DNA of 64,000 bases from NCBI RefSeq assembly GCF_003030345.1, contig NZ_CP028158.1, positions 4,154,001 through 4,218,000 of the forward strand, in the 5' to 3' direction. The stretch is from Plantactinospora sp. BC1. Lineage in GTDB: Bacteria; Actinomycetota; Actinomycetes; Mycobacteriales; Micromonosporaceae. Below the pieces are notes generated by a model. That model was given only the letters and a program-made list of their open reading frames with translations. It made no database searches and was not told the DNA's origin. Made by a program: the position numbers and the translations under genes. Positions 1 to 64,000 of the stretch are shown piece by piece (position 1 is the stretch's first letter; every line of letters starts with the position of its first letter).

Positions 1-26
1 CGGCCTGACCTACCACACAGCGGTAA

Positions 27-66
27 GTGCGGCCTGCTCCCCGTTCGGGAGTGGGCCGCACCTTTT
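27..66 (+). terminator. Probable intrinsic terminator at the left edge
   Basis: GTGCGGCC at 27-34 pairs with GGCCGCAC at 54-61, and an inner CTCCC/GGGAG stem adds to it. CTTTT follows at 62-66, so the hairpin best serves a plus-strand gene to the left of the window. It also lies just beyond the stop of the minus-strand DUF397 gene and could work in both directions. Confidence 0.65.
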
Positions 67-101
67 GGCTATTCGAGTGCCGGCCGTTGTCCTGGCCCGC
101 G

Positions 102-293
102 CTACCGCCGGTGTGTGATGCCCGCGACGAAGGCGTGCCAGGCGGTGGGGGTGAAGGCGAGGTTGCCGCCGTCGCGGTCCTTGCTGTCCCGGACGAGTAC
201 GCGGCCGGGCAGGTTGTCCGCGACCTCGACGCAGTCCCCACCGTTCGGGGTGGAACGTGTGCTCTTGCGCCAGGCGGCGTCGGTCAAGTCCAT
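102..293 (-). CDS. DUF397 domain protein
   Basis: A 63-residue protein matching the small DUF397 family: WRKSTRS near the N-terminus, a central CVEVA strand with the family Cys, then VRDSKD and a C-terminal WHAFVAGI. DUF397 genes in actinomycetes are usually paired with an HTH-DUF5753 gene, as here: this ATG overlaps the end of the upstream HTH gene by 10 nt, which implies translational coupling. DUF397 proteins are small partners of such regulators, with roles suggested in development and secondary metabolism. What this one does is unknown. There is no signal peptide or membrane segment. Confidence 0.9.
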   Translation of the reverse strand: MDLTDAAWRKSTRSTPNGGDCVEVADNLPGRVLVRDSKDRDGGNLAFTPTAWHAFVAGITHRR

Positions 294-1069
294 GACTTTG
301 CCACTTCCTTGAGGAGGTCCAGGGATTGGCGAGCTGGCAGTGCGACTGCGCTGACACTATCCCAGACCTCGTGCAGCGTGGCGACCTGGTTTGGGCTGGT
401 CACGGTCTGCCCCACCAGGTGGTTGTCGAGGTAGCCGACGTCCTCGGCATCGGTGAAGCTCGCGAGTGCCAGAGGGCCACCCCAGCCGAGATGCGCCGGG
501 GCGTCGGCAGGAATCACCCGGATGGTGATGTTGGGCCGCTCCGTGAGCGTGATGAGGTGCCGGATCTGCTCCGACATGATTTCCGGCTCGCCGCGTCGAA
601 GCGCCAGTTCCTCGATGATGGCAGAGACGCGAGGCGGGTTGGTGCGATCAAGAATGTCCTGGCGGCTCACCCGGAGCTGAACCTTGCGCTCCAACTCGTC
701 GGTTTGCAGCGGACTACATGAGAGAACCATTCGCGCGTACCGCTCGGTTTGGAAGAGTCCGGGGATCACCAGTGCGCCGTAGAGCCGTAGGGCGGTGGCC
801 TTCTCCTCGTACTCCAGCCAGGGGCGCAACCAGACCGGGGCGAGTTCCTGCTTGACGAAGCTCTCGTAGAAGACCGCCAGCGACGTGCCGAACTCGTTGT
901 CGACAGCCTGGAGATAGTCGAGCTTGACCGGCCGGGTGCCTCGCTCGACGGCGCTGACGTGCTGCGGCGAGAAGTAGAGGCGTGATCCCCACTCGTCCTG
1001 GCTGAGCCCCTCGACCGTCCTCCGGCGCCGCAATTCCCATAGCAGAAATTCGCTGGCTGACATGTTCAT
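284..1069 (-). CDS. HTH transcriptional regulator with DUF5753 domain
   Basis: A 261-residue regulator. The Xre-type HTH at about residues 13-60 includes LSQDEWGSRLYFSPQHVSAVE. A DUF5753 domain fills about residues 85-255, with the typical WLRPWLEYE, VIPGLFQTERYA and NITIRVIP stretches. The start is ATG at 1069 because GGAG lies 7 nt upstream and the HTH begins immediately. The open frame runs on to 1516 but has no family similarity there. It is paired with DUF397 downstream and divergent from a small Cys-rich protein, with a large perfect inverted repeat between. Relatives of this WhiJ-like class act as developmental or local repressors. The target here is not known. Confidence 0.9.
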   Translation of the reverse strand: MNMSASEFLLWELRRRRTVEGLSQDEWGSRLYFSPQHVSAVERGTRPVKLDYLQAVDNEFGTSLAVFYESFVKQELAPVWLRPWLEYEEKATALRLYGALVIPGLFQTERYARMVLSCSPLQTDELERKVQLRVSRQDILDRTNPPRVSAIIEELALRRGEPEIMSEQIRHLITLTERPNITIRVIPADAPAHLGWGGPLALASFTDAEDVGYLDNHLVGQTVTSPNQVATLHEVWDSVSAVALPARQSLDLLKEVAKSWT

Positions 1070-1251
1070 TCGCACTCTCCGACTCTCTACGAGGGATGCC
1101 CGATTCTCTACGTCCGAATACCTCCGTGGCCGGTCTGACCACCCGACCGTCGCCCATCTTCCCCAGTCCGTCATCCGGAGTCCAGAGTGGAAGGCAGGCG
1201 CATTCGTCCGGATCCGTAACGCGATCCCCCCGAAAGGACGGGCGGATGTGC

Positions 1252-1292
1252 GCGGGGGTGCATCGGTGTGTACGCCACCGATGCACCCCCGC
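1252..1292. promoter_or_regulatory. Perfect 17-bp inverted repeat in a divergent promoter region
   Basis: Left arm GCGGGGGTGCATCGGTG at 1252-1268, 7-nt spacer, right arm CACCGATGCACCCCCGC at 1276-1292, with no mismatch. It lies between the HTH-DUF5753 start (1069) and the small protein start (1332), about 40 nt upstream of the latter. It could be an operator for the regulator or an RNA hairpin in the leader of the 1332 gene. No U-tract follows, so a simple terminator is less likely. Confidence 0.7.
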
Positions 1293-1331
1293 ATCCAACG
1301 CGTCGCAGCGGGCGGAGGAAGGCACCATGGA

Positions 1332-1793
1332 ATGGCGATCACGATCGAATTCGACACACCGTCGGGATTGGCGCAGATGGTGGCGCTATTGCCGGTGCGG
1401 GCTCCGTTGGCGTTGCCCCGACTCGGCCGCGCCCGCGCCGTTCCGCGTGCCGCGCCTGCGGGCCAGGAACTCACGGTGGTGAGCCGCCGGCCGTACGCCC
1501 GGTTCCGGCCGCACACGCCGATCCGGCCGCCGTTCCGTTGCCGCGAGTGCGGCGGACCCTGGCCGTGTCAGCCGGCCCGGCTGGTGCTGCTGGCGATGTA
1601 CCGCGACGACCGGCACCGGTTGGCCGTCTTCCTGGCCAGCCGGCTGCTGGCGGCGATCGAGGACCAGCCCGGCCGGGAACCGATGGATCTCGCCGCACGG
1701 TTTCTGGGTTGGCTTCCTCCGATATCGACTAGGTTCGATGCAACTGGCGGCGGGTCGCGTCCGGCGGCTGAGCAGCCGAAATACGGAGAGTAG
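1332..1793 (+). CDS. Small hypothetical protein with CxxC motif, divergent from HTH-DUF5753 gene
   Basis: A 153-residue protein of unknown function. Residues about 65-80 read FRCRECGGPWPCQPAR, a Cys-x2-Cys followed by WPC, which looks like a small metal-binding knuckle. After it comes LVLLAMYRDDR and a helical AVFLASRLLAAIE segment. I recall proteins with this Cys motif next to HTH-DUF5753 genes in Micromonosporaceae, sometimes misnamed flavin reductase. No reductase signature is visible here. The ATG at 1332 is preceded by GGAGGAAGG, about 10 nt away. Another ATG at 1327 is better spaced but opens a frame that stops at 1482. The neighbouring inverted repeat suggests shared control with the regulator. 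Confidence 0.65.
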   Translation: MAITIEFDTPSGLAQMVALLPVRAPLALPRLGRARAVPRAAPAGQELTVVSRRPYARFRPHTPIRPPFRCRECGGPWPCQPARLVLLAMYRDDRHRLAVFLASRLLAAIEDQPGREPMDLAARFLGWLPPISTRFDATGGGSRPAAEQPKYGE

Positions 1794-1864
1794 CTGTGGA
1801 TAGCTTCGGGCGTGTCATCCACAGGGGTCCCGGCCGGGCTGCCCGGCTCGGCACGCTGCCCGCT

Positions 1865-2920
1865 ATGACGCCGATCGATCGAGCCGTCCTCGCCGTCCGC
1901 TCGACCACCGACCTGCTCGCCGCCGTGCCCTACCTGCTGGGCTTCCACCCGGCCGACAGCGTGGTGGTGATCGCGCTGCGCGGCAACCAGGTCGTCTTCG
2001 TCGCCCGTGGCGACCTCCCCGGTGGCACGGCCGGGCCGGCGGCCGGCGGCGAGGTCGACGAGGCCGCCGCACAGGTCGCGGCGGTCGTCGCCCGGCAGCG
2101 GGTCGAGACCACGACCGTCATCGGGTACGGCGAACCGGCCCGGGTCACCCCGGCGGTCGACGCGGTGACGGCCGCCCTCGGTCGGGTCGGGCTGCCGGTG
2201 CTCGAAGCGCTCCGGGTGACCGGTGACCGCTACTGGTCGTACCTGTGCGGGGACGCCGACTGCTGTCCGGCCGACGGGCGCCGGTTCGACGCCTCGACCA
2301 GTCAGTTGGCGGCGGCGGCCACCTTCGCGGGCCAGGTCGCGCTCCCCGACCGGGACGCCCTGGCCCGGCGGATCGCCCCGGTCGAGGGTCCGGCCCGGGA
2401 GGCGTTGCGGGAGGCGGCCAGACGGGCGGAGTACCGCCTCGGCACCCTGCTCGGCAAGGCCCCGCCCGGGGATCCACAGGGCCGCCGGGCGCTGCGCCGG
2501 ACCGGCCGTACGGCGGTGCGCAGGGCGCTGCACCGGCACCGTACGGGCGGTCAGCTCACCGACGACGAGGTGGCCTGGCTCGGCCTGCTCCTGGTGCACC
2601 TGCCGGTCCGGGACGACGCCTGGCAGCGGACCGGTGGCGAGGAGTGGCACCTCGCGCTCTGGACGGACGTGCTCCGGCGGGTCGAACCCGACCTGGTGCC
2701 CGCCCCCGCCAGCCTGCTCGGCTTCGCCGCCTGGCGGGCCGGCCAGGGCGCCCTGGCCGGCGTGGCGGTGGAGCGTGCGTTGCAGGCGCAGCCCGACTAC
2801 TCGTTCGCAAAGCTCCTGTCCGAGGCGTTACAGGCCGGGATCGGCCCCTCCGTACTCGACGACTGGCCCGGATCCGACCGCGCCGAGCCACCGCCCCGGC
2901 CGGGTGACGAGCCCGGATGA
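1865..2920 (+). CDS. DUF4192 domain protein
   Basis: About 351 residues. The N-terminus (STTDLLAAVPYLLGFHPADS followed by VVVIALR) is the characteristic opening of DUF4192 proteins, which are widespread in actinobacteria and have no known function. The C-terminal third (VAWLGLLLVHLPVRDDAW, then LLGFAAWRAGQGALA) is also typical. I chose the ATG at 1865 because the conserved domain starts there. A GTG at 1796 has a GGAG 8 nt upstream and would add 23 unconserved residues, so the start is uncertain. No signal peptide or membrane segment is visible, so it is probably cytoplasmic. Confidence 0.85.
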   Translation: MTPIDRAVLAVRSTTDLLAAVPYLLGFHPADSVVVIALRGNQVVFVARGDLPGGTAGPAAGGEVDEAAAQVAAVVARQRVETTTVIGYGEPARVTPAVDAVTAALGRVGLPVLEALRVTGDRYWSYLCGDADCCPADGRRFDASTSQLAAAATFAGQVALPDRDALARRIAPVEGPAREALREAARRAEYRLGTLLGKAPPGDPQGRRALRRTGRTAVRRALHRHRTGGQLTDDEVAWLGLLLVHLPVRDDAWQRTGGEEWHLALWTDVLRRVEPDLVPAPASLLGFAAWRAGQGALAGVAVERALQAQPDYSFAKLLSEALQAGIGPSVLDDWPGSDRAEPPPRPGDEPG

Positions 2921-3145
2921 CGATGCTCGCGGCCCTCGGAGCAAGGGCCTGCCCACCTGCGGGCTCGGCTCAGTGTCGGGGTCGTCGCGGACGCTGACGT
3001 TGGGTGAGGACGATTGGCCGCCGATCGGCATGTCGATACGCAGGGTGACGGTAGCCTGATCACGTGACCTTGCTCGGACGCCGCCTCCAACCTGTGCGCC
3101 TCCTGTTCGCGCCTGCTCAGTGCAGCCCTGGCGATCGGAGCCGAC

Positions 3146-3937
3146 ATGGTTGACCCGGACGGGCGGTACCTCGGCGGACTGGCCGCCGACCGCCACGGCA
3201 CGGACGACGACGGCCGGCCGCCGCTGGTCCTGCTGCACGGCCTGACCTACGACCGGCGCCAGTGGGGGCCGGTCCTGCGTGAGCTGGCCGCCATCGACCC
3301 GGACCGGCGGGTGATCGCCGTCGACCTGCCCGGGCACGGCGATTCGCCGGGCCGTGAGTCGTACGACACGGGCGAGGTCGTGGAGGTCCTGCACGGCGCG
3401 GTGACGGAGGCCGGCCTCGACCCGCCGATCGTGGTCGGCCACTCGCTCGGCGGGATGCTGGCAACGATCTACGCCGCCCGCTACCCGGCCCGAGGCGTGG
3501 TGAACGTGGACCAGCCGCTGCTGGTCGGCGCGTTCGGCACGGTGGTGCGCCGAGCCGAGCCGGTACTGCGCGGGCCGCAGTGGCAGCAGGTCTGGGAAAC
3601 GATGCTCGCCCGGATGGACATCGACCTGCTGCCCGAGCCCGCCCGGGAACTCGTCCGTACGGCGACCACGCCACGGCAGGATCTGCTGCTCGGCTACTGG
3701 GGCGAGGTCCTGGTGCACAGCGCCGAGGCGCTCGGGGAGGAGCGGACCCGGGACCTGGCCCAGATCCGCTCCCGCGGCATCCCGTACGACTACGTGGTGG
3801 GCAACGAGCCGGATCCGGCGTACCGGCGGTGGCTGGAGTCGGCGCTGCCCGATGTCACGATCACCGTCGTACCGGAGAGCGGTCACTTCCCGCACCTCGC
3901 CCGGCCTGCGGAGGTCGCCCGGATCCTGGCCCGCTGA
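3146..3937 (+). CDS. Alpha/beta-fold hydrolase
   Basis: A 263-residue alpha/beta hydrolase. LVLLHGLTYDRRQW (about residues 28-41) carries the oxyanion-hole HG. VVGHSLGGM (about 97-105) is the nucleophile elbow with catalytic Ser. SGHFPHLARP near the C-terminus supplies the catalytic His. The acid is probably an Asp or Glu in the NEPDPAY region. GGAG lies 5 nt ahead of the ATG. It ends 11 nt from the converging SnoaL-like gene. No signal peptide is seen. The substrate cannot be deduced; esterase, lactonase or haloperoxidase-like enzymes share this architecture. Confidence 0.9.
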   Translation: MVDPDGRYLGGLAADRHGTDDDGRPPLVLLHGLTYDRRQWGPVLRELAAIDPDRRVIAVDLPGHGDSPGRESYDTGEVVEVLHGAVTEAGLDPPIVVGHSLGGMLATIYAARYPARGVVNVDQPLLVGAFGTVVRRAEPVLRGPQWQQVWETMLARMDIDLLPEPARELVRTATTPRQDLLLGYWGEVLVHSAEALGEERTRDLAQIRSRGIPYDYVVGNEPDPAYRRWLESALPDVTITVVPESGHFPHLARPAEVARILAR

Positions 3938-3948
3938 CCCGTGGCGGG

Positions 3949-4362
3949 TCAACCGGGCTCGCAGGCCAGCGCGACGGCGAGGCTGTCCTCGTAGACGTGG
4001 TGCCGGACGATCAACCCGTCCTCGACGGTGAGATGGAGCGCGAACCGGGTGTTGAACCGCTTCCCGGTGGCCCGTACGGTCTGCGCGGTCTCGCCGATCA
4101 CCACCGCGTCCGGGCCGTCCACCAGGATCCGTTCGATCGTGGCCGAGCCCTGCCCCGGCACGCTGCTCGCGGCGAGGGTCCGGTGGTGGTCGACGACGTC
4201 CGCCCGGCTGCTCCGGGGCCGGATCCACGGCACCGCCGGGTGGGTCGGCTCGGGCCAGTTGACCTTCCAGTCGACCGCCTCGGCGTAGAGCGCGGCGGTC
4301 CGCTCCGGGTCGCCGGCACCGATCCGGCGCAGCAGTTCCTCGACGGTGGCTCGGGTGTCCAT
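3949..4362 (-). CDS. SnoaL/NTF2-like protein
   Basis: A 137-residue protein with the single-domain SnoaL/NTF2-like cone pattern: N-terminal helix (TVEELLRRIGAGDPERTAALYAE), the DWKVNWP strand, the HRTLAASS helix region, and late strands VVIGETAQTVRATGK and FALHLTVEDGLIVRHHVYED. GGAGG lies 6 nt ahead of the ATG. Members include polyketide cyclases, isomerases and many proteins with unknown ligands, so no reaction can be assigned. It is downstream of fdhD on the same strand, with a 113-nt gap, so co-transcription is possible but not shown. Confidence 0.85.
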   Translation of the reverse strand: MDTRATVEELLRRIGAGDPERTAALYAEAVDWKVNWPEPTHPAVPWIRPRSSRADVVDHHRTLAASSVPGQGSATIERILVDGPDAVVIGETAQTVRATGKRFNTRFALHLTVEDGLIVRHHVYEDSLAVALACEPG

Positions 4363-4475
4363 GACATGCCTCCAGTGCCTGATCACGCTTGCCGGTCGAG
4401 ACTGCCAGCGCGCACGTCCGCTGGCGATTACCTGGCAGGTAGGGCGGCAGGGGTGGAGACGGGCGCGGGTGCCGG

Positions 4476-5333
4476 TCAGACGGTGATCCGGGCGTCTCCG
4501 GCGTACACGTTCATGGTGCCGCCCCGGAGGAAGCCCACCAGGGTCATCCCGGCCTCGGTCGCCAGCTCGGCGGCGAGGGTGCTCGGCGCGGAGACGGCGG
4601 CGAGCAGCGGGATGCCGGCCATCCACGCCTTCTGGGTGAGTTCGAAGCTGGCCCGTCCGGAGACCAGCAACAGGTGCCCGCGCAGCGGCAACCGCTGCTC
4701 CCGGACCGCCCAGCCGATCACCTTGTCGACCGCGTTGTGCCGGCCCACGTCCTCGCGGAGCACGACGAGTTTCCCGTCGGCGGTGAAGAGCCCCGCGGCG
4801 TGCAACCCACCCGTCCGGTCGAAGCCGCGCTGCGCGGCCCGGAGCTGGTCGGGCAGGTCGGCGAGGGTACGCGCCGGCACGCTGACCGGGTCCGTCGACA
4901 CGTCGTGCCGGGACCGGGTACGGACGGCGTCGATGCTCGCCTTGCCGCACACCCCGCACGAGCTGGTGGTGTAGAAGTTCCGGGCCGGATCGGTGGCCGG
5001 TGCCGGTACGTCGTCGGCGAGGACGATGTCCACCACGTTGTAGGTGTTCGGGGTGTCGGTACCGGCACAGAGCTGCGCCGTGCGTACGTCGTCGGCGGTC
5101 CGGACGATCCCCTCGGTGAGCAGGAACCCGATCGCCAGGTCGATGTCGTCGCCGGGGGTACGCATGGTGACCGCCAGCGGGGCGCGCCGGTTCGGCCCGG
5201 CCGGACCCACCCGGATCTCCAGCGGCTCCTCGGCGGCGAGATTGTCCTGCCGGCGCACCGAGACCCGGCCACCCGCCTCCGCCGAGTCGAGGTCTATCCG
5301 CAGTACGCTCCGCCGACCACTGGCTCGTCCCAT
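4476..5333 (-). CDS. fdhD: FdhD sulfurtransferase for formate dehydrogenase
   Basis: A 285-residue FdhD. The family delivers sulfur from a cysteine desulfurase to the bis-MGD cofactor of formate dehydrogenase. The essential Cys pair is in SSCGVCGKASI, with flanking family motifs TPGDDIDLAIGFLLTEGI, NVVDIVLADD, EDVGRHNAVDKVIGWA, LLVSGRASFEL and the C-terminal GFLRGGTMNVYAG. It begins 60 nt from the divergent mobA. FDH needs both sulfuration (FdhD) and the guanine dinucleotide form of the cofactor (MobA), so the pairing is functionally coherent. No FDH structural gene lies in this window. The start at ATG 5333 fits the family N-terminus. Confidence 0.95.
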   Translation of the reverse strand: MGRASGRRSVLRIDLDSAEAGGRVSVRRQDNLAAEEPLEIRVGPAGPNRRAPLAVTMRTPGDDIDLAIGFLLTEGIVRTADDVRTAQLCAGTDTPNTYNVVDIVLADDVPAPATDPARNFYTTSSCGVCGKASIDAVRTRSRHDVSTDPVSVPARTLADLPDQLRAAQRGFDRTGGLHAAGLFTADGKLVVLREDVGRHNAVDKVIGWAVREQRLPLRGHLLLVSGRASFELTQKAWMAGIPLLAAVSAPSTLAAELATEAGMTLVGFLRGGTMNVYAGDARITV

Positions 5334-5392
5334 GCCCCAATCCTGCCTCGCGGCCGGCGGTATCCCGCCGTAGCCCCGGTTACCGTTACCGG

Positions 5393-6172
5393 ATGACCGC
5401 AGCCGGGCCGCCCGCCGAACCCCGCCCAGCCGGCGGAACCGCGCCGCCGGTCGAGCCCCGGCCGGCCCAACTCTCCGCCGGGCCCCGGCCGGGCCGACTC
5501 TCCGGCGGCCAGCAGCCGCCCGGCTTCGCAACGTTGGTGCTGGCCGGTGGGGCGGCCCGCCGGATGGGTGGGGTGGACAAGCCGGCGCTGCCGGTGGGCG
5601 GTCGCCCGATGCTGGACCGGGTGCTCGCGGCGGTCGCCGACGCCGACCTCCGGGTCGTGGTCGGCCCGGCCGGCGAGCTACCGACCGGGGTACGCGCGAC
5701 CCGGGAGCAGCCGCCCGGCGGCGGACCCGTCGCGGCGGTCGCCGCCGGCCTGGCCACCCTGCTCCCCGACACCGCCCCGCCCGACACCGCCCCGCCCGAC
5801 ACCGCCCCGCCCGACACCGCCGACGCAGGGGTCGTCGCGCTGCTCGCCGCCGACCTGCCGCTGCTCACCGCCGACGCGGTACGCCAGCTCCGTACCGCGC
5901 TGTCCCGGGCTCCCGGTGCCGACGGCGTGGTCTACGTCGACGACGCCGGCCGGGCGCAGTTCCTCTGCGGGGTCTGGCGGGTCGGCCCGCTGCGGGCCGC
6001 GTTGGCCCGGCTGGCCGCCGGCCGGGGCGGCGTCCTCACCGGTACGTCGATGCGCGCCCTGGTCGCCGAGCTGACCGTGACCGAGGTGGCGTGGCGAGGC
6101 TCGGGCCCGCCGCCCTGGTTCGACTGCGACACTGACGACGACCTACGCCGGGCCGAGGAGTGGATTCGATGA
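5393..6172 (+). CDS. mobA: Molybdenum cofactor guanylyltransferase
   Basis: A 259-residue MobA-type nucleotidyltransferase, making molybdopterin guanine dinucleotide from Mo-molybdopterin and GTP. The nucleotide-binding loop is LVLAGGAARRMGGVDKPAL at about residues 48-66, and LLAADLPLL holds the metal-binding Asp. The C-terminal FDCDTDDDLRRAEEW is typical. Two departures from the usual size: a Pro/Ala-rich N-terminal extension of about 45 residues, and an inserted PDTAP repeat (3.8 copies of a 15-bp unit at 5765-5821) between strands. The stop overlaps the next ATG (ATGA), so mobA and the DUF6457 gene are coupled. Confidence 0.92.
   Translation: MTAAGPPAEPRPAGGTAPPVEPRPAQLSAGPRPGRLSGGQQPPGFATLVLAGGAARRMGGVDKPALPVGGRPMLDRVLAAVADADLRVVVGPAGELPTGVRATREQPPGGGPVAAVAAGLATLLPDTAPPDTAPPDTAPPDTADAGVVALLAADLPLLTADAVRQLRTALSRAPGADGVVYVDDAGRAQFLCGVWRVGPLRAALARLAAGRGGVLTGTSMRALVAELTVTEVAWRGSGPPPWFDCDTDDDLRRAEEWIR
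5765..5821 (+). repeat. 15-bp tandem repeat inside mobA
   Basis: CCCGACACCGCCCCG occurs three times exactly and a fourth time as 12 nt. It is in frame and encodes repeated PDTAP. The unit is a multiple of three, so copy-number changes would keep the reading frame. Confidence 0.9.
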
Positions 6173-6501
6173 ACGTGATGGACCGTTGGCTGGCGGCAGC
6201 CTGTGCCGAACTGCGCCTCGATCCGGCCGAGGTCGACGTGCGTCAGGTGCTCGACCTGGCCCGCGACGTGGCCCACAACGTGCTCCGGCCCGGCGCGCCG
6301 GTCACCGCGTACCTGCTCGGGGTCGCGGTCGGTCGTGGCGCGGACCCGGCGGTCGCGGCGGCCGGTCTCGCCGCCCTCGCCGGCCGCTGGCCGGCGGAGC
6401 AGGCCGACGCCGATCCCAGAACCGGAGCCGATTCCAGAACCGAAGCCGGCTCCAGAACCCACGTCGATCCCAGAATCGAGTTCTCCGACCCGGGTGCGTG
6501 A
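6169..6501 (+). CDS. DUF6457 domain protein
   Basis: A 110-residue protein. The first 75 residues (MDRWLAAACAELRL, then VLDLARDVAHNVLRPGAPVTAY and LLGVAVG) match the small all-helical DUF6457 family, whose genes commonly follow mobA in actinobacteria. That suggests a role in molybdenum-cofactor metabolism, but no biochemical function is established. The ATG overlaps the mobA stop. The C-terminal 25 residues are an add-on built from an 18-bp degenerate repeat (6412-6480) and look non-conserved. Confidence 0.85.
   Translation: MNVMDRWLAAACAELRLDPAEVDVRQVLDLARDVAHNVLRPGAPVTAYLLGVAVGRGADPAVAAAGLAALAGRWPAEQADADPRTGADSRTEAGSRTHVDPRIEFSDPGA
6412..6480 (+). repeat. Degenerate 18-bp tandem repeat, 3' end of DUF6457 gene
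   Basis: Four related units start at 6412, 6430, 6448 and 6466, each with CCAGAA near the centre (for example GATTCCAGAACCGAAGCC). They encode (D/G)-(P/S)-R-(T/I) repeats and form the tail of the protein. Confidence 0.75.
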
Positions 6502-6629
6502 CTTTTCGCGCCCGTGAAGGTCTTCCTCAACGTCCGGTGACGTTCTCGGGACAGGGGAGGACACCTGCGACGGAAACCCACCCGATGGAGCGGTGGCCCG
6601 TTGGTCACCGCAATCGCCGGGCCGGGGTG

Positions 6630-7208
6630 CTACCGGGACGACTCACGCCGGAGTCGGGCGAGTTCGCTCATCCGCTCGGCCATCCAGTGGCACCAGCGGA
6701 TCCGGGGCGGTGTGCCGGCCAGGGCCAGTTCCAGGGTCGCGAAGGCGCCGAACTGCGGATGGAGTGGATCGTCCGCGTGCCGGGAGAGCAGGTCGGCGTG
6801 CTGTTCCTGGAAGGCGTCCAGCCGGCGCCGGTACGTCTCGGCCTCGGCGAGATAGAACTCGCGCATCCCCTCCGGGTCGGCGGCGGCCAGCGCGTACGTC
6901 CTGAGGAGCGTCTCGTCCCGGAAGGCCCGGGGTGCGGGCGGCTCGACCAGCCAGGCGGCCAGCGCCTCCCGGCCGGCGGCGGTGAGCCGGTGGGTCTTGC
7001 GCTGCCGTGGGCCCGGACCGGTCTCGGCGTCGTGCTCGATCAGCCCGCTCGCCGACAGCCGGGCCAGCTCGGGATAGATCTGGCTCTGCTGGGCGGTCCA
7101 GTAGTAGCCGATCGGTTTGCGCATCCGCTGCACCAGGTCGTAGCCGGTGAGCGGGCCTCGGTGGAGAGCACAGAGCAGGGCGTAACCCAGTGCACTGACG
7201 GTAGCCAA
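6630..7208 (-). CDS. PadR-family transcriptional regulator
   Basis: A PadR-type winged-helix repressor of about 192 residues. The N-terminal domain reads ALGYALLCALHRGPLTGYDL, QSQIYPELARLSASGLIEHD and KTHRLTAAGREAL. A C-terminal helical dimerisation domain (FYLAEAETYRRRLDAFQEQH) follows. I prefer TTG at 7208, with GGGAG 8 nt upstream. GTG at 7226 would add six residues and has no ribosome site. It is divergent from a secreted esterase, with a perfect ATGT-N8-ACAT palindrome between, so it probably represses itself and/or the esterase. The effector is unknown; PadR relatives often sense phenolics or drugs. Confidence 0.9.
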   Translation of the reverse strand: MATVSALGYALLCALHRGPLTGYDLVQRMRKPIGYYWTAQQSQIYPELARLSASGLIEHDAETGPGPRQRKTHRLTAAGREALAAWLVEPPAPRAFRDETLLRTYALAAADPEGMREFYLAEAETYRRRLDAFQEQHADLLSRHADDPLHPQFGAFATLELALAGTPPRIRWCHWMAERMSELARLRRESSR

Positions 7209-7232
7209 ACTGTTATCTCCCGCCACGACATC

Positions 7233-7254
7233 ACTATGTCAATTTTGACATAGT
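7233..7254. promoter_or_regulatory. PadR operator palindrome
   Basis: ACTATGTCAA (7233-7242), TT, TTGACATAGT (7245-7254): a perfect 10-2-10 inverted repeat containing ATGT-N8-ACAT, the classical PadR box. It is AT-rich in a GC-rich setting and lies between padR (starts 7208) and the esterase (starts 7291). It also contains TTGACA on both strands, so bound repressor would cover possible -35 elements. Confidence 0.85.
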
Positions 7255-7290
7255 CTCCCGACCAGCAACCGCACATCGAACGGGGAACTG

Positions 7291-8187
7291 ATGCGCAGCG
7301 TTGGACGATCCATCCTGGCAGCGATCGCCTTGACGGCGGTCATCGGCACGACGACGGCCTGCGGTGCGGCGGACGACGCCGGCAGCGAGACCGACCCGAG
7401 CAAGTCCCGGGCCGCCCGACCGGCGGTCTCACCGGCACCCGGCGACCACACCCTGGCGATCGACTGGGCCGGCCAGGAACGGACCTGGGCGGTGCACGCA
7501 CCGTCGGGTTACCGCCCCGGCCCACCCATCCCGCTGGTGGTCGCCCTGCACGGCACCGACCAGAGCCCCGACCGGCTGCGCGACACCAGCGGGCTGAACG
7601 CCCTCGCCGACGCCGAGAACTTCCTCGTCGCCTACCCGAAGGCGCTGAACAGGCAGTTCAGCCGGGTGGCCGAGCAGGGTGACGACATCAACTTCGTGCG
7701 GGCGCTGGTCGACAAGATGGTCAAGGAGTGGTCGGTCGACCAGGGCCGGGTCTACGCGACGGGCTTCTCCTCGGGCGCCGAGCTGACGTACGCGCTCGGG
7801 GTCGAGGCGGCCGAGGTGTTCGCGGCGATCGCGCCGGTCAGCGGGGCCTTCGCCGGTGGGCCGGCCGCCAGTGACCCGAACTACAAGCCCGGCAAGCCGG
7901 TCTCGTTGATCACCTTCGTCGGCCGGGAGGACCGCAACTCCTCCCGGATCTACAGCGGGCTGTCCCGCTGGCAGAAGAACCTCGGCTGCACCGTCGGGAC
8001 GCCGACCTGGGTCGACCCGGGCAGGACGGTGAACCGGACGGCCAGCACCTGCCCGGACGGCAGCCAGGTCGTCGACTACACGGTGAACGGAATGGGTCAC
8101 GCCTGGCCGTCGGCGAGCGGCTACCGGACCGCCGTGGACGCCACCGCCGCGATGTGGGAGTTCTTCGCCGCGAACCCCCGCCGCTAG
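7291..8187 (+). CDS. Secreted PHB-depolymerase-like / feruloyl esterase-like lipoprotein
   Basis: A 298-residue exported esterase of the PHB-depolymerase/LpqC group. The signal peptide (AAIALTAVIGTTTAC) ends with a lipobox-like TTAC, so it may be lipid-anchored. LVVALHGTDQSPDRLRD gives the oxyanion region, ATGFSSGAEL the nucleophile elbow with Ser, and NGMGHAWP the catalytic His. The Asp is probably in the FVGREDRNS stretch. Relatives hydrolyse short-chain polyesters, acetylxylan or feruloyl esters; the substrate is unresolved. GGGGA precedes the ATG. It is divergent from padR across an operator and so probably repressed by it. A strong terminator follows. Confidence 0.88.
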   Translation: MRSVGRSILAAIALTAVIGTTTACGAADDAGSETDPSKSRAARPAVSPAPGDHTLAIDWAGQERTWAVHAPSGYRPGPPIPLVVALHGTDQSPDRLRDTSGLNALADAENFLVAYPKALNRQFSRVAEQGDDINFVRALVDKMVKEWSVDQGRVYATGFSSGAELTYALGVEAAEVFAAIAPVSGAFAGGPAASDPNYKPGKPVSLITFVGREDRNSSRIYSGLSRWQKNLGCTVGTPTWVDPGRTVNRTASTCPDGSQVVDYTVNGMGHAWPSASGYRTAVDATAAMWEFFAANPRR

Positions 8188-8201
8188 CGTCGGCCCGCGC
8201 C

Positions 8202-8240
8202 GAGGGGCTGTCCTCCGGAGTACTCCGGGACAGCCCCTCT
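8202..8240 (+). terminator. Intrinsic terminator after the esterase
   Basis: GAGGGGCTGTCC and CCGGAGT pair with ACTCCGG and GGACAGCCCCTC, giving a stem of about 19 bp with one small bulge and almost no loop. It starts 15 nt after the stop codon. There is no long U-tract, which is common for actinobacterial terminators. Confidence 0.8.
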
Positions 8241-8322
8241 AGTGTCCGATCGGGGTCCGCACTGTCCCGGCCAACCGGTCGGCTGGGTAGGGTGTGCGGT
8301 GCCCTGACGGACGGAGGCGGTT

Positions 8323-9429
8323 ATGGCGGCTGACAAACCTGCGGCGCCGCGGGACGAAGTGGCCGAGGGGAACCCGGCCGAGCACCACGAGTCGATCCTG
8401 CTCGACGAGCCGACCACCGCGGACCTCCGGGTCAAGGTGACCGAGGCCTGGCAGGAGTTCGCCCGGGCGCTCGCCGAGCAGCTACGCGGCCTGCCGACCG
8501 GTACGCAGATCGCGCTCACCCTCGACCCGACCGCCTCCGGCACCGGGGACGCCGTCTACTCGGTGAGCATCGAGATCGGCGAGGACGACCGGATCGACCT
8601 GCGGGCCGTGGGCAACACCGCCCTGCCCCAGGGGTACCGGCTCGACCGGGCCGCGATCGCCGACATGATCGCGCTCGGCTGGTCGCCGCCCGGGGTGGTC
8701 GAGGGTTCCGGCGGGCACTTCGGGATGCGGGCCAGCACGACCGAGGCGGGTCGGCTCGCCACCACGGTCTCGCGGACCCTGCGCGACGTCTACGGCGCAC
8801 CGCACCCGGCCTTCCTCGTCTTCCTGGTCCACGACGAGTCCGACGAACCGGTCGCGGTCGAGCCGCTCGGCACCGCCCGGCCCGAGGTCGCCGCGGATCC
8901 GACCGCCGACCTCGACCTCGACGAGGCGCTCGCGGCGGCCCGGGCCGCGCAGAGCGGCAACGACGCGCTGGCCCTGGAGGACCGGGTCCGCACGGTGGTC
9001 TCGGCGATGTTGAAGTCGTCGGCGGACCAGCTCCAGGTCGACTCCGACGGCGACATCGGCATCCGGGCCGGTTCGGCGATGGTCTTCGTCCGGGTCCGGG
9101 ACAACCCCCCGCTGGTCGACGTCTTCTCCCCGGTACTCACCGAGGTCGAGCCGACCGAGCAGCTCTACGTCAAGCTCTCCGAGCTGACCAACCGGATGCC
9201 GATCGGCCGGCTCTACTGCACCAACGACACCGTCTGGGCCTCCATCCCGGTCTTCGGCCGAAACTTCCAGCCGACCCACCTGATGCTCGCCGTCCAGGTG
9301 ATGACCGGGCTCGCCGACGAGCTGGACGACCGGCTGCACGGCGAGTTCGGCGGCCGGCGGTTCTTCGGCGAGGGCGACAAGGCGCAGCACCGGGAGACCG
9401 GCGAGCACCGGACCGGGATGTACCTGTAA
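8323..9429 (+). CDS. YbjN-like / T3SS-chaperone-fold protein
   Basis: A 368-residue cytoplasmic protein with two related alpha/beta modules. The N-terminal half (to about 185) includes VTEAWQEFARALAEQLRGLP and GYRLDRAAIADMIALGW. The C-terminal half (about 225-350) has VVSAMLKSSADQLQVDSDGDIGIRAG and the YVKLSELTNRMPIGRLY-type core seen in YbjN/CesT-like domains. Such proteins are annotated in actinobacteria as T3SS (YopN, CesT)/YbjN peptide-binding chaperones. The substrate is unknown, and no type III secretion system is implied. A linker rich in D and A joins the halves. GGAGG lies 5 nt ahead of the ATG. It appears monocistronic. Confidence 0.75.
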   Translation: MAADKPAAPRDEVAEGNPAEHHESILLDEPTTADLRVKVTEAWQEFARALAEQLRGLPTGTQIALTLDPTASGTGDAVYSVSIEIGEDDRIDLRAVGNTALPQGYRLDRAAIADMIALGWSPPGVVEGSGGHFGMRASTTEAGRLATTVSRTLRDVYGAPHPAFLVFLVHDESDEPVAVEPLGTARPEVAADPTADLDLDEALAAARAAQSGNDALALEDRVRTVVSAMLKSSADQLQVDSDGDIGIRAGSAMVFVRVRDNPPLVDVFSPVLTEVEPTEQLYVKLSELTNRMPIGRLYCTNDTVWASIPVFGRNFQPTHLMLAVQVMTGLADELDDRLHGEFGGRRFFGEGDKAQHRETGEHRTGMYL

Positions 9430-9481
9430 CCCCCTCGGAAGGGTCACCGGTAACACCCGGTCCGGGGCGCGCCGCGCCCGG

Positions 9482-11521
9482 CTAGATCCGGATCACGCCC
9501 AGCGTGCCGAGGGTGCCGAGGTCGGTCGCCTTGATGGCGCCGTCGGAGACGGTCCAGAGCACCCCGTCGACCATCAGCGATCGGCGGATCATCCCGCTCG
9601 ACTCCGTCGTCCGGACCTCGGCGTGCTCGACCAGCCCGGATTCGGTGAAGCCGCCGTCGGCGACCCGCAGCACCAGGGCGCCGCCGCCGGGTTCGACCCT
9701 GCCGTCGATGCCCGCCTGCGCGTACGTGGTCAGCGGCACCACCAGGGTGTTCGTGGCCGGCCAGTAGAGGAAGGCGTGCGGGTCGAACTCGGCCTCGGAG
9801 TGGCCGTACCGGACGTGGTGCTGGGCGATCCGGGTCGGCTTCGCGGGATCGGAGACGTCGAAGAGGGAGACCTGGGTGCCCTCGGTCCGCCCCTGCCGGC
9901 TCGCCTCCTGGCCGATCCCGATCAACCGTCCACCGCCGATCGGGTGCAGGTACGACGAGTACCCGGTGATCTTCAGCTCGCCGGTCACCTTCGGGGACCG
10001 GGGATCGCGCAGGTCCACGGTGTAGAGCGGATCGGTCTGCCGGAAGGTCACCACGTAGCCGGTCCCCTCGGCGAACCGCACGCTGTAGATGCGTTCGCCC
10101 TTGCCCAGCCCGGTGACCCGGCCGGTCTCGGTCAGCGTCCGCCCGTCGGCGCGCAGCACGTAGACGGCGGAGCTGGACTTCGGGTTCTGTCCCCAGGTAC
10201 GCCCGCTGGTGGTGGCCACCCGCAGGTGCCCGTCCCACTCCGAGAGCGCGTACTGGTTGATCAGCCAGCCGGGCACGGTGGCGGCGGTGACGTAGCGGGG
10301 CCGGTCGGAGCCGGAGATGTCGAACTGGTAGATGTCGGTCTGCTCGTCCTTCGGGTCGGGCGCCCGGTCGTCGGCGGTCAGCGCCGGCAGCACCCGCCAG
10401 CGCTGGTCGCTGGCGAGATAGAGCCGCGATCCGTTGCTGTAGACGGTGTCGCCGTCGGCGGCGACCGCCACCGGGTCGCCGTCGCCGAGGCCGGCCGCGT
10501 TGAGGTCGAAGCTGAGCAGGGTGACCAGCGAGGTACCGGAGTAGACCGCCGGCCGGCTCAGCCGGTCGCAGCCGACCCGCCCGGTGCTGGTCTGCCCACC
10601 GGTGCTGGTCTGGTAGCGGGGCAGCCAGGCGTCGATCGGCGCCTGGTCGATGATCTTCCGGTTGGCGGCGAGGTTCTTCTTCTCGTCGGCCGGCCCCGCC
10701 CCCTTGTTCAGCGGGAAGTCGAGCCGGGGCCAGGAGCGGACCACCACCCGGACGGTCGGACCGACCTGGCGGGCGTCGACCAGGCCGCCGTCGATCCGGT
10801 AGTCGCCGACGATCTTCGGCGGGCCGGCCAGGTCGACCAGGATCAGCCGGGGGCCGACGATGGCCTGCTGCCGGTCGTCGGCGGGCGGCACGCCGGGCCG
10901 GCCCCGCCGGATCGCCCCGGGCTCGACGGCGCCGTGCTCCCGGGCCAGCACCAGCGCGCGGTCACCGTGCAGCAGCAGGTTGGTCTCGGCCCAGCCGACG
11001 TCCGGGCCGGAGTCGAGCTTCAGCGTGCCGGTCAACCGCCGGCTCGCCGGATCGACCACCCGCAGCGTGCCCCGGCTGACCGTGACGATGCGCCGGCCGT
11101 CGGTCTTCACCAGGTCGGGCTCGTCCACCCCGGCCTCGTGGGTGTTGGTCCCCGAGTAGCCGGACCCGGCATCGGGGGCGGCGGCGTTGTCCCGGGTCAA
11201 CCCCGCCGCGTCGGCCCCGGCGGCCCGCTCGGCGCCACCGTCGTTGCCCCGGAACGTCTGTTCCATTCCACCGCCGGCGAAGCCGTACGGCCCGACGTAC
11301 GCCCTGGCGGCGGCGCGGAGCCCGGCCAGCGCGCTCGGGCAGGAGTCGAAGGCGACCAGTCGCAGCCCGCTGGCCGGTACCCCACTGTCGCGCGGGGGTG
11401 CCGGCGGAGCGGGATCCGGCCCGGAGGTGCAGCCGGTGAGCAGCGTGCCGGTCAGCGCCAGGCCGGCGACGAACGCCGTACCGACGGCGGCGCCGGATCG
11501 AGTTCCCCGTTCGGGTGTCAT
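9482..11521 (-). CDS. Secreted beta-propeller lipoprotein
   Basis: About 679 residues. The signal peptide FVAGLALTGTLLTGC ends in a clean lipobox Cys at about residue 31. A long propeller domain (Pfam 'Beta propeller domain' type) follows, with blade motifs such as VDEPDLVKTDGRRIVTVSRG, GYVVTFRQTDPLYTVDLRDP, SSYLHPIGGGRLIGIGQE and FDPHAFLYWPATNTLVVPL. Proteins of this family are surface-exposed in actinobacteria and archaea, with no known reaction. The start at ATG 11521 gives the best signal peptide; ATG 11581 has a slightly better AGG site and adds 20 residues. It converges with the YbjN-like gene. A GGGCGCG/CGCGCCC-like stem in the gap may terminate both. Confidence 0.85.
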   Translation of the reverse strand: MTPERGTRSGAAVGTAFVAGLALTGTLLTGCTSGPDPAPPAPPRDSGVPASGLRLVAFDSCPSALAGLRAAARAYVGPYGFAGGGMEQTFRGNDGGAERAAGADAAGLTRDNAAAPDAGSGYSGTNTHEAGVDEPDLVKTDGRRIVTVSRGTLRVVDPASRRLTGTLKLDSGPDVGWAETNLLLHGDRALVLAREHGAVEPGAIRRGRPGVPPADDRQQAIVGPRLILVDLAGPPKIVGDYRIDGGLVDARQVGPTVRVVVRSWPRLDFPLNKGAGPADEKKNLAANRKIIDQAPIDAWLPRYQTSTGGQTSTGRVGCDRLSRPAVYSGTSLVTLLSFDLNAAGLGDGDPVAVAADGDTVYSNGSRLYLASDQRWRVLPALTADDRAPDPKDEQTDIYQFDISGSDRPRYVTAATVPGWLINQYALSEWDGHLRVATTSGRTWGQNPKSSSAVYVLRADGRTLTETGRVTGLGKGERIYSVRFAEGTGYVVTFRQTDPLYTVDLRDPRSPKVTGELKITGYSSYLHPIGGGRLIGIGQEASRQGRTEGTQVSLFDVSDPAKPTRIAQHHVRYGHSEAEFDPHAFLYWPATNTLVVPLTTYAQAGIDGRVEPGGGALVLRVADGGFTESGLVEHAEVRTTESSGMIRRSLMVDGVLWTVSDGAIKATDLGTLGTLGVIRI

Positions 11522-11588
11522 GCCCGGTTCGACGCGCCGACCCGCGCCCACGGTTCCCGACCGGTGGCTCCCGGTCCCCATCCGCGAA

Positions 11589-11622
11589 CCTGGTGCGGCC
11601 GACGTCGGTCGACCGCACCAGG
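11589..11622 (-). terminator. Hairpin after the GH6 gene, ahead of the propeller gene
   Basis: CCTGGTGCGG (11589-11598) and CCGCACCAGG (11613-11622) form a perfect 10-bp stem with a 14-nt loop. Reading on the minus strand it lies about 60 nt after the GH6 stop and just before the next gene, so it fits a terminator or attenuator separating the two. No U-tract follows. Confidence 0.6.
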
Positions 11623-11684
11623 TCCCCTACCGCTGCTGCCGGGTCAGATCCTCCGGTGGAGCAGGGCGAGAGCCGTCCGGGGAA

Positions 11685-13049
11685 TCACAGCGGCGGGTAG
11701 GCGTTGCGGAGCAGTTCCTGGAACTGGGCCTCGAACCAGTGCCCGGAGAGCGGGGCGTCCGGCAGGGCACCGGACATGTTGTACTGGTTGCGCGGGTTGC
11801 CCTCGTACGTCGGGTCGCACATCCGGTCGAAGCCCTTGCCCTCGTCGTTCTGGATCTCCCGGCTGGCGCCGTCCGACTCGCCCGGGGGCTTGATCCAGAC
11901 GTACGCGTCGATGCCGTCCTCGGGAGCAGCGGTCGGCCGCTCGCCGATGCCGGCACCGGCCTGGTTGCACCAGTTGCCGAGGTGGATCCGGCGGTCGATG
12001 CGCGACTCGTTGACGAAGATCTCCGGGTCGGTCGAGCTGCTGGCCCGGGTCGGCCGGTCCGGGCCGCCCCAGCCGTTGCGGGAGGTGTCGATCAGCATCC
12101 CGATGTCGTCGTTGAAGCCGACCGAGATCAGCTCGTCCCGGTACGCCTGGGCGTAGGACAGCTCGTCGACGTACCGGTTCCAGTCGACGAAGGTGCTGGC
12201 CTCGCGGACCGGCCGGCCGCCGACCACGGTGTTGGCGTCGAAGAACTCCTCGCGCAGTACGCCGTAGTTGGCGGTGTTGCTGATGAAGCCGTGCACGTCG
12301 TCCACGGTGGCGCCGGCAGCGGTCGCCGCCTCGTGGAAGAGTTGTGCGGCCGGGCCGAAGTTGTCGTCCCAGCCGAGCCAACCGTGGTGACCGATGTCGA
12401 TGTAGTTGTAGGTGTTCGGCAGTGATCCGAGCTGGGCCAGCGCGTAACCGACGCCCTCGACGTAGTTGCCGTTGGCCAGCATCTCGTCGCACTCCGGCGT
12501 CGCGGTTTCCCGCGAGCCCACGTTGGTGATCAGGTTCGGCAGCGAGTCGATTTCGATGATGTTGACGATCCGCAGTTCGGCGTAGGCGGGATCGCCCATG
12601 ATCTCGACGATCGGGTCGATGTACTCGGACTTGTAGACGTCGATGTCGTCCGGACCCAGTTCGCCGTTGGAGGCCAGCGCGGCGCAGTCCCGGCCGGGCA
12701 GGTTGTAGATGACGATCTGGATCAGGTCGGCGCCCTGCTCCACCGCCGTGTCCAGGTGCTCGCGCAGGCCACGGGCGCCTTCGGTGCCGGTGATCGCGGC
12801 GCGGCGGTCCATCCAGACGCCGGTGGGCTGGTCGGCGATCGCCGCACCGCCGCTGGCGGTGGCCTTCGCGGCCCAGTCCGGGTTCACGTAGACGGTGGCC
12901 CCCTCGTAGGGGTTGTCCACCCTGGGAGCGGCGCTGGCCTGGCCGGCCGGGGCCAGCAGCAGACCGGTGACGAGGGAGAAGGCCGCGGCGGCGGCCAGCC
13001 CGCGACGGGCCGGCGACCACTTACCCCGGGATAAGGGGTTGGTGTCCAT
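11685..13049 (-). CDS. Secreted glycoside hydrolase family 6 (cellobiohydrolase-like)
   Basis: A 454-residue secreted cellulase. The signal peptide AAAAAFSLVTGLLLAPAGQASA is cut near ASA-A. GH6 landmarks: VYVNPDWAAKA, IVIYNLPGRDCAALASNGEL (holding the Asp of the catalytic-acid region), IDVYKSEYIDPI, IIEIDSLPNLITN in place of the more usual EPDSL signature, HHGWLGWDDNF, and the C-terminal DAYVWIKPPGESDG. The EIDSLPN form and long loops are, as I recall, typical of actinobacterial exo-acting GH6 enzymes such as Cel6B. No carbohydrate-binding module or linker is present; the protein ends at the catalytic domain. GAGGAG lies 8 nt before the ATG. A CebR-like box lies 217 nt upstream. Confidence 0.93.
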   Translation of the reverse strand: MDTNPLSRGKWSPARRGLAAAAAFSLVTGLLLAPAGQASAAPRVDNPYEGATVYVNPDWAAKATASGGAAIADQPTGVWMDRRAAITGTEGARGLREHLDTAVEQGADLIQIVIYNLPGRDCAALASNGELGPDDIDVYKSEYIDPIVEIMGDPAYAELRIVNIIEIDSLPNLITNVGSRETATPECDEMLANGNYVEGVGYALAQLGSLPNTYNYIDIGHHGWLGWDDNFGPAAQLFHEAATAAGATVDDVHGFISNTANYGVLREEFFDANTVVGGRPVREASTFVDWNRYVDELSYAQAYRDELISVGFNDDIGMLIDTSRNGWGGPDRPTRASSSTDPEIFVNESRIDRRIHLGNWCNQAGAGIGERPTAAPEDGIDAYVWIKPPGESDGASREIQNDEGKGFDRMCDPTYEGNPRNQYNMSGALPDAPLSGHWFEAQFQELLRNAYPPL

Positions 13050-13533
13050 CTTGATTACTCCTCGCGACGATGACGTCCGCCGTTCCGGCCCTGGTGGGGC
13101 ACTACGGCGGCTCGTTCGGATCGGGTGGTGCGGTACCGATCGCCCGCCTCCGCGGTAGCGGGTTCCGGCGTCGCGGTCGCCCATTTCCTGATATCGGCTG
13201 CCCTGGGCGACGTAATGTTCTTGCCCGGCTCGCGACTCAAGTACCAATTGATGGCCATCATTACATGGGCACGCTCCCACCGCAACCGTAAGGAAACAGG
13301 GCAGAAATATCAACGTGATCGAATGCCGCATCTGCGCCGGTCAGTCGCAATATGGAGCGACTCGAATTCGATCGTGATCAAGTCCCGCTAAAGGCACGCC
13401 GCGTCGTACCCGACCCGCCCGGCTACGCTGAGTAGCGCACGGGGTGGGTCGTCCGTCCGACGGTCGGCGACGGCGCCGGGCAGGTCGCGCCGACACCGCA
13501 GCGGGCGCCGACGACCGCCGTGCCCGCCTCCGG
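13050..13533. other. 484-nt gene-free region upstream of the GH6 gene
   Basis: No convincing ORF. It is less GC-rich than its surroundings around 13200-13390. It holds the GH6 ribosome site at the left edge and a CebR-like box at 13266-13279. The size and the AT-rich centre fit a regulated promoter with a leader of up to about 200 nt. Confidence 0.6.
13266..13279 (-). promoter_or_regulatory. CebR-like operator upstream of GH6 cellulase
   Basis: On the gene strand the 14-mer reads TGGGAGCGTGCCCA. The known actinobacterial CebR/CelR box for cello-oligosaccharide control is TGGGAGCGCTCCCA, so 12 of 14 positions match and the left half-site is intact. CebR releases DNA when cellobiose or cellotriose binds. 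No cebR gene is in this window. Confidence 0.7.
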
Positions 13534-13992
13534 TCAGGCCGGGGCGGGGACCACGGTGGGCGAGTCGACCAGCCGGGACAGCACGATCATGCTCCGGGTC
13601 GAGGTGACGAAGGGCTCGGCCCGGAGCCGTTCGAGGGCCTGCTCCAGGTGGGCGATGTCGGCCGCCCGGAGGTGGACGAGCGCGTCCGCCTCGCCGGAGA
13701 CGGTGTAGGCGGCGACCACCTCGGGATGCCGCCGGGTCGCCACGGTGATCTGGGTCGGGGTGGTCCGCCCGGTGCAGAAGAGCTCCACGAACGCCTCGGT
13801 GCTCCAGCCGACCGCCGCCGGGTCGATGACGGTGGTGAATCCCCTGATCACGCCGGCCGCGCGCAACCGGTCGACCCGCCGCTTCACCGCCGGTGCCGAG
13901 AGCGAGACCCGGGCGCCGATCTCCGCGTACGAGGCGCGGGCGTCGGCGACGAGTGACGCAATGATTCTCTGGTCCACGCCGTCGATCTGCAA
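13534..13992 (-). CDS. Lrp/AsnC-family regulator
   Basis: A 152-residue Lrp/AsnC protein. The N-terminal HTH (IDGVDQRIIASLVADARASY, EIGARVSLSAPAVKRRVDRL) is followed by GVIRGFTTVIDPAAVGWS and a RAM/ACT-like ligand domain (AYTVSGEADALVHLRAAD). I chose TTG at 13992, with AGAGG 7 nt upstream; GTG at 14016 has no ribosome site. It is divergent from ddaH with a 67-nt gap. Lrp-type genes sit beside arginine-catabolic genes in other actinobacteria (the rocD/Rv2324 region of M. tuberculosis), so it probably controls ddaH in response to an amino acid. Confidence 0.9.
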   Translation of the reverse strand: MQIDGVDQRIIASLVADARASYAEIGARVSLSAPAVKRRVDRLRAAGVIRGFTTVIDPAAVGWSTEAFVELFCTGRTTPTQITVATRRHPEVVAAYTVSGEADALVHLRAADIAHLEQALERLRAEPFVTSTRSMIVLSRLVDSPTVVPAPA

Positions 13993-14059
13993 CGTTCCGC
14001 CTCTTCCAGGCAACACTTCTGGCTGTTAGTAAAGCTGTACCCTACCTACCCTTGGATCC

Positions 14060-14884
14060 GTGAACCAGCCGAGGATCCCAAGAAAGCGGACATATCTCAT
14101 GTGTCCGCCGGAGTACTTCACCGTGGAGTACGCGATCAACCCGTGGATGGACACCAGCACCCCGGTCGACCGGGAGCTGGCCGTCAAGCAGTGGCACGGG
14201 TTGCGGGAGACGCTGCTCGGCCTCGGTCACACCGTGCACGAACTCGGCCCCGAACCCGGCCTGCCGGACATGGTCTACGCGGCCAACGGCGCCTTCGAGG
14301 TCGACGGCACCGTCTACGGCGCCCGGTTCCGGCACCCCCAGCGGGCCGCCGAGGCCGGCGCGCACCGGACGTTCCACGAGGCGCGGGGAGCCCGGTTCGT
14401 GGCGCCCGCCGAGATCAACGAGGGTGAGGGCGACTTCACCTACCTGCCGGAGGCGCACGGCGGGCTGATCCTCGCCGGGTACGGCTTCCGGACCGAGCCG
14501 GCCGCGCACGCCGAGGCGCAGGAGGTACTCGGCCGTCCCGTCGTCTCGCTGCGCCTGGTCGACCCGCGCTTCTACCACCTCGACACCGCGCTGGCCCCGC
14601 TCGACGACGGCAACATCGCGTACTTCCCGGAGGCGTTCTCGGTCTCCGCCCAGCGGGTGCTCGCCCAGCTCTTCCCGGACGCGGTCCGGGCCGACGAGGT
14701 CGACGCCTTCGCGTTCGGGCTGAACCTGGTCAGCGACGGCCGGCACGTGGTGCTCAACGGCGAGGCCAGCGGGATGGCCGCCAAGGTCGCCGCCGCCGGC
14801 TACCTGCCGGTCCCGGTCGAGCTGGCCGAGCTGAAGAAGGGCGGCGGCAGCGTCAAGTGCTGCGTCGCCGAACTCCGCGACTGA
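14060..14884 (+). CDS. ddaH: Dimethylargininase / amidinotransferase-fold hydrolase
   Basis: A 274-residue pentein-fold enzyme. Dimethylargininases hydrolyse N-omega-methylated arginines to citrulline and methylamines; close relatives act on arginine itself. Visible catalytic region: MVYAANGAFEVDG, EGEGDFTYLPEAHGG, FYHLDTALAPLDDGN with the active His, and the C-terminal GGGSVKCCVAEL with the nucleophilic Cys. The start is GTG at 14060, just after the Lrp promoter region. No rocD (ornithine aminotransferase) follows, unlike related loci. It converges with an ABC binding-protein gene, and a CACCCCGGGGTG palindrome at 14911-14922 may help termination. Confidence 0.88.
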   Translation: MNQPRIPRKRTYLMCPPEYFTVEYAINPWMDTSTPVDRELAVKQWHGLRETLLGLGHTVHELGPEPGLPDMVYAANGAFEVDGTVYGARFRHPQRAAEAGAHRTFHEARGARFVAPAEINEGEGDFTYLPEAHGGLILAGYGFRTEPAAHAEAQEVLGRPVVSLRLVDPRFYHLDTALAPLDDGNIAYFPEAFSVSAQRVLAQLFPDAVRADEVDAFAFGLNLVSDGRHVVLNGEASGMAAKVAAAGYLPVPVELAELKKGGGSVKCCVAELRD

Positions 14885-14942
14885 GCCGGCCGGCCCCGCC
14901 GCCCCGGCCGCACCCCGGGGTGGCGCCGGCGGCCCGGGTGGC

Positions 14943-16154
14943 TCAGCCCAGCGTCGCCAGCTCGCTGATCAGGACGTTGGAGAGCACCTGGCCGTCCGGC
15001 TTCACCTCGCGCAGGTACCACTTCTGCTGCGGCGTACGCGGCTGGTTGAACTGCCACGGGCCGCGCGGGCTGTCGATCTGACCGATCCGGCCCAGCGCCA
15101 GGTTGAGCTGCAACGGGGTGAGGTTCCCACCGGCGATCCGGATCCCCTTGTCGAGCACCTGCGCGGCGTCGTACGAGGCCATCGCGTAGGTGGTCGGGGT
15201 CGAGCCGTGCGCCTTGCGGAAGGCGGAGGCGAACCGCCGGTTGGCCGCGTTGTTGAGGTCGGCGGAGTAGTTGAGGGAGGTCACGATCCCCTGGGCCTCC
15301 TGCTTCCGGAGATTGTCCAGCACCGGCCCCTCGGTCAGGAAGCCCGGCCCGTAGATCTGCTTGCGGTAGCCGGCCAGGCGCAGCTTCTTGAGGAACTCGA
15401 TGGCGGACTCGCCGGAGAAGAAGCAGTAGATCGCGTCCGGGTCGCGGTCGACCAACTGCTGAATGTACGGGGCGAACCCGTTCCGCGCCGGCTTGCCGGG
15501 GAAGTACTTCGTCCAGATCACCGGGGCGGAGATCCGCGCGTCGGACTCGCCGAAGCTCTGCCGGAAGCCCTGCACCGAGTCGCGGCCCGCGTCGTAGTCC
15601 GGGGCGATGATCGACACCTTGCCGTTCGCCCCGATCTCGTTCTTGACGTACGGCGCCAGTGCCCGCCCCGGCTCGTCGTTGATGTACGACGTACGCCAGA
15701 TGTAGACCACGCTCTGCAACGTCGACGGGGACGCGTTGGAGCTGATCAGGGGGATCTTCGCCTGCTCCACGGCGTCCCGCAGGCCGGTTATCACCGCCGA
15801 GTTGACCACTCCGGTGAGCGCCAGCACCCGCTGCTTGACCAGCTGGTCCAGGGCGGCCCGGCCGGACTCCGGGGTCTCGCCCTCGTCGGCGACGACCAGG
15901 TCGACCGGATGACCGCCGAGCCGCTGGTCGTTCAGGTCGAGATAGAGCTGGAAGCCCCGGAGCATCTCGTCGCCGATCGGCCGGTACACGCCGGACTGCG
16001 CGGTGATCATGCCGATCCGTACCGGCTCGTCGCTGAGCGGCTCCTCGGCCTCCAGGCCGTCGTCCCGGCCGCACGCGGCGGCCAGCCCGGTGGCGCCGAG
16101 CGCGCCGAGCGAGCCCAGCAGCTTGAGCGCTCGTCTGCGGTCCATCTGCGACAC
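14943..16154 (-). CDS. Leu/Ile/Val-type ABC substrate-binding lipoprotein (orphan)
   Basis: A 403-residue periplasmic-binding-fold protein of the branched-chain amino-acid group (PBP type 1). The N-terminus MDRRRALKLLGSLGALGATG carries a Tat-like RRxALK, and LAAAC gives the lipidated Cys. The mature domain runs from VRIGMITAQSGVYRPIGDEM through VDLVVADEGETPESG, LALTGVVNSAVITGLRDA, IPLISSNASPSTL, DAIYCFFSGESAIEFLKKL and TYAMASYDAAQVLDKGI. GTG at 16154 is favoured by GGGAGG 5 nt upstream. No permease or ATPase genes are adjacent, so its transporter is elsewhere or it acts as a sensor. The ligand is unknown. Confidence 0.9.
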   Translation of the reverse strand: MSQMDRRRALKLLGSLGALGATGLAAACGRDDGLEAEEPLSDEPVRIGMITAQSGVYRPIGDEMLRGFQLYLDLNDQRLGGHPVDLVVADEGETPESGRAALDQLVKQRVLALTGVVNSAVITGLRDAVEQAKIPLISSNASPSTLQSVVYIWRTSYINDEPGRALAPYVKNEIGANGKVSIIAPDYDAGRDSVQGFRQSFGESDARISAPVIWTKYFPGKPARNGFAPYIQQLVDRDPDAIYCFFSGESAIEFLKKLRLAGYRKQIYGPGFLTEGPVLDNLRKQEAQGIVTSLNYSADLNNAANRRFASAFRKAHGSTPTTYAMASYDAAQVLDKGIRIAGGNLTPLQLNLALGRIGQIDSPRGPWQFNQPRTPQQKWYLREVKPDGQVLSNVLISELATLG

Positions 16155-16200
16155 GGATCCCTCCCGGGGCGGCGGTGAAGTGCGCAGCCCTCCCGGGGTT

Positions 16201-17052
16201 CTACCGGGAACGGGATGCTGCGTCAATGCCGCCTGATCTTCCAGCTAGCCAATGTAACTCGGCCAGCACCGCTGGCCACGCCCGGGACAGCGGGTCGATC
16301 AGCCCGAAATGCTCGCACTCGGGCAACTCGACGAACCGCAGGTCGGCGTCGTGCGCCCCGGCAGCGTACCGGCGGGTCGCCGCCACCGGTACCTGCCGGT
16401 CCAGGGTTCCGTGCACGATCGAGATCCGGACCGGGGGTGCCGCCGAGCGGGCCGGGTCGGCGGCCGCGTAACGCTCCGGGACCTCGTCGGGGCCGCCGCC
16501 GAGCAGTGCGGCCACCGCGCCACCGTCCAGGTCGAGCCGGTACGCCTCGGCGAGGTCCAGCACCGGGGCCAGGGCGAGCACCCCGCGTACCCGCTCCGGG
16601 GCGCGCAGCGCCGCCCAGAGCGCGAGGTGTCCCCCGGCGGAGTGCCCGAGCAGGATCGGTGGGCCGGGTGCCGTCCCGCCGGCCGGGAGCACGGCTTCGA
16701 CCAGCCCGGGGAGCGCGGCGATCCCGGCCGCGACGTCGTCGAGGGTGCCGGGCCAGCCGCCACCCGGCTGCCCCGTCCGGCGGTATTCCACCTGCGCCAC
16801 CGGGTAGCCCCGGCCGGCCAGGTCGGCCGCGAGCGGCCCGGTGTGCCGGCGGTCGTACTCGGCCCGCCAGAAGCCGCCGTGCACGACCACCACCAGTGGC
16901 CGGGCCGGCCCGGTGACCCCGGCCGGCAGGCGCAGGTCGGCGACGTGCTCGGGATCGGCGCCGTACCGCAGTCGCAGGTCCGGCGGCGGCGCCGGCCGCC
17001 CGAGCACCTCCCGTGGATCGGCGGGTGGTACGGCGCTGCCGTCCTCGGTCAT
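16201..17052 (-). CDS. Alpha/beta hydrolase, BD-FAE / kynurenine-formamidase-like
   Basis: A 283-residue hydrolase. LVVVVHGGFWRAEYDRRH holds the HGG(F)W oxyanion motif typical of esterase/kynurenine formamidase relatives. Other motifs are VAQVEYRRTGQPGGGWPGTL, LLGHSAGGHLALW (nucleophile Ser), SIVHGTLDRQVPV (probable acid Asp) and LPECEHFGLIDP (catalytic His). It starts at ATG 17052, and bpa begins 114 nt away on the other strand. It lies 47 nt upstream of the binding-protein gene on the same strand, so the two may be co-transcribed. The reaction is not assigned beyond ester or amide hydrolysis. Confidence 0.88.
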   Translation of the reverse strand: MTEDGSAVPPADPREVLGRPAPPPDLRLRYGADPEHVADLRLPAGVTGPARPLVVVVHGGFWRAEYDRRHTGPLAADLAGRGYPVAQVEYRRTGQPGGGWPGTLDDVAAGIAALPGLVEAVLPAGGTAPGPPILLGHSAGGHLALWAALRAPERVRGVLALAPVLDLAEAYRLDLDGGAVAALLGGGPDEVPERYAAADPARSAAPPVRISIVHGTLDRQVPVAATRRYAAGAHDADLRFVELPECEHFGLIDPLSRAWPAVLAELHWLAGRSGGIDAASRSR

Positions 17053-17165
17053 GCTGCCGACCGTACGGTGCCGGTGCGGCCGCAGCTCCCGAGGGGCCGG
17101 TGCCGCCGGTGACCGGGGGGTGGGGGGCGCGTGTCGGCGGGGGTGGTTGCGGGAAGATGGTGGAC

Positions 17166-17768
17166 ATGACCCACGTGCCACGTTCCCAGGAAGAGAACGA
17201 CGACTCGGCTCCGGCGGAGAAGCGCCCCGGCGGCGCCGTGCTGGTGGTCGGCCCGGACGGGCGCCCGGTCGGCACCGTGCCGACCGACGGCGAGACGCCT
17301 GGCGAGGACCCGGCGCGGTTGATCGAGCAGCCGGCGAAGGTGATGCGGATCGGCAGCATGATCAAGCAGTTGCTGGAGGAGGTCAAGGCCGCGCCGCTCG
17401 ACGACGCCAGCCGGCACCGGCTGCGGGAGATCCACCAGCGGTCGATCGTCGAGCTGGAGGACGGGCTCGCCCCGGAGCTGCGGGACGAGCTGGAGCGGCT
17501 CTCGCTGCCGTTCGGCGAGGACGCCGCGCCGAGCGAGGCGGAGCTGCGGATCGCCCAGGCCCAACTGGTCGGCTGGCTGGAAGGTCTCTTCCACGGCATC
17601 CAGGCGGCACTGGTCGCCCAGCAGATGGCGGCCCGGATGCAGTTGGAGCAGATGCGGTCCGGCGGTCGTCCGGCGCTGCCGATGGGCCCCGGCGGCGCAC
17701 TTCCGGGGATGCCGGGCGGCAACGCCGGGCAACCCGGTGAGGGCCCCGGCCCCGGCCAGTACCTGTAA
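17166..17768 (+). CDS. bpa: Bacterial proteasome activator Bpa/PafE
   Basis: About 200 residues. The conserved core VEQPAKVMRIG-like stretch (here LIEQPAKVMRIGSMIKQLLE), then LREIHQRSIVELEDGLAPEL and AELRIAQAQLVGWLEGLFHG followed by IQAALVAQQMAAR, is nearly diagnostic for Bpa. The C-terminus ends in GQYL, the motif that docks the ring-shaped activator onto the 20S proteasome alpha-ring. Bpa drives ATP-independent, Pup-independent degradation of unfolded proteins and HspR. The N-terminal 50 residues are acidic and variable. ATG 17166 or 17157 could start the protein; 17166 has GGGAAG about 9 nt away. The presence of bpa implies this organism has a proteasome. Confidence 0.95.
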   Translation: MTHVPRSQEENDDSAPAEKRPGGAVLVVGPDGRPVGTVPTDGETPGEDPARLIEQPAKVMRIGSMIKQLLEEVKAAPLDDASRHRLREIHQRSIVELEDGLAPELRDELERLSLPFGEDAAPSEAELRIAQAQLVGWLEGLFHGIQAALVAQQMAARMQLEQMRSGGRPALPMGPGGALPGMPGGNAGQPGEGPGPGQYL

Positions 17769-17787
17769 CTCCCCGGCACCGACCGTT

Positions 17788-17816
17788 CCCGGCCGGGCGC
17801 GACCAGCCCGGCCGGG
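17788..17816. terminator. Bidirectional terminator between bpa and HAD gene
   Basis: CCCGGCCGGG at 17788-17797 and again at 17807-17816, each self-complementary, form a 10-bp stem with a 9-nt loop between convergent genes. Confidence 0.65.
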
Positions 17817-17839
17817 CCGGAGGAAACGGGCGCGGCCGG

Positions 17840-18718
17840 TCAGGCCGAGCCGGCGATCCGGTCGCCGGACCGCCCGGCCGGTCCGGCGACGTCGGCGCCG
17901 TCCGGCTGGTCGGAGTCGAGCAGCGCCTCCAGGTACGCCGCCACCCCGTCCTCCTCGTTGCTCGCCGTCACCTCACCGGCGATCTCCAGTACGGCGGGAT
18001 GCGCGTTCGCCACCGCCACCGCCCGGCCGACCCAGGTGAGCATCGGTACGTCGTTCGGCATGTCCCCGAAGGCGACCACGTCGGCCGCGTCCACCCCGTG
18101 CCGGGTGCAGTACCAGGCCAGCCCGGCCGCCTTGGTCACCCCGGCCGCCGAGATCTCGATCAGCCCGCTGTACGACGAGTGGGTCGCCTCGGCGAGCCCG
18201 GCCAGCGCCCCGGCCACCACCTTGACGAAGACGTCCGGGTCCTGGCCGCCGGCCCGGGCCAGCAGTTTCACCGCCGGCAGGGCGTGCAGGTCGGCCGGGG
18301 ACTCGATCATGCGGATGTCCGGGTAGTCCCGGTCCCACCGCAGCGGATAGTCCACCTCGTGCCGGAACTCGCGGCCGTCGGTCACCTCCACCGCGAAGCT
18401 CACCCCGGGCACCTCGGCGCGGAGCCGCTGGACCACCTCGGCGAGCAGGTCGGGCGCGAGCGGATCGGCCCGGAGCACCTGGTCGGTGACCGGGTCGTAC
18501 ACCACGGCGCCGTTGGCGCAGACCGTCGGCAGCGGCTGGCCCAGTTGCTCGTAGACGCGGGAGAGCCAGCGGATCGGGCGGCCGGTCACCAGCACCACGC
18601 CGGTGCCCTGGGCGGAGATCCGCGAGATCGCCTCGACCGTACGCGGGCTGATCGTCTGGTCCGCCCGGAGCAGCGTGCCGTCGAGATCCGTGGCCACCAG
18701 CCGGGGTAGTCGTCCCAT
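17840..18718 (-). CDS. HAD-superfamily Cof-type phosphatase (second of pair)
   Basis: A 292-residue HAD hydrolase with a type-C2 cap. Motif I is VATDLDGTLL (nucleophile Asp), motif II VVLVTGRP, the motif III Lys is near ISAAGVTKAAGLAWYC, and motif IV is VAFGDMPNDVPML. Cof-type enzymes dephosphorylate small metabolites such as sugar phosphates, FMN or PLP; the substrate is open. The ATG overlaps the stop of the upstream HAD gene by one base (TGATG), so the pair is coupled. A GC-rich tail of about 25 residues is non-conserved. Confidence 0.9.
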   Translation of the reverse strand: MGRLPRLVATDLDGTLLRADQTISPRTVEAISRISAQGTGVVLVTGRPIRWLSRVYEQLGQPLPTVCANGAVVYDPVTDQVLRADPLAPDLLAEVVQRLRAEVPGVSFAVEVTDGREFRHEVDYPLRWDRDYPDIRMIESPADLHALPAVKLLARAGGQDPDVFVKVVAGALAGLAEATHSSYSGLIEISAAGVTKAAGLAWYCTRHGVDAADVVAFGDMPNDVPMLTWVGRAVAVANAHPAVLEIAGEVTASNEEDGVAAYLEALLDSDQPDGADVAGPAGRSGDRIAGSA

Positions 18719-19539
18719 CAACGCGAGAGTAGTCGATCGAGGTAGACCGCTACCCCGTCGTCGTCGTTGCGCAGCGTCACCTCGTCGGCGGCCCGCCGTA
18801 CCGTGGGGTGGGCGTTGGAGACCGCGACCCGGGCCCAGCCGGCCCACTCGAACATCGGCAGGTCGTTGGGCATGTCCCCGAAGACCAGCACCTCGGCCGG
18901 GTCGACGCCGAGGGTCTGGGCCACCACCGCCAGCCCGGTCGCCTTGTCCACCCCGGGCGGGCAGATCTCGATGAAGCCGAGGCCGGCCTGGGTGATCGAG
19001 GCCAGCTCCGCCGGTACGATCCGGCGAGCCGTCTCCAGCAGGGTGTCCACGTCGTGGTCGGGGGTCCGGGCGAACGCCTTGATCACGTCGCCGGCCAGGC
19101 AGTCGATCCGGGGCCGCGCCTCGAACCGGTCCTGGTAGGGCCAGGTCGCGTCGAAGTCACCCCAGAGCGGCGAGCCCGGGGCGTCCATCGCCTCGACCAT
19201 CACGGTCAGCGGACCCACCTCGGCCTCCAGCAGCCGGAGCAGCTCGGTGAGGGTCGCGCCGGGCAGCCGCTCGTCCCGGAGGACCACCGGCCCGGCCGGG
19301 TCGGTCTGGTCGACCACCCGGCCGCCGCCGGCCATCACCAGGAAGTCGGCGGCCCGGATGTCGTTGCGGGTGAGTTCGGCGAGCCTGGGGCCGCGCCCGG
19401 TGGCACCCACCACCGGAATGCCGGCGGCCCGAACCCGGTCCAGCACCTCGTGGGTGTACGCCGAGACGGTCTCGTCGGTGCGCACCAACGTGCCGTCGAG
19501 GTCGGTGGCGATCAGCTTCGGCAACCCGGGTCGGGGCAT
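18718..19539 (-). CDS. HAD-superfamily Cof-type phosphatase (first of pair)
   Basis: A 273-residue paralogue of the next gene. Motif I is LIATDLDGTLV, motif II VVGATGRG, the motif III region CPPGVDKATGLAVVAQ, and motif IV LVFGDMPNDLPMF. GGAGGAGGAG sits directly ahead of ATG 19539. It follows serS on the same strand after a hairpin. serS next to HAD phosphatase genes is a recurrent actinobacterial arrangement. The two HAD proteins differ in the cap domain, so they probably have different substrates. Confidence 0.9.
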   Translation of the reverse strand: MPRPGLPKLIATDLDGTLVRTDETVSAYTHEVLDRVRAAGIPVVGATGRGPRLAELTRNDIRAADFLVMAGGGRVVDQTDPAGPVVLRDERLPGATLTELLRLLEAEVGPLTVMVEAMDAPGSPLWGDFDATWPYQDRFEARPRIDCLAGDVIKAFARTPDHDVDTLLETARRIVPAELASITQAGLGFIEICPPGVDKATGLAVVAQTLGVDPAEVLVFGDMPNDLPMFEWAGWARVAVSNAHPTVRRAADEVTLRNDDDGVAVYLDRLLSR

Positions 19540-19591
19540 GGCTCCTCCTCCACCCCGCCACCCGCCGCGCTCGACAAGACTGCCGGTTCCG

Positions 19592-19619
19592 GTCACTGCC
19601 GGCCTCGGCCGGCGGTGAC
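19592..19619 (-). terminator. Hairpin between serS and the HAD pair
   Basis: GTCAC-T-GCCGGCC pairs with GGCCGGC-G-GTGAC around a 2-nt loop, a stem of about 13 bp with one T-G wobble. It is 74 nt past the serS stop and about 50 nt before the next start, so it may terminate or attenuate transcription into the HAD genes. Confidence 0.65.
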
Positions 19620-19692
19620 GGGGCAGCAACCGTATCTCACCTTCCGAGGTCGCTCCATGACTTTTGTGTGAAGTGCTCTTCACCAGAGGGGA

Positions 19693-20949
19693 TCACTTCG
19701 GTTCGAGCACGTCCCGGCCGCCGAGGTACGGCTGGAGGGCCTTGGGGACCCGTACCGAGCCGTCCGGTTGCTGGTGGTTCTCCAGGATCGGCACCAGCCA
19801 CCGGGTGGTGGCCAGGGTGCCGTTCAGGGTCGCCGCCATCTGCGGGCGGCCCTGATCGTCCCGGTATCGCACGTTCAGCCGCCGGGCCTGGAAGGTGGTG
19901 CAGTTGGAGGTGGAGGTGAGTTCCAGGTAGCGGCCCTGTGACGGCAGCCACGCCTCGCAGTCGTACTTGCGGGCCGCGCTGCTGCCCAGGTCGCCCGCTG
20001 CCACGTCGAGCACCCGGTACGGCAACTCGACCTTGGCCAGCATCTCCTCCTCCCAGGCCAGCAGCCGGAGGTGCTCGGCGTGCGCCTCCTCGGGGCGGCA
20101 GTAGGAGAACATCTCGACCTTGTCGAACTGGTGCACCCGGATGATGCCCCGGGTGTCCCGGCCGTACGAGCCGGCCTCCCGGCGGTAGCAGGACGACCAG
20201 CCGGCGTACCGGACCGGCTCGGCCAGGTCCAGGATCTCCCCCGAGTGGTACGCGGCCAGCGGCACCTCGCTGGTGCCGACCAGGAACAGGTCGTCGGCCT
20301 CCAGCCGGTAGACCTCGCTGGCGTGCGAGCCGAGGAACCCGGTCCCCTCCATCGCCTCCGGCTTGACCAGCGACGGGGTGACGGTCGGGGTGAAGCCGTA
20401 TTCCACCGCCTGGGCGACGGCGAGTTGCAGCAGGCCGAGCTGGAGCAGCGCGCCCACCCCGGTCAGGTAGTAGAACCGGCTGCCGGAGGTCTTCGCCCCG
20501 CGCTCGACGTCGATCGCCCGCAGCGCCTCGCCCAGTTCCAGATGGTCGCGCGGGTTCTCGATCTCGGGCCGGGTGCCGACCTCGCGGAGGACCACGAAGT
20601 CGTCCTCGCCACCGGGCGGAGTCCCCTCCTCGACCACGTTCGGGATCGCGTACTGCGCCCGGCGCAGCGCCGCCTCGGCCGCGCCGACCGCCGCCTCGGC
20701 CGCCTTCACCTCGGCGGAGAGTTCCTTGGTCCGGGCGAGCAGCCCGGCCTTCTCCGCCGGGTCGGCCTTCGGCATCCGCTTGCCGAGCTGCTTCTGCTCG
20801 GCCCGCAGCGCCTCGAAGCGCCCGACCGCCGCCCGCCGCTCCTCGTCGGCCCGGAGCAGGTCGTCGACCGCGGACTCGGACTCGCCACGGGCACGCTGGC
20901 TGGCACGTACGGTATCCGGATCGTCGCGGAGCAGACGCAGGTCAATCAC
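19693..20949 (-). CDS. serS: Seryl-tRNA synthetase
   Basis: A 418-residue class II aminoacyl-tRNA synthetase charging tRNA-Ser. Residues 1-105 form the tRNA-binding coiled-coil arm ([20 protein letters not shown], then long charged helices with [15 protein letters not shown]). The catalytic core has motif 1 near [18 protein letters not shown], the [13 protein letters not shown] serine-binding loop, motif 2 [15 protein letters not shown] followed by [10 protein letters not shown], and motif 3 [18 protein letters not shown]. Length is normal. It is monocistronic or leads into two HAD phosphatases past a hairpin. pheA lies about 4.4 kb away on the same strand. Confidence 0.98.
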
Positions 20950-21067
20950 GGGAACCGAGCCTACCGGTGCGCGGCCGGCCAGGTGTATCGAGATACGCCC
21001 GCCAGAACCGCCGCCGGTCCGGACCCGTGCCGACCCCGGCCACCCGGCCCGGCGACCGAGGACCTGC

Positions 21068-21886
21068 TCAGGGCGCGAACGGCTTGGTGGGGGTCACCGT
21101 CAGGTCGATCGGCGGCGGCCGGCCGTCGTCATCGTCGGGTACCTCCGGCGCGCCGGCCGTCCGCGGGCGGCGCCACGGCCAGTCGGACTCCTCCGGCGGC
21201 CCGGGCTGCCCAACCGGCACGCCCGGCTCGGCGGCCGGTGCCCGGTCGACCGCGCCGCGTCGGACGAACCGCCCGGCGAGCAGCAGGGCCAGCCCGAGCC
21301 CGCCGACACCGAGGTACGCCAGCACGAGGCCCTGGCCGTACTCGATGACCATCCCGTCCAGTTGGCCGTACATCTGCCAGCGGTCGGCCAGGGTGTCGAG
21401 CGAGCCGGTGGTGGCGAGGAGCACCGCGAGCACCGCCCCGGCCACGGCCAGCCCGACGACCCGGGCGTTGTGGCGTACCCCGGGCGAGCCGAAGACGACC
21501 AGCGCCAGGCAGCCGAGTACACCGAACACCCCGACCAGGTACGCCGTGCCGAAGCCCGACATGTCCGCCACCCCGCTGCCCAGCGCGACCGCGTTCTCGG
21601 CCCCCTCGACCGTCATGCTGGTGACCGCCCAGTCGCCGATCAGCGAGGCGAAGGCGGCCGCCGCTCCGGCGGCACCGACCACCGGCACCAGCCGGCTGTC
21701 CCGGCCGAGCCGGTGCAGGGCGAGCCCGGCCCGTCCGCCGGTACGCGGGCGGTCGCCCCACGACACGATGCTGGCACCGTCCGGTGTGGTTTCCGCCTCG
21801 TCGCCCGACCGCGCCGGATCCTCCCGGCCGCCGGCCCGACGGGCGTCCGGCGGGTCCTGGCGGGGGATGGAGACGTCGTCGGGCAT
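21068..21886 (-). CDS. Hypothetical membrane protein
   Basis: A 272-residue protein with a hydrophilic Pro/Asp-rich N-terminus (about 60 residues), then four probable membrane helices (around [77 protein letters not shown]) and a Pro-rich cytoplasmic tail. GGAAGGGG precedes ATG 21886. I do not recognise a family. It sits between serS and the divergent osmC gene with no obvious functional link. Confidence 0.75.
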
Positions 21887-22024
21887 CGCTGACCCCTTCC
21901 ACGGCGGGCTCCTGGATCGATGATGGCACAGCACCCGCGCGCCGGACCCGTACCGAGGGTGCGGTGCTTCCGCGTCTTGGCCGGGTCGTCGCGCCGCCGG
22001 TCGGCATGAGCTAGCGTCGGCAGC

Positions 22025-22456
22025 ATGCCTATCCGCACCGCATCCGCCCGCTGGCAGGGCAATCTCACCGAAGGTTCCGGCAACATCCGCACCGGCAAGG
22101 GCGGGTTGCAGGGGAACTACTCGTTCAAGTCCCGCTTCGAGGAGGGCGAGGGCACCAACCCGGAGGAGCTGATCGGGGCCGCCCACGCCGGCTGCTACTC
22201 GATGGCCTTCTCCAAGGCCCTGGCCGACGCCGGGTTCACGCCGACGTCGGTCGAGACCACCGCGAAGGTGCATCTCGACAAGACCGACGCGGGGATGACG
22301 GTGACCCGGATCGACCTCGACACCGTCGGCGACGTGCCGGGGATCGACGAGGCCGAGTTCAACAAGCTGGCCGAGGCCGCCAAGGCGGGCTGCCCGATCT
22401 CCCGGCTGCTCTCGCCCGGGGCCGAGATCTCGCTCAACGCCCGCCTCTCCGCCTGA
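22025..22456 (+). CDS. osmC: OsmC-family peroxiredoxin
   Basis: A 143-residue OsmC-type peroxidase. The N-terminus RTASARWQGNLTEGSGNIRTG is typical. The two redox cysteines are in GAAHAGCYSMAFS and AAKAGCPISRLLS. These enzymes reduce organic hydroperoxides in the cytoplasm, with the two Cys cycling through a disulfide. The length is normal for the OsmC (not Ohr) subgroup. It has its own short upstream region shared with the divergent membrane-protein gene. Confidence 0.93.
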   Translation: MPIRTASARWQGNLTEGSGNIRTGKGGLQGNYSFKSRFEEGEGTNPEELIGAAHAGCYSMAFSKALADAGFTPTSVETTAKVHLDKTDAGMTVTRIDLDTVGDVPGIDEAEFNKLAEAAKAGCPISRLLSPGAEISLNARLSA

Positions 22457-22607
22457 TCCTGGCGGGACCTCCCAACCGTTTCCCGGTCGCGGTGGTCAGG
22501 GCGGATCTCCGGTACGTCGCCGAGCGCGGCGCCGTCGGCCCTGATCATCGCGATCGTCGACCCCGGTGGCCCTGATCGTCGCGGCGCAGGTGCGGCACAA
22601 TTGGGCG

Positions 22608-22961
22608 GTGCCGGTCGAGATGAGCCGCGAGCGTTTTGAGGAACTGGTCGCCGAGGCGCTCGACGAGGTGCCGGAGGAACTGCTCAACCTGATGAGCAAC
22701 GTCGTCATCCTGGTCGAGGACGACTCGCCGGAGGACGGCCCGGAACTCCTCGGCCTCTACGAGGGCCACGCGCTGACCAGCCGGGGCTGGGACTACGCCG
22801 GGGTGCTGCCCGACCGGATCTTCATCTACCGCCGGCCGATCCTGCGGATCTGCGACGACGAGGACGACGTCGTCGACGAGGTCGCGATCACGGTCGTGCA
22901 CGAGATCGCCCACCACTTCGGCATCGACGACGACCGGCTGCACGACCTCGGCTGGGCCTGA
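22608..22961 (+). CDS. Zinicin-like metallopeptidase family protein
   Basis: A 117-residue MPN-type zinicin family protein. MSRERFEELVAEALDEVPEE is the usual N-terminus, and VVHEIAHHFGIDDDRLHDLGW holds the HExxH zinc site with a downstream Asp as the likely third ligand (HExxHxxGxxD). Peptidase activity is predicted, but the physiological substrate is unknown. The start may be GTG 22608 or ATG 22620; I used GTG because related proteins carry a few residues before MSRERF. It is between osmC and the AIM24-like gene. Confidence 0.88.
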   Translation: MPVEMSRERFEELVAEALDEVPEELLNLMSNVVILVEDDSPEDGPELLGLYEGHALTSRGWDYAGVLPDRIFIYRRPILRICDDEDDVVDEVAITVVHEIAHHFGIDDDRLHDLGWA

Positions 22962-23043
22962 CCTGCGAGAACGGCACCCCCCGGAGGCCGCCTGGTTGCG
23001 CCGGTTGCCTACCCTCGGTCCTCCACCCGTCAGGAGGAACGTG

Positions 23044-23775
23044 ATGCGCAGCTCGCTGTTCTCGGCAGAGAACCTGGAGAAGGAGTCACACCAGCCCGGC
23101 ATGCGGCTGCAGAACTCCAAGATGCTGAAGATCGAACTCAACGGCGAGGCGATGGCCCGGGTCGGGTCCATGGTCGCGTACCAGGGGCAGGTGCAGTTCC
23201 AGGCGTTGGGCTCGGGCGGGCTCGGCAAGTTTCTCAAGCAGAAGCTGACCGGCGAGGGTGTCCCGCTGATGAGGGTCAGCGGGCGGGGCGACGTCTTCCT
23301 CGCCGACTACGCGGCGGACGTGCACATCATCGACCTGGAGCACGGCGACGCGCTGTCGATCAACGGTTCCAGCGTGCTCGCCTTCGACTCCACCCTGCAA
23401 TACGACATCAAGATGGTCGGCGGCGCCGGCATGATGTCGTCGTCCGGCCTCTTCAACTGCGTCTTCACCGGGGCCGGCCGGATCGCGATCACCACCAAGG
23501 GCACCCCGGTGGTGCTCAACGTGGACGCGCCGACGTACGTCGACCCGCAGGCCGCGGTCGCCTGGTCGGCGAGCCTGCAGACCGGCTACCACCGGGCCGA
23601 GCAGCTCGGCCTCGGCACGCTGCTCGGCCGGCGTACCGGTGAGGCGTTCACGATGAGCTTCGCCGGCCAGGGATTCGTGATCGTCCAGCCGTCGGAGGAG
23701 CCGCCGATCCAGGGCATGGGCCGCCAGGAGCAGAGCGGTGGCGGCGGCGGACTGCTCAACCAGCTGTTGGACTGA
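23044..23775 (+). CDS. AIM24-family protein
   Basis: A 243-residue single-domain protein of the AIM24 (TRAP-like, double beta-helix) family. The repeated strands include MLKIELNGEAMARVGSMVAY, GQVQFQALG, LMRVSGRGDVFLADYAADVH and GRIAITTKGTPVVLNVDAP. A Gly-rich C-terminus QSGGGGGLLNQLLD is typical of actinobacterial members. GGAGG lies 6 nt ahead of ATG 23044. Bacterial functions are undefined; homologues are sometimes linked to membrane or sporulation processes. There is no signal peptide. Confidence 0.85.
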   Translation: MRSSLFSAENLEKESHQPGMRLQNSKMLKIELNGEAMARVGSMVAYQGQVQFQALGSGGLGKFLKQKLTGEGVPLMRVSGRGDVFLADYAADVHIIDLEHGDALSINGSSVLAFDSTLQYDIKMVGGAGMMSSSGLFNCVFTGAGRIAITTKGTPVVLNVDAPTYVDPQAAVAWSASLQTGYHRAEQLGLGTLLGRRTGEAFTMSFAGQGFVIVQPSEEPPIQGMGRQEQSGGGGGLLNQLLD

Positions 23776-23781
23776 CCGGGT

Positions 23782-23813
23782 GCCGGAGGCGCCCCGCCCG
23801 GGACGCCTCCGGC
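23782..23813. terminator. Bidirectional terminator between convergent genes
   Basis: GCCGGAGGCG (23782-23791) and CGCCTCCGGC (23804-23813) form a perfect 10-bp stem with a 12-nt loop, between the AIM24 gene and the beta-helix protein gene. Confidence 0.75.
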
Positions 23814-23826
23814 CCGCGTCGGTGGT

Positions 23827-25218
23827 TCAGAACCGGCCGTACCGCCCGGCGGTGACACCGGTCAACACCCGGGTCGCGCCGTTGATGCTGCCGCTGGCGT
23901 AGTAGCCGCCGATGCCGGTGCCGCTCACGCTGCCGCCGGTGTAGACGTCGTACTGCTGACCGTTGGTGATCCGGTTCGACGAGAAGACGACCTCCCGGAT
24001 GGTCCGGCTCGACCGGTACGACGCCAGCACCGTGCTGCCGGAGACGACGTGCACGATGGTGTTGGCCGCGAGGGTGGTGTTGAACCGGGGAGCGACCCAG
24101 CCCTGGCCGGTGTTCGGCACCGGCCGGAACACGGCCAGCGAGGTGAGGCCGGCGCCCACCACCGTACCGGCGGTGAAGGTTATCGGCCCGTCGGCGTCGA
24201 AGGCGCCCTCGCCGCCGCCTATGGTGCTGGAGCCGTTGGCCACCACCGTGCCGCCGGCGAAGGTCAGCTCGCCGTTGGAGTCGAAGCCGTCGGTTCCGCC
24301 GGTGACCACCACCGTGCCGCCGGTGACCCGGACGAACGCGATGGTGGAGGGGACCATCTCGCCGAGGCCCTCCTCCACGGCGTTGATCGCGTCGTCGCTC
24401 GCCACGGCGTTGACGGTGCCGCCGCTGATCGTCGTCCGCAGCCCCTCCACCGCCTCGTACGACCGGGTCACGTTGATGGTGCCGCCGGAGATGTTCACCG
24501 CGTTCTCGCCCTTGATGGCGTCGTCGGCGACGGCGGCGGTGATGGTGCCGTTGGTGATGGTGACGATGCCCTTGCCGGCCTCGGTGTCGTTGGACTTGAG
24601 CCCGTCGCCGCCGCTGGAGGTCACGTTGATGGTGCCGCCGTTGACGGTGAGCGAGTCCTTGCCCCGGATGGCGTCGTCCACCGAGTTCACCGTGATGGTG
24701 CCGGAGCCGATGACCAGGTCGTCCTTGCTGACGATCCCGTCCGCGAAGTTGGCGCGTACGTCCAGCGACCCGGTGCCGCCGATGGTCAGGCCGGCCGCGC
24801 TGAACAGCGCCGCGTCCGGCTCACCGGTGTTGGTGTACGTCGACGCGTCGGTGAGTCTGTTGCTGGTCCCGGCGGCCAGCGTGAGGGTGACCGCGCTGGC
24901 GTCGGTGACGTAGAGCGGGGCGGATCTGGAGTTGGTGATGGTGGCGCCGCTGAGGATGATTTCGACGTTTCCGGTGGCGGCGCTCGCCACGTTGACGTAG
25001 CCGTCGTTCAGGGTGCCGCTGATCTGGTAGGAGCCGGGGGCCGTGATGGTGACGGCGCTGCCGGAGACGGTGACGTTGCTGCCCGTGACGCTCGCGCCGG
25101 ACCCGGTGAGGGTGATCGTGGCGGTCGGGGCGGCGACGGCCGCGACGGCGAGCGGGCCGGCCAGCAGGGCGGTGCTGAGCCCGCCGGCGAGGGTGGTCCG
25201 GAGTACCGCGGATTTCAT
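23827..25218 (-). CDS. Secreted Cthe_2159-like carbohydrate-binding beta-helix protein
   Basis: A 463-residue exported protein. The signal peptide LAGGLSTALLAGPLAVAAVA ends near VAA. The mature part is a right-handed beta-helix with recurring turns such as DGIVSKDDLVIGSGTITVNS, DDAIRGKDSLTVNGGTINVT, GGDGLKSND and DDAIKGENAVNISGGTIN. The regular D-D-(A/G)-(I/L)-x-(G/S)-K/E pattern supplies acidic clusters that bind calcium in the Clostridium thermocellum protein Cthe_2159, which binds polygalacturonate-type carbohydrate. CotH/VTC genes often seen nearby in other taxa are absent here. A plausible role is binding plant or cell-surface polysaccharide. Confidence 0.85.
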   Translation of the reverse strand: MKSAVLRTTLAGGLSTALLAGPLAVAAVAAPTATITLTGSGASVTGSNVTVSGSAVTITAPGSYQISGTLNDGYVNVASAATGNVEIILSGATITNSRSAPLYVTDASAVTLTLAAGTSNRLTDASTYTNTGEPDAALFSAAGLTIGGTGSLDVRANFADGIVSKDDLVIGSGTITVNSVDDAIRGKDSLTVNGGTINVTSSGGDGLKSNDTEAGKGIVTITNGTITAAVADDAIKGENAVNISGGTINVTRSYEAVEGLRTTISGGTVNAVASDDAINAVEEGLGEMVPSTIAFVRVTGGTVVVTGGTDGFDSNGELTFAGGTVVANGSSTIGGGEGAFDADGPITFTAGTVVGAGLTSLAVFRPVPNTGQGWVAPRFNTTLAANTIVHVVSGSTVLASYRSSRTIREVVFSSNRITNGQQYDVYTGGSVSGTGIGGYYASGSINGATRVLTGVTAGRYGRF

Positions 25219-25391
25219 GAGCGGTCCTGTCTGTCGGGGACGGAGGCTGGGACCGAGGCGTGGTGGGGGTTGCCTCGAAGCACCGGCGGCCGATCATGAA
25301 CCGCTGGTGAACGGGGGCTATCCATCGACGAGTGTAAATGAATATGGCGCCTCGGGCGATGCGGAACGCACCGCCGGATGTCCCGACAGAC

Positions 25392-26348
25392 TCAGCTGAG
25401 TTCGCCGGCCCGCAGCCGGGTGAGCCAGGCCGCCGCGTCGGCGTAGTCGACGTCGGAGAGCCCGGCCGGCGCCGGGACCGGCCGGTCCGCCACCGCCGTG
25501 GTCCCGCGATGCCTCGGGTACGACCCCAGGAAGCGCACCTCGGCGCAGATCCGGCGCAGCCCCTGGAGCGCCTCGCCGACCCGGTCGTCGGCGACGTGCC
25601 CGGTGCAGTCGAGGAAGAAGGCGTACCGGCCGAGCGCCTCACCGGTGGGCCGGGACTCGATCCGGGTCAGGTTGACCCCGCGTACCGCCAACTCCATCAG
25701 CACGGCGAGCAGCGCGCCGACCCGGTCGTGCGCGATGTAGACGGCGAGCGAGGTCAGGTCGTCCCCGGTCCGGGGCGGCGGCGGCCCCGGCCGGCTGAGC
25801 AGCACGAACCGGGTCACCGCGTCGTCGTGGTCGGCGATCTTGTCGGCCAGCACGGCCAACCGCTGCCGGCTGGCGCCGATCGGCGCGCAGATCGCGGCGT
25901 CCTGTTCGCCGTCGACCGCGGCGAGCGCCGCCGCGGCGTTGGAGAGCACGTCCACCACGACGGCGTCCGGCAGGTGCTCGCGGAGCCAGCGACGGCACTG
26001 GGTGGACGCCTGCGGATGGGCCGCCACGGTCCGCACCTCGGCGAGGGTCCGGCCCGCCGGGGCGGCGAGGACGAACTCGACCGGCAGCACCACCTCGCGG
26101 GTGATCACCAGCGGCTCGCCGTCGACCATCTCGTCCAGGGTCACCGCCACCGCGCCGCCGATGGAGTTCTCCAGCGGCACCAGCGCGGCGTCGGCGTCAC
26201 CGGCCCGGACCGCGTCCAGCGCCTCCGGGACGCTGCGCGCCGGAGTACGGGAGCCGCGTTCCGCGGCCGGGATGGTCCGCAGCGCCTGCTCGGCGAAGGT
26301 CCCCTCGGGCCCCAGGTAGACGAAGCGGGTCGGCGGTGTTCCGGGCAT
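25392..26348 (-). CDS. pheA: Prephenate dehydratase
   Basis: A 318-residue monofunctional enzyme converting prephenate to phenylpyruvate in phenylalanine synthesis. The catalytic domain (1-180) shows YLGPEGTFAEQAL, ALVPLENSIGGAVAVTLDEM, TVAAHPQASTQCRRWL, and SNAAAALAAVDG with the conserved (S/T)xTRF-type DDAVTRFVLLSR. The ACT domain (195-280) includes VNLTRIESRPTGEALGRYAF with the ESRP phenylalanine-binding motif, so feedback inhibition by Phe is expected. A 40-residue C-terminal tail follows. The stop of the upstream lipoprotein gene is only 10 nt from this start, so they may form an operon. Confidence 0.97.
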   Translation of the reverse strand: MPGTPPTRFVYLGPEGTFAEQALRTIPAAERGSRTPARSVPEALDAVRAGDADAALVPLENSIGGAVAVTLDEMVDGEPLVITREVVLPVEFVLAAPAGRTLAEVRTVAAHPQASTQCRRWLREHLPDAVVVDVLSNAAAALAAVDGEQDAAICAPIGASRQRLAVLADKIADHDDAVTRFVLLSRPGPPPPRTGDDLTSLAVYIAHDRVGALLAVLMELAVRGVNLTRIESRPTGEALGRYAFFLDCTGHVADDRVGEALQGLRRICAEVRFLGSYPRHRGTTAVADRPVPAPAGLSDVDYADAAAWLTRLRAGELS

Positions 26349-26357
26349 GCCGTCAGC

Positions 26358-26957
26358 CTACAAACCGCCGAAGAGCGGCGGGGGTGCGTCACACGCCGCC
26401 GTCCGGAGTGCGGGCGGCGCCTCGGCCCGGACCGTGATGGTGCAGACGTCGGTGCCGGCGGTGACCAGCCGCAGGTTGCCGGGACGGCCCCGGGTCACCG
26501 CCTGCAACGGCTCCCGGTCCGCCACCGTCACGACGCTGTACTGCCAGTCCTGCACGCAGAGCGGCCCGGTCTGGAAGGTGACCCGGCCGGACCGGGGCAG
26601 GTTGGCGGTACGGCGCAGCAGCGCGGTCACCTGGTCACGGCTCGGCCGGCCGGCCGGGCAGGCGACCAGGGCGGTGGGACTCGGTGCCGGCGTCGGCGAC
26701 AGGGTCGGCGCGGGCGTCGGCGTACCGGTGGGGCCGACCGTCGGCGTCGGGGTCGAGCGGGTGGGGGTGGCCCGGGGCTCCTGGAGTTCGGGCGGCACAC
26801 CGCAGGCCGCCAGGGCGAGACAGCCGGTCAGGGCGAGACAGCCGGTCAGGGCCAGGCGACCGAGCAGGGCCAGGCGACCGAGCAGGGCGCCGGCGCGGAG
26901 CCGGGCTGCGGTGGGGTCGGGCGACGGGAGACGGGGCACGGCCGGATCCTCGGGCAT
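26358..26957 (-). CDS. Putative lipoprotein with repeat-expanded signal peptide
   Basis: About 199 residues. The signal peptide core is made of repeats, LALLGR twice then LALTGC twice, followed by LALAACG. This gives three possible lipidation cysteines (two LTGC, one LAAC). A Thr/Pro linker of about 45 residues leads to a small C-terminal domain of about 90 residues with four Cys (LVACPAG, GPLCVQDW, GTDVCTI, TAACDAP), probably two disulfides outside the membrane. I do not recognise the domain. ATG 26957 is used; ATG 27014 would add 19 residues. It directly precedes pheA. Confidence 0.7.
   Translation of the reverse strand: MPEDPAVPRLPSPDPTAARLRAGALLGRLALLGRLALTGCLALTGCLALAACGVPPELQEPRATPTRSTPTPTVGPTGTPTPAPTLSPTPAPSPTALVACPAGRPSRDQVTALLRRTANLPRSGRVTFQTGPLCVQDWQYSVVTVADREPLQAVTRGRPGNLRLVTAGTDVCTITVRAEAPPALRTAACDAPPPLFGGL
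26811..26888 (-). repeat. 18-bp tandem repeats in a signal-peptide coding region
   Basis: CAGGGCGAGACAGCCGGT is repeated exactly at 26811-26828 and 26829-26846. CAGGGCCAGGCGACCGAG is repeated exactly at 26865-26882 and 26847-26864. CAGGGC starts a fifth unit at 26883. All units are in frame and encode the hydrophobic hexads of the signal peptide. Confidence 0.92.
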
Positions 26958-27027
26958 AGGTGGCTGCCGTGGGTGGTGCGGCGGATGGCCCCGCCAATGG
27001 TAGGGCGTCGGCATGATCGACCACCCC

Positions 27028-27417
27028 TCAGGTGGTGATCCGGTGTCCGTACTGCCGCAGCGCCGCGAGCGCCTCGACGAGCCGTACCGAGGGGACCAGC
27101 AGATAGTCCGTGTCGAACGTCGAGAACGCCACGATGTTGACCCGGGCGTCGGCCAGCGGGACGACCAGGGAGGCGAGGATCCCGGTCAGCGCCAGGTCGA
27201 GCGGGCCGGCCACCCGGAGACAGCGCCACGGGGTCTCGACGGTGGCGTCGGCCGGGACGTGGTCGGCCCGGCAGATGATCGACAGTTCGTCACCGCTCCG
27301 GGTCACCGACAGGACGCCGGAGTCCGCGGGAGGGCTCAGCAGGCCGGCCGGCACCGTCGAGTCGGCGGGCAGCCGGCACACGGCGTACTCCTCCGGCAGC
27401 AGAGCGATGTCCAGCAT
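27028..27417 (-). CDS. ACT-domain protein
   Basis: A 129-residue protein with two ACT-like halves. The N-terminal strand set is YAVCRLPADSTVPAGLL and LSVTRSGDELSIICR. The C-terminal half is CLRVAGPLDLALTGILASLV, then ARVNIVAFSTFDTDYLLVP and VEALAALRQYGH. Such stand-alone ACT proteins (aspartokinase/CASTOR-like fold) bind amino acids and may be regulatory. Being close to pheA is consistent with an amino-acid-sensing role, but this is not shown. It starts at ATG 27417, with the lipoprotein start 70 nt beyond its stop. Confidence 0.85.
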   Translation of the reverse strand: MLDIALLPEEYAVCRLPADSTVPAGLLSPPADSGVLSVTRSGDELSIICRADHVPADATVETPWRCLRVAGPLDLALTGILASLVVPLADARVNIVAFSTFDTDYLLVPSVRLVEALAALRQYGHRITT

Positions 27418-27633
27418 GAGGAGACCTTACGGTGGGTACGCCGCCCGCCCAACACCGCGGCCCGCCGGAAGGCCCGATCGCGACGCGCGTCACCTGCCCG
27501 TGGTCGCCCGGGTGACCGGTACGTCTCGGGAAGCTGTCCGACGGGTGACCGGCCTACCTCGCGATCCGCCCCCGGACGGCGCCGGCCCGGAGACGTGCCG
27601 GTGCCCGGCGCGGGCAGCTCGGAGAGGCGCTGG

Positions 27634-28131
27634 TCACACCTCGGCGAAGAAGGTGAGCGAGCCGGCGACCCGGCCGTCGGTGAGGATCGGCGTGGCGATC
27701 GCGTCCACGGTGGTGGCCTCCGGCCCCTCGGCCTCGGGGCAGCGCACCCGGAGCAGGCCCCGGGCGAGCCGGCCCGAGTGCAGGGCGAGCAGCGGCGGGA
27801 TCTTCTCGACCTCCTGCTCGGTCAGCTCACCCCGGGCGGCGGTGAAGTCGAGCAGCCGCAGGTGGCTGCCGAGCAGCGGGAGGCCGAGCGCGTCGAGCGG
27901 GGCACCGAGGCCGAGCAGTTGACAGCAGGACGGCGAGACGGCCGCGATGGTGGTCTCCCGGTCGATCAGCAGGCACGGCTCGGCGGCCGTCGAGACCGTC
28001 TCGGACCAGCGGGTCAGCCCGTCGAGGTGGACCCGCCCGTCGGCGTCGTCGAAGCCGGTGGACCCGTGCCCCAGCGACGGGGTCGCCGGCGTCGGGAACG
28101 CCTCCGAGATCGAGAGTTCGACGTGGGCCAC
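27634..28131 (-). CDS. PAS-domain protein
   Basis: A 165-residue protein with one PAS-like domain (about residues 45-165): SETVSTAAEPCLLIDRETTI, AAVSPSCCQLLGL, the LDFTAARGELTEQEVEKIPP helix region and DAIATPILTDGRVAGSLTFF. No output domain follows, so it would act by protein contact or ligand buffering. GTG 28131 is preceded by GGAGG. The open frame extends to ATG 28155 and beyond, but those residues look unrelated. There is a Cys pair (SCC) in the PAS core. Its partner is unknown. Confidence 0.75.
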   Translation of the reverse strand: MAHVELSISEAFPTPATPSLGHGSTGFDDADGRVHLDGLTRWSETVSTAAEPCLLIDRETTIAAVSPSCCQLLGLGAPLDALGLPLLGSHLRLLDFTAARGELTEQEVEKIPPLLALHSGRLARGLLRVRCPEAEGPEATTVDAIATPILTDGRVAGSLTFFAEV

Positions 28132-28306
28132 CGCGCCTCCTATTTGCCACACCATGCCCCACGCTAGCCGGTGGTCACCGGGGCCGCGACCCCCGAGATC
28201 GCCGGCCGGTCGGGCATCCCGCAGACCCCCGTCGGCGCGGCCCACCCCGCGCGCCCGATCGGGCGGCGACGGGGCGCCGCCCGACGGGTGGCGTCGGCTG
28301 GTGACG

Positions 28307-29044
28307 CTACCGGCGACCGGCGTGCTTGTCAGCGGCCGTTCGGCCCTCCTCGTACCACCGGTAGTCCGCCGCCGACCGGTACGGCGCGTTCAGCCAGGTG
28401 GCGGGGGACTGGGCGACCCGGGACAGCTTCTCCGCCGTGGCGGCGCTGATCCGGTTGCCGCCCGCGACGAGCAGCCGGTCGAGTTCCCGGTGGGTCGCCA
28501 CCAGGCACTCCTTGGGCAGTCCGTAAACGCTGATCACCCCGGAGCCGACGAAGGTCAGTACCGGGGTGACCGGGATGGTCAGGCCGACCGCGTTGGAGAG
28601 CGCCTTGGCGGCCCGCTTCGCGTCCCGCCGCGCCTCCGACACGTACGCCGGTCGCTTGCCGTTGATCTGCACGACGTCCCCGGCGATCAGGACCCGGGAC
28701 CGACCGTGGTCGGCCACGGTGACCGCGAAGAGGCCACTGGGACCGATCGCGAGGAAGCCCGCGCGCTCGTCCCGGGAGCGGTAGTCGAGGTCGAGCATGC
28801 TCGCCTCGGTCAACTCGGTACGCGGCCACTCGACCACGTGCCACGATGGACCGAGGTGGTCGAGCCGGCTCAGTGCCCGCGCCCCGGCCGCCTCGATCCG
28901 GCGGGCGTCCCGTTCCGCGCGGCGCCGACGGGCCCAGTCCATCGGCGTCGGCCGGACGGCCTCCAGGGTGGGAAGTGGGTTGACCGGCGCGGGAGGGAGG
29001 GCCCGCGCGGCGGGAACCGCTGAGCGTGCAGAAAAGACAGTCAT
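28307..29044 (-). CDS. NERD-like (nuclease-related domain) protein
   Basis: A 245-residue protein. The N-terminal 55 residues are basic (DWARRRRAERDARRIEAAG). The core resembles the NERD fold: GARALSRLDHLGPSWHVVEW, LDLDYRSRDERAGFLAIGPS, GLFAVTVADHGRSRVLIAGD, PAYVSEARRDAKRAAKALS and VTPVLTFVGSGVIS, i.e. an endonuclease-like DxxI/V pattern in place of a perfect ExK. The family is loosely linked to DNA processing. Catalytic residues are not certain here, so it may be inactive. GGAGG lies 5 nt ahead of ATG 29044. Confidence 0.65.
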   Translation of the reverse strand: MTVFSARSAVPAARALPPAPVNPLPTLEAVRPTPMDWARRRRAERDARRIEAAGARALSRLDHLGPSWHVVEWPRTELTEASMLDLDYRSRDERAGFLAIGPSGLFAVTVADHGRSRVLIAGDVVQINGKRPAYVSEARRDAKRAAKALSNAVGLTIPVTPVLTFVGSGVISVYGLPKECLVATHRELDRLLVAGGNRISAATAEKLSRVAQSPATWLNAPYRSAADYRWYEEGRTAADKHAGRR

Positions 29045-29139
29045 CGTGACCTCCGGCAAAAGGTCCCTCGAAGTTATCTCCTCACTACGGTACGTGGCCA
29101 GACCTAGGGAGCGGCAAGTCGAAGCGCCGGAGTGAGTGT

Positions 29140-29160
29140 GGATGAATGCCCCATTCATCC
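29140..29160. promoter_or_regulatory. Inverted repeat upstream of arcA, ARG-box-like
   Basis: GGATGAATG (29140-29148), CCC, CATTCATCC (29152-29160): perfect 9-bp arms, 48 nt ahead of the arcA ATG. The core TGAAT-N5-ATTCA resembles the arginine-repressor ARG box half-sites, but the E. coli spacing is 4. Confidence 0.6.
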
Positions 29161-29208
29161 GAAGCCCTTTTTCCCGGATGGTGCCAACTGCTGTCCTACG
29201 CTGCGAGG

Positions 29209-30435
29209 ATGACCCATTTCGTGGACAGCGAGGTCGGCCGGCTCGGCACCGTACTTCTGCATCGTCCGGGGCCGGAACTCGCCCGACTCACGCCCCGGAA
29301 CAACGACTCGCTGCTCTTCGACGCGATCCCGTGGGTCGGTCGGGCGCAGGAGGAGCACGACGCGTTCGCCGCCGCGCTGACCGAGCGTGGCGTCGAGGTG
29401 CTCTACATCGGAACCCTGCTCGCCGAGACGCTGGCCGTGCCGGACGCGCGGTCCGAGATGACCGAGCGGATCCTCGCCGACACCCGTCTGGGTGACACGC
29501 TGCGCGGGCGGGTGGCCGAGCACCTGTCGTACCTCGATCCGGCCGCGCTGGCCGACGTGCTGATCGCCGGCCTCGCGCACGAGGAGTTGCGGCTCGGCGG
29601 CGACCGGGGCGGCGGCCTGGTCTACCGGCTGATGGACCGGCTCGACTTCGTGATCGACCCGTTGCCGAACCTCCTCTTCACCCGGGACTCCTCCACCTGG
29701 ATCGGCGACCACGTCGCGGTGACCAGCCTGGCCATGCCGGCCCGGGGCCGGGAGACCAGCCTGACCAACGCGATCTACCGGCACCACCCCCGGTTCGCCG
29801 GCACCTCCTTCGTGTACGGCCCGGGCCTGGAGCATCTGGAGGGCGGCGACGTACTGCTGCTCGCCCCCGGGGTGCTGGCGGTCGGGGTCGGCGAGCGCAC
29901 CACCCCGGCCGGGGCGGAGCGGCTGGCCCGGCGGGTCTTCGACGCCGGCCTGGCGCACACCATCCTGGTGGTGCCGATCGCCCAGGAGCGCGCCACTATG
30001 CACCTGGACACCGTCTGCACGATGGTCGACGTCGACGCGGTACTCATGTACGCGAACATCGCCGACACGCTCTCGGCGTACACGGTGGTGGCCGGCACCG
30101 ACGGCGATCTCCAGCTCGACGGGCCGGCGCCGTTCCTGCGGGCGGCGGCCGACGCGATGGACCTGGACACGCTCCGGGTGATCGACACCGGCCTGGACCC
30201 GGTGACGGCGGAACGCGAGCAGTGGGACGACGGCAACAACACCCTGGCGCTCTCGCCCCGGCTCTGCGTCGCGTACGAGCGCAACGTGGAGACCAACGCC
30301 CAACTGGAACGCGCCGGCATCGAGGTGATCCGGATCGCCGGTTCCGAACTCGGCTCGGGCCGGGGCGGCCCCCGCTGCATGTCCTGCCCGCTCGTCCGGG
30401 AGCCACTGCGGGCCGGGGCTACTTCCCGGACGTAG
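29209..30435 (+). CDS. arcA: Arginine deiminase
   Basis: A 408-residue arginine deiminase converting L-arginine to citrulline plus ammonia. Motifs: [79 protein letters not shown] (catalytic His), [20 protein letters not shown], and C-terminal [16 protein letters not shown] with the nucleophilic Cys. The length is that of full ADI. GAGG is directly before the ATG. No arcB (ornithine transcarbamylase) or arcC (carbamate kinase) is adjacent, so the classical three-step pathway is not encoded as an operon here. An ARG-like palindrome lies just upstream. Confidence 0.97.
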
Positions 30436-30464
30436 TGCCGTCCGAGGCGCGATGGAGGCACTAC
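30432..30464. terminator. Hairpin between arcA and the methyltransferase gene
   Basis: GTAGTGCC (30432-30439) pairs with GGCACTAC (30457-30464) around a 17-nt loop. It overlaps the arcA stop codon and lies between convergent genes. Confidence 0.55.
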
Positions 30465-30492
30465 TACCCGGAAAGAGCGTCGGTTGGTGGCG

Positions 30493-31254
30493 TCAGCGGG
30501 TGGCGGCGGCGACGAAGATCGGGAGGGCGACCAGCAGCCGGGCGGTGGCGGCCCGACGGGTCTGCTCGGCGATCCACGCCTCGGCCTGCTCGGCGCTGAC
30601 GGCACCGGTCTGCCGGGCGGCGTCGGCGTGCCCGGCAAGCATGGGTCGCATCGCGGCGTCGGTGAACACCAGGGTGTGCACCTCGACCTCGACGTCGTGG
30701 AAACCGCTGTCGAGCAGCAGGTTGCGGTAGGCACGGGCGATGCGCGGGTGCGGCACGGTGTCGGCGCGGGCGTGCACGATGCGGCGGGTCAGCTCGGGCT
30801 GGTCGGAGTCGATGACCAGGGTGTCCCAGTCCTGGCCGAGCAGCACGATCCGACCGCCGGGGGCGAGGACCCGGCGGGCCTCGGCCAGCGCGGCGGACGG
30901 GTCGGGCAGCACGTGGTACACCTTGTCGGCCCGGTACCCGTGGGCCTGCCCGTCCGGCAGCGGCAGCTCGGCGGCGTCCGCGGCGCGTACGTCGAGGTCG
31001 GGGAACCGGCTGCGGGCCGCGGCCAGCATCGCCGGGTCGAGGTCCACCCCGATCGCGCGGGCGCCCTGACGGGCGAGTTCGGCGACGGCACGACCGGCGC
31101 CGCAGCCGACGTCGAGCACCGTCGCGCCGGGGTACGGCCGTAGCAACTCGTAGCTGCGGGCGCGTAGCGTTACGGCGTCGGGCGTGTTCTCGGCGGCGTC
31201 GAGCAGGCGGATCAGGTTTTCGGTGTCCGTGTAGGCGGTGTGCGTCTCTGGCAT
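30493..31254 (-). CDS. Class I SAM-dependent methyltransferase
   Basis: A 253-residue methyltransferase. Motif I is VLDVGCGAGRAVAELARQGA, with the acidic end of strand 2 in AIGVDLDPAMLAAARSR. Motif post-I is DVRAADAAELPLPDG. Motif III is ARRVLAPGGRIVLLGQD. UbiE/Cyp-type enzymes of this layout methylate small molecules; the substrate is unknown. It starts at ATG 31254 with the -10 element ending only 7 nt upstream, so the mRNA is leaderless or nearly so. It is divergent from a MerR gene whose operator sits inside this gene's promoter, so MerR probably induces it on ligand binding. Confidence 0.9.
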   Translation of the reverse strand: MPETHTAYTDTENLIRLLDAAENTPDAVTLRARSYELLRPYPGATVLDVGCGAGRAVAELARQGARAIGVDLDPAMLAAARSRFPDLDVRAADAAELPLPDGQAHGYRADKVYHVLPDPSAALAEARRVLAPGGRIVLLGQDWDTLVIDSDQPELTRRIVHARADTVPHPRIARAYRNLLLDSGFHDVEVEVHTLVFTDAAMRPMLAGHADAARQTGAVSAEQAEAWIAEQTRRAATARLLVALPIFVAAATR

Positions 31255-31261
31255 GCGCCCG

Positions 31262-31292
31262 AGTCTGCGACTTCAGGTGGACCTGAAGTCAA
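31262..31292 (-). promoter_or_regulatory. MerR-controlled promoter with 19-bp spacer
   Basis: On the minus strand: -35 TTGACT (31292-31287), a 19-nt spacer, -10 CAGACT (31267-31262). A perfect palindrome GACTTCAGGT-N2-ACCTGAAGTC (31269-31290) fills the spacer. An over-long 19-bp spacer carrying a dyad is the signature of MerR-activated promoters, where DNA distortion realigns the elements. Transcription would start at about 31255/31254, the A of the ATG. Confidence 0.85.
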
Positions 31293-31333
31293 CGCTGAGC
31301 CAGTCAGGTGGACCGAGTTCGGTGGGATGGTCG

Positions 31334-31750
31334 ATGGAGTACTCGATCGGGGAGCTGGCGGCCCGTTTCGGTCTGGCCACGCACGTACTCCGGCACTGGG
31401 AGGACGCGGGTCTGCTGTCACCGGCACGGCGGGTGGCGGGCCGGCGGACGTACGGCGCGGTGCACGTGACCCGGGTGGCGGAGATCCTGCTGGGCAAGGA
31501 GGCCGGGTTCAGCCTGGAGCAGTTGCGGGAGCTGTTCGCCGCCCCCGATCGGGAACGGCGGCAGGATCTGCTGCGTGACCAGTTGGTCCAGGTGCGGGAG
31601 CGGATCGCCCGGCTCACCCTGTCGCAGACGCTGTTGGAGCACGGACTGCGCTGCCGGCACCCGGACTACCAGGCGTGCCCACGGTTCCAGGAGATGGTCC
31701 TAGGGCGGCTGGACGGGGTCGACCTGGCGGAGGCACTGGACCACGACTGA
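31334..31750 (+). CDS. MerR-family regulator
   Basis: A 138-residue MerR protein. The winged HTH reads MEYSIGELAARFGLATHVLR, then HWEDAGLLSPARRVAGRRTY and EILLGKEAGFSLEQLRELFA. A dimerisation coiled coil (LLRDQLVQVRERIARLTLS) follows. The C-terminal tail has two Cys (LRCRHPDYQACPRF), a possible metal or thiol sensor. It is divergent from the methyltransferase and lies across the dyad promoter at 31262-31292. The effector is unknown; the Cys pair and short C-terminus argue against a large drug-binding domain. Confidence 0.92.
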   Translation: MEYSIGELAARFGLATHVLRHWEDAGLLSPARRVAGRRTYGAVHVTRVAEILLGKEAGFSLEQLRELFAAPDRERRQDLLRDQLVQVRERIARLTLSQTLLEHGLRCRHPDYQACPRFQEMVLGRLDGVDLAEALDHD

Positions 31751-31785
31751 CCGCCCGATCCCCTGACCGCAGGGTGGGGACGGTG

Positions 31786-32493
31786 TCAGCCGGTGATGAG
31801 GGTGGCGACGGCACCGCCCGAGGTGACCGTACGCCCGGTCGTGCGCTGGTAACGCCGGACCAGGTCGTGCCCGCGTGACCGCTGGCCGATCCGGCGTTCG
31901 GCGCGCAGCAGCGGGTTGCGCGGCGGTGGCGGGAAGGTGTCGGCCAGCTCCGCGAGCAGGGCCGGGGTCCGCACCCCGGCGGTGTTCAGCACCCAGGCCG
32001 CGCCGGGGTCGAGGGCGACGAGGACGAGGGCGAGATGTTCGTGCCGGTGTTCGCGGTCCCGGCGGGCGAGCGCGAGCCGGAGTGACGCCTCGTAGGCCGC
32101 CTGGGCGTCGAGCCCGAGGGGCGGGTTCGTCCGGGCGCAGCGCCGTCGTGCCGCGACGGCTCCGAGCGGCAGCAGCGGCTCGGGTGCGGTCGGCCGGTCC
32201 AGGACGGCCGGGGTCAGCCGCGACAGGATCTGCGTGACGTCGATGCCGAGCGGTGCCAGGGTGTCGCGGTCGGCGGCGGCCCCGGCGCCGAGCGGCGCGG
32301 CCCGGCGTACCGCTTCCCGGATGGTCGGCTCCGTGCCGCCGTGCCGGCCGAGGATGGTACCGACGACTCCGCCCGTCGCGGTGAGGGCGAGCAGGAGATG
32401 CTCGCTGCCGGTCCGGGGATGGCCGAGGTCACGGGCCACGGCCAGGGCGTGCGCCACCGTACGGCGGAGGTCGGGGTGATCGCCTCGGAACAT
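31786..32493 (-). CDS. Stand-alone Clp-N (ClpC N-terminal-like) repeat protein
   Basis: A 235-residue protein with two Clp-N-like repeats. Repeat 1 (about 3-75) reads LRRTVAHALAVARDLGHPRT, GSEHLLLALTATGGVVGTIL. Repeat 2 (about 125-195) reads LDAQAAYEASLRLALARRDR, EHRHEHLALVLVALDPGAAW. A basic tail ends the protein. There are no Walker motifs, so it is an adaptor, decoy or sensor, not an unfoldase. The Clp-N domain is where ClpC takes substrates and where cyclomarin, ecumicin and rufomycin bind. It overlaps the HTH gene by one base (TGATG). Together they resemble a split mycobacterial ClpC2, which fuses an HTH-like segment to such a domain. Confidence 0.85.
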   Translation of the reverse strand: MFRGDHPDLRRTVAHALAVARDLGHPRTGSEHLLLALTATGGVVGTILGRHGGTEPTIREAVRRAAPLGAGAAADRDTLAPLGIDVTQILSRLTPAVLDRPTAPEPLLPLGAVAARRRCARTNPPLGLDAQAAYEASLRLALARRDREHRHEHLALVLVALDPGAAWVLNTAGVRTPALLAELADTFPPPPRNPLLRAERRIGQRSRGHDLVRRYQRTTGRTVTSGGAVATLITG

Positions 32494-32711
32494 CAGACCT
32501 CCTGGTCGCGATGGTGTTTCCGGTGCACGGTCTGCTTGGTGACGCCGAGCCGGACGGCGATCTCCTGCCAGGACCAGCCGGCCCGTCGGGCCGCCGCGAC
32601 CTGCTCGGCCTCCAGTTGCTCCACGAGGCGGCGGAGGCGGGCGACCGCCCGCAGCGCGGCGTCGGGGTCGCTGCCGTGTGCGGCACGGTCGAGGTCGGCG
32701 ATCGCGGACAT
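32493..32711 (-). CDS. Small HTH protein coupled to the Clp-N gene
   Basis: A 72-residue protein. The N-terminal helix pair (ALRAVARLRRLVEQLEAEQV) looks like a dimerisation coil. The C-terminal HTH is GWSWQEIAVRLGVTKQTVHR. This layout resembles the N-terminal part of mycobacterial ClpC2. The ATG follows the -10 element by 6 nt, so the message is leaderless. Two palindromes overlap its promoter, so it probably represses itself and the coupled Clp-N gene. Confidence 0.88.
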   Translation of the reverse strand: MSAIADLDRAAHGSDPDAALRAVARLRRLVEQLEAEQVAAARRAGWSWQEIAVRLGVTKQTVHRKHHRDQEV

Positions 32712-32713
32712 GG

Positions 32714-32758
32714 CGTCAGCATATGCTGACGACGACGGGTCGTCAACATATGCTGACG
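32714..32758 (-). promoter_or_regulatory. Leaderless promoter embedded in two palindromic operators
   Basis: CGTCAGCATATGCTGACG (32714-32731) is a perfect 18-bp palindrome. CGTCAACATATGCTGACG (32741-32758) is the same site with one changed base, with centres 27 bp apart. On the minus strand -35 TTGACG (32746-32741) falls in the second palindrome. After a 17-nt spacer, -10 TATGCT (32723-32718) falls in the first. Position +1 is the A of ATG 32711. Confidence 0.88.
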
Positions 32759-32784
32759 CGACGAAGGGCGGGCGACCCGACGGG

Positions 32785-33702
32785 CTAACGGAGCGTCAGT
32801 TGGCGGCCGAGCAGGCCCTGCTTGGCACGGCGGCCGGCGGCGTCCAGCGGGGCCGGCTCGGCGAGGGCGGCGCCGTACCGCTTCGCGAAGTCCGCCAGCG
32901 GGGCCTCCCAGGAGTCCGGCGCGGCGTCGCGGGGAATGTCCCAGACGGGTACCAGCCGACCGTGTGCCCGGAACATCCCGGCGAACCTGGTCTGCGGCCC
33001 GAGCAGCAGCTCACCGGCGGCGGAGAGCCGGGAGAGGGCGTCCAGCGCGGCGTCCTCGTCGTCGGGGAGTACCCAGCGGACGTGGCTCTTGTCGCTGACC
33101 TGGCACCAGTACGCGGCCGGCGCGGCGGCGAGCCGGACCGTCGGGTAGATGGAGGCGTCGGCGCGCTCCAGCGACGCCTTGACGTTGGGATCGTCGGCCG
33201 CACCCGGGTCGAGCCAGAACTCGAACCCGTCGTGCAGGGTGATGTCGAGCGGCCCGTCGACCAGTACGTCCGGCAGCCGGGGACCCTCACCGGGCAGCGG
33301 CGGCACCGAGACGGTCCCCCCGGGCTCGGTACGCAGCGCGCAGAGCAGCGCCTCGGCCAGGTCCCGGGAGACGTCGCCGGACTGCACGTGCCGCTGGAGG
33401 CCGATCATGATCCGGCCGTCCGCCTTGGTGATCGCCGGTGTGGCCATCGGCAACACGGTGGCCAGGGTGACCGGGCGGTCGCCGTACTCCTCGACCAGGT
33501 GCGGTGCGAGGGTCAGCGGAGCCGAGGCGGCCGGCACCAGCTCACGCAGAGCGATCCACTCCACCTCGTCGGTCAGCCCCTCGAAGGGGCGGGGTACGAA
33601 GACGTCCCGTACCTTCTGCCGCTTTCCGGTCTGGCTCTCCCCGCTCGCGGAGCTGCTGGCGCCCGCCGTGGCGGACCGGGAACTCTTTCGACGCTTGCCC
33701 AC
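32785..33702 (-). CDS. DUF5926 family protein
   Basis: A 305-residue protein. The first 30 residues are basic and Ser-rich (GKRRKSSRSATAGASSSASG). The conserved body starts at KRQKVRDVFVPRPFEGLTDE and VEWIALRELVPAAS, and includes PDVLVDGPLDITLHDGFEFW and DAALDALSRLSAAGEL. The family has no known function but is nearly universal in actinobacteria. The end NG-free C-terminus (AKQGLLGRQLTLR) is typical. GTG 33702 is chosen because the basic SEC-C-like start GKRRK is conserved. It lies between the HTH/Clp-N module and the ATPase gene on the same strand. Confidence 0.8.
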   Translation of the reverse strand: MGKRRKSSRSATAGASSSASGESQTGKRQKVRDVFVPRPFEGLTDEVEWIALRELVPAASAPLTLAPHLVEEYGDRPVTLATVLPMATPAITKADGRIMIGLQRHVQSGDVSRDLAEALLCALRTEPGGTVSVPPLPGEGPRLPDVLVDGPLDITLHDGFEFWLDPGAADDPNVKASLERADASIYPTVRLAAAPAAYWCQVSDKSHVRWVLPDDEDAALDALSRLSAAGELLLGPQTRFAGMFRAHGRLVPVWDIPRDAAPDSWEAPLADFAKRYGAALAEPAPLDAAGRRAKQGLLGRQLTLR

Positions 33703-33802
33703 GGCGAGACAGCCTAGGCGCAACCGAGCGGGCCCGGACACCCGGCGGCGCTACCGGCGGGTCACCTGCGGTCGGGCCGGCCGGGCGGGCGACGGTGCGC
33801 GA

Positions 33803-34243
33803 TCACCGGGCGGCGACGGTCTGCCGGACCGGGTGCACCAGCCTTGCCCAGACGCTCTGGCCCAGCCCGTCGCGCTCCACTCCCCAGTCGGCGGCGAGCG
33901 CGGCCACCAGAAAGAGTCCCCGACCGTCCGTCGCCTCCGGTCCGACCTGCCGGATCCGGGGCGGGCCGGTGGCGCCGCCGTCGGTGACCCGGATCTCCAC
34001 GACCTGGGCGGTCGGGCCGGTACGCAGCAGCCAGTTCAGTCGGATCATCCCGCCGGGCAGCGGCGGGGCGTGCCGTACGGCGTTGCCGAGCAGTTCGGCC
34101 GCGACCATCTCGGCGTCGCCGAGCAGCGCCGCCGGGACCGTACCGTCGAGTTCGGCACCGAGCCGGTGCCGGGCGGTACGGGCACCCTGGGCGTGCTGCG
34201 GCACCAGCAGGCACCACGACCGTTCGGTCGAGATGCTCGACAA
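33803..34243 (-). CDS. Anti-sigma-like ATP-binding protein (HATPase_c_2)
   Basis: A 146-residue single-domain GHKL ATPase of the RsbW/SpoIIAB type. N-box: MVAAELLGNAVRHAPPLPGG. G1: EIRVTDGGATGPP. G2: GRGLFLVAALAADWGVE. No histidine phosphorylation domain is present. Such proteins act as kinases or anti-sigma factors in partner-switching pathways; actinomycetes carry dozens. TTG 34243 has AGG 6 nt upstream and gives the family length. The frame continues to 34603 through a repeat region, so a longer form cannot be excluded. Partner genes are not obvious. Confidence 0.85.
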   Translation of the reverse strand: MSSISTERSWCLLVPQHAQGARTARHRLGAELDGTVPAALLGDAEMVAAELLGNAVRHAPPLPGGMIRLNWLLRTGPTAQVVEIRVTDGGATGPPRIRQVGPEATDGRGLFLVAALAADWGVERDGLGQSVWARLVHPVRQTVAAR

Positions 34244-34334
34244 TGAACCTTCTTCGACCTCCCCTTGCTGTCCGACGGACCGCAGGGTCGGACGCGGCGG
34301 GTGGGCGCCGCGCGGTTCGGGTCGAAAAAGGTTC

Positions 34335-34389
34335 ACTCCAGGTGCCTCCTCGACGGACCGACGGACTCCAGGTGACTCCTCGACGGGCC
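34335..34389. repeat. Two 25-bp direct repeats upstream of the ATPase gene
   Basis: Copies at 34335-34359 and 34365-34389 share ACTCCAGGTG and CTCCTCGACGG with two mismatches and a 30-bp period. They lie in the gap between the histidine-kinase stop and the ATPase start. Confidence 0.8.
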
Positions 34390-34421
34390 ACCCGGGCACG
34401 GCACCGCCGGACGACCTCGGT

Positions 34422-35882
34422 TCAGCCTCGGGGCAGCCGCACCTCTGCGACCGTACCGCCCCCGTCGCGCGGACGGAGCGAAACCCACCCATTCTGTCGT
34501 TCGACGATCCGGCGTACGAGGTAGAGGCCCAGGCCGGCGCCGGGATAGCGGCGGCGGTCACCGGACTCCCCCTGCCAGAACCGTTCGAATGCGCGCTCGA
34601 CATGCTCAGGACGTACCCCGATTCCCCGGTCGCTCACCCGGAACGCCACCGTCCGCCGGTCGGCCTCCGCGGTGAGCAGCACCGGCGAGCTGTCCGGCGA
34701 GTACTTGCCGGCGTTGGTGGTCAGCTCGGTGAGTACCGTCGCCAGGCTGGCCCGGTCGCCGAGCGCCTTCGGCAGGTTCTCCGGGAGCTGGATGACCAGC
34801 CGGTGGCGCAGCTCGGCGGGGAGGTCGGCGGCGGCCGCCCGGAGCGCGTCGAGCAGGTCGAAGGGGACCGGCGGGGCACCGCCGACCGAGCCGGCGTCGT
34901 TGGTGGTGGCGAGCAGCCGGTCCACCAGGCGGGCCAGTTCACCGGCGCGTTGGCCGATCACGCCGGCCGCCTGCCGCCGGTCGGAGTCGGAGAGCGACTC
35001 CCAGTGCGTGCCGAGCGTGTCGGCGTACCCCTTGATCACCGTGACCGGGGTACGGAGTTCGTGGCTGGTGACCGCCACGAAGAGGTCCCGGTCGTGGTCG
35101 CGGATGTGCTGGTCGCTGCTGTCCCGGAAGGTGACCACCCGGGAGGCCGCCGTACCCGGCAGGTCACCAGAGGTGATCTTGAGCCAGCGCCCGTCCGGCA
35201 GCCGGTGGTCGAGCACCTGCCCCGGCGGCGGCACCGGAAACGGCAGCGGCCGGTCGAGCAGTTCGGCGGCGCGCAGCCCGGTGACCTTCTCGGCGGCCGG
35301 GTTCCAGAGCTGGACGGTGCCGTCCCGGGTGACGATCGCCAGCCCGTCGGCCAGCGCCGCGACCACCGTGCCGTCGCCGTGCACCGGCAGGCCGGCCTGG
35401 TCGCCGTACATGTGCGCGGCGGTGGCGGCCAGGAAGCCGAGCACCGAGCGGTGTTCGGGGTCGTCGGGGCGCTCGGGGTCCGGGTAGAGGGCGTAGAGGT
35501 TGCCGATCGTCAGCCCGCCGATCTCGACCCGGGCGGCGAGCATGTGCCGCAGGCCGCGCCCGTCCAGCTCCTCGGCCAGGTCCGCCGGGAGGACGTCGAC
35601 GCTCATCGCGCGCACTCCCGGGCCGCAGACCAGGTCGTCGGCCGGCTGGTCGAGGATCGGGATCGGCCGGCCGACCGCCCAGTCCAGCTCCCCGTTGCCG
35701 GAGACCACCCGGCCGCCGTTCGGGCCGAACTCGACGAAGGCGACACCCGGCGCCCGGAGCGCCCGGCCGGCGACCCGCAACAGCCGGTTGAGCACCGGAA
35801 GGCCCACCTCGCCCGCGTTGAGCATCCCCAGCACCTCGGCGTGGCCGGCGACGAGGCAGGGGTAATCGGGGTGTTCCGGCAT
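34422..35882 (-). CDS. Soluble sensor histidine kinase with GAF and PAS domains
   Basis: A 486-residue kinase without membrane segments. GAF-like domain about 1-165 (GVAFVEFGPNGGRVVSGNGE, MLAARVEIGGLTIGNLYALY), PAS about 175-265 (ALADGLAIVTRDGTVQLWNP), HisKA about 285-350 with the phospho-acceptor His in FVAVTSHELRTPVTVIKGYA, and HATPase about 390-486 (N-box LTELTTNAGKYS, G1 DRGIGV, G2 GAGLGLYLV). No response regulator is adjacent, so it is an orphan kinase. It may act with the downstream anti-sigma-like ATPase, 178 nt away on the same strand. Confidence 0.92.
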   Translation of the reverse strand: MPEHPDYPCLVAGHAEVLGMLNAGEVGLPVLNRLLRVAGRALRAPGVAFVEFGPNGGRVVSGNGELDWAVGRPIPILDQPADDLVCGPGVRAMSVDVLPADLAEELDGRGLRHMLAARVEIGGLTIGNLYALYPDPERPDDPEHRSVLGFLAATAAHMYGDQAGLPVHGDGTVVAALADGLAIVTRDGTVQLWNPAAEKVTGLRAAELLDRPLPFPVPPPGQVLDHRLPDGRWLKITSGDLPGTAASRVVTFRDSSDQHIRDHDRDLFVAVTSHELRTPVTVIKGYADTLGTHWESLSDSDRRQAAGVIGQRAGELARLVDRLLATTNDAGSVGGAPPVPFDLLDALRAAAADLPAELRHRLVIQLPENLPKALGDRASLATVLTELTTNAGKYSPDSSPVLLTAEADRRTVAFRVSDRGIGVRPEHVERAFERFWQGESGDRRRYPGAGLGLYLVRRIVERQNGWVSLRPRDGGGTVAEVRLPRG

Positions 35883-36007
35883 GCTCCGAGTCTGCCCGTT
35901 CGGCGGGTCTTTCGGCAGTACCGCCATTGCCGGCGCGCGCCGGCCGACGTCCGACCGGACCCGGTCCGGCGGCCCGACCCGGTCGGCCGGCCCGGCGGTG
36001 GGTCGGT

Positions 36008-36910
36008 TCAGCGGTTCAGCCGGTCGAGGACCATGGCGGGCCGGTCGGTGATGATGCCGTCCACCCCGTGGGCCAGGGCCAGGTCCAGCTCGGGGCCGTC
36101 GTTCACCGTCCAGACGTAGACCCGGTTGCCCGCCCGGTGCAGGGCCGGGACGAGCTGCGGGCGGGTGCGGAGCAGCTTGAGGCTCGGGCCGGCGATCCGG
36201 GCGCCGAACGGCAGCCGGCCCCGGCGCAGTCCGGGAGGCGCCAGCTCCAGCAGCAGTACCGTCGGAAGTCGCGGTGCCAGCCGGCGGATCTGGCGTACCG
36301 CCAGCGGGGAGAAGGACATCACGGTGGCCCGTACCGGATCGTCCGGCCGGGGGTCGGCCAGCCCGTGCCGGTCCAGCAGCGCGACCAGGCGGCGCTCGAC
36401 GCCCGAGCCGTACCGGGCGGGGTGTTTCGTCTCGATCAGCAGCTCGACCTCGCGGTCGGCGGCCCGCACCGCCCGGAGCAGGGCGTCGAGGGTGAGCAGC
36501 CGGGTCCGCTCCGGAGCCGGCGGCAGGTCGTCGTCGGGGGCGGCCCCGCGGTGCCACGAGCCGTAGTCGAGCCGTTCCAGCTCGGCCAGGGTGTACGCCC
36601 CGACCGGTCCCCGCCCGTTGCTGGTCCGTTCCAGCCGCCGGTCGTGTACGCAGACCAGATGCCCGTCCCGACTCAGCCGTACGTCGCACTCCAGCCCGTC
36701 CGCGCCCTCGGCCAACGCCTGGAGGTACGCCGCCAGGGTGTGCTCCGGCATCATCGCGGAGGAGCCCCGGTGCGCGAAGACCAGCGGGCGACTGCGCGGT
36801 TCCGGCACCCCGCCGGCCCCGGGCCGCCGCGGCGATCGTGCCCCGCCCGGCGCGTCGACCGGTCCGTCGCGGCACGCGGCTCCGGAACCCGGCTCACTCC
36901 TCGCGCTCAT
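36008..36910 (-). CDS. Glycerophosphodiester phosphodiesterase
   Basis: A 300-residue GDPD: hydrolyses glycerophosphodiesters to glycerol-3-phosphate and an alcohol. The TIM-barrel active site shows VFAHRGSSAMMPEHTLAAY (HR and E), GLECDVRLSRDGHLVCVHD (E-D and H), LLIETKHPARYG, and YVWTVNDGPELDLALAHGVD with GIITDRP. The first 40 residues are a Pro/Arg-rich extension without a signal peptide, so it is probably cytoplasmic. It follows the rhodanese gene by 16 nt on the same strand. Confidence 0.94.
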   Translation of the reverse strand: MSARSEPGSGAACRDGPVDAPGGARSPRRPGAGGVPEPRSRPLVFAHRGSSAMMPEHTLAAYLQALAEGADGLECDVRLSRDGHLVCVHDRRLERTSNGRGPVGAYTLAELERLDYGSWHRGAAPDDDLPPAPERTRLLTLDALLRAVRAADREVELLIETKHPARYGSGVERRLVALLDRHGLADPRPDDPVRATVMSFSPLAVRQIRRLAPRLPTVLLLELAPPGLRRGRLPFGARIAGPSLKLLRTRPQLVPALHRAGNRVYVWTVNDGPELDLALAHGVDGIITDRPAMVLDRLNR

Positions 36911-36926
36911 GGCTGCCGACCGGGGG

Positions 36927-37262
36927 CTAGATGACCCGGGCCGGCTGCCCGTCCTCGCTGGCCAGCGGGCGACCGGCGGCGGCCCACTGCCGCATGCCGC
37001 CGTCGAGGTTGCGGACGTTGTCCCAACCGTTGCTCATCAGGTAGCCGACCACCTGGCCGGAGCGGCCGCCGGAGCGGCAGACCACCACGACGTCGGCGTC
37101 GGTAGGGATCTCGGACATCCGCGCGGGCACCTCCATCATCGGCAGGTGGTGGGCGTCGGGCGCGTGCCCGGCCGCCCACTCGTCCGGCTCCCGTACGTCG
37201 AGCAGGTAGGCGTCGGCGGGGACCTCGGCGGCGGTCACGGAGGGAATGTTGGCTGCGAACAC
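36927..37262 (-). CDS. Rhodanese-like single-domain protein
   Basis: A 111-residue rhodanese domain: AYLLDVREPDEWAAGHAPDA, HHLPMMEVPARM and the active loop VVVCRSGGRSGQVVGYLMSN, where Cys is the sulfur carrier in CRSGGRS. LDGGMRQWAAAGRPL ends the domain. GTG 37262 is used; a TTG 9 nt upstream is possible. It probably transfers sulfane sulfur to an acceptor. It is likely in an operon with the phosphodiesterase. Confidence 0.92.
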   Translation of the reverse strand: MFAANIPSVTAAEVPADAYLLDVREPDEWAAGHAPDAHHLPMMEVPARMSEIPTDADVVVVCRSGGRSGQVVGYLMSNGWDNVRNLDGGMRQWAAAGRPLASEDGQPARVI

Positions 37263-37302
37263 GGTTACCAAGGGTAGAGCCTGGGCGGGACCGTGCCGGA
37301 AT

Positions 37303-38409
37303 CTACAGCCGGTTGACCCACTTCGGGTGCTGCTGTGCCCAGGTGTCCAGGTCGGCGGCGTGCATCGCGTCGAACAGGGTGTTCGCCGGCTCGTCGATCA
37401 GGACGTACGAGACCTCGTCGATCATCTCGGAGTGCGAGGGGAGCTGGATGCCGCGCAGCGCGTCGGAGCGGATCCGGCGCAGGGCGAAGATCAGGTCCTC
37501 CAGCGGTACGCCGTTGGTGTCGACGGTGAACGACGAGCCGACGGCCCGGATCACCTGGTCCAGCCGGAGCGGGTTGCGCAGCATGTCCGAGGTGGTGGCC
37601 TTGTCCATCATCGCCCGCAGCAGTTGCTGCTGGTGCCGCTGCCGGTCGAAGTCCCCGTTCGGCAGGTCGTACCGCTGGCGGGCGTAGTCCAGCGCCTGTG
37701 CGCCGCTCATCTGGTGGCAGCCGGCCTCGAAGACGTGCCGGGTGTGGATGGACCGGACCGGGGTGTCGACGCACATCCGCACCCCGCCCAGCAGGTCGAT
37801 GGCGCGCTGGAATCCGGCGAAGTTCACCAGGGCGGCGCCGTCGAACCGGATCCCGGTGAGCCGGCTGAGGGTGGCGGAGAGCAGTCGGGTGCCGCCCTGG
37901 CCACCGCCGCCGTACTGGAACGCCGAGTTGATTTTGTCGGAGCCGCCGGGCCAGCCGCTGCCCGGCGCGGGCGGGATCTCGACCAGCAGGTCCCGGGGTA
38001 CCGAGATCAGGTAGGCCCGGTCCAGTCCGGCCGGCAGGTGGGCGATCATGATGGTGTCCGACCGCTGGTCCGCGCCGGGGCTGGCGGCGGGTCGCTCGTC
38101 GGAGCCGACCAGCAGGTAGTTGAGCGGCCCGGAGACGTCGCCCCGACTTCCCCGGGCGGCCGGGTCGAGGAGCAGTTGCTTGACGACGCTGTTGTCGTAG
38201 CGGTTGGCCAGCATGTGCAGGCCGGCACCACCGGCTCCGGAGACCAGCAGCAGGACCAGGCCGAGCCCGATCGCGACCTTCGCCCAGACCGGCGCCTTGC
38301 GGCGGTGCCGGGGGCGTCGCGCGGGATCCGGTCCACCGGTACGACCGGCGCCGAAGACGCGTCCTGGCCGCCCGGGTTGGCCCGGGACCGCCCGCTTGGG
38401 TGTGAACGT
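37303..38409 (-). CDS. LCP-family cell-wall ligase lacking a canonical start codon
   Basis: An LCP (LytR-CpsA-Psr) protein that attaches glycopolymers to peptidoglycan. Domain motifs: LNYLLVGSDERPA, RSDTIMIAHLPAG, YLISVPRDLLVEIP, KINSAFQYGG, ALVNFAGFQRAIDLLGG and ALDYARQRYDLPNGDFDRQR. The first ATG (38214) would remove the membrane anchor. In frame upstream, however, the sequence encodes RRKAPVWAKVAIGLGLVLLL, a basic-hydrophobic anchor like its neighbours'. No ATG, GTG or TTG occurs between the frame's stop (38443) and this anchor. GGAGGGG lies just ahead of an in-frame ACG at 38409, so I extend to that. A sequencing error is the alternative. Confidence 0.8.
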   Translation of the reverse strand, partial: TFTPKRAVPGQPGRPGRVFGAGRTGGPDPARRPRHRRKAPVWAKVAIGLGLVLLLVSGAGGAGLHMLANRYDNSVVKQLLLDPAARGSRGDVSGPLNYLLVGSDERPAASPGADQRSDTIMIAHLPAGLDRAYLISVPRDLLVEIPPAPGSGWPGGSDKINSAFQYGGGGQGGTRLLSATLSRLTGIRFDGAALVNFAGFQRAIDLLGGVRMCVDTPVRSIHTRHVFEAGCHQMSGAQALDYARQRYDLPNGDFDRQRHQQQLLRAMMDKATTSDMLRNPLRLDQVIRAVGSSFTVDTNGVPLEDLIFALRRIRSDALRGIQLPSHSEMIDEVSYVLIDEPANTLFDAMHAADLDTWAQQHPKWVNRL

Positions 38410-38515
38410 GACCCCTCCCCGGACCGGCTGAGTGAAGCTTTCTCACCCAGGCTAGGGGCCCGGTTTGAGCGTCCAGTGGCTTTTGGGATTTTCGTTGGCG
38501 AGGAGCCCCGGGCCG

Positions 38516-39781
38516 CTACTTGCTCGGGGCGAGCACGGTCGGATTGTTGATGATGAACTCGTCCAACCTGTCGTTCTTGACCGCCGTGAACATCTGCTGA
38601 CTGATCGGCTTGAGCGTCTCCCGGCCGTTGCCGTTGCCGGCGAAGTTGCCGTCGTTGGTGCGCAGCAGCACCAGGTCGTTGGCGGCCACGCCACGCATGG
38701 TGAAGATGAAGTCGGCGATCGGGGTACTGCCGGTGTCCAGGATCAGCGCCTCGCCGGCCGCCTTCATCAACTCGTTCAGCTTGCCGATGTCGGTCATCAC
38801 GCCGTCGCTCATGGCCTTCTTGGCCATCGCCTTGATCAGTTGCTGCTGGTTCTGCTGGCGGTCGTAGTCGCCGTGGGTGAGGCCGTAGCGCTGCCGCGAG
38901 TAGTCCAGCGCCTCCCAGCCCTCCATCTGCCGGCAGCCCTTCTTGTGCACCACCGGCTTCTTGACCCCGCTGACCTTGTCGGCCTCGTGGTTCCACATCG
39001 GCTTGCCGTCGACCAACTTCATGTGGTGCGACTTGACCTCCTGGCGCACGCACATCGGGATGGTGCCGAGGGCGTCGATGATCTTCTTGAAGCCGCTGAA
39101 GTTGATGATCGCGGCGCCGTCGAAGCTGATCCCGGTCAGCTTGTTGACCGTCAGCGCCATCAACTGCGCGCCGCCGGCGAGGCCGCCGCCGTTCTGCGCG
39201 CCGTGGTAGAACGCCTCGGTCGCCTTGGCGGTGCCGCCGCCGTAGTTGCTCTTCTTGAACGCCGGCACCTGCACCTCGGTGTCGCGCGGGATGGAGAGCA
39301 GGTACGCCTGGTCGTGGGTGGCCGGGATGTGCAGCACGATGATGGTGTCGGCCCGGACGTTGTCGGCCTCCAGCCGGGCCCGCGCGTCGATGCCGAGCAG
39401 CAGCAGGTCGATCGGGCCGTCGAGGTCCTTGCCGCCCTCGGCGTCGGACTTGCTCGCCGCACCGAGCAGGTTCTCCTGCTGGATGGTGCTGGTCGCCTGG
39501 TCGATCACGGCCTGCATGCCGACGATGGCCACCCCGCTGGAGAGCATGAGTACGGCGCCGAAGACCAGCGTCAGGCGGGCCCAGAGCGGCGTCTTCCGGC
39601 GCCGGGCGCTCTTGCCGCCCCTGCCCTTGCTCGCCTTGCCCCTGCTCCCCCCGGCCTTGCCGCCGGAGCCGTTCGGCGCCTCCCAGTCGTCGAGCGGCGC
39701 ACCGCCCACCGCGGCGGTCGCCCGGGTGGGCGGGACCGTCGAGGCGGGCCGTGGGGGACGTCGGCGGGATTGCACCGGCAT
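38516..39781 (-). CDS. LCP-family cell-wall ligase
   Basis: A 421-residue type II membrane protein. The basic Gly/Lys-rich cytoplasmic N-terminus (about 60 residues) ends in RRKTPLWARLTLVFGAVLML, then one membrane helix. The LCP domain follows: IDLLLLGIDARAR, ADTIIVLHIPATHDQAYLLS, IPRDTEVQVP, INFSGFKKIIDALGTIPMCV and ALDYSRQRYGLTHGDYDRQQ. Conserved Arg and Asp residues bind the pyrophosphate of the lipid-linked substrate. GGAG lies 5 nt ahead of ATG 39781. It is the middle gene of three tandem LCP genes on one strand. Confidence 0.93.
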   Translation of the reverse strand: MPVQSRRRPPRPASTVPPTRATAAVGGAPLDDWEAPNGSGGKAGGSRGKASKGRGGKSARRRKTPLWARLTLVFGAVLMLSSGVAIVGMQAVIDQATSTIQQENLLGAASKSDAEGGKDLDGPIDLLLLGIDARARLEADNVRADTIIVLHIPATHDQAYLLSIPRDTEVQVPAFKKSNYGGGTAKATEAFYHGAQNGGGLAGGAQLMALTVNKLTGISFDGAAIINFSGFKKIIDALGTIPMCVRQEVKSHHMKLVDGKPMWNHEADKVSGVKKPVVHKKGCRQMEGWEALDYSRQRYGLTHGDYDRQQNQQQLIKAMAKKAMSDGVMTDIGKLNELMKAAGEALILDTGSTPIADFIFTMRGVAANDLVLLRTNDGNFAGNGNGRETLKPISQQMFTAVKNDRLDEFIINNPTVLAPSK

Positions 39782-39902
39782 GCCTGCTCCAGGGTCGGGG
39801 GTGAGGGCGGGACGCGTGACATGGTGCGGACACCCGCCAGTCGCCCCGAATTCAATTACGTTACCTGCTCCTGTTCATCTACGGGTACGCGCGCCGATCG
39901 GT

Positions 39903-41159
39903 TCAACCGCCGTTGGCCGGTGTCGGGGTCGGTGCGACGTTAGCCGCGACCCATTCGTCCATTGTGTCCGCCGCCATCGCACGGTACATGCCCAGCGCCT
40001 TCTCCCGGTCCGACACCACCACCGACTCGCCGTTGATGGTCTCGCTGCCGTTGTGCGGGCTGGTGATGAACCGGAGGTTGTCGCCGCGCAGGTTGCGGAA
40101 CTGGATCGCCATGTCGACCAGCGAGAAGCCCTCGTCGACGGTGACCGCGTTGGTGACCGACTTGAGGAAGGCGTTCAGCTTGCCGGGGTTGGTCAGCGTG
40201 CCGGTACTGGCCGCCTTGTCCATCAGTGCCCGCAGGAACTCCTGCTGGTGGCGCATCCGGGCGAAGTCGCCGTCCGGGAACTGCTTGCGCTGCCGGATCC
40301 AGTCCAGCGCCTCGGCCCCGTTCATGTGGTTGACGCCCTTGGTGAACTTCCGGTACGGCTTGTGGATCGAGGTGATGTTCCGCTCGACCTTCAGGTCGAC
40401 CCCGCCGAGGGCGTCGGTGACCTCCTTGAAGCCGGCGAAGTCGATCGCCATCACGTGGTCGATCCGGACGTCGGTGAAGCACTCCACGGTGCGTACCGCA
40501 AGCGGCAGGCCGCCGAACGCGAAGGCCGCGTTGATCTTGCCCCGTTCGCCGCTGCCGCACTCCGCCTTGGCGTTCTCCGGAATCGGCACGTAGAGGTCGC
40601 GGGGCACCGAGACCAGGTACGCCTTGTCGTGGCTGGCCGGAATGTGCATCACGATGATGGTGTCGGCCCGCCACTTGCTGGCCTCGTTGATCGGGGCGTC
40701 CGGGTCCCGGGAGTCGCTGCCGACCAGCAGGATGTTCAACGCGCCGCTGACCGACTTCGGCCGCCCGTCGGCCAGCTCGGCGAACGGGTCCGTCCGGGCC
40801 AGGTCCTTGTCGAGCCCCCTGACGTAGAGCCAGAGGCCACCGCTGGTGAGTAGGCCGAGCACCAGCACCGCGACGCCGACGACCAGTGCGATCCGGCCCC
40901 ACCGGGGGCGTGGGCCGCGCCGGCCGGGGTCGCCGGGCAGACCCGGGCCGCCGGGACCGCCCGGGCCACCGCCGCCGGGACCGGCCGGCGAGTCGAATGG
41001 ACGGGCCTGACCTGGTACGCCGGACACCTGTGCCCGGCCGGAGATCCGGCCCGGTCCGGTCGCCCGGCCCTGGCCGGGCACGGAGGACCGGCCGGCGGAT
41101 CCGCCGGTCGTCATCCGGTACGAACTGCCGGTCGCGTTCGGGGGAGGGCTTGCGAACAT
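39903..41159 (-). CDS. LCP-family cell-wall ligase
   Basis: A 418-residue type II membrane protein, first of the three by transcription order. A Pro/Gly-rich cytoplasmic region of about 85 residues contains GGGGPGGPGGPGLPGDPG. One membrane helix (IALVVGVAVLVLGLLTSGGL) follows, then the LCP domain: LNILLVGSDSRDPDAP, RADTIIVMHIPASHDKAYLV, SVPRDLYVPIP, KINAAFAFGG, DFAGFKEVTDALGGVDLKVE and ALDWIRQRKQFPDGDFARMR. It follows the epimerase gene by 75 nt. This one keeps the KINAAF and WIRQRK variants typical of wall-teichoic or arabinogalactan ligases. Confidence 0.93.
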   Translation of the reverse strand: MFASPPPNATGSSYRMTTGGSAGRSSVPGQGRATGPGRISGRAQVSGVPGQARPFDSPAGPGGGGPGGPGGPGLPGDPGRRGPRPRWGRIALVVGVAVLVLGLLTSGGLWLYVRGLDKDLARTDPFAELADGRPKSVSGALNILLVGSDSRDPDAPINEASKWRADTIIVMHIPASHDKAYLVSVPRDLYVPIPENAKAECGSGERGKINAAFAFGGLPLAVRTVECFTDVRIDHVMAIDFAGFKEVTDALGGVDLKVERNITSIHKPYRKFTKGVNHMNGAEALDWIRQRKQFPDGDFARMRHQQEFLRALMDKAASTGTLTNPGKLNAFLKSVTNAVTVDEGFSLVDMAIQFRNLRGDNLRFITSPHNGSETINGESVVVSDREKALGMYRAMAADTMDEWVAANVAPTPTPANGG

Positions 41160-41234
41160 GCCCTCAGGGTACGTAGCGGAACCAAGAAACCGCTGTGTGC
41201 CACGGCCCGGCTGGCGCGAGCCGGGTATCCTCCG

Positions 41235-42215
41235 CTAGCCCGCCAGCCGCTGGCTGAAGTGCTCGATCGTCCGGCGCAGCCCCTCGGCCGGGGTCACCTC
41301 GGGTTCGTAGCCGAGCCGCTCCCGGGCGAGGGTCAGATCCGGCCGGCGCATCTCCGGGTCGTCGGCGGTCCGGGTGACATAGGTCACCTGCGAGCCGCTT
41401 CCGGCCAACCCGGCGATCGTCTCGGCCAGCTCGCGCATCGACACCTCGTGCTCGGTGCCGCAGTTGATCGGGCCGGTCTCGGTGGAGTCGAGCAGCAGCA
41501 GGATGCCCCGGACCAGGTCGCTCACGTAGCAGATGGACCGGGTCTGCGCGCCGGTGCCGTGCACGGTCAGCGGCTCGCCGCGCAGCGCCTGGGTGATGAA
41601 GGTGGGGATCGCCCGCCCGTCGTCCGGCCGCATCCGGGGGCCGTACGTGTTGAAGATCCGGACGATGCCGACGTCGAGCCCGTGGTAGCGGTGGTACGCC
41701 ATCGTGCTCGCCTCGGCGAACCGCTTGGCCTCGTCGTAGACGCTGCGTACGCCGATCGGGTTGACGTTGCCCCAGTACGTCTCGACCTGCGGGTGCACCT
41801 GCGGGTCGCCGTACGCCTCGGAGGTGGAGGCCAGGATGAACCGGGCCCGGTCGGCGACGGCCCGGTCGAGCAGGTGCAGGGTGGCCAGCGAACCGACCCG
41901 GAGGATCTCGATCGGCAGCGTGGCGAAGTCGGTGGGGCTGGCCGGCGAGGCCAGGTGCATGATGGCGTCGAACCGCTCGGCCATCGCCGGGTGGTGCGCC
42001 GGAAGCCCTTCCGAGACGTCGGCCTCGACCAGGGTGAACCGGGGGTGCTCCGCCAGGTGGGCGACGTTCTCCTTGGAGCCGGTGACGAAGTTGTCCACCG
42101 CGACCACCGTGCAGCCCCGCGCGATCAGCGCGTCGACCAGGTGGGATGGGACGAATCCGGCACCGCCGGTGACGAGGATCCGGTGTTCCGCTCCGAAACG
42201 CTGGGCTACCACCAT
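41235..42215 (-). CDS. NAD-dependent epimerase/decarboxylase (UDP-glucuronate decarboxylase-like)
   Basis: A 326-residue extended SDR. RILVTGGAGFVPSHLVDALI binds NAD. MHLASPASPTDF, STSEAYGDPQVHPQ, and the catalytic YxxxK in VYDEAKRFAEA (Tyr and Lys spaced by EA) follow. FNTYGPRMRPDDGRAIPTFI and RSICYVSDLVRGI are typical of UDP-xylose synthase-type enzymes, which convert UDP-glucuronate to UDP-xylose. Its position upstream of the LCP genes suggests it supplies a nucleotide sugar for a wall polymer. The substrate is inferred from family resemblance only. Confidence 0.85.
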   Translation of the reverse strand: MVVAQRFGAEHRILVTGGAGFVPSHLVDALIARGCTVVAVDNFVTGSKENVAHLAEHPRFTLVEADVSEGLPAHHPAMAERFDAIMHLASPASPTDFATLPIEILRVGSLATLHLLDRAVADRARFILASTSEAYGDPQVHPQVETYWGNVNPIGVRSVYDEAKRFAEASTMAYHRYHGLDVGIVRIFNTYGPRMRPDDGRAIPTFITQALRGEPLTVHGTGAQTRSICYVSDLVRGILLLLDSTETGPINCGTEHEVSMRELAETIAGLAGSGSQVTYVTRTADDPEMRRPDLTLARERLGYEPEVTPAEGLRRTIEHFSQRLAG

Positions 42216-42272
42216 AGGCCCAGCCTACCCAGAAGGCTGATCTCCGGCTGGCCGAGGGACCCGGCCGGAGAT

Positions 42273-42343
42273 GGTCCGCACGGGAGGAGTCGAACGGGTG
42301 GTGCCGGGCCACTTTCGGCCCGACACCACCCGTTGTGCGGATC
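42273..42343 (-). terminator. Large nested hairpin downstream of actP
   Basis: The inner stem CGGGTGGTG-CCGGGCC pairs with GGCCCG-CACCACCCG (42295-42332). An outer GGTCCGCAC (42273-42281) pairs with GTGCGGATC (42335-42343) apart from one mismatch. It sits 33 nt past the symporter stop on the minus strand. A further hairpin (ATCTCCGGC/GCCGGAGAT, 42240-42272) follows. Confidence 0.75.
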
Positions 42344-42375
42344 TGACTATCCGTGATCTTTTCCGGAGTCGCCGG

Positions 42376-44070
42376 TCAGTGCGCCCCGGCGCCGGTGAGG
42401 GAACGGACCTCCAGTTCGGCGTACTTGTCCTCGTCCAGCTCCTTCGAGATGATCGTGCCGATCCAACCGCAGAGGAAGCCGATCGGGATGGAGATGATGC
42501 CCGGGTTGGAGAGCGGGAACCACTGCCAGTCGTGGTCCGGGAACATCGCGGTGGGCGCCCCGGAGACCACCGGGGAGAAGAACACCAGCCCGACGGCGCT
42601 GATCAGACCGCCGTAGATCGCCCAGACCGCACCCGAGGTGTTGAACCTGCGCCAGAAGAGGCTGTAGAGGATCGCCGGCAGGTTGCCGGAGGCCGCCACC
42701 GCGAAGGCCAGCGCCACCAGGAACGCCACGTTCAGGTTCTGCGCGAAGATCGACAGCACGATCGAGATCGCGCCGATGATCAGGGCCGAGACCCGGGCGA
42801 CGTTGACCTCCTGCCGCTCCGACGCCTCGCCGCCCTTGATGACGTTGGCGTAGAAGTCGTGCGCCAGGCTGGACGAGGAGGCCAGGGTGAGCCCGGCGAC
42901 CACCGCGAGGATGGTGGCGAAGGCCACCGCCGCGATGACCGCGAGCAGGGCGGCCCCGCCGACGTCGCCGCCGAAGAAGTCGACCCCGAGCGCCTCGGCG
43001 AGCTGCGGTGCCGCGGTGTTGCCGGCCGCGTCCTGCGCGGTGATCGCCTCCCGGCCCACCAGGGCCGCCGCGCCGAAGCCGAGGGCCAGGGTGAACAGGT
43101 AGAAGGTGCCGATGATGCCGATGGCCCAGAGCACGCTCTTCCGGGCCGCCTTGGCGGTCGGCACGGTGTAGAAGCGGATCAGGATGTGCGGCAGGCCGGC
43201 CGTACCGAGCACCAGGGCGATGCCGAGGGAGAGCAGGTCGACCTTGTTGTAGAAGGTCTTCGTCGCGTCCCCGGCTACCTCGACGCCGTACCGCAGCCCC
43301 GGTTCGAGGAACGCCTGACCCTTGCCGGAGGCGTTCGCCGCGTCGCCGAGCAGGTTGGAGAGGTTGAACTTGTAGTGCGCCAGCACCAGGATCGTCATCA
43401 CCAGGGCGCCGCCCATCAGCAGGAACGCCTTGACGATCTGCACGTAGGTGGTGCCCTTCATGCCACCGACCGTGACATAGATGATCATGAGAGCGCCGAC
43501 CATGATGATGGTGGCGATCTTCGCCGCGTCCGCGTCCATGCCGAGGAACGTGGTGCCCGGCCGGATGCCCAGCAGCAGCGCCACCAGGGCACCCGCGCCG
43601 ACCATCTGGGCCAGCAGGTAGAAGATCGAGACGGTGATCGTGGAGACCGCCGCCGCCGTCCGGACCGGCTTCTGCCGCATCCGGAACGCGAGCACGTCGG
43701 CCATCGTGTAGCGACCCGAGTTCCGCAGCAGCTCCGCCACCAGCAGCAGGGCGACCAGCCAGGCGACCAGGAACCCGATCGAGTAGAGGAAGCCGTCGTA
43801 GCCGTACAGCGCGATGATGCCGGCGATGCCGAGGAACGACGCGGCCGACATGTAGTCGCCGCCGATCGCCATGCCGTTCTGGAAGCCGGAGAACGAGCGG
43901 CCACCCGCGTAGTAGTCGGTGGCCGTCTTGGTCTGCCGGCTGGCCCAGATGGTGATCGCCAGGGTCACCGCGACGAAGACTAGGAAGAGCGTGATGGTCA
44001 GGGTACGGGCGGTGCTGCTGCTCCCCGCCTCCGCCGCCAGGGTGAACCCGGCGAGGACGTCTCGACTCAT
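42376..44070 (-). CDS. actP: Cation/acetate symporter (SSS family)
   Basis: A 564-residue sodium:solute symporter of the ActP type with about 13 membrane helices. Signature stretches are TDYYAGGRSFSGFQNGMAIG, GDYMSAASFLGIAGIIALYG, FYLLAQMVGAGALVALLLGI, VGGMKGTTYVQIVKAFLLMG, GTAGLPHILIRFYTVP and LAFAVAASGNLPAILYSLFW. It imports acetate or a related short monocarboxylate with a cation. It overlaps the DUF485 gene by 4 nt (ATGA), the conserved pairing for ActP/YjcH. Confidence 0.94.
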   Translation of the reverse strand: MSRDVLAGFTLAAEAGSSSTARTLTITLFLVFVAVTLAITIWASRQTKTATDYYAGGRSFSGFQNGMAIGGDYMSAASFLGIAGIIALYGYDGFLYSIGFLVAWLVALLLVAELLRNSGRYTMADVLAFRMRQKPVRTAAAVSTITVSIFYLLAQMVGAGALVALLLGIRPGTTFLGMDADAAKIATIIMVGALMIIYVTVGGMKGTTYVQIVKAFLLMGGALVMTILVLAHYKFNLSNLLGDAANASGKGQAFLEPGLRYGVEVAGDATKTFYNKVDLLSLGIALVLGTAGLPHILIRFYTVPTAKAARKSVLWAIGIIGTFYLFTLALGFGAAALVGREAITAQDAAGNTAAPQLAEALGVDFFGGDVGGAALLAVIAAVAFATILAVVAGLTLASSSSLAHDFYANVIKGGEASERQEVNVARVSALIIGAISIVLSIFAQNLNVAFLVALAFAVAASGNLPAILYSLFWRRFNTSGAVWAIYGGLISAVGLVFFSPVVSGAPTAMFPDHDWQWFPLSNPGIISIPIGFLCGWIGTIISKELDEDKYAELEVRSLTGAGAH

Positions 44071-44435
44071 GAGGCCGCCTCCTCCTTCCGCTCGTCCGTC
44101 ACGCCGTTGAGTTCCTCACGGATCTTGTCGGCGGTCGGGTCCAACCTCCGCTCGGCGTACCGGGAGTAGAGCCAGGCGATCAGGAAGGTGGAGACGAACT
44201 GCAACAGCCCGAAGACGAGGGCCACGTTGATGTTGCCGACGATCTTGGTGCCCATGAAACCGCGCGCGTACGCCGAGAGGATCACGTAGAGCGCGTACCA
44301 GAGAAAGAACGCCACGGTCATCGGAAAGACGAAGCCGCGCAGCGCCTTGCGCAACCCGACGAACTCGTCCGATCGCTGTGCGGCGACGTACCGGTCCGGG
44401 GGTGCGCTGGCCGGTGCGGGAGTGTCCGTAGACAT
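44067..44435 (-). CDS. DUF485 membrane protein, YjcH-like
   Basis: A 122-residue protein with two membrane helices (VFPMTVAFFLWYALYVILSA and VALVFGLLQFVSTFLIAWLY) and a basic C-terminus. The DUF485 pattern LRKALRGFVFPMTVAFFLWY is clear, with RYAERRLDPTADKIREEL after the second helix. YjcH-like proteins accompany ActP-type symporters and probably help in their assembly or activity. It is the first gene of the actP operon and starts at ATG 44435, with GGTGGTGAG ahead. Confidence 0.92.
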   Translation of the reverse strand: MSTDTPAPASAPPDRYVAAQRSDEFVGLRKALRGFVFPMTVAFFLWYALYVILSAYARGFMGTKIVGNINVALVFGLLQFVSTFLIAWLYSRYAERRLDPTADKIREELNGVTDERKEEAAS

Positions 44436-44651
44436 GCTGGTCTCACCACCTTCGCAGGGGCAGGGGAGTTTCCGCGCACCGTATGGAGCCGTCCGGATAT
44501 CGGAAAGCAGTGATCCGGAGCCTGGTCGGCGGCTGCGCCGAACGGGCCGGTGGCTGCGCCCAGTGACCCCGGTCACGCCGCTTGGCGACACGCCCGCAGC
44601 CTGCGACGGTGCGGAAAGCGCGCCCCCGGTCGTCCGCCGAGGCGCGCCGTC

Positions 44652-44731
44652 GACCCGCCGGGTGAAACGTGAACCGGCCGGGTGAACCGCTAACCGGCCG
44701 GGTGAACCGTCAGCCGGCCAGGTCGCGGTAG
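44652..44731. repeat. 20-bp tandem repeat at the 3' end of the flavin reductase-like gene
   Basis: Four adjoining units of 20 nt start at 44652, 44672, 44692 and 44712. The middle two match at 18 of 20 positions (ACCGGCCGGGTGAACCG core). The repeat spans the stop codon at 44710-44712. Confidence 0.8.
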
Positions 44732-45282
44732 CGGCCGCGGTGGTGCAGCAGCGGTGCCGCCGCCTCGGCCAGCTCGACCGTCTCGATGGTGGCCTCGACC
44801 AGCAGCGCCCAGCCGTACTCCCGGGCCCCGTCCAGCCGGCAGCCGGCCCAGCCGCCGATCCCGGCCCGCGCCCCGCCCGGCACCGGCCCGTACGGCGTAC
44901 CCGTCCACTCGCCGGAGGCGAAGAGCCCGCCCGGGGCCGGGAACAGCCCGGCGAACCGGTCGGCGAGCTGCCGGTGGGCCGGGCCGAGCAGCGTCACCGC
45001 GAACCGGCCGCTGCCGGACGCCGCCGCCCACAGCTCCGACTCCTCGTCGACGAGTCCGAGCAGTCGACCCGGCTCACCGTCGGCGACCAGGGTGGACGAG
45101 ACGGTCAGCCCGGCCGGACCGGTCGGCTCGCCGGTCGGGGTCGTCCCCGCGTACGCCGTCCAGAGCGTCACCGGCGCCGGCAGCCGGCCGCGCAGCCGAC
45201 GCACCGGGGAGCGGTCCCGCTCCGGGGTGGCGAACGGGTCGGTGTGATGGATCTGCCCACCCGGCGACTCGGCTCGGTTCAC
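44710..45282 (-). CDS. Flavin-reductase-like FMN-binding protein
   Basis: A 190-residue split-barrel flavoprotein-like protein: LPAPVTLWTAYAGTTPTGEP, GLTVSSTLVADGEPGRLLGL, FAVTLLGPAHRQLADRFAGL, and AREYGWALLVEATIETVELA. The family binds FMN and uses NAD(P)H. Several substrate-specific subgroups are possible. GTG 45282 starts the protein with GGGGCG just ahead. It is separated from the two symporter operons and lies on the same strand. Confidence 0.8.
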   Translation of the reverse strand: MNRAESPGGQIHHTDPFATPERDRSPVRRLRGRLPAPVTLWTAYAGTTPTGEPTGPAGLTVSSTLVADGEPGRLLGLVDEESELWAAASGSGRFAVTLLGPAHRQLADRFAGLFPAPGGLFASGEWTGTPYGPVPGGARAGIGGWAGCRLDGAREYGWALLVEATIETVELAEAAAPLLHHRGRYRDLAG

Positions 45283-45334
45283 CGCCCCATTGTGCCGGCG
45301 GTCCCGCCCCGGCGGCGGCGATGCCCGGACAGCG

Positions 45335-46978
45335 TCACAGCCGCAGCGTCTCCGGGGCGTGCAGCCGCAGCATCGTCGCGGCGATGTCGGTCGGCGCCCG
45401 GCGCCGGGTGGCCAGCGAGACGGTCACCATCACGGTGAAGGCCAGCGGCACCGTCCAGGCGGCCGGCTGGGCGATCAGCACGGCGGGCCAGCCGGCCAGC
45501 TCCGGCCCGACCACGGTGAAGAGCACCGCCCCGACCGCCGCGCCCCCGCCGGCCAGGATCCCGGCCGCCGCCCCGGCGTCGGTCAGGCCGCGCCACCAGA
45601 TGCCGAGCACCAGCAGCGGGCAGAAGCTCGACGCGGCGACCGCGAAGGCCAGCCCCACCACCTGGGAGACGTCCAACCCGGAGACGTTCAGCGCCAGCAC
45701 CATCGGCACCAGCCCGCCGACGACCGTGGCCAGCCGGAAGTCGCGTACCGAGCCACGGCCGAGCACGTCGGTGGAGAGCACCCCGGCCACGCTGGTGAGC
45801 AGGCCGGAGGAGGTGGAGAGGAAGGCGGCGAACGCACCGGCGGCGACCAGGGCGGCCAGCAGCTGCCCGGTCAGGCCGTCGCCGAGCGCCGCGCCGGGCA
45901 GCAGTACCACCACCGCGTCGGTCCGCCCGGTCAGCAGCAGTTGCGGGGTGTAGATCCGGCCGAGGACGCCGTACAGGGTGGGGAAGAGGTAGAAGGCGCC
46001 GACCAGGGCCAGCACCACCAGGGTGGTGCGGCGGGCCGCCGCGCCGTCCGGATTGGTGTAGAACCGCACGAGTACGTGCGGCAGTCCCATCGTGCCGAGA
46101 AAGGTCGCCAGGATCAGCGAGTAGGTGGCGAAGAGCCCCCGGTCGTCGTTGCCGGCCATGCTCGGCAGCAGCCAGTCCGCTCCCCTGGCGGCCTGCACGC
46201 CGGAGACCTCCGGCACCGGCTCACCGGCCGCGAAGCTCAGCTCCTCGCCGGGGCGTACCTCCCGGAAGGAGCCGTCCGGCAGGGTGAGCCTGGCCGGCTC
46301 CTCGACCACGACGGTGGTCGCGGCCGGGAAGACCGGACCACCGACCGGGGTCACCGGCGGTCGGGCGTCCGCCTGCCACTGCAACACCAGGAAGATCGCG
46401 GGTACGGCCAGCGCGGTGAGCTTCAGCCAGTACTGGAACGCCTGCACGAAGGTGACCGCGCGCATCCCGCCCAGCGCCACGTTGGCGGTGACCACGGCGC
46501 CGACCAGCAGCGCACCCAGCTCGTACGGCCCACCGGCGACCGTGGTCAGGGTCAGCCCGGCCCCCTGCAACTGTGGCACCAGATAGAGCCAGCCGATGAA
46601 GACCACGAAGGCGGTGGCCAGCTTGCGCAGCCGGCGGGAGCCGAGCCGCAGCTCGCAGAAGTCGGGCAGGGTGAACGCCCCGGAGCGGCGCAGCGGCGCG
46701 GCCACGAAGAGCAGCAGCGCCAGGTAGCCGGCGGCGAACCCGACCGGATACCAGAGCACGTCCACGCCGTACTTGAGGATCAGGCCGGCGATGCCGAGGA
46801 ACGAGGCGGCAGAGAGGTATTCCCCGCCGATCGCCGCCGCGTTCCAGGTCGGGCTGACCATCCGGGACGCCACCAGGAAGTCCGAGGTGGTCCGGGCCAG
46901 GGTCAGCCCGTAGAAGCCGATCGCCACCGTGACCAGGGTGACCACGATGATCGCCGGCACGGTGTAGACGTTGCCCAC
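45335..46978 (-). CDS. SSS-family symporter with extracytoplasmic insertion
   Basis: A 547-residue symporter paralogous to ActP. Core motifs: TSDFLVASRMVSPTWNAAAI, GGEYLSAASFLGIAGLILKY, GWLYLVPQLQGAGLTLTTVA, GTMGLPHVLVRFYTNPDG, FAAFLSTSSGLLTSVAGVLS and VVGLAFAVAASSFCPLLVLG. About 75 residues between two helices (about 206-280) are hydrophilic and not part of the SSS core, probably an external loop. The solute is unassigned; acetate, propionate or another carboxylate is likely. It directly follows the small membrane protein gene (1-nt gap, TGAGGTG). Confidence 0.88.
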   Translation of the reverse strand: MGNVYTVPAIIVVTLVTVAIGFYGLTLARTTSDFLVASRMVSPTWNAAAIGGEYLSAASFLGIAGLILKYGVDVLWYPVGFAAGYLALLLFVAAPLRRSGAFTLPDFCELRLGSRRLRKLATAFVVFIGWLYLVPQLQGAGLTLTTVAGGPYELGALLVGAVVTANVALGGMRAVTFVQAFQYWLKLTALAVPAIFLVLQWQADARPPVTPVGGPVFPAATTVVVEEPARLTLPDGSFREVRPGEELSFAAGEPVPEVSGVQAARGADWLLPSMAGNDDRGLFATYSLILATFLGTMGLPHVLVRFYTNPDGAAARRTTLVVLALVGAFYLFPTLYGVLGRIYTPQLLLTGRTDAVVVLLPGAALGDGLTGQLLAALVAAGAFAAFLSTSSGLLTSVAGVLSTDVLGRGSVRDFRLATVVGGLVPMVLALNVSGLDVSQVVGLAFAVAASSFCPLLVLGIWWRGLTDAGAAAGILAGGGAAVGAVLFTVVGPELAGWPAVLIAQPAAWTVPLAFTVMVTVSLATRRRAPTDIAATMLRLHAPETLRL

Positions 46979-46979
46979 C

Positions 46980-47393
46980 TCAACGCTCCGGCCGCTGCAC
47001 CACGTCGGTGAAGTCCTGCTCGTTGCGCTCCGCCAGGTGCACGTACGCCCAGCCGACCGCGACCAGGAACGGGAAGGCGGCCACCCCGAGCAGCAGCCAG
47101 GGCAGGTTGACCCCGAAGAGCTTCGCCGTGCCGACCTCCGGGGCGATCGCGAAGAGCAGCGGCAGCCCGCCGAGCCCGATCCCGACCACCAGCGACAACC
47201 GCAGCGCGAGGGCGAGCTGGGCGCGGATCAGCCCCCGCAGCAGCGCCTCGCCGACCTGGGTCTGCTGGGTCAGCTCGGCCCGGGTCCGCTCGGCGCCGGT
47301 GCCGCTGCGGGCCACCTCGGCCAGCACCACCCGGGTCCGGCGCGGCGGTCCGGGCGGCCCCGGCTCCGGCTGCGGATCGATGGGGATGGCCAC
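46980..47393 (-). CDS. Small membrane partner of the SSS symporter
   Basis: A 137-residue protein with a cytoplasmic charged N-terminus (about 55 residues) and two membrane helices (LSLVVGIGLGGLPLLFAIAP and LPWLLLGVAAFPFLVAVGWA), ending in YVHLAERNEQDFTDVV. The position and topology match DUF485/DUF4212 partners of acetate symporters, although the sequence is not a clear member of either. GTG 47393. The stop is 1 nt from the symporter start, so the two are coupled. Confidence 0.75.
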   Translation of the reverse strand: MAIPIDPQPEPGPPGPPRRTRVVLAEVARSGTGAERTRAELTQQTQVGEALLRGLIRAQLALALRLSLVVGIGLGGLPLLFAIAPEVGTAKLFGVNLPWLLLGVAAFPFLVAVGWAYVHLAERNEQDFTDVVQRPER

Positions 47394-47428
47394 CTCGGCA
47401 GTCTCACCGGCTGGCCGGGAATGTCAAG

Positions 47429-49369
47429 TCACCAGCGGGGCTGGGTGACCGGGCAGAACGTCCGGTTGGCGGGCGGGCGCTCGGCGATGATCCGCCGGGC
47501 CTGGATCCGGGCGAGGTTGGTCTCCCGCCAGTCGTCCGGCGGCAGGTCGTCCTCGTACTGCCACAGCGCGCAGTCGCGCAGCTCGCCCGGCAGCCGGTCC
47601 AGCGCCGGTACGGCGTCGGCGGAGAGCCCGGTGAGATAGTCCACGTCGATCCGGCCGGTCCGCTGGTACCGGTCGACGTTGTGTTCGGCGATCAGCCGGT
47701 CCGGGTTCGCCAGCGCCAGGGCGAGCAGCGCGAGTACCGCCGTACCGACCGCCACCCCGGGCAGCCAGCGGGCGGCCAGCCGTACCCCGGCCACCGCGAC
47801 CAGCAGGAAGAGCAGGCCCAACCACGCCTCGCAGACGGCGACGAGCAGCCGGAGCCGGGTCGCGCCGTACGCGTCGGCGTAGACGTCCATCCGGAACAGC
47901 GCCGAGGCCACCACCACCAGGCTGAGCAGGGTGAGCCCGCCGAGCAGGATCCGGATCAGCGCCCGGTCGGCCCGGCTCTCCCGGGGCGCCCAGCGGGCGG
48001 CGGCACCGATCACCAGCAGGGTGAGCAGGGAGACCGCGAGCAGTTGCCAGAAGCCGCGCCGGGCGTACTCGGCGTAGCTGAGCCCGGCGGTGCGCAGTAC
48101 GTGGTCCGAACCGCCGAAGAGGGTGGTGACCTGGACCGCCACGAACCCGGCGAAGAGTACGACGAGCAGCCCGATCGGCAGTACCCACTCGGCCCGGCGC
48201 AGCCGTCGCCGGCTCGGGCCGGACGCCATGCCGGTCAGGTCCGGCGGGGCCGCGAGCACGTACGCCGCACCGAGCAGCGCCGCGCCGACCGCCCCGAAGA
48301 CGAACACCCAGCGGAACACGGTGGCGCCGGACAGTTCCGGCAGGAGCCGGTCCACCAGCCCGGCGAAGGCCGCGTCGGCGGAGGAGAAGAGCAGGCCGAA
48401 GAGGACCAGCAGGCCGATCGAGACCAGGACGCTGACCAGGGTACGGCCGATCGCCGGTCCCCGGCCCGATCCCGAGGCCCGGGCCAGCCCCTTGGCCAGC
48501 CACGGCATCGACCGGATCACGGCCGTCGGCGGGACCAGGGCGGAGAGCAGCATCGCGCGTACCGACCGGCCGTCCGTGAGGGTCAGCGTCGCGGTGACCG
48601 CCGAGGTGAGCAGGCAGAGTACGAAGAGCCAGCCCGCCGCCCGGATGGTGCCGACGCCGAGCAGCGCCACGGTGGTGGCGGCCCAGAACGGCCGTAGCCA
48701 GCCGATCCGCCGCCACCCACCGGCCTGCCTGGGCGGTGCTGCGGTTGCCGGTTGAGGCTGCGGGCTTGCCGGTTGGGGCTGCGGGGTTGTCAGGTGGGGT
48801 TGCGGGGTTGCCGGTTGGGGCGGCGCGGTTGGGTGGACGCCGTGGGAGCTGCTCCCGGCAGGTCGGCTGGGCCGGGCGGCGGTGACCAGTGCCGCCGTTC
48901 CCGCCGCACCGGCGACCAGCCAGCCGAGCCCGGGACGGGTCAGCGGGAGGCTCACCGCGGCCACGGCGGCCGCCGCGGCCACTCCGACCAGTACCGGCTG
49001 GGCCGGGCCGCCGGCGGGTCCGGGCCAGCGGGTCGCGATCCAGGACGGCGGAGGCGGCTGCGGCGGCCACGTCGGCACCGCCCAGCCACCGGGCGCGGCG
49101 GGATGGTACGCCCCGGCCTGACCGGGCGGCACGGGTCGGCCCTGTGCCGCCGGCCGGACCTGGGCTGAGGGCTGGCTCTGGGTCGGGGGCTGGCCCTGTG
49201 CTGGAAGCTGGCTCTGTGCTGGGGGCTGGCCCTGGGTCGGGGGGTGGTTCTGCGTCGGCGGCTGGCCCTGGGTCGGGGGGTGGGTCGGATTCCCGGGGGC
49301 GACCGGTGCCGCTGTCGTCGGCGTCGGGGTCGGCGTGGAAGTCGTCGGTCCGGTCGGCCGGTCGTTCAT
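47429..49369 (-). CDS. DUF4173/DUF4153-type multi-pass membrane protein
   Basis: About 646 residues. The first 105 are low-complexity Pro/Gln repeats (QGQPPTQ and QSQLPAQ types). Then come about 12 membrane helices with a second Pro/Gln repeat stretch (about 178-210) after the third. The conserved part includes RSMPWLAKGLARASGSGRGP, GLLFSSADAAFAGLVDRLLP, SYAEYARRGFWQLLAVSLLT and NVDRYQRTGRIDVDYLTGLS, all typical of DUF4173. The function is unknown. ATG 49369 is used; TTG 49390 overlaps the kinase stop. It is the third gene of the response regulator-kinase-DUF4173 operon. Confidence 0.85.
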   Translation of the reverse strand: MNDRPTGPTTSTPTPTPTTAAPVAPGNPTHPPTQGQPPTQNHPPTQGQPPAQSQLPAQGQPPTQSQPSAQVRPAAQGRPVPPGQAGAYHPAAPGGWAVPTWPPQPPPPSWIATRWPGPAGGPAQPVLVGVAAAAAVAAVSLPLTRPGLGWLVAGAAGTAALVTAARPSRPAGSSSHGVHPTAPPQPATPQPHLTTPQPQPASPQPQPATAAPPRQAGGWRRIGWLRPFWAATTVALLGVGTIRAAGWLFVLCLLTSAVTATLTLTDGRSVRAMLLSALVPPTAVIRSMPWLAKGLARASGSGRGPAIGRTLVSVLVSIGLLVLFGLLFSSADAAFAGLVDRLLPELSGATVFRWVFVFGAVGAALLGAAYVLAAPPDLTGMASGPSRRRLRRAEWVLPIGLLVVLFAGFVAVQVTTLFGGSDHVLRTAGLSYAEYARRGFWQLLAVSLLTLLVIGAAARWAPRESRADRALIRILLGGLTLLSLVVVASALFRMDVYADAYGATRLRLLVAVCEAWLGLLFLLVAVAGVRLAARWLPGVAVGTAVLALLALALANPDRLIAEHNVDRYQRTGRIDVDYLTGLSADAVPALDRLPGELRDCALWQYEDDLPPDDWRETNLARIQARRIIAERPPANRTFCPVTQPRW

Positions 49370-49386
49370 CGTCGGTTCCACCTCGT

Positions 49387-50505
49387 TCAACGTTGTTCCA
49401 CCAGTAGGGCGGAGTGGTCCCCGTCGGGCGGCGCCACCATCGGCAGGCTCACCCGGATCTGGCAGCCGACCGGACGGTCGGCGCGGTTCGTCGTACCGGG
49501 CTCGATCAGGGGACGGTCGGCGACGGCGATGCTGCCGCCGTGCAGTTCCACCACCCAGTGCGCGATCGCCAGGCCCAGCCCGGTGCCGCCGTCGCTGGTC
49601 CGCTCGCCCCGGGTGAAGCGTTCGAACACCTCCGGCCGGAGCCGGGCCGGGATCCCCTCGCCCTCGTCGGTCACCTCGAACCGCAACTCGTCACCGACCC
49701 GCTGCGCGGCGACCAGTACCCGGCCGCCGGGTGGACTGTGCCGGGCGGCGTTGTCCAGCAGGTTGGCGAAGACCTGGTGCAGCCGGCGCGGATCGGCCTG
49801 CACGGTCAACCGGGCGGACTGCTGGCGTACCTCGAACCGGACGTTGCGCCCCGCCCCGGCCGCGGTGACGGTGGCCTGTTGGATCACCTCGTCCAGGAAC
49901 TCCGCCACGTCGACGTTCTCCCGGCGTAGTGGCAGCACCCCGGCGTCCAGGCGGGACAGGTCGAGCAGGTCGGCGACGAGGTGACCGAGCCGCTCGGTCT
50001 GGGCCAGTGCGACCCGCAGCGTCGGCAGGTCCGGCTCCGCCACCCCGTCGACGATGTTCTCCAGTACGCCCTGGAGGGCGGTGATCGGGGTACGCAGCTC
50101 GTGCGACACGTTCGCGATCAGCTCGCGGCGGCGCCGGTCGGCCTCGGCCAGGTCCCCGGCCATCTGGTTGAACGCGGCGGCCAGGGTGCCGACCTCGTCC
50201 CGGGAACTGGCCCGGACCTGCCGGGTGTAGTCGCCCCGGGCCATCGCCCGGGCCGCCGCCGTCATCTCCCGCAGCGGTGAGGTCATGCCGTGGGCCAGCA
50301 CCTGCGAGGTGAGCAGCGCCAGCCCGATGGCCGTCCCGGTGGTCCAGGGCGGCAGCCAGCCGATGCCGATGATGAAGACGGTCATCCCGGCGGCACCCGA
50401 GCCGACGATCAGGATGCCGAGCTTCAGCTTTATCGACCAGATCGGGTCCAGCGGTCGGGGCAGCGCGTCCATCGTCCGGTTGACGCCGGTCCAGAAGCTT
50501 GTCAC
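49387..50505 (-). CDS. Membrane sensor histidine kinase, short-loop type
   Basis: A 372-residue kinase. Two membrane helices (LGILIVGSGAAGMTVFIIGI and TGTAIGLALLTSQVLA) are joined by only about 10 residues, so it has no external sensor domain and probably senses within the membrane. HAMP about 75-130 (LREMTAAARAMARGDYTRQV), HisKA with the His in LIANVSHELRTPITALQGVL, HATPase with N-box FANLLDNAARHSPP, DEGEGIP and GTGLGLAIAHWVVE. GTG 50505 overlaps the response-regulator stop (GTGA). It phosphorylates the OmpR-type regulator upstream and is likely co-transcribed with the DUF4173 gene. Confidence 0.93.
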   Translation of the reverse strand: MTSFWTGVNRTMDALPRPLDPIWSIKLKLGILIVGSGAAGMTVFIIGIGWLPPWTTGTAIGLALLTSQVLAHGMTSPLREMTAAARAMARGDYTRQVRASSRDEVGTLAAAFNQMAGDLAEADRRRRELIANVSHELRTPITALQGVLENIVDGVAEPDLPTLRVALAQTERLGHLVADLLDLSRLDAGVLPLRRENVDVAEFLDEVIQQATVTAAGAGRNVRFEVRQQSARLTVQADPRRLHQVFANLLDNAARHSPPGGRVLVAAQRVGDELRFEVTDEGEGIPARLRPEVFERFTRGERTSDGGTGLGLAIAHWVVELHGGSIAVADRPLIEPGTTNRADRPVGCQIRVSLPMVAPPDGDHSALLVEQR

Positions 50506-51188
50506 GGCCGTACCTCCAACGCGTAGCCGACTCCGTGCACGGTGCGGATCAGATCGGCGCCGAGCTTGCGGCGCAGCGCCTTGACGTGGCTGTCGACGGT
50601 TCGGGTGCCCGAGCTGTCGGCCCAGCCCCAGACGTCGGCGAGCAGCCGCTCCCGGGGCAGTACCATCCGGGGCCGGTTGGCGAAGTGCGTCAGCAGGTCG
50701 AATTCGGTCGGGGTCAGGTGCGCCTCGACCCCGTCGCGGCGGACCCGTCGCTCGGCCTGGTTGATTTCGAGGTCGCCGAGCCGGAGGATCTCGGCGCCGT
50801 TGCGGGCCGAGGTCGCGGCCCGGTCGACCCGGCGCAGCAGCGCGTGCACCCGGGCGGCGAGTTCGCGCAGCGAGAACGGCTTGGTGAGGTAGTCGTCGGC
50901 ACCGACGGCGAGCCCGACCAGCAGGTCCGTCTCGTCGTCCCGGGCGGTCAGCATCAGCACCGGTACCGGCCGGTCGGCCTGGATCCGTCGGCACACCTCC
51001 AGGCCGTCGAAGCCGGGCAGCATCACGTCGAGGACGACCAGCTCCGGCCGGCTGTTCCGGAACGCCTCGACCGCGCCCGGCCCGTCCCGGGCGATCTCCA
51101 CCACGAAGCCCTCGGCTCGCAGTCGGGCAGCCACCGACTCGGCGATGGTGCGCTCGTCCTCCACGACCAGGATTCGGCGTTCCGTCAT
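50502..51188 (-). CDS. OmpR-family response regulator
   Basis: A 228-residue regulator. Receiver domain 1-115: ILVVEDERTIAESV with the acidic pocket, VVLDVMLPGFDGLEV with phospho-Asp, VLMLTARDDE (Thr) and DDYLTKPFS (Lys). Winged-helix DNA-binding domain 130-228: HLTPTEFDLLTHFANRPRMV, RTVDSHVKALRRKLGADLIR and TVHGVGYAL. Its stop overlaps the kinase start. It is first in the operon, and the regulated genes probably include the DUF4173 gene. Confidence 0.95.
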   Translation of the reverse strand: MTERRILVVEDERTIAESVAARLRAEGFVVEIARDGPGAVEAFRNSRPELVVLDVMLPGFDGLEVCRRIQADRPVPVLMLTARDDETDLLVGLAVGADDYLTKPFSLRELAARVHALLRRVDRAATSARNGAEILRLGDLEINQAERRVRRDGVEAHLTPTEFDLLTHFANRPRMVLPRERLLADVWGWADSSGTRTVDSHVKALRRKLGADLIRTVHGVGYALEVRP

Positions 51189-51354
51189 GGCCTGACTGTA
51201 GAAAGCCTGCGTGCGGGAACCTCGATCACGTTGTGAACAACCTGTGGAGAACCGCGTCGCGCTTGTGGATAACCGTCGTACCAGGAGAAATCGCCTCCCG
51301 GTGCCGCCGCTGTGCACACCCGGGAGCGAGCGTCCGGGAGTGCTGCCGGTCGGC

Positions 51355-51915
51355 TCAGCGGTCCAGGTCGGCCGGGGTGAGCAGGCTGTCGAGCCGCAGT
51401 TCCGCCGCCACCTCCGGCGCTGCCTCGGTGACCAGGCAGGTCGTGCCGAGCACGGTGGCTCCGCGTAGGGCGGCGATCTCGTGCAGGGCGCGTACCTGGG
51501 CGCCGCTGGCCACCCAGTCGTCCACCACCAGTACCCGGTCGCCGGGTCCCAGGTGCCGGTTGCGTACCCCGAGAGCCAGCCGGCGGCCCCGGTAGTCGGA
51601 CCCGGTCCACGCCCAGGTGGTCGGCTCGGCGATCCGCCGCTCGCCGGTGTTCTTGTAGGCCGGGACGAACCCGACGCCCAGCGCGGTCGCCACCAGTGGC
51701 CCGAGCAGCAGGCCGGTGACCTCGGGCGCGACCACGACGGTGGGTGGGTCCGCCCGGAACGGTTCGGCCAGGGCGGGGCCGAGCCCGGCGAGAATCGTCC
51801 CGTCCCGCCACCAGCCGGAGACGTCGCTGACCAGGTGCGTGCTCTCCGGCCCCGGGTCGGTCCACCGGAACGCCTCGACCAGCCGCCTGCTCAGCTCAGC
51901 CCGCACGGAGACCAT
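51355..51915 (-). CDS. Phosphoribosyltransferase-family protein
   Basis: A 186-residue type I PRTase-like protein. The PRPP-binding motif is VLVVDDWVASGAQVRALHEI. The N-terminal part has TVVVAPEVTGLLLGPLVATA (loop I region) and VPAYKNTGERRIAEP (flexible loop). The acceptor base is unclear; purine/adenine PRTases and regulatory homologues share this layout. ATG 51915 is used. It is a single gene between the two-component system and the RlpA-like gene. Confidence 0.85.
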   Translation of the reverse strand: MVSVRAELSRRLVEAFRWTDPGPESTHLVSDVSGWWRDGTILAGLGPALAEPFRADPPTVVVAPEVTGLLLGPLVATALGVGFVPAYKNTGERRIAEPTTWAWTGSDYRGRRLALGVRNRHLGPGDRVLVVDDWVASGAQVRALHEIAALRGATVLGTTCLVTEAAPEVAAELRLDSLLTPADLDR

Positions 51916-52023
51916 CTTGCGGCATCGCCGGTGTACTCCGGGTACGGGCACGACCTACCCACTCCGGGTCGGATGATCGGCTACACGTTTCACCACATAA
52001 CCGGGCGAAAGCAGATGATCACG

Positions 52024-52053
52024 TTGACTTCCGAAGTGCCAACCTCGTTACGG
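52024..52053 (+). promoter_or_regulatory. Probable promoter for the RlpA-like gene
   Basis: TTGACT (52024-52029), an 18-nt spacer and TTACGG (52048-52053), 40 nt before the GTG start. The -35 matches consensus at five of six positions; the -10 is weak. Confidence 0.5.
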
Positions 52054-52093
52054 TCCGACCCGATCTCTGTTGTTCCTTCGAGAGGACGGTGCG

Positions 52094-52732
52094 GTGGCTG
52101 GGAAGCATGCCCGAGTTCGGATCCTGCGCTGGCCGACCGGCGTGGTGGCGGCCGGTGCGGTCGCCGTCGCCCTGGTCGGGGCGGGTGCGGCCGGAGTGGT
52201 GACGTTCGGTACCGAGCCAACCGCCAACTCCGCCCCGGCCCTGGTCGACGTCACCACGCCGGCCACCCCGGACGGGCCGGTGACGACGTCGCCGACGCCC
52301 ACCCCGGACGCGGTCACGCCCACCCCGACGCGGTCGCCGGAGCGCGCCTCGCGGGCCAGTTCCCGCCCCTCGCCGAGCCAGAGCCGCAGCGCCACCGCGA
52401 AGAAGCCCGCCAGCAAGCGGCCGGCGACCAGCCCGACGACCCGGGTGGTGCAGACCGGCTCGTGCGGCGCCTCCTACTACGACCAGGGGCAGGTCACCGC
52501 GAACGGTGAGTCCTTCAACCCGAACGCGTTGACCGCCGCGCACAAGACGCTGCCCTTCGACACCCGGGTCCGGGTGACGAACCCCGACAACGGCCGGTCG
52601 GTGGTGGTCCGGATCAACGACCGGGGGCCGTTCATCGAGGGCCGCTGCATCGACCTGTCCCGGGCCGGCTTCGAGGCGATCGCCGCGCTGAGCCTCGGCG
52701 CCATCGACGTACGGTACGAGGTCCTCGGCTGA
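52094..52732 (+). CDS. RlpA-like (double-psi beta-barrel) septal-ring family protein
   Basis: A 212-residue exported protein. The hydrophobic N-terminus [20 protein letters not shown] follows a short basic segment, so it is a signal anchor or an uncleaved signal. The middle 80 residues are Pro/Thr/Ser-rich. The C-terminal 90 residues are a DPBB/RlpA domain: [40 protein letters not shown] and [20 protein letters not shown], with the conserved Asp and Arg of RlpA lytic transglycosylases. It probably cleaves or binds peptidoglycan at the wall. GTG 52094 has GAGAGGA 7 nt upstream. Confidence 0.88.
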
Positions 52733-52924
52733 GCGGTACGACGGCTCGGTGACCGGGCGAACGCGCGATGTGAGGTACGTGATCCAAGAATGTTCATTCG
52801 ACTTGCAACGGTTGGCTGACTCGCCGACAAGATCCGGCGGATCCGGACCGGTGGGATGCGCCAGGTGGCCAGAACGCGATCGGACGAGGAGTCAACTTCG
52901 TACAATCGCGGTCGTCGATCAGGC

Positions 52925-54052
52925 ATGCTGTTCCGCGTACCCATGCGACTGATGCCACCGGGCCCTCGCCCGCTGAGCCAAGGTTCCCGCGCCGGTCTCG
53001 GCGCGGCCCTCGTGCTGCTCGCGCTCGTCTCGGTGGTCGAGTTCGCGGACGATTCCAAGGTCAACTATGTCGGCCTGGTCGCGGCGGCCCCGTTCCTGGC
53101 CGCCGCGTTCGCCTCCTGGCGGGTGGTGCTCGCGGTCGGCGTGATCGCCACCCTGCTGGCCGCCTCGCTGGCCTGGGACGGCCGGGTCGTGCCGCTGGCC
53201 ACCACGGTCAACCTGATCGGCGTGGTGTTGGCGACGGCGATCGCGGCGCTCTTCGCGGTGATCCGGCAGCGGCAGGAGGAGCGGATCGCCGAGCTGTCCA
53301 AACTCGCCTCGGTGGCCCAGCAGGCGGTGCTGCGCCCGGTCGGCCCGCAGGTCGGCAGCCTGGCCGTGGCCGGGCACTACATCTCGTCGACCGCCGCCGC
53401 CGACATCGGCGGTGACCTGTACGAGGCGATCGACACCCCGTACGGCGTGCGGATCATCATCGGTGACGTCCGGGGCAAGGGGCTCGACGCGGTCCGGCTG
53501 GCCAGCATCGTGCTCGGCTCCTACCGGCACGTGGCGTACGAGCGGGCCGACCTGCGGGCCATCGTGGCCGACCTGGACCGGGCGGTGGCCCGCAACGTCG
53601 GCGACGAGGACTTCGTCACCGCCGCGCTGGTGGAGGAGCGGGGCGGCACGCTCACGATCGTCAACTGTGGTCATCCGGCTCCCCTGCTGCTCCGGCGCGG
53701 TCAGGTGATTCCGATGGAGCCACCGGCGCCCGCTCCGCCGCTCGGGTTCATGCCGGTGGTCCGGCCCCGGGTGGAGCGGCTCGAACCGGGTGACCGGCTG
53801 CTGCTCTTCACCGACGGGCTCGGCGAGGCCCGCCGGGACGGGGAGTTCTTCCCGACCGTGGACCGAGCCTGGCGGCTGCTCGGGCACGGCACGGTCGCCG
53901 ACGGCCTGGCCTCGCTGGAGACGGCCCTGGTCGAGTGGGTACGCGGCCGGCTCGACGACGACATCGCGCTGGTCCTGATGGAATACCCGGGACCGCACTC
54001 GGCAACCGCGTCGCCGGTGCCGAGCTGGGAGGTCGGCGCCCCCGACAACTGA
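52925..54052 (+). CDS. Membrane SpoIIE-type PP2C serine phosphatase
   Basis: A 375-residue phosphatase. Four or five membrane helices in the first 115 residues (AALVLLALVSVVEFA, VGLVAAAPFLAAAFASW, VVLAVGVIATLLAASLAW, NLIGVVLATAIAALFAVI), then a short coiled linker (RQRQEERIAELSKLASVAQQ) and a SpoIIE domain: ADIGGDLYEAIDTPYGVRII, GDVRGKGLDAVRLASIVLGS, FVTAALVEERGGTLTIVNCG HPAPLLL, and DRLLLFTDGLGEARRDGEFF. The Asp/Gly metal-binding motifs are intact. Such proteins dephosphorylate anti-anti-sigma factors in partner-switching cascades. ATG 52925 is used, and a TACAAT -10 lies 19 nt ahead. Confidence 0.9.
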   Translation: MLFRVPMRLMPPGPRPLSQGSRAGLGAALVLLALVSVVEFADDSKVNYVGLVAAAPFLAAAFASWRVVLAVGVIATLLAASLAWDGRVVPLATTVNLIGVVLATAIAALFAVIRQRQEERIAELSKLASVAQQAVLRPVGPQVGSLAVAGHYISSTAAADIGGDLYEAIDTPYGVRIIIGDVRGKGLDAVRLASIVLGSYRHVAYERADLRAIVADLDRAVARNVGDEDFVTAALVEERGGTLTIVNCGHPAPLLLRRGQVIPMEPPAPAPPLGFMPVVRPRVERLEPGDRLLLFTDGLGEARRDGEFFPTVDRAWRLLGHGTVADGLASLETALVEWVRGRLDDDIALVLMEYPGPHSATASPVPSWEVGAPDN

Positions 54053-54163
54053 CCGGATTCGGCAACCGCGTCGGCGGTTGCGAGGCGGACGTCCGGTCCG
54101 GCACCTTGCGTAAGGTTGCTGTCACTGTGGTGCGGGTCACTGGTACCGGCGCTCCGCAGTGAC

Positions 54164-54202
54164 TTACTCGCTAGTAATATAACTCCTGTTACTGCCGGGT
54201 AA
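54164..54202 (+). promoter_or_regulatory. Tandem palindromic operators upstream of the acyl-CoA dehydrogenase
   Basis: TTACTCGCTAGTAA (54164-54177) and TTACTGCCGGGTAA (54189-54202) share the TTAC-N6-GTAA form, with centres 25 bp apart. TAATAT (54175-54180) between them may be the -10. Operators of this kind suit a TetR- or GntR-type fatty-acid regulator; none is in the window. Confidence 0.7.
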
Positions 54203-54234
54203 CCTGTGTTTGCGAGTCCGGGGGGCAGAGGCGT

Positions 54235-56124
54235 ATGACCCACTACAGGAGCAATCGGCGAGACCTCGAGTTCAACCTCTTCGAGGTCTTCGGCGCGGAC
54301 CAGGCGTTCGGCGCCGGCCCGTACGCCGAACTCGACGCCGACACCGCGCGGAGCGTGCTCGCCGAGGTCGAGCGGATGGCCCGGGAGGACCTGGCCGCCA
54401 GCTACGCCTCCAGCGACCGCAACCCGCCGGTCTTCGACCCGGCCACGCACACCGCGCCGCTGCCCGAGCCGTTCAAGAAGTCCTACCACACGATGATGGG
54501 CTCCGAGTTCTGGCGGATGGACCTGCCGGCCGAACTCGACGGCACGATGGCGCCCCGCGCGCTCTGGTGGTCCGCCGCCGAACTGATCCTCGGCGCCAAC
54601 GCGCCACTGTGGATGTACGCCGGTGGCCCCTCCTTCGCGCACACCCTCTACCGGGAGGGCACCGAGCAGCAGAAGAAGTGGGCCAAGCTCTTCGTCGAGA
54701 AGCAGTGGGCCGCGACCATGGTGCTCACCGAGCCGGACGCCGGCTCGGACGTCGGCGCCGGCCGGGCCCGGGCGATCCCGCAGCCGGACGGTTCCTGGCA
54801 CATCGAGGGCGTCAAGCGCTTCATCACCAGCGGTGAGCACGACCTGACGGACAACATCATCCACTATGTCCTGGCCCGGCCGGTCGGGGTCGAGGGGGTC
54901 GGCGGGCCCGGCACCAAGGGTCTCTCGCTCTTCATCGTCCCGAAGTTCCACTTCGACTCCGAGACCGGGGAGCTGGGCGAGCGCAACGGCGTCTACGCCA
55001 CCAACCTCGAACACAAGATGGGGCTGAAGGTCTCGAACACCTGCGAGATGACCTTCGGCGAGCACGGCGTACCGGCCAAGGGCTGGCTGCTGGGCGACGT
55101 GCACGACGGCATCCGGCAGATGTTCCTGATCATCGAGTACGCCCGGATGATGGTCGGCACCAAGGCGATCGCCACGCTCTCCACCGGCTACCTCAACGCG
55201 CTGGAGTACGCGAAGAGCCGGGTGCAGGGCGCCGACCTGCTCCGCTCGACGGACAGGAACGCCCCCCGGGTGACCATCACGCACCACCCGGACGTGCGCC
55301 GTTCGCTGATGCTGCAGAAGGCGTACGCCGAGGGCCTGCGTGCGCTGGTCTGCTACACCGCGACCTGGCAGGACCGGATCAACATCGCCGAGGCGAACGG
55401 TGACGAGTCGACCGCCAAGCTGGCCAAGGGCGTCAACGACCTGTTGCTGCCGCTGGTCAAGGGTGTCGGCTCGGAACGCGCCTACGAGCTGCTCGGCCAC
55501 GAGTCGTTGCAGACGTTCGGCGGCTCCGGTTTCCTCCAGGACTACCCGCTGGAGCAGTACGTCCGGGACGCGAAGATCGACACCCTCTACGAGGGTACGA
55601 CCGCCATCCAGAGCCTCGACCTCTTCTTCCGGAAGATCGTCCGGGATCGCGGTACCAGCCTGATGGCGGTGGCCGGCGAGATCGCGGCGTTCGTGGAGGC
55701 CGGTGGCGCGGAGTCCGCCGCGACGGACTCGGCCGAGCCGGGCGACGGGCAGCTCAAGGAGGAGCGGGCCGCGCTGGGTCGGGCGCTCGGCGAGGTGCAG
55801 GCGATGGTCGGCACGATGACCGGGTGGCTCGGCGACGCCCAGGGCGGCGATGCCCGGGCGCTCTACAAGGTCGGGCTCAGCAGCCGGCGCTTCCTGCTCG
55901 CCGTCGGCGACCTGGTGGTCGGCTGGCTGCTCCAGCGGCAGGCCGAGGTGGCGCTGCGGGCGCTGAGTGGCGAGGTGACCCCGGCGGACAAGGCGTTCTA
56001 CACCGGCAAGCTGGCCGCCGCCCGGTTCTTCGCCCGCGAGGTGCTGCCCCGGATCGGTGCCGACCGGCGGATCGTCCAGGCCGCCGACCTGGAGCTGATG
56101 GACCTGCCCGAGGAAGCCTTCTAG
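54235..56124 (+). CDS. Acyl-CoA dehydrogenase, large FadE5-like type
   Basis: A 629-residue acyl-CoA dehydrogenase with an extra N-terminal and C-terminal region, like mycobacterial FadE5 (about 610). Core motifs: [20 protein letters not shown] (FAD/acyl site), [66 protein letters not shown], and [20 protein letters not shown] with the catalytic Glu in YEG. It performs the first oxidation step of beta-oxidation. The C-terminal extra helical domain (about 490-629) is typical of this subgroup. It is monocistronic with a strong terminator after the stop. Confidence 0.92.
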
Positions 56125-56150
56125 TCGGGCGGAATCGGGAGCGCTTTTTC

Positions 56151-56182
56151 GGCGGCCGGGGAGCTGTTGCTCCCCGGCCGCC
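56151..56182 (+). terminator. Strong terminator after the acyl-CoA dehydrogenase
   Basis: GGCGGCCGGGGAGC (56151-56164), TGTT loop, GCTCCCCGGCCGCC (56169-56182): 14 bp without mismatch, 26 nt after the stop. Confidence 0.9.
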
Positions 56183-56269
56183 GCGCTATTGTTGAGGCGG
56201 TGCTAGGAGCAGTTTGACCTGATTTGTCATGAAAGCCCACGACCCATCGCACGGGGGAGTGCAGCGGAC

Positions 56270-56539
56270 ATGGGCATCGGTACGGGAATTTTCCTCATCA
56301 CCCTGGGGGCCATCCTGACGTTCGCGGTCAGGGCGAACGTCTGGTGGCTCGACCTTCGAGCGGTCGGCTGGGTCTTCATCCTGGCCGGGGTCGCGGTGCT
56401 GGCCACCACGCTGTGGTACTGGCAGGACCGCAAGAAGCGGGCGCGGACCCTGATCGTCGAGGAGAACAGGCTGTCGCATCCGACGGCGATGATGCCGCCG
56501 CCGCCGGATCCGCCGCCGCCGAGCGCACCACCCACCTGA
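56270..56539 (+). CDS. DUF6458 small membrane protein (copy 1)
   Basis: An 89-residue protein with two membrane helices: GIGTGIFLITLGAILTFAVR and AVGWVFILAGVAVLATTLWY. A short basic loop (WQDRKKRAR) and a Pro-rich tail follow. The DUF6458 signature is MGIG-x2-IFLI-x-LGAIL. The function is unknown, and the small size suggests a membrane-stress or accessory role. A paralogue lies 1.2 kb downstream (57502) on the same strand. Confidence 0.85.
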   Translation: MGIGTGIFLITLGAILTFAVRANVWWLDLRAVGWVFILAGVAVLATTLWYWQDRKKRARTLIVEENRLSHPTAMMPPPPDPPPPSAPPT

Positions 56540-56624
56540 CATCCCCGGTGCCCGACCCGGTGGCGACGTCACCGGGCCGGGCACCGGCTCGTCCGGTACC
56601 CGACCGGTCGGCCCGCGAGGCCGG

Positions 56625-57275
56625 TCAGCCCCGGGCGGTGTGCCACTTCACGATCGGTCCCGCCTGGGCGCGTACGTCCGCCCACTCGCCGTCGATCCGG
56701 TGGATCACGATTCCGCTGGTACGCAGCCCTTCCGGGTCCGCGTGCACCGGATCGAGCAGAGTGGACAGCTCCGAGATGGCCGGGTTGTGCCCGATCAACA
56801 GCAGCGTGTCCGCCGCCGGATCCGTACCACGGACGAGTTCGAGCAGGTCCGCCGCGTGCCCGTGGTAGATGCGCTGGTCGTACCGGACCGCCGGTACCGC
56901 GCCACCGCCGGCCGGACCGGTCCCGGCGGCCGCGGTCGGTGCCGGGGCGGTCTGTCCGGCCGGTACGCCGAGCGGGCGGATCGGCGGTGCCGCCATGCCC
57001 AGCGCGACGTCGTGCCAGGTCTGCCGGGTGCGCTTGGCGGGCGAGCAGAGCACCACCGTCGGCAGGTAGCCGCCGTGCCCCAGCCAGGCGCCCGCGGCGG
57101 CGGCGTCCGCGTGCCCACGGGCGGTGAGCGGGCGGTCCGCGTCCGGCGCGGTGGTGGGCCGCTCGGCCTTCGCGTGCCGGAGCAGCACCAGGCTCCGTCC
57201 GGGTACCTCCGGCCGCCGCGCGCCGCCCGGATCGCCGTCTCCACCTGTCCCGCCGGCCGCGCTGGTCTGCGTCAC
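56625..57275 (-). CDS. sixA: SixA-type phosphohistidine phosphatase
   Basis: A 216-residue histidine-phosphatase superfamily protein. The catalytic RHA is in SLVLLRHAKAERP, with GHADAAAAGAWLG and CSPAKRTRQTW, and the second His in LLIGHNPAISELSTLL. SixA removes phosphate from phosphohistidine on Hpt domains or PTS proteins. A Pro/Ala-rich insertion of about 25 residues lies at 100-125. GTG 57275 with GGGAG ahead. It sits on the opposite strand between two DUF6458 genes. Confidence 0.9.
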   Translation of the reverse strand: MTQTSAAGGTGGDGDPGGARRPEVPGRSLVLLRHAKAERPTTAPDADRPLTARGHADAAAAGAWLGHGGYLPTVVLCSPAKRTRQTWHDVALGMAAPPIRPLGVPAGQTAPAPTAAAGTGPAGGGAVPAVRYDQRIYHGHAADLLELVRGTDPAADTLLLIGHNPAISELSTLLDPVHADPEGLRTSGIVIHRIDGEWADVRAQAGPIVKWHTARG

Positions 57276-57501
57276 GTTGGTCTCCCTGGTCGCCTGGCGT
57301 CTGCGTCCCGTCGGTCCGGTACCCGGTCGGCGGCGCCCCGTCCGGTCCGGCCGCCGTCCTGCCGGTTTCGCACCGACCAGGACCCTCCTACCAGCTTGCC
57401 GGATTCGGATTTGAAACGCCTGGGTATGTCGATGGATGCCGCGACCGTAGCCGGGACACCGGCGCGACCGGTACCAGTCGACAGCCTAGGAGGGCGATCC
57501 A

Positions 57502-57768
57502 GTGGGCATCGGTGGAAGCATTTTTCTCATTGCTCTCGGCGCGATCCTCGCCTTCGCGGTGAACGTCGAGACGGGCTGGCTCAACCTCAACGTCGTCGGC
57601 CTGGTGCTGATGCTCGCCGGAGTGGCCGGGCTGGTGATGACCAGCTACCTCTGGCGCAACCGGCGCCGTACCGTCGTCACGCCGGTGGTCGACCCCCGGG
57701 TGCCGGGGCGCGAGGAGCAGATCGTCGAGGAGTACCACGAGGTGCGGCGTCCCGGCCGCCCGCTCTGA
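57502..57768 (+). CDS. DUF6458 small membrane protein (copy 2)
   Basis: An 88-residue paralogue of the gene at 56270: GIGGSIFLIALGAILAFAVN and VVGLVLMLAGVAGLVMTSYL helices with the same spacing, followed by a basic stretch (WRNRRRT) and a longer, charged C-terminus ending in EEQIVEEYHEVRRPGRPL. GTG 57502 with AGGAGG about 12 nt ahead. The two copies differ in the C-terminal tail, so they may have split roles. Confidence 0.85.
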   Translation: MGIGGSIFLIALGAILAFAVNVETGWLNLNVVGLVLMLAGVAGLVMTSYLWRNRRRTVVTPVVDPRVPGREEQIVEEYHEVRRPGRPL

Positions 57769-57798
57769 GCGGGCGGGCCGGTCGACCGACCTCTGACA

Positions 57799-57909
57799 GT
57801 GAGGATGTAGGAGCGGGTCACCCGGCCGGTCTGACTCAGCCTCTGACTGACCTTGGGTGTCTTCTAGGGGATTCGTCGGTCTGCCCGGGTGACCCGTTCC
57901 TGCACTCAC
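57799..57909. other. Intergenic inverted-repeat element
   Basis: CGGGTCACCCGG (57814-57825) and CCGGGTGACCCG (57885-57896) are perfect 12-bp inverted repeats. With small gaps and mismatches the arms extend to 57799 and 57909 (GTGAG...AGGA matched by TCCT...CTCAC). The 59-nt centre contains no ORF. It could be a MITE-like insertion or a structured RNA. Confidence 0.65.
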
Positions 57910-57920
57910 CGACCGGGCGC

Positions 57921-58046
57921 CGCTTCTACGGCAACCTCACCCAATCCCAAATCGCCGAACAAATCGGCGTCTCCCAAATGCACATCAGCCGCCTCCTCAC
58001 CCGCGCCCTCACCAAACTCCGCGGCCAACTCGCCGACACGTACTGA
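57921..58046 (+). pseudogene. C-terminal remnant of a SigB/SigF-type sigma factor
   Basis: The frame reads RFYGNLTQSQIAEQIGVSQM followed by HISRLLTRALTKLRGQLADTY and a stop, which is region 4.2 with the HTH of SigB/SigF-family sigma factors. Only about 41 residues remain. Regions 2, 3 and most of 4 are absent, and no start codon or ribosome site suits it. Codons CAA, AAA and GAA dominate here, while neighbouring genes use CAG, AAG and GAG, so it has a different history. It lies between the inverted-repeat element and tRNA-Lys. Confidence 0.85.
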
Positions 58047-58138
58047 CCGGTGCGCCCGGCCGCCCGACCCCGGGCGGCCCACCGGCCGGTTATCCCCGGG
58101 GCGGACCGGCCGACGTCCGGTACTCTGTACGGGCTAGC

Positions 58139-58214
58139 GGGCTGTTAGCTCAATCGGCAGAGCAGCGGACTTTTAATCCGCGGGTTCTGGGTTCGAATCC
58201 CAGGCGGCCCACCA
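58139..58214 (+). tRNA. tRNA-Lys (anticodon UUU)
   Basis: 76 nt including encoded CCA. The acceptor GGGCTGT pairs with GCGGCCC (two G-U pairs). The D-arm is GCTC...GAGC, and the anticodon stem GCGGA/TCCGC closes the loop CTTTTAA with anticodon TTT. The T-arm is CTGGG TTCGAAT CCCAG. It reads AAA/AAG lysine codons. Confidence 0.97.
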
Positions 58215-58305
58215 CAGACGACCCGGACCGACCCCTCGGACGGCGGGCCGGTGGACGACCGGGGCCGGGCGGACAACCGGCGGCGATGCGCCGTCGCGGC
58301 CTCCG

Positions 58306-60408
58306 TCAGCCGAGGGGCAGCCGGTCGACCAGCTTGTCGAGCTGGATCGGCAGGGTACGCAGCCGCAGCCCGGTCGCGTGGTGCACCGCGTTGGCGACGG
58401 CCGCCGCCGAGCCGACGATGCCGATCTCGCCCAGCCCCTTGACGCCGAGCGGGTTCGCGTGGTCCTCGTCCGGCACCCAGTACGCCTCGATCCGCTGCAC
58501 GTCGGCGCAGGCCGCCACGTGGTAGGTGGCGAGGTCCCGGTTCACCCAGTCACCGAACCGCTGGTCGAGCACCCCCTCCTCGTGCAGCGCCATCGAGAGC
58601 CCCATCGTCATCCCGCCGATCAGCTGGGACCGGGCGGTGGTCGGGTTCACCACCTGCCCGACGGCGAAGACCCCGAGCATCCGGGGCACCCGGATCTCGC
58701 CGGAGTCGACGTTCACCCGGGCCTCGACGAAGTGCGCGCCGAAGGAGTACCGGGGGGCCGAGGGGAGCGCGGCGGCCTCCTCGGAGGTGTCGAGCCGTAC
58801 CGCGAGACCCTCCGGCGGGACGCTGCCGGCGTACCGCTCGTCGAGCTGCCGGCGCAGACTCCGGCAGGCCCGGTCCACCGACAGGCCCCAGCCGGCGGTA
58901 CCGGTCGAGCCGCCGGCGACGTACGCCGGGGGAAGGTCACTGTCGCCGATGCTGATCGTGACCCGCTCGCCGGGTACCCCGAGGGCGTCCACGGCGATCT
59001 GCCAGAGCGCGGTCCGGGCGCCGGTCCCGATGTCGGTGGCGTTGATCCGCACCCGGTACGTCCCGTCCGGGTCGGCCGCCGCCTCGGCGGACGCGCCCGG
59101 GGTCCGGGCCGGGTAGATCGCGCTGGCCATGCCCGTGCCGACCAGCCACCGGCCCTGCCGGCGTACGCCCGAGGCGGGGTCGCGGTCCGCCCAGCCGAAC
59201 CGCCGGGCCCCGTCCCGTAGGCAGGCGGCCAGGTTGCGGCTGCTGAACGGTACGCCCTCCTCGGGATCGATCTCGGTGTCGTTGCGCAGCCGCAACTCGA
59301 CCGGGTCGACCCCGCAGGCGATCGCCAGCTCGTCCATCGCGCACTCCAGGGCGAAGGATCCGGGGCATTCCCCGGGGGCGCGCATCCAGGACGGCGTCGG
59401 TACGTCGAGCCGGGCCAGCCGGTGCGTCGTCCGGCGGTGCGGTGCCGCGTAGAGCGCCCGGGTGAGCACGGCGGTCTGCTCGGCGAACTCGACGCTGGTG
59501 GAGGTCTGGCTGATCGCGTCGTGGCAGATCGCCGCCAGCCGGCCGTCGGCGTCGGCGCCGAGCCGGATCCGCTGGATCACCGGCGTGCGGTACCCGACCG
59601 GGCCGCAGATCTGCTGGCGGGTCAGTGCGAGCCGTACCGGCCGGCCGACCTGCCGGGCGGCCATCGCGGCCAGCACCGGCGTGCAGCGGGGACTTCCCTT
59701 GCTGCCGAAGCCGCCGCCGACGTGCTCGGCGGTGACCCGGATGGTCTCGACGGGCAGGTCGAAGAGGCGGCCGAGGGCGTGCTGGACGTCGGTGCTGCCC
59801 TGGCTGGAGTCGTGCACCAGCAGCCGGCCGTCCGCCCAGGACGCGGTCGCGGCGTGCGGCTCCATCGGGTTGTTGTGGTACGCCGGGGTCCGGTACGTCT
59901 GGTCGAGCCGCACCTCCGCCGCCTGGTAGCCGCTGTCGAAGTCGCCCACCGAGGTGTCGGTGGGGTAGGCCGGGTTGACCTGGTCCGGCTTGTAGAGGCT
60001 CGGGTGCCGTTCGGTCAGTACGCTGCTGTGCGGCTCGGTGTCGTAGTCGATCCGGACTCCCCGGGCACCCTCCCGGGCCGCCTCCAGCGACTCGGCCACC
60101 ACCAGCGCCACGATCTCGCCCCGGTAGCGGACCCGGGGCTGCTGGAGCAGCAGCAGTTCGGCGCTCTGCGTGGGGTTCAGCCGGGGTGCCGTCTCGTGGC
60201 TCAGCACCGCCAGCACCCGCGGTTCGCGCATCGCCGCCGTGGTGTCGATCCGGACGATCCGCCCCTTCGCCACGGTGGCCTGCACCGCCCAGCCGTAGGT
60301 CAGGTCGTCCGCCGGATGCTCCGCCGCGTACCGGGCGGTGCCGGTGACCTTCTCCCGGCCCTCCAGCCGGGGGTGTGCCCGGCCGATGGCGGCGGCCGGC
60401 GCGCTCAC
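58306..60408 (-). CDS. paoC: Molybdopterin-binding subunit of a PaoABC/xanthine-dehydrogenase-type oxidoreductase
   Basis: A 700-residue large subunit of the xanthine oxidase family. VTGTARYAAE opens the family fold. The molybdopterin/catalytic region shows EHVGGGFGSKGS, PSWMRAPGECPGSFALECAM (the Arg of the substrate site), IGTGARTALWQIA, GGSTGTAGWG and the C-terminal GVKGLGEIGIVGSAAAVANA with the catalytic Glu in GLGEIG. The architecture matches E. coli PaoC (YagR), part of an aldehyde oxidoreductase that uses the cytosine-dinucleotide cofactor. GTG 60408 has GAGG upstream. It is last in the three-gene operon. The symbol is by analogy only. Confidence 0.88.
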   Translation of the reverse strand: MSAPAAAIGRAHPRLEGREKVTGTARYAAEHPADDLTYGWAVQATVAKGRIVRIDTTAAMREPRVLAVLSHETAPRLNPTQSAELLLLQQPRVRYRGEIVALVVAESLEAAREGARGVRIDYDTEPHSSVLTERHPSLYKPDQVNPAYPTDTSVGDFDSGYQAAEVRLDQTYRTPAYHNNPMEPHAATASWADGRLLVHDSSQGSTDVQHALGRLFDLPVETIRVTAEHVGGGFGSKGSPRCTPVLAAMAARQVGRPVRLALTRQQICGPVGYRTPVIQRIRLGADADGRLAAICHDAISQTSTSVEFAEQTAVLTRALYAAPHRRTTHRLARLDVPTPSWMRAPGECPGSFALECAMDELAIACGVDPVELRLRNDTEIDPEEGVPFSSRNLAACLRDGARRFGWADRDPASGVRRQGRWLVGTGMASAIYPARTPGASAEAAADPDGTYRVRINATDIGTGARTALWQIAVDALGVPGERVTISIGDSDLPPAYVAGGSTGTAGWGLSVDRACRSLRRQLDERYAGSVPPEGLAVRLDTSEEAAALPSAPRYSFGAHFVEARVNVDSGEIRVPRMLGVFAVGQVVNPTTARSQLIGGMTMGLSMALHEEGVLDQRFGDWVNRDLATYHVAACADVQRIEAYWVPDEDHANPLGVKGLGEIGIVGSAAAVANAVHHATGLRLRTLPIQLDKLVDRLPLG

Positions 60409-60430
60409 CGGGTCACCTCGGCGGGTCCGC

Positions 60431-61441
60431 TCATCGGTCCCGCTCCGTCGGGCCGGTGCCGTCCTCGACAAGTTCCACCAGGGTCCGCACGGTCAGGTTG
60501 CGGATCAGTGGGATCTTGAAGGCGTTGTGCGCCAGCGGCCGGGCGGCGGCGAGTTCCTCCTCGGCGGCGAGCCGGAAGGTCTCCTCGGTCGCCGGCTGCC
60601 CGCGCAGCGCCGCCTCGGCCAGCCGGGGCCGCCACGGCCGGTGCGCGACCGCACCCCAGCCCAGCCGGACGTCCCGGACCAGACCGCCGTCGAGGTCGAT
60701 CGCCGCGGCCACGGAGCCGGCGGCGAAGGCGAACGAGGCCCGGTCCCGTGCCTTCCGGTACGCCGAGCGGCGCGCGAACGGCAGCCCGGGGACCCGTACC
60801 GCCGTGACCAGCCCGCCCGGGGCCATCGTGGTCTCCTGGTCCGGCCGCTCGCCGGGCAGCCGGTGGAACTCGGCCAGCGGGATGTCCCGGGCGCCGGTCG
60901 GCTCCAGCACCTCCACCACGGCGTCGAGGGCGACCAGCGCGACCGCCATGTCCGAGGGGTGGGTGGCGACGCACTGCGGGGACCAGCCGAGGATGGCGAG
61001 TTCCCGGTTCTGTCCCTCCAGCGCCGAGCAGCCGGCACCGGGCTCGCGCTTGTTGCACGGCCGGCTGACGTCCTGGAAGTAGAAGCAGCGGGTACGTTGC
61101 AGCAGGTTGCCGCCGACGGTGGCCATGTTGCGCAGTTGCCCGCTCGCCCCGGCCAGCAGGGCCCGGGCCAGCACCGGGAAGTCCCGCCGGACCGTCGGGT
61201 GCGCGGCCAGGTCGCTGTTGCGGACCGTGGCGCCGATCCGGAGCCCGCCGTCGGGCAGCGACTCGACCGAGTCCAGCGGCAGCCGGGTGACGTCGACCAG
61301 CAGCCCGGGCTGGGTCACCCCGAGCTTCATCAGGTCGACCAGGTTCGTGCCGCCGCCGAGGTACGTCGCGTCGGGCTCGCCGGCCACCAGGGCCACCGCC
61401 CGGCCGGGGTCGGTGCTCCGCTCGTACCGGAAGCTCCTCAT
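60431..61441 (-). CDS. paoB: FAD-binding subunit with 4Fe-4S insert, PaoB-like
   Basis: A 336-residue FAD subunit. The FAD-binding motif GGGTNLVDLMKLGV is at about 30-43, and ATVGGNLLQRTRC follows. The stretch CFYFQDVSRPCNKREPGAGC carries the extra Cys cluster (with the Cys at TRC) that binds a [4Fe-4S] centre in PaoB/YagS and 4-hydroxybenzoyl-CoA reductase; ordinary XdhB proteins lack it. FVG-type FAD contacts and a C-terminal CODH-flavoprotein domain complete it. ATG 61441 overlaps the small-subunit stop (ATGA). Confidence 0.9.
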   Translation of the reverse strand: MRSFRYERSTDPGRAVALVAGEPDATYLGGGTNLVDLMKLGVTQPGLLVDVTRLPLDSVESLPDGGLRIGATVRNSDLAAHPTVRRDFPVLARALLAGASGQLRNMATVGGNLLQRTRCFYFQDVSRPCNKREPGAGCSALEGQNRELAILGWSPQCVATHPSDMAVALVALDAVVEVLEPTGARDIPLAEFHRLPGERPDQETTMAPGGLVTAVRVPGLPFARRSAYRKARDRASFAFAAGSVAAAIDLDGGLVRDVRLGWGAVAHRPWRPRLAEAALRGQPATEETFRLAAEEELAAARPLAHNAFKIPLIRNLTVRTLVELVEDGTGPTERDR

Positions 61442-61992
61442 CGGACGTCTCCGGCCGCCGCGGCCTCCCGGATCGCCGAGACGATGTGCGGGTACGCGGC
61501 GCAGCGGCAGATGTTGCCGCTCATCCGTTCCCGGATCTCCGGCTCGGTGGGCCCGGTCGGCCCGGCGGTCAGGTCGGCGGTGACCTCGCTCGGCCAGCCC
61601 CGGCGTACCTCGTCGAGCATGCCGAGGGCGGAGCAGAGCTGGCCGGAGGTGCAGTAGCCGCACTGGAAGGCGTCGTGCGCGACGAAGCAGCTCTGCAACG
61701 GGTGCAGTTGCCCGTCCTGTGCCATACCCTCCACGCTGAGCAGGTCGGCACCGTCCGCCGCGACGGCGAGGACCAGGCAGCTCTTCACCCGCCGGCCGTC
61801 GAGCAGCACCGTGCAGGAGCCGCACTGGCCGTGGTCGCAGCCCTTCTTCGCGCCGGTCAGTCCCAGGTGCTCGCGGAGCGTGTCGAGCAGGCTGGTCCGG
61901 TTGTCGAGGTCGAGTTCGTACGGTCTGCCGTTGACGGTGAGCCGCACCGGCGACCGGTGCGGCAGATCAATGTCCGGACTGGTTTGCACCAT
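61438..61992 (-). CDS. paoA: 2Fe-2S subunit, PaoA-like
   Basis: A 184-residue iron-sulfur subunit. The first [2Fe-2S] domain has KKGCDHGQCGSCTVLLDGRR and SCLVLA; the second, helical, has CGYCTSGQLCSALGML and GNICRCAAYPHIVSAIREA. It passes electrons from the molybdenum site to FAD. There is no Tat signal, so the complex is probably cytoplasmic, in contrast to E. coli PaoA, which is exported. It is the first gene of the operon. Confidence 0.92.
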   Translation of the reverse strand: MVQTSPDIDLPHRSPVRLTVNGRPYELDLDNRTSLLDTLREHLGLTGAKKGCDHGQCGSCTVLLDGRRVKSCLVLAVAADGADLLSVEGMAQDGQLHPLQSCFVAHDAFQCGYCTSGQLCSALGMLDEVRRGWPSEVTADLTAGPTGPTEPEIRERMSGNICRCAAYPHIVSAIREAAAAGDVR

Positions 61993-62057
61993 ATGTCGAG
62001 ATTACCGAGTGCGGCCCCCGGTGCGGGACCAATCCGGGCCTTTCCGGTACCCGCCCC

Positions 62058-63419
62058 TCATCGCCGCGCGGCCGACCCCGGCGCGTACCGCCAGACCCGG
62101 ATGACGCCGTCCCCGGTCCGGCAGGCGAGCAGCCGGGCGGTCCACCGGCAGGAGGAGAGGGCGTACGGCAGCGGGCCCAGCGGGCGGATCGCCGTACCCT
62201 CCGGATCCAGCAGGCCCACCCAGGTCCGGCTTCCGTCGCCGGCATGCCTGAGCAGCAACATGGGCTCGGACTCGGTCAGGGTCGGAACCCTGGTCCAGCC
62301 GGTGAGGTCCACCACGGTACGCCCGGAGCGCGGGTCCACCGCCCGGCGGACGGCGCCGTTCCCGCCGACCTCCACCAAGTGCCCGCCGTGCCCCCGCAGC
62401 GACACCTGCCCGGCGTCGTGCCACGCCGTACCGCCGGTGACCGGGTCGATCACCTCGACGCCGGCCCGCCCCTCCAGACAGAGCATCGACCCGCAGGCCC
62501 CGACCTGTCCCCGGTCCGTCGACAGTGCCCGGATCCACCGGCGCTGCCACCGGTCCGCCGAGTAGACGGCGAGGTGCGAGTCCGACCGCACCAGCACCGA
62601 GTCCCCGGCCGGCTCCGCGTAGAGCGGCGGACCGCCCACCGGGTCGAGCGGTTGCCGGACCGCCCCGGTCCGGGGGTCGCGCAGGTCGAGCCGGCCGTCC
62701 GGGCGCCCGGTCAGCAGCGCGGCGGGCCGTCCGGCGACGGCCGGCACGGCGGCGACGCCGGTGAGCAGCGGCGAGGTCCAGAGTTCCCGGCCGGTGTCGA
62801 GGTCGAGCACCCGAACGGTCTGCCCGATCGGCGCCGCCGTGTACATCCCGGCACCCCACTGCGGGTGGTGGATCGGGGTGCCGACCGGCGGTGGGTCGTC
62901 CGGATCGACCCGCGAGCCCGGTGGGAACACCTCCTCGACGACCAGCCCGATCCCCGCCCTGTGCAGCGTCGCGAACTGGCTCGACGTCGACCAGCGCGTC
63001 CGGCCGGTGCCGGGATCCAACGCCGTGCTGCGGTACGGGCCGTTCTGGACGCCCCCCTCCACCAGCAGCAGCAGGCCGTCCTCCTCGACCAGTGCCGCCT
63101 GCTGGTGCTCGGTCCGGTACGTCTCGTTCCAGACCTGTCGCCGCCGCCCCACCTCGTACGCGCTGACCCGGTGTCCGCCGGTGAGCGGCTCGGCGACGAA
63201 GAGCCGGTCACCGGCGAGCAGGAAGTATCCGGTGTTGCCCACCTGGTACACCTCGGCGAGCTGCGGTACGCCCGGCGGCGCCGCACCGCCGGTACCGGCC
63301 ACCAGCGCCGCGACCAGCACCAGCGCGGGCGTCCGGAGCCGACGTCGGCGCGAGCGGCGGGACGGGGCAGGGTCGGGCGGCGGGGCGTAGCGCTCCTCGC
63401 CGAGTTCGATCAACGCCAC
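62058..63419 (-). CDS. Membrane-anchored PQQ-like beta-propeller protein
   Basis: A 453-residue protein. The basic N-terminus (RRSRRRRLRT) precedes one membrane helix (PALVLVAALVAGTGG, about 35-50), giving an N-in/C-out topology. The outer part is a propeller of seven or so blades with WNETYRTEHQQAALVEEDGL, RSTALDPGTGRTRWSTSSQF, VRVLDLDTGRELWTSPLLTG, RLDLRDPRTGAVRQPLDPVG and VEVIDPVTGGTAWHDAG repeats, as in PQQ-binding or BamB-like proteins. PQQ-binding residues are not identifiable, so a scaffold role is likely. GTG 63419. It is downstream of the phosphatase gene. Confidence 0.8.
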   Translation of the reverse strand: MALIELGEERYAPPPDPAPSRRSRRRRLRTPALVLVAALVAGTGGAAPPGVPQLAEVYQVGNTGYFLLAGDRLFVAEPLTGGHRVSAYEVGRRRQVWNETYRTEHQQAALVEEDGLLLLVEGGVQNGPYRSTALDPGTGRTRWSTSSQFATLHRAGIGLVVEEVFPPGSRVDPDDPPPVGTPIHHPQWGAGMYTAAPIGQTVRVLDLDTGRELWTSPLLTGVAAVPAVAGRPAALLTGRPDGRLDLRDPRTGAVRQPLDPVGGPPLYAEPAGDSVLVRSDSHLAVYSADRWQRRWIRALSTDRGQVGACGSMLCLEGRAGVEVIDPVTGGTAWHDAGQVSLRGHGGHLVEVGGNGAVRRAVDPRSGRTVVDLTGWTRVPTLTESEPMLLLRHAGDGSRTWVGLLDPEGTAIRPLGPLPYALSSCRWTARLLACRTGDGVIRVWRYAPGSAARR

Positions 63420-63548
63420 GGCCTCACCCTTCGCCACCGGGGCCGGTCGGGTACCGAGGCAATTATCCGGCCTCGCCGCCACCCGGCAGGGGCGACCGGG
63501 GGCCCCGGGTCTGCGCCGGCGGCCGGCCAGCGACGCGACCGGAGGGGG

Positions 63549-64000
63549 CTATTCGGCGGTGACGTCGGCCACGACGAGCGTCACGTTGTCCGGGGCACCT
63601 GCCTGGTGGGCGAGTTTCACCAACTGCCTCGCGCACTCCTCCCGGTCGGGGAAACCCGCCAGCGTCGCGGCGATGGCGTCGTCGTCGACCACGTCGGAGA
63701 GGCCGTCGCTGCACAGCAGCAGCCGGTCACCCGCCTGGGCGATCAGCGCGATCGTGGCCGGTTCCAGCGGGCCGCCCTGCACCACCCGGGTGACCAGGGA
63801 CCGCTGCGGATGCCGCCGGGCCTCCTCCGGAGTCAGCCCACCCTGGTCGACCAGCGCCTGCACGAAGGTGTCGTCCCGGGTGAGCTGCGCCAGCCGGCCG
63901 CCGCGCAGCAGATAGCCCCGGGAGTCGCCGACGTGCGCCACCGCGAGCCGGCGGCCGGCGAGCAGCATCGCGGTGACGGTGGTACCCATCCCCTCGGTGG
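63549..64000 (-). CDS. PP2C-type serine/threonine phosphatase, truncated by window end
   Basis: The C-terminal 150 residues of a PP2C phosphatase. GTTVTAMLLAGRRLAVAHVG, DSRGYLLRGGRLAQLTRDD, SLVTRVVQGG, LLLCSDGLSDVVDDDAIAAT and GAPDNVTLVVADV are motifs 5 to 11 of the family, with metal-binding Asp in CSDGLSD and GAPDN. Homologues (PstP/Stp1) oppose Hanks-type kinases in cell-wall control and division. The start lies to the right of the window, and the first visible Met is internal. Confidence 0.93.
   Translation of the reverse strand, partial: TEGMGTTVTAMLLAGRRLAVAHVGDSRGYLLRGGRLAQLTRDDTFVQALVDQGGLTPEEARRHPQRSLVTRVVQGGPLEPATIALIAQAGDRLLLCSDGLSDVVDDDAIAATLAGFPDREECARQLVKLAHQAGAPDNVTLVVADVTAE

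What the first reader, a model, noticed from the sequence alone, without database searches (positions are those of the whole stretch)
31786..32758. Split ClpC2-like module: autoregulated HTH protein coupled to a stand-alone ClpC-NTD-like protein
Seen: a 72-aa HTH gene and a 235-aa gene with two Clp-N repeats and no ATPase overlap by one base. Known: the Clp-N domain of ClpC is the target of cyclomarin, ecumicin and rufomycin; mycobacterial ClpC2 (Rv2667) has an HTH-like N-terminus and a ClpC1-NTD-like domain, protects against such compounds and is induced by them. Inferred: here the same two functions are separate proteins, so the pair could sense ligands of ClpC or act as a decoy that soaks them up. 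In an antibiotic-producing family this would be a self-protection or proteostasis switch.
Basis: partly seen in the sequence, partly recalled or inferred. Interest (0 to 1): 0.88.

Follow-up and report, generated by a model that had tools for sequence, protein, structure and literature searches.

The report
Self-repressing DNA-binder paired with Clp sensor
A soil actinobacterium carries a two-gene switch, a small DNA-binding repressor plus a free-standing copy of the substrate-gripping domain of the ClpC protein-destroying machine; it resembles a known mycobacterial defence against ClpC-targeting antibiotics but is built from two proteins and seems to read its own, rewritten DNA address.

Summary
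On the minus strand a 72-aa HTH protein and a 235-aa Clp_N protein without ATPase overlap by one base. Two 18-bp palindromes directly upstream coincide with the -35 and -10 boxes of a predicted leaderless promoter.

It is not a ClpC2 broken in two. The same genome also holds a fused ClpC2, a canonical HTH/Clp_N pair, and an orphan Clp_N gene, each behind a similar tandem operator. HTH/Clp_N pairs are widespread in Actinomycetota; my capped searches found no description in print. The HTH is homologous to the N-terminus of ClpC2 and the operators share the half-site type, so the pair probably works like ClpC2. But its Clp_N domain forms a separate clade.

The window copy belongs to a rare clade (12 of 200 family genomes; one has a frameshifted Clp_N), under purifying selection. 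Its operator changed mostly to GTCAGC together with its recognition helix (QAVHKK to QTVHRK), which may insulate it from its paralogue. Leu replaces the cyclomarin-contact Phe80 in 11 of 12, so the cyclomarin/rufomycin reading is weak for this copy.

Best reading: an autorepressing stress or toxin switch with Clp_N as sensor and effector. Repression, contact between the two proteins, and the ligand are inferred, not shown.

The parts
32493..32711 (-). 72-aa HTH protein, predicted autorepressor
   Evidence: ORF; Pfam HTH_23/Sigma70_r4_2; predicted four helices, pLDDT 91.8; family alignment from exact references
32502..32537 (-). recognition helix (residues 59-70) of the HTH, within VTKQTVHRKH
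   Evidence: predicted helix 59-70; 12 of 12 clade members TKQTVHRK[YH], 98 of 98 canonical loci [ST][KR]Q[AG]VH[KQ]K
31786..32493 (-). 235-aa stand-alone double Clp_N protein, no ATPase
   Evidence: ORF; Pfam Clp_N; model and Foldseek
32344..32475 (-). first Clp_N repeat (residues 7-50)
   Evidence: Pfam 16-64; model helices
31981..32112 (-). second, diverged Clp_N repeat (residues 128-171); the F80-equivalent L126 lies just before it, the E89-equivalent is E135
   Evidence: model; alignment A2 and residue mapping
31837..31914 (-). basic C-terminal helix (residues 194-219) with no counterpart in the aligned canonical Clp_N partners
   Evidence: model, lower confidence here (block means 59-75); motif N.[LI]LR[AI][ED]R in 11 of 12 clade members, lost in the frameshifted L234; gaps in the canonical rows
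32714..32731 (.). proximal operator, perfect 18-bp palindrome, overlaps -10
32741..32758 (.). distal operator, imperfect 18-bp palindrome, overlaps -35; 27 bp from the proximal one
32718..32723 (-). predicted -10 box TATGCT, six bases before ATG (leaderless)
32741..32746 (-). predicted -35 box TTGACG, 17-bp spacer to the -10 box

Best explanation
The locus is an autorepressing two-gene switch. A dimer of the HTH protein sits on each of two palindromes that coincide with the -35 and -10 boxes, and so blocks the leaderless promoter of its own operon (inferred from anatomy and from homology to ClpC2, for which self-repression was measured). The Clp_N protein, whose start overlaps the HTH stop, is a free copy of the ClpC substrate- and ligand-gripping domain. 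When it is occupied by unfolded protein, or by a toxin, peptide or phage protein aimed at ClpC, it stops supporting, or actively releases, the HTH protein from DNA; the operon fires and Clp_N accumulates as a sponge or holdase that shields ClpC (inferred, by analogy with ClpC2). The window copy is a paralogue with rewritten operator and recognition helix, so that it can fire independently of the canonical pair and of ClpC2 in the same cell, and its altered ligand site suggests a different signal.
For: Operator/promoter layout in 12 of 12 clade members and 90 of 98 canonical loci, against means of 0.0 and 0.02 in mononucleotide shuffles. In the own genome the only four tandem operators all stand before Clp_N genes: window pair, canonical pair, fused ClpC2, orphan Clp_N. 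HTH homologous to the ClpC2 N-terminus. ClpC2 self-repression, two operators, a promoter taken as leaderless, and lifting by ligand are published (PMC10030653, sections 10, 11, 13). Operator and recognition helix differ together between clades. Purifying selection. The orphan Clp_N gene behind canonical operators but without an HTH gene suggests that Clp_N is the effector and an HTH acts in trans.
Against: No evidence of HTH-Clp_N contact; the fused ClpC2 is a parallel lineage, not the same pair joined, so the fusion argument is indirect. F80 is lost in 11 of 12. The module is dispensable: 12 of 200 family genomes have it, one of these with a frameshifted Clp_N, and one same-genus genome keeps only a Clp_N remnant. 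Foldseek found no significant PDB match for the HTH model (best E 0.96; 8ADA not among the 50 rows shown). In other genomes 11 of 43 tandem-operator sites that I examined have neither gene next to them. The operator/helix link is not strict: the clade's distal operator keeps one GTCAAC half-site, and two HTH relatives with a quite different helix (L284, L285) also sit behind mixed GTCAGC/GTCAAC sites.
Confidence: 0.6

Rival explanations
1. CtsR-like control by turnover: the HTH protein is an unstable repressor degraded by ClpC-ClpP; Clp_N does not touch the HTH on DNA but competes with ClpC for it or for adaptors, so stress that occupies ClpC changes HTH levels.
For: Clp_N is the docking domain of ClpC; self-repressing HTH genes next to Clp parts are known from CtsR-ClpC operons (both recalled, no call). 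The one-base overlap suggests matched synthesis.
Against: In fused ClpC2 ligand binding weakens DNA binding directly in vitro (PMC10030653 section 11). No degradation signal was looked for.
Confidence: 0.15
2. Clp_N is a ClpT-like or adaptor-like modulator that binds the ClpC-ClpP machine itself and tunes its substrate choice; the HTH merely keeps its level low.
For: The Clp_N model also matches plant ClpT1 and ClpT2 and MecA-bound ClpC N-domains at Foldseek probability 1.00.
Against: Those matches are fold-level and no better than the ClpC1 matches; ClpC2 was shown to act as a ligand sponge.
Confidence: 0.12
3. Literal first-reader version (a special case of the best explanation): self-protection against cyclomarin, ecumicin or rufomycin type compounds.
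For: F2 and E89 equivalents kept in 12 of 12; ClpC2 precedent.
Against: F80 is Leu in 11 of 12, whereas aligned canonical partners keep F80 in 36 of 37 rows; in M. tuberculosis ecumicin and ilamycin do not trigger ClpC2 (PMC12913811 passages). I did not search the window or genome for a biosynthetic cluster.
Confidence: 0.1
4. Toxin-antitoxin-like pair: the HTH protein is the antitoxin-type autorepressor and Clp_N jams ClpC.
For: HTH gene first, one-base overlap, operators at the promoter; the best PDB sequence match of the HTH profile is the antitoxin RelI (E 9e-6, 6.2e-5); the own genome also has a protein with a sub-threshold CcdA-like N-terminus fused to Clp_N.
Against: M. smegmatis with the repression-defective R188A/R192A ClpC2 showed no growth defect in rich medium; an orphan Clp_N gene exists without an HTH gene.
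Confidence: 0.05

Closest known systems
ClpC2 (Rv2667 and actinobacterial orthologues)
   Same: N-terminal HTH homologous to the 72-aa protein; Clp_N domain in the C-terminal part; tandem operators with GTCAAC half-sites before the start
   Different: One polypeptide; operator spacer of 5 instead of 4; Clp_N in a separate clade; F80 contact published as conserved
Canonical split HTH/Clp_N pair (78 aa + 194 aa at G000:C1:6523987 in the own genome; 79 of 80 named loci, contig end in the other). I found no name for it in print
   Same: Same gene order, one-base overlap in most, tandem operator, promoter layout, HTH 50-59% identical to the window's in 30 aligned loci
   Different: GTCAAC operator with QAVHKK-type helix; keeps MFERFT-type start and F80; no basic C-terminal helix in the aligned rows
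RelI antitoxin of RelS-RelI
   Same: HTH with partial similarity to ClpC2, reported in PMC13284704 (passages) and found here by profile
   Different: Partner is a ribonuclease toxin, not Clp_N
ClpC1 N-terminal domain; plant ClpT1/ClpT2
   Same: Double Clp_N fold, Foldseek probability 1.00
   Different: ClpC1 has AAA+ domains; ClpT has no HTH operon (recalled)

Membership tests
ClpC2 | HTH and Clp_N in one polypeptide | tested here: not met
   two ORFs overlapping by one base
ClpC2 | Clp_N domain inside the ClpC2 clade | tested here: not met
   window clade 100/100 in both trees, ClpC2 clade 99/94 and 100/98, separate
ClpC2 | operator CGTCAAC-n5-GTTGACG in tandem | tested here: not met
   tandem and same half-site type, but n4 and mostly GTCAGC
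ClpC2 | cyclomarin-contact residues F2, F80, E89 | tested here: not met
   F2 and E89 12 of 12; F80 in 1 of 12, not the window copy
ClpC2 | self-repression lifted by ligand | not testable with these tools
   needs gel shift and reporter assays
Split HTH/Clp_N operon family (defined here) | HTH of this family directly followed by a Clp_N protein | tested here: met
Split HTH/Clp_N operon family (defined here) | tandem palindromes 27-28 bp apart, ending 2-4 nt before the start codon | tested here: met
   window: spacing 27, 3 nt; clade 12 of 12. Canonical loci: both operators at 10 or more of 12 matches in 96 of 98; spacing 27-28 in 94 of 98; end 2-4 nt before the start in 95 of 98
Toxin-antitoxin pair | second protein toxic without the first | not testable with these tools
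   needs expression in cells

The most novel reading that the evidence does not exclude
Actinobacteria carry a modular set of HTH/Clp_N proteotoxicity or ClpC-attack sensors that run in parallel in one cell without cross-talk, because operator half-site and recognition helix are rewritten together (GTCAAC with QA.HKK; GTCAGC with QT.HRK in two clades; GTCAGT with QS.HAK at one locus). The window module is one such orthogonal channel, with a retuned ligand site and an added basic tail for a signal other than cyclomarin. The same comparison places the DNA-reading part of ClpC2 in its N-terminal HTH, whose recognition helix is missing from the solved fragment, rather than in the ClpC1-like domain proposed in print.
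Probability: 0.4. Interest if true: 0.78.

Novelty: new variant of a known kind. Interest (0 to 1): 0.63.

Why it matters
ClpC is a target of several natural antibiotics. A widespread split form of the ClpC2 switch makes the DNA-reading and ligand-reading steps separable in the test tube, gives a ready assay for natural ligands of Clp_N domains in actinobacteria, and offers a small natural operator/helix code for insulated repressors. It also makes a published uncertainty testable: which part of ClpC2 reads its operator.

Tried and rejected
Rejected: 'ClpC2 split in two' (separate Clp_N clade; intact fused ClpC2 in the same genome). Rejected: tandem operators being unique to Clp_N genes in general. 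That holds in the own genome (4 of 4). Elsewhere the tandem pattern occurs in 51 of 61 family genomes (reversed control 0 in all 61); I examined 43 sites (46 less three duplicates: L283, L293 and the second L289 match). The tool chose 30 loci and I chose 17, partly for odd operators, so the share is not representative. 32 sites have the HTH and/or Clp_N next to them and 11 have neither. Rejected as support: a shared neighbourhood. Only the two same-genus loci share the window's flanks; weak methyltransferase matches near three loci are not a conserved link.

Inconclusive: Foldseek of the HTH model (no match below E 0.96). The 8ADA profile match is E 0.001 with A1 but only 0.029 with A3, built from exact references. 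One origin for the two GTCAGC clades is neither shown nor rejected (p-AU 0.208), so the helix/operator change may be one or two events. Literature: no description of the split pair in the listings of searches, which cover open-licence PMC papers only; two searches matched 213 and 110 papers and showed 12 each, and I opened passages of only three papers. In Streptomyces papers 'ClpC2' means a full Clp ATPase (abstract start), a different protein.

Full report
WHAT IS THERE. On the minus strand, a 72-aa HTH gene (32493-32711) and a 235-aa gene (31786-32493) share one base. Pfam finds HTH families just over threshold in the first and one Clp_N repeat (E 1.1e-10) in the second. AlphaFold models give four helices for the HTH (pLDDT 91.8; helices 2-11, 16-43, 48-55, 59-70). 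For the larger protein they give two Clp_N repeats, a linker and a less certain C-terminal helix (pLDDT 83.3). Foldseek matches the latter to ClpC1, ClpC2 and ClpT domains with probability 1.00, best E 2.4e-4; the HTH model has no significant match (best E 0.96).

PROMOTER AND OPERATORS. Two palindromes, 32714-32731 and 32741-32758, lie 27 bp apart. On the minus strand they contain TATGCT, six bases before the ATG, and TTGACG, 17 bp further up: a predicted leaderless promoter covered by both operators. The same layout is found in 12 of 12 members of the window clade and 90 of 98 canonical loci (18 from family genomes, 80 named); shuffled upstream regions gave means of 0.0 and 0.02. The two canonical loci that failed the tandem-operator test (L027, L037) look like wrongly chosen start codons; I kept them as misses.

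A FAMILY, NOT A SINGLETON. The window HTH finds a match in 177 of 200 family genomes at E<=0.001, weak ones included. The window Clp_N finds one in 104 of 200, a number that includes N-domains of full-length Clp ATPases. I take the family to be Micromonosporaceae, because a G089 contig has the length and the HTH match of a named Dactylosporangium record. Profile A1 finds the HTH in 265 of 394 class genomes, weak matches to fused ClpC2 included. Of the 80 best named loci kept from a capped genome-collection scan (567 relatives confirmed), 71 have a Clp_N start recognised by script; eight more start with close variants seen by eye (VAVFERFT, MIAERFT or MIGERFT types); one contig ends. Of these, 37 plus the window protein were aligned, and all 38 match Pfam Clp_N. 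Genera include Streptomyces, Micromonospora, Amycolatopsis, Lentzea, Saccharothrix and Rhodococcus.

FOUR TANDEM OPERATORS IN ONE GENOME. The pattern GTCARC-N4/5-GYTGAC has 30 sites in the own genome (reversed control 5). Only four pairs lie 27-28 bp apart, and all four precede Clp_N genes: the window pair; the canonical pair at 6.524 Mb; a 253-aa fused ClpC2 at 0.695 Mb (spacer 5); and an orphan 190-aa Clp_N gene at 0.513 Mb with no HTH gene between operator and start. The N-terminus of this ClpC2 is found in 165 of 200 family genomes at E<=0.001, 144 of them below 1e-10 by my count. Of the 12 genomes with the window clade, seven have such a ClpC2 match below 1e-10 and five only weak ones.

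KINSHIP WITH ClpC2. From 20 genomes of the window's order, picked from those already matched, 18 fused proteins were fetched (open frames 239-286 aa, two longer). All 18 carry the HTH at E 1.4e-8 to 8.2e-7 with the profile from exact references, and all have GTCAAC-N5-GTTGAC upstream, two copies in 16 and one in 2. Taylor et al. (PMC10030653; sections 10, 11, 13 and passages read) showed that ClpC2 represses its own promoter through CGTCAAC-n5-GTTGACG sites and that cyclomarin lifts this. They solved residues 4-72 as a dimeric four-helix fragment with a D46-R57 salt bridge, and proposed DNA binding by the C-terminal domain.

A POINT ABOUT ClpC2. In three mycobacterial orthologues residues 46 and 57 are D and R, as in the paper. 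R57 is the first Arg of an ARR.G.SW motif; the aligned Arg is invariant in the HTH family. The 8ADA chain ends at V72 of ...DIGKSMGV, and in the orthologues the next residues are TKQAAQKRF, which align with the recognition helix. The published dependence of high-affinity binding on the N-terminal part (R57A and C-terminal-domain variants) fits this. Against it, R185A/R189A in the C-terminal domain also weakens binding. An HTH region in ClpC2 was already noted in PMC13284704 (passages), so that alone is not new.

THE WINDOW CLADE. Twelve of 200 family genomes have the close form, one (G052, L234) with a frameshifted Clp_N; a thirteenth, same-genus genome (G058) keeps only a Clp_N remnant at the same place. 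One other same-genus genome (G113) shares the flanks; the loci of other genera do not. In Clp_N trees the clade has support 100/100 on a long stem; ClpC2 is a separate clade, next to ClpC1 in the first tree (the frameshifted L234 row was left out, so 11 rows; the CcdA-like fusion was dropped from the second tree). In 12 of 12 the proximal operator is GTCAGCATATGCTGAC and the distal one GTCAGC....GTTGAC, so three of four half-sites are GTCAGC; the helix reads TKQTVHRK[YH]. Among 388 canonical half-sites, GTCAAC occurs 329 times, GTCAAT 48 and GTCAGC once; the helix reads [ST][KR]Q[AG]VH[KQ]K in 98 of 98. The 80 named loci were found partly by a helix pattern that allowed A or T and K or R at the two key positions and ranked by likeness to a canonical HTH, so their helices are not an unbiased sample; their operators were not selected.

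OTHER REWRITTEN PAIRS. A second clade (five loci from G047, G006, G022, G067, G098) pairs GTCAGC with RRQTAHRK; in G067 and G098 only one such operator was seen in the 60 bases shown. One locus (G044) pairs mixed GTCAGT/GTCAAC half-sites with SRQSIHAK. One common origin of the two GTCAGC clades is not rejected (p-AU 0.208), so this is one or two events, not many. Against a strict code, L284 and L285 have mixed GTCAGC/GTCAAC operators with quite different helices (STREVRRR, TTTEVRRR) and no Clp_N match.

LIGAND SITE. Mapping on the alignment: F2 is kept in 12 of 12 and E89 in 12 of 12; F80 is Leu in 11 of 12. Among 37 canonical rows F2 is kept in 37, F80 in 36 and E89 in 31. The clade also has a basic C-terminal stretch with no counterpart in the canonical rows. 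PMC12913811 (passages) reports that ecumicin and ilamycin bind ClpC2 but do not trigger it.

MECHANISM. Shown: gene structure, operator/promoter coincidence, conservation, homology. Strongly inferred: the HTH protein binds these palindromes and represses its own operon. Weakly inferred: Clp_N controls the HTH protein by contact. Unknown: the signal. I favour a sensor-and-sponge switch for misfolded protein or ClpC-directed attack, insulated from its sister switches by its altered DNA address.

NOVELTY. No description of the split pair was found in the searches listed under Tried and rejected, which cover open-licence papers only. I rate it a new variant of the ClpC2 kind.

Noticed in passing
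L076 / G000:C1:512.5-513.3 kb: Orphan 190-aa Clp_N gene behind two canonical operators (start codon some 55-60 nt downstream) with no HTH gene between, a likely trans target of the canonical HTH.
   Followed up: partly
L075 884-1657 (-) / G000:C1:7.040 Mb: 257-aa protein with a sub-threshold CcdA-like N-terminus (21.2 against a cut-off of 22.4 bits) fused to two Clp_N repeats, preceded by a 144-aa protein weakly matching the HTH profile; no tandem operator in the stretch.
   Followed up: partly
L252, L259-L261, L270, L290-L294, L297: In other family genomes canonical tandem operators stand 2-41 bases before genes for DUF998-like membrane proteins, FAD-binding oxygenase-like proteins and alpha/beta hydrolases; one of each type was checked with Pfam, the others by eye. 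Possible detoxification regulon.
   Followed up: partly
L271, L272, L298: HTH genes with tandem operators but no Clp_N match downstream in the stretch held.
   Followed up: no
L284, L285: HTH relatives with a different helix (STREVRRR, TTTEVRRR) behind mixed GTCAGC/GTCAAC operators and no Clp_N match.
   Followed up: no
L241 5358-5690: Same-genus genome G058 with only the C-terminal half of the window Clp_N gene left between the same flanking genes: a decaying copy.
   Followed up: partly
window 31334-31750 (+): MerR-family regulator convergent with the Clp_N gene, and a methyltransferase at 30493-31254 (-); not conserved next to the pair in other genera.
   Followed up: partly
HTH profiles A1 and A3 vs PDB 9sdc: RelI antitoxin is the best PDB sequence match of this HTH family, tying a toxin-antitoxin regulator to the ClpC2 HTH.
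   Followed up: partly
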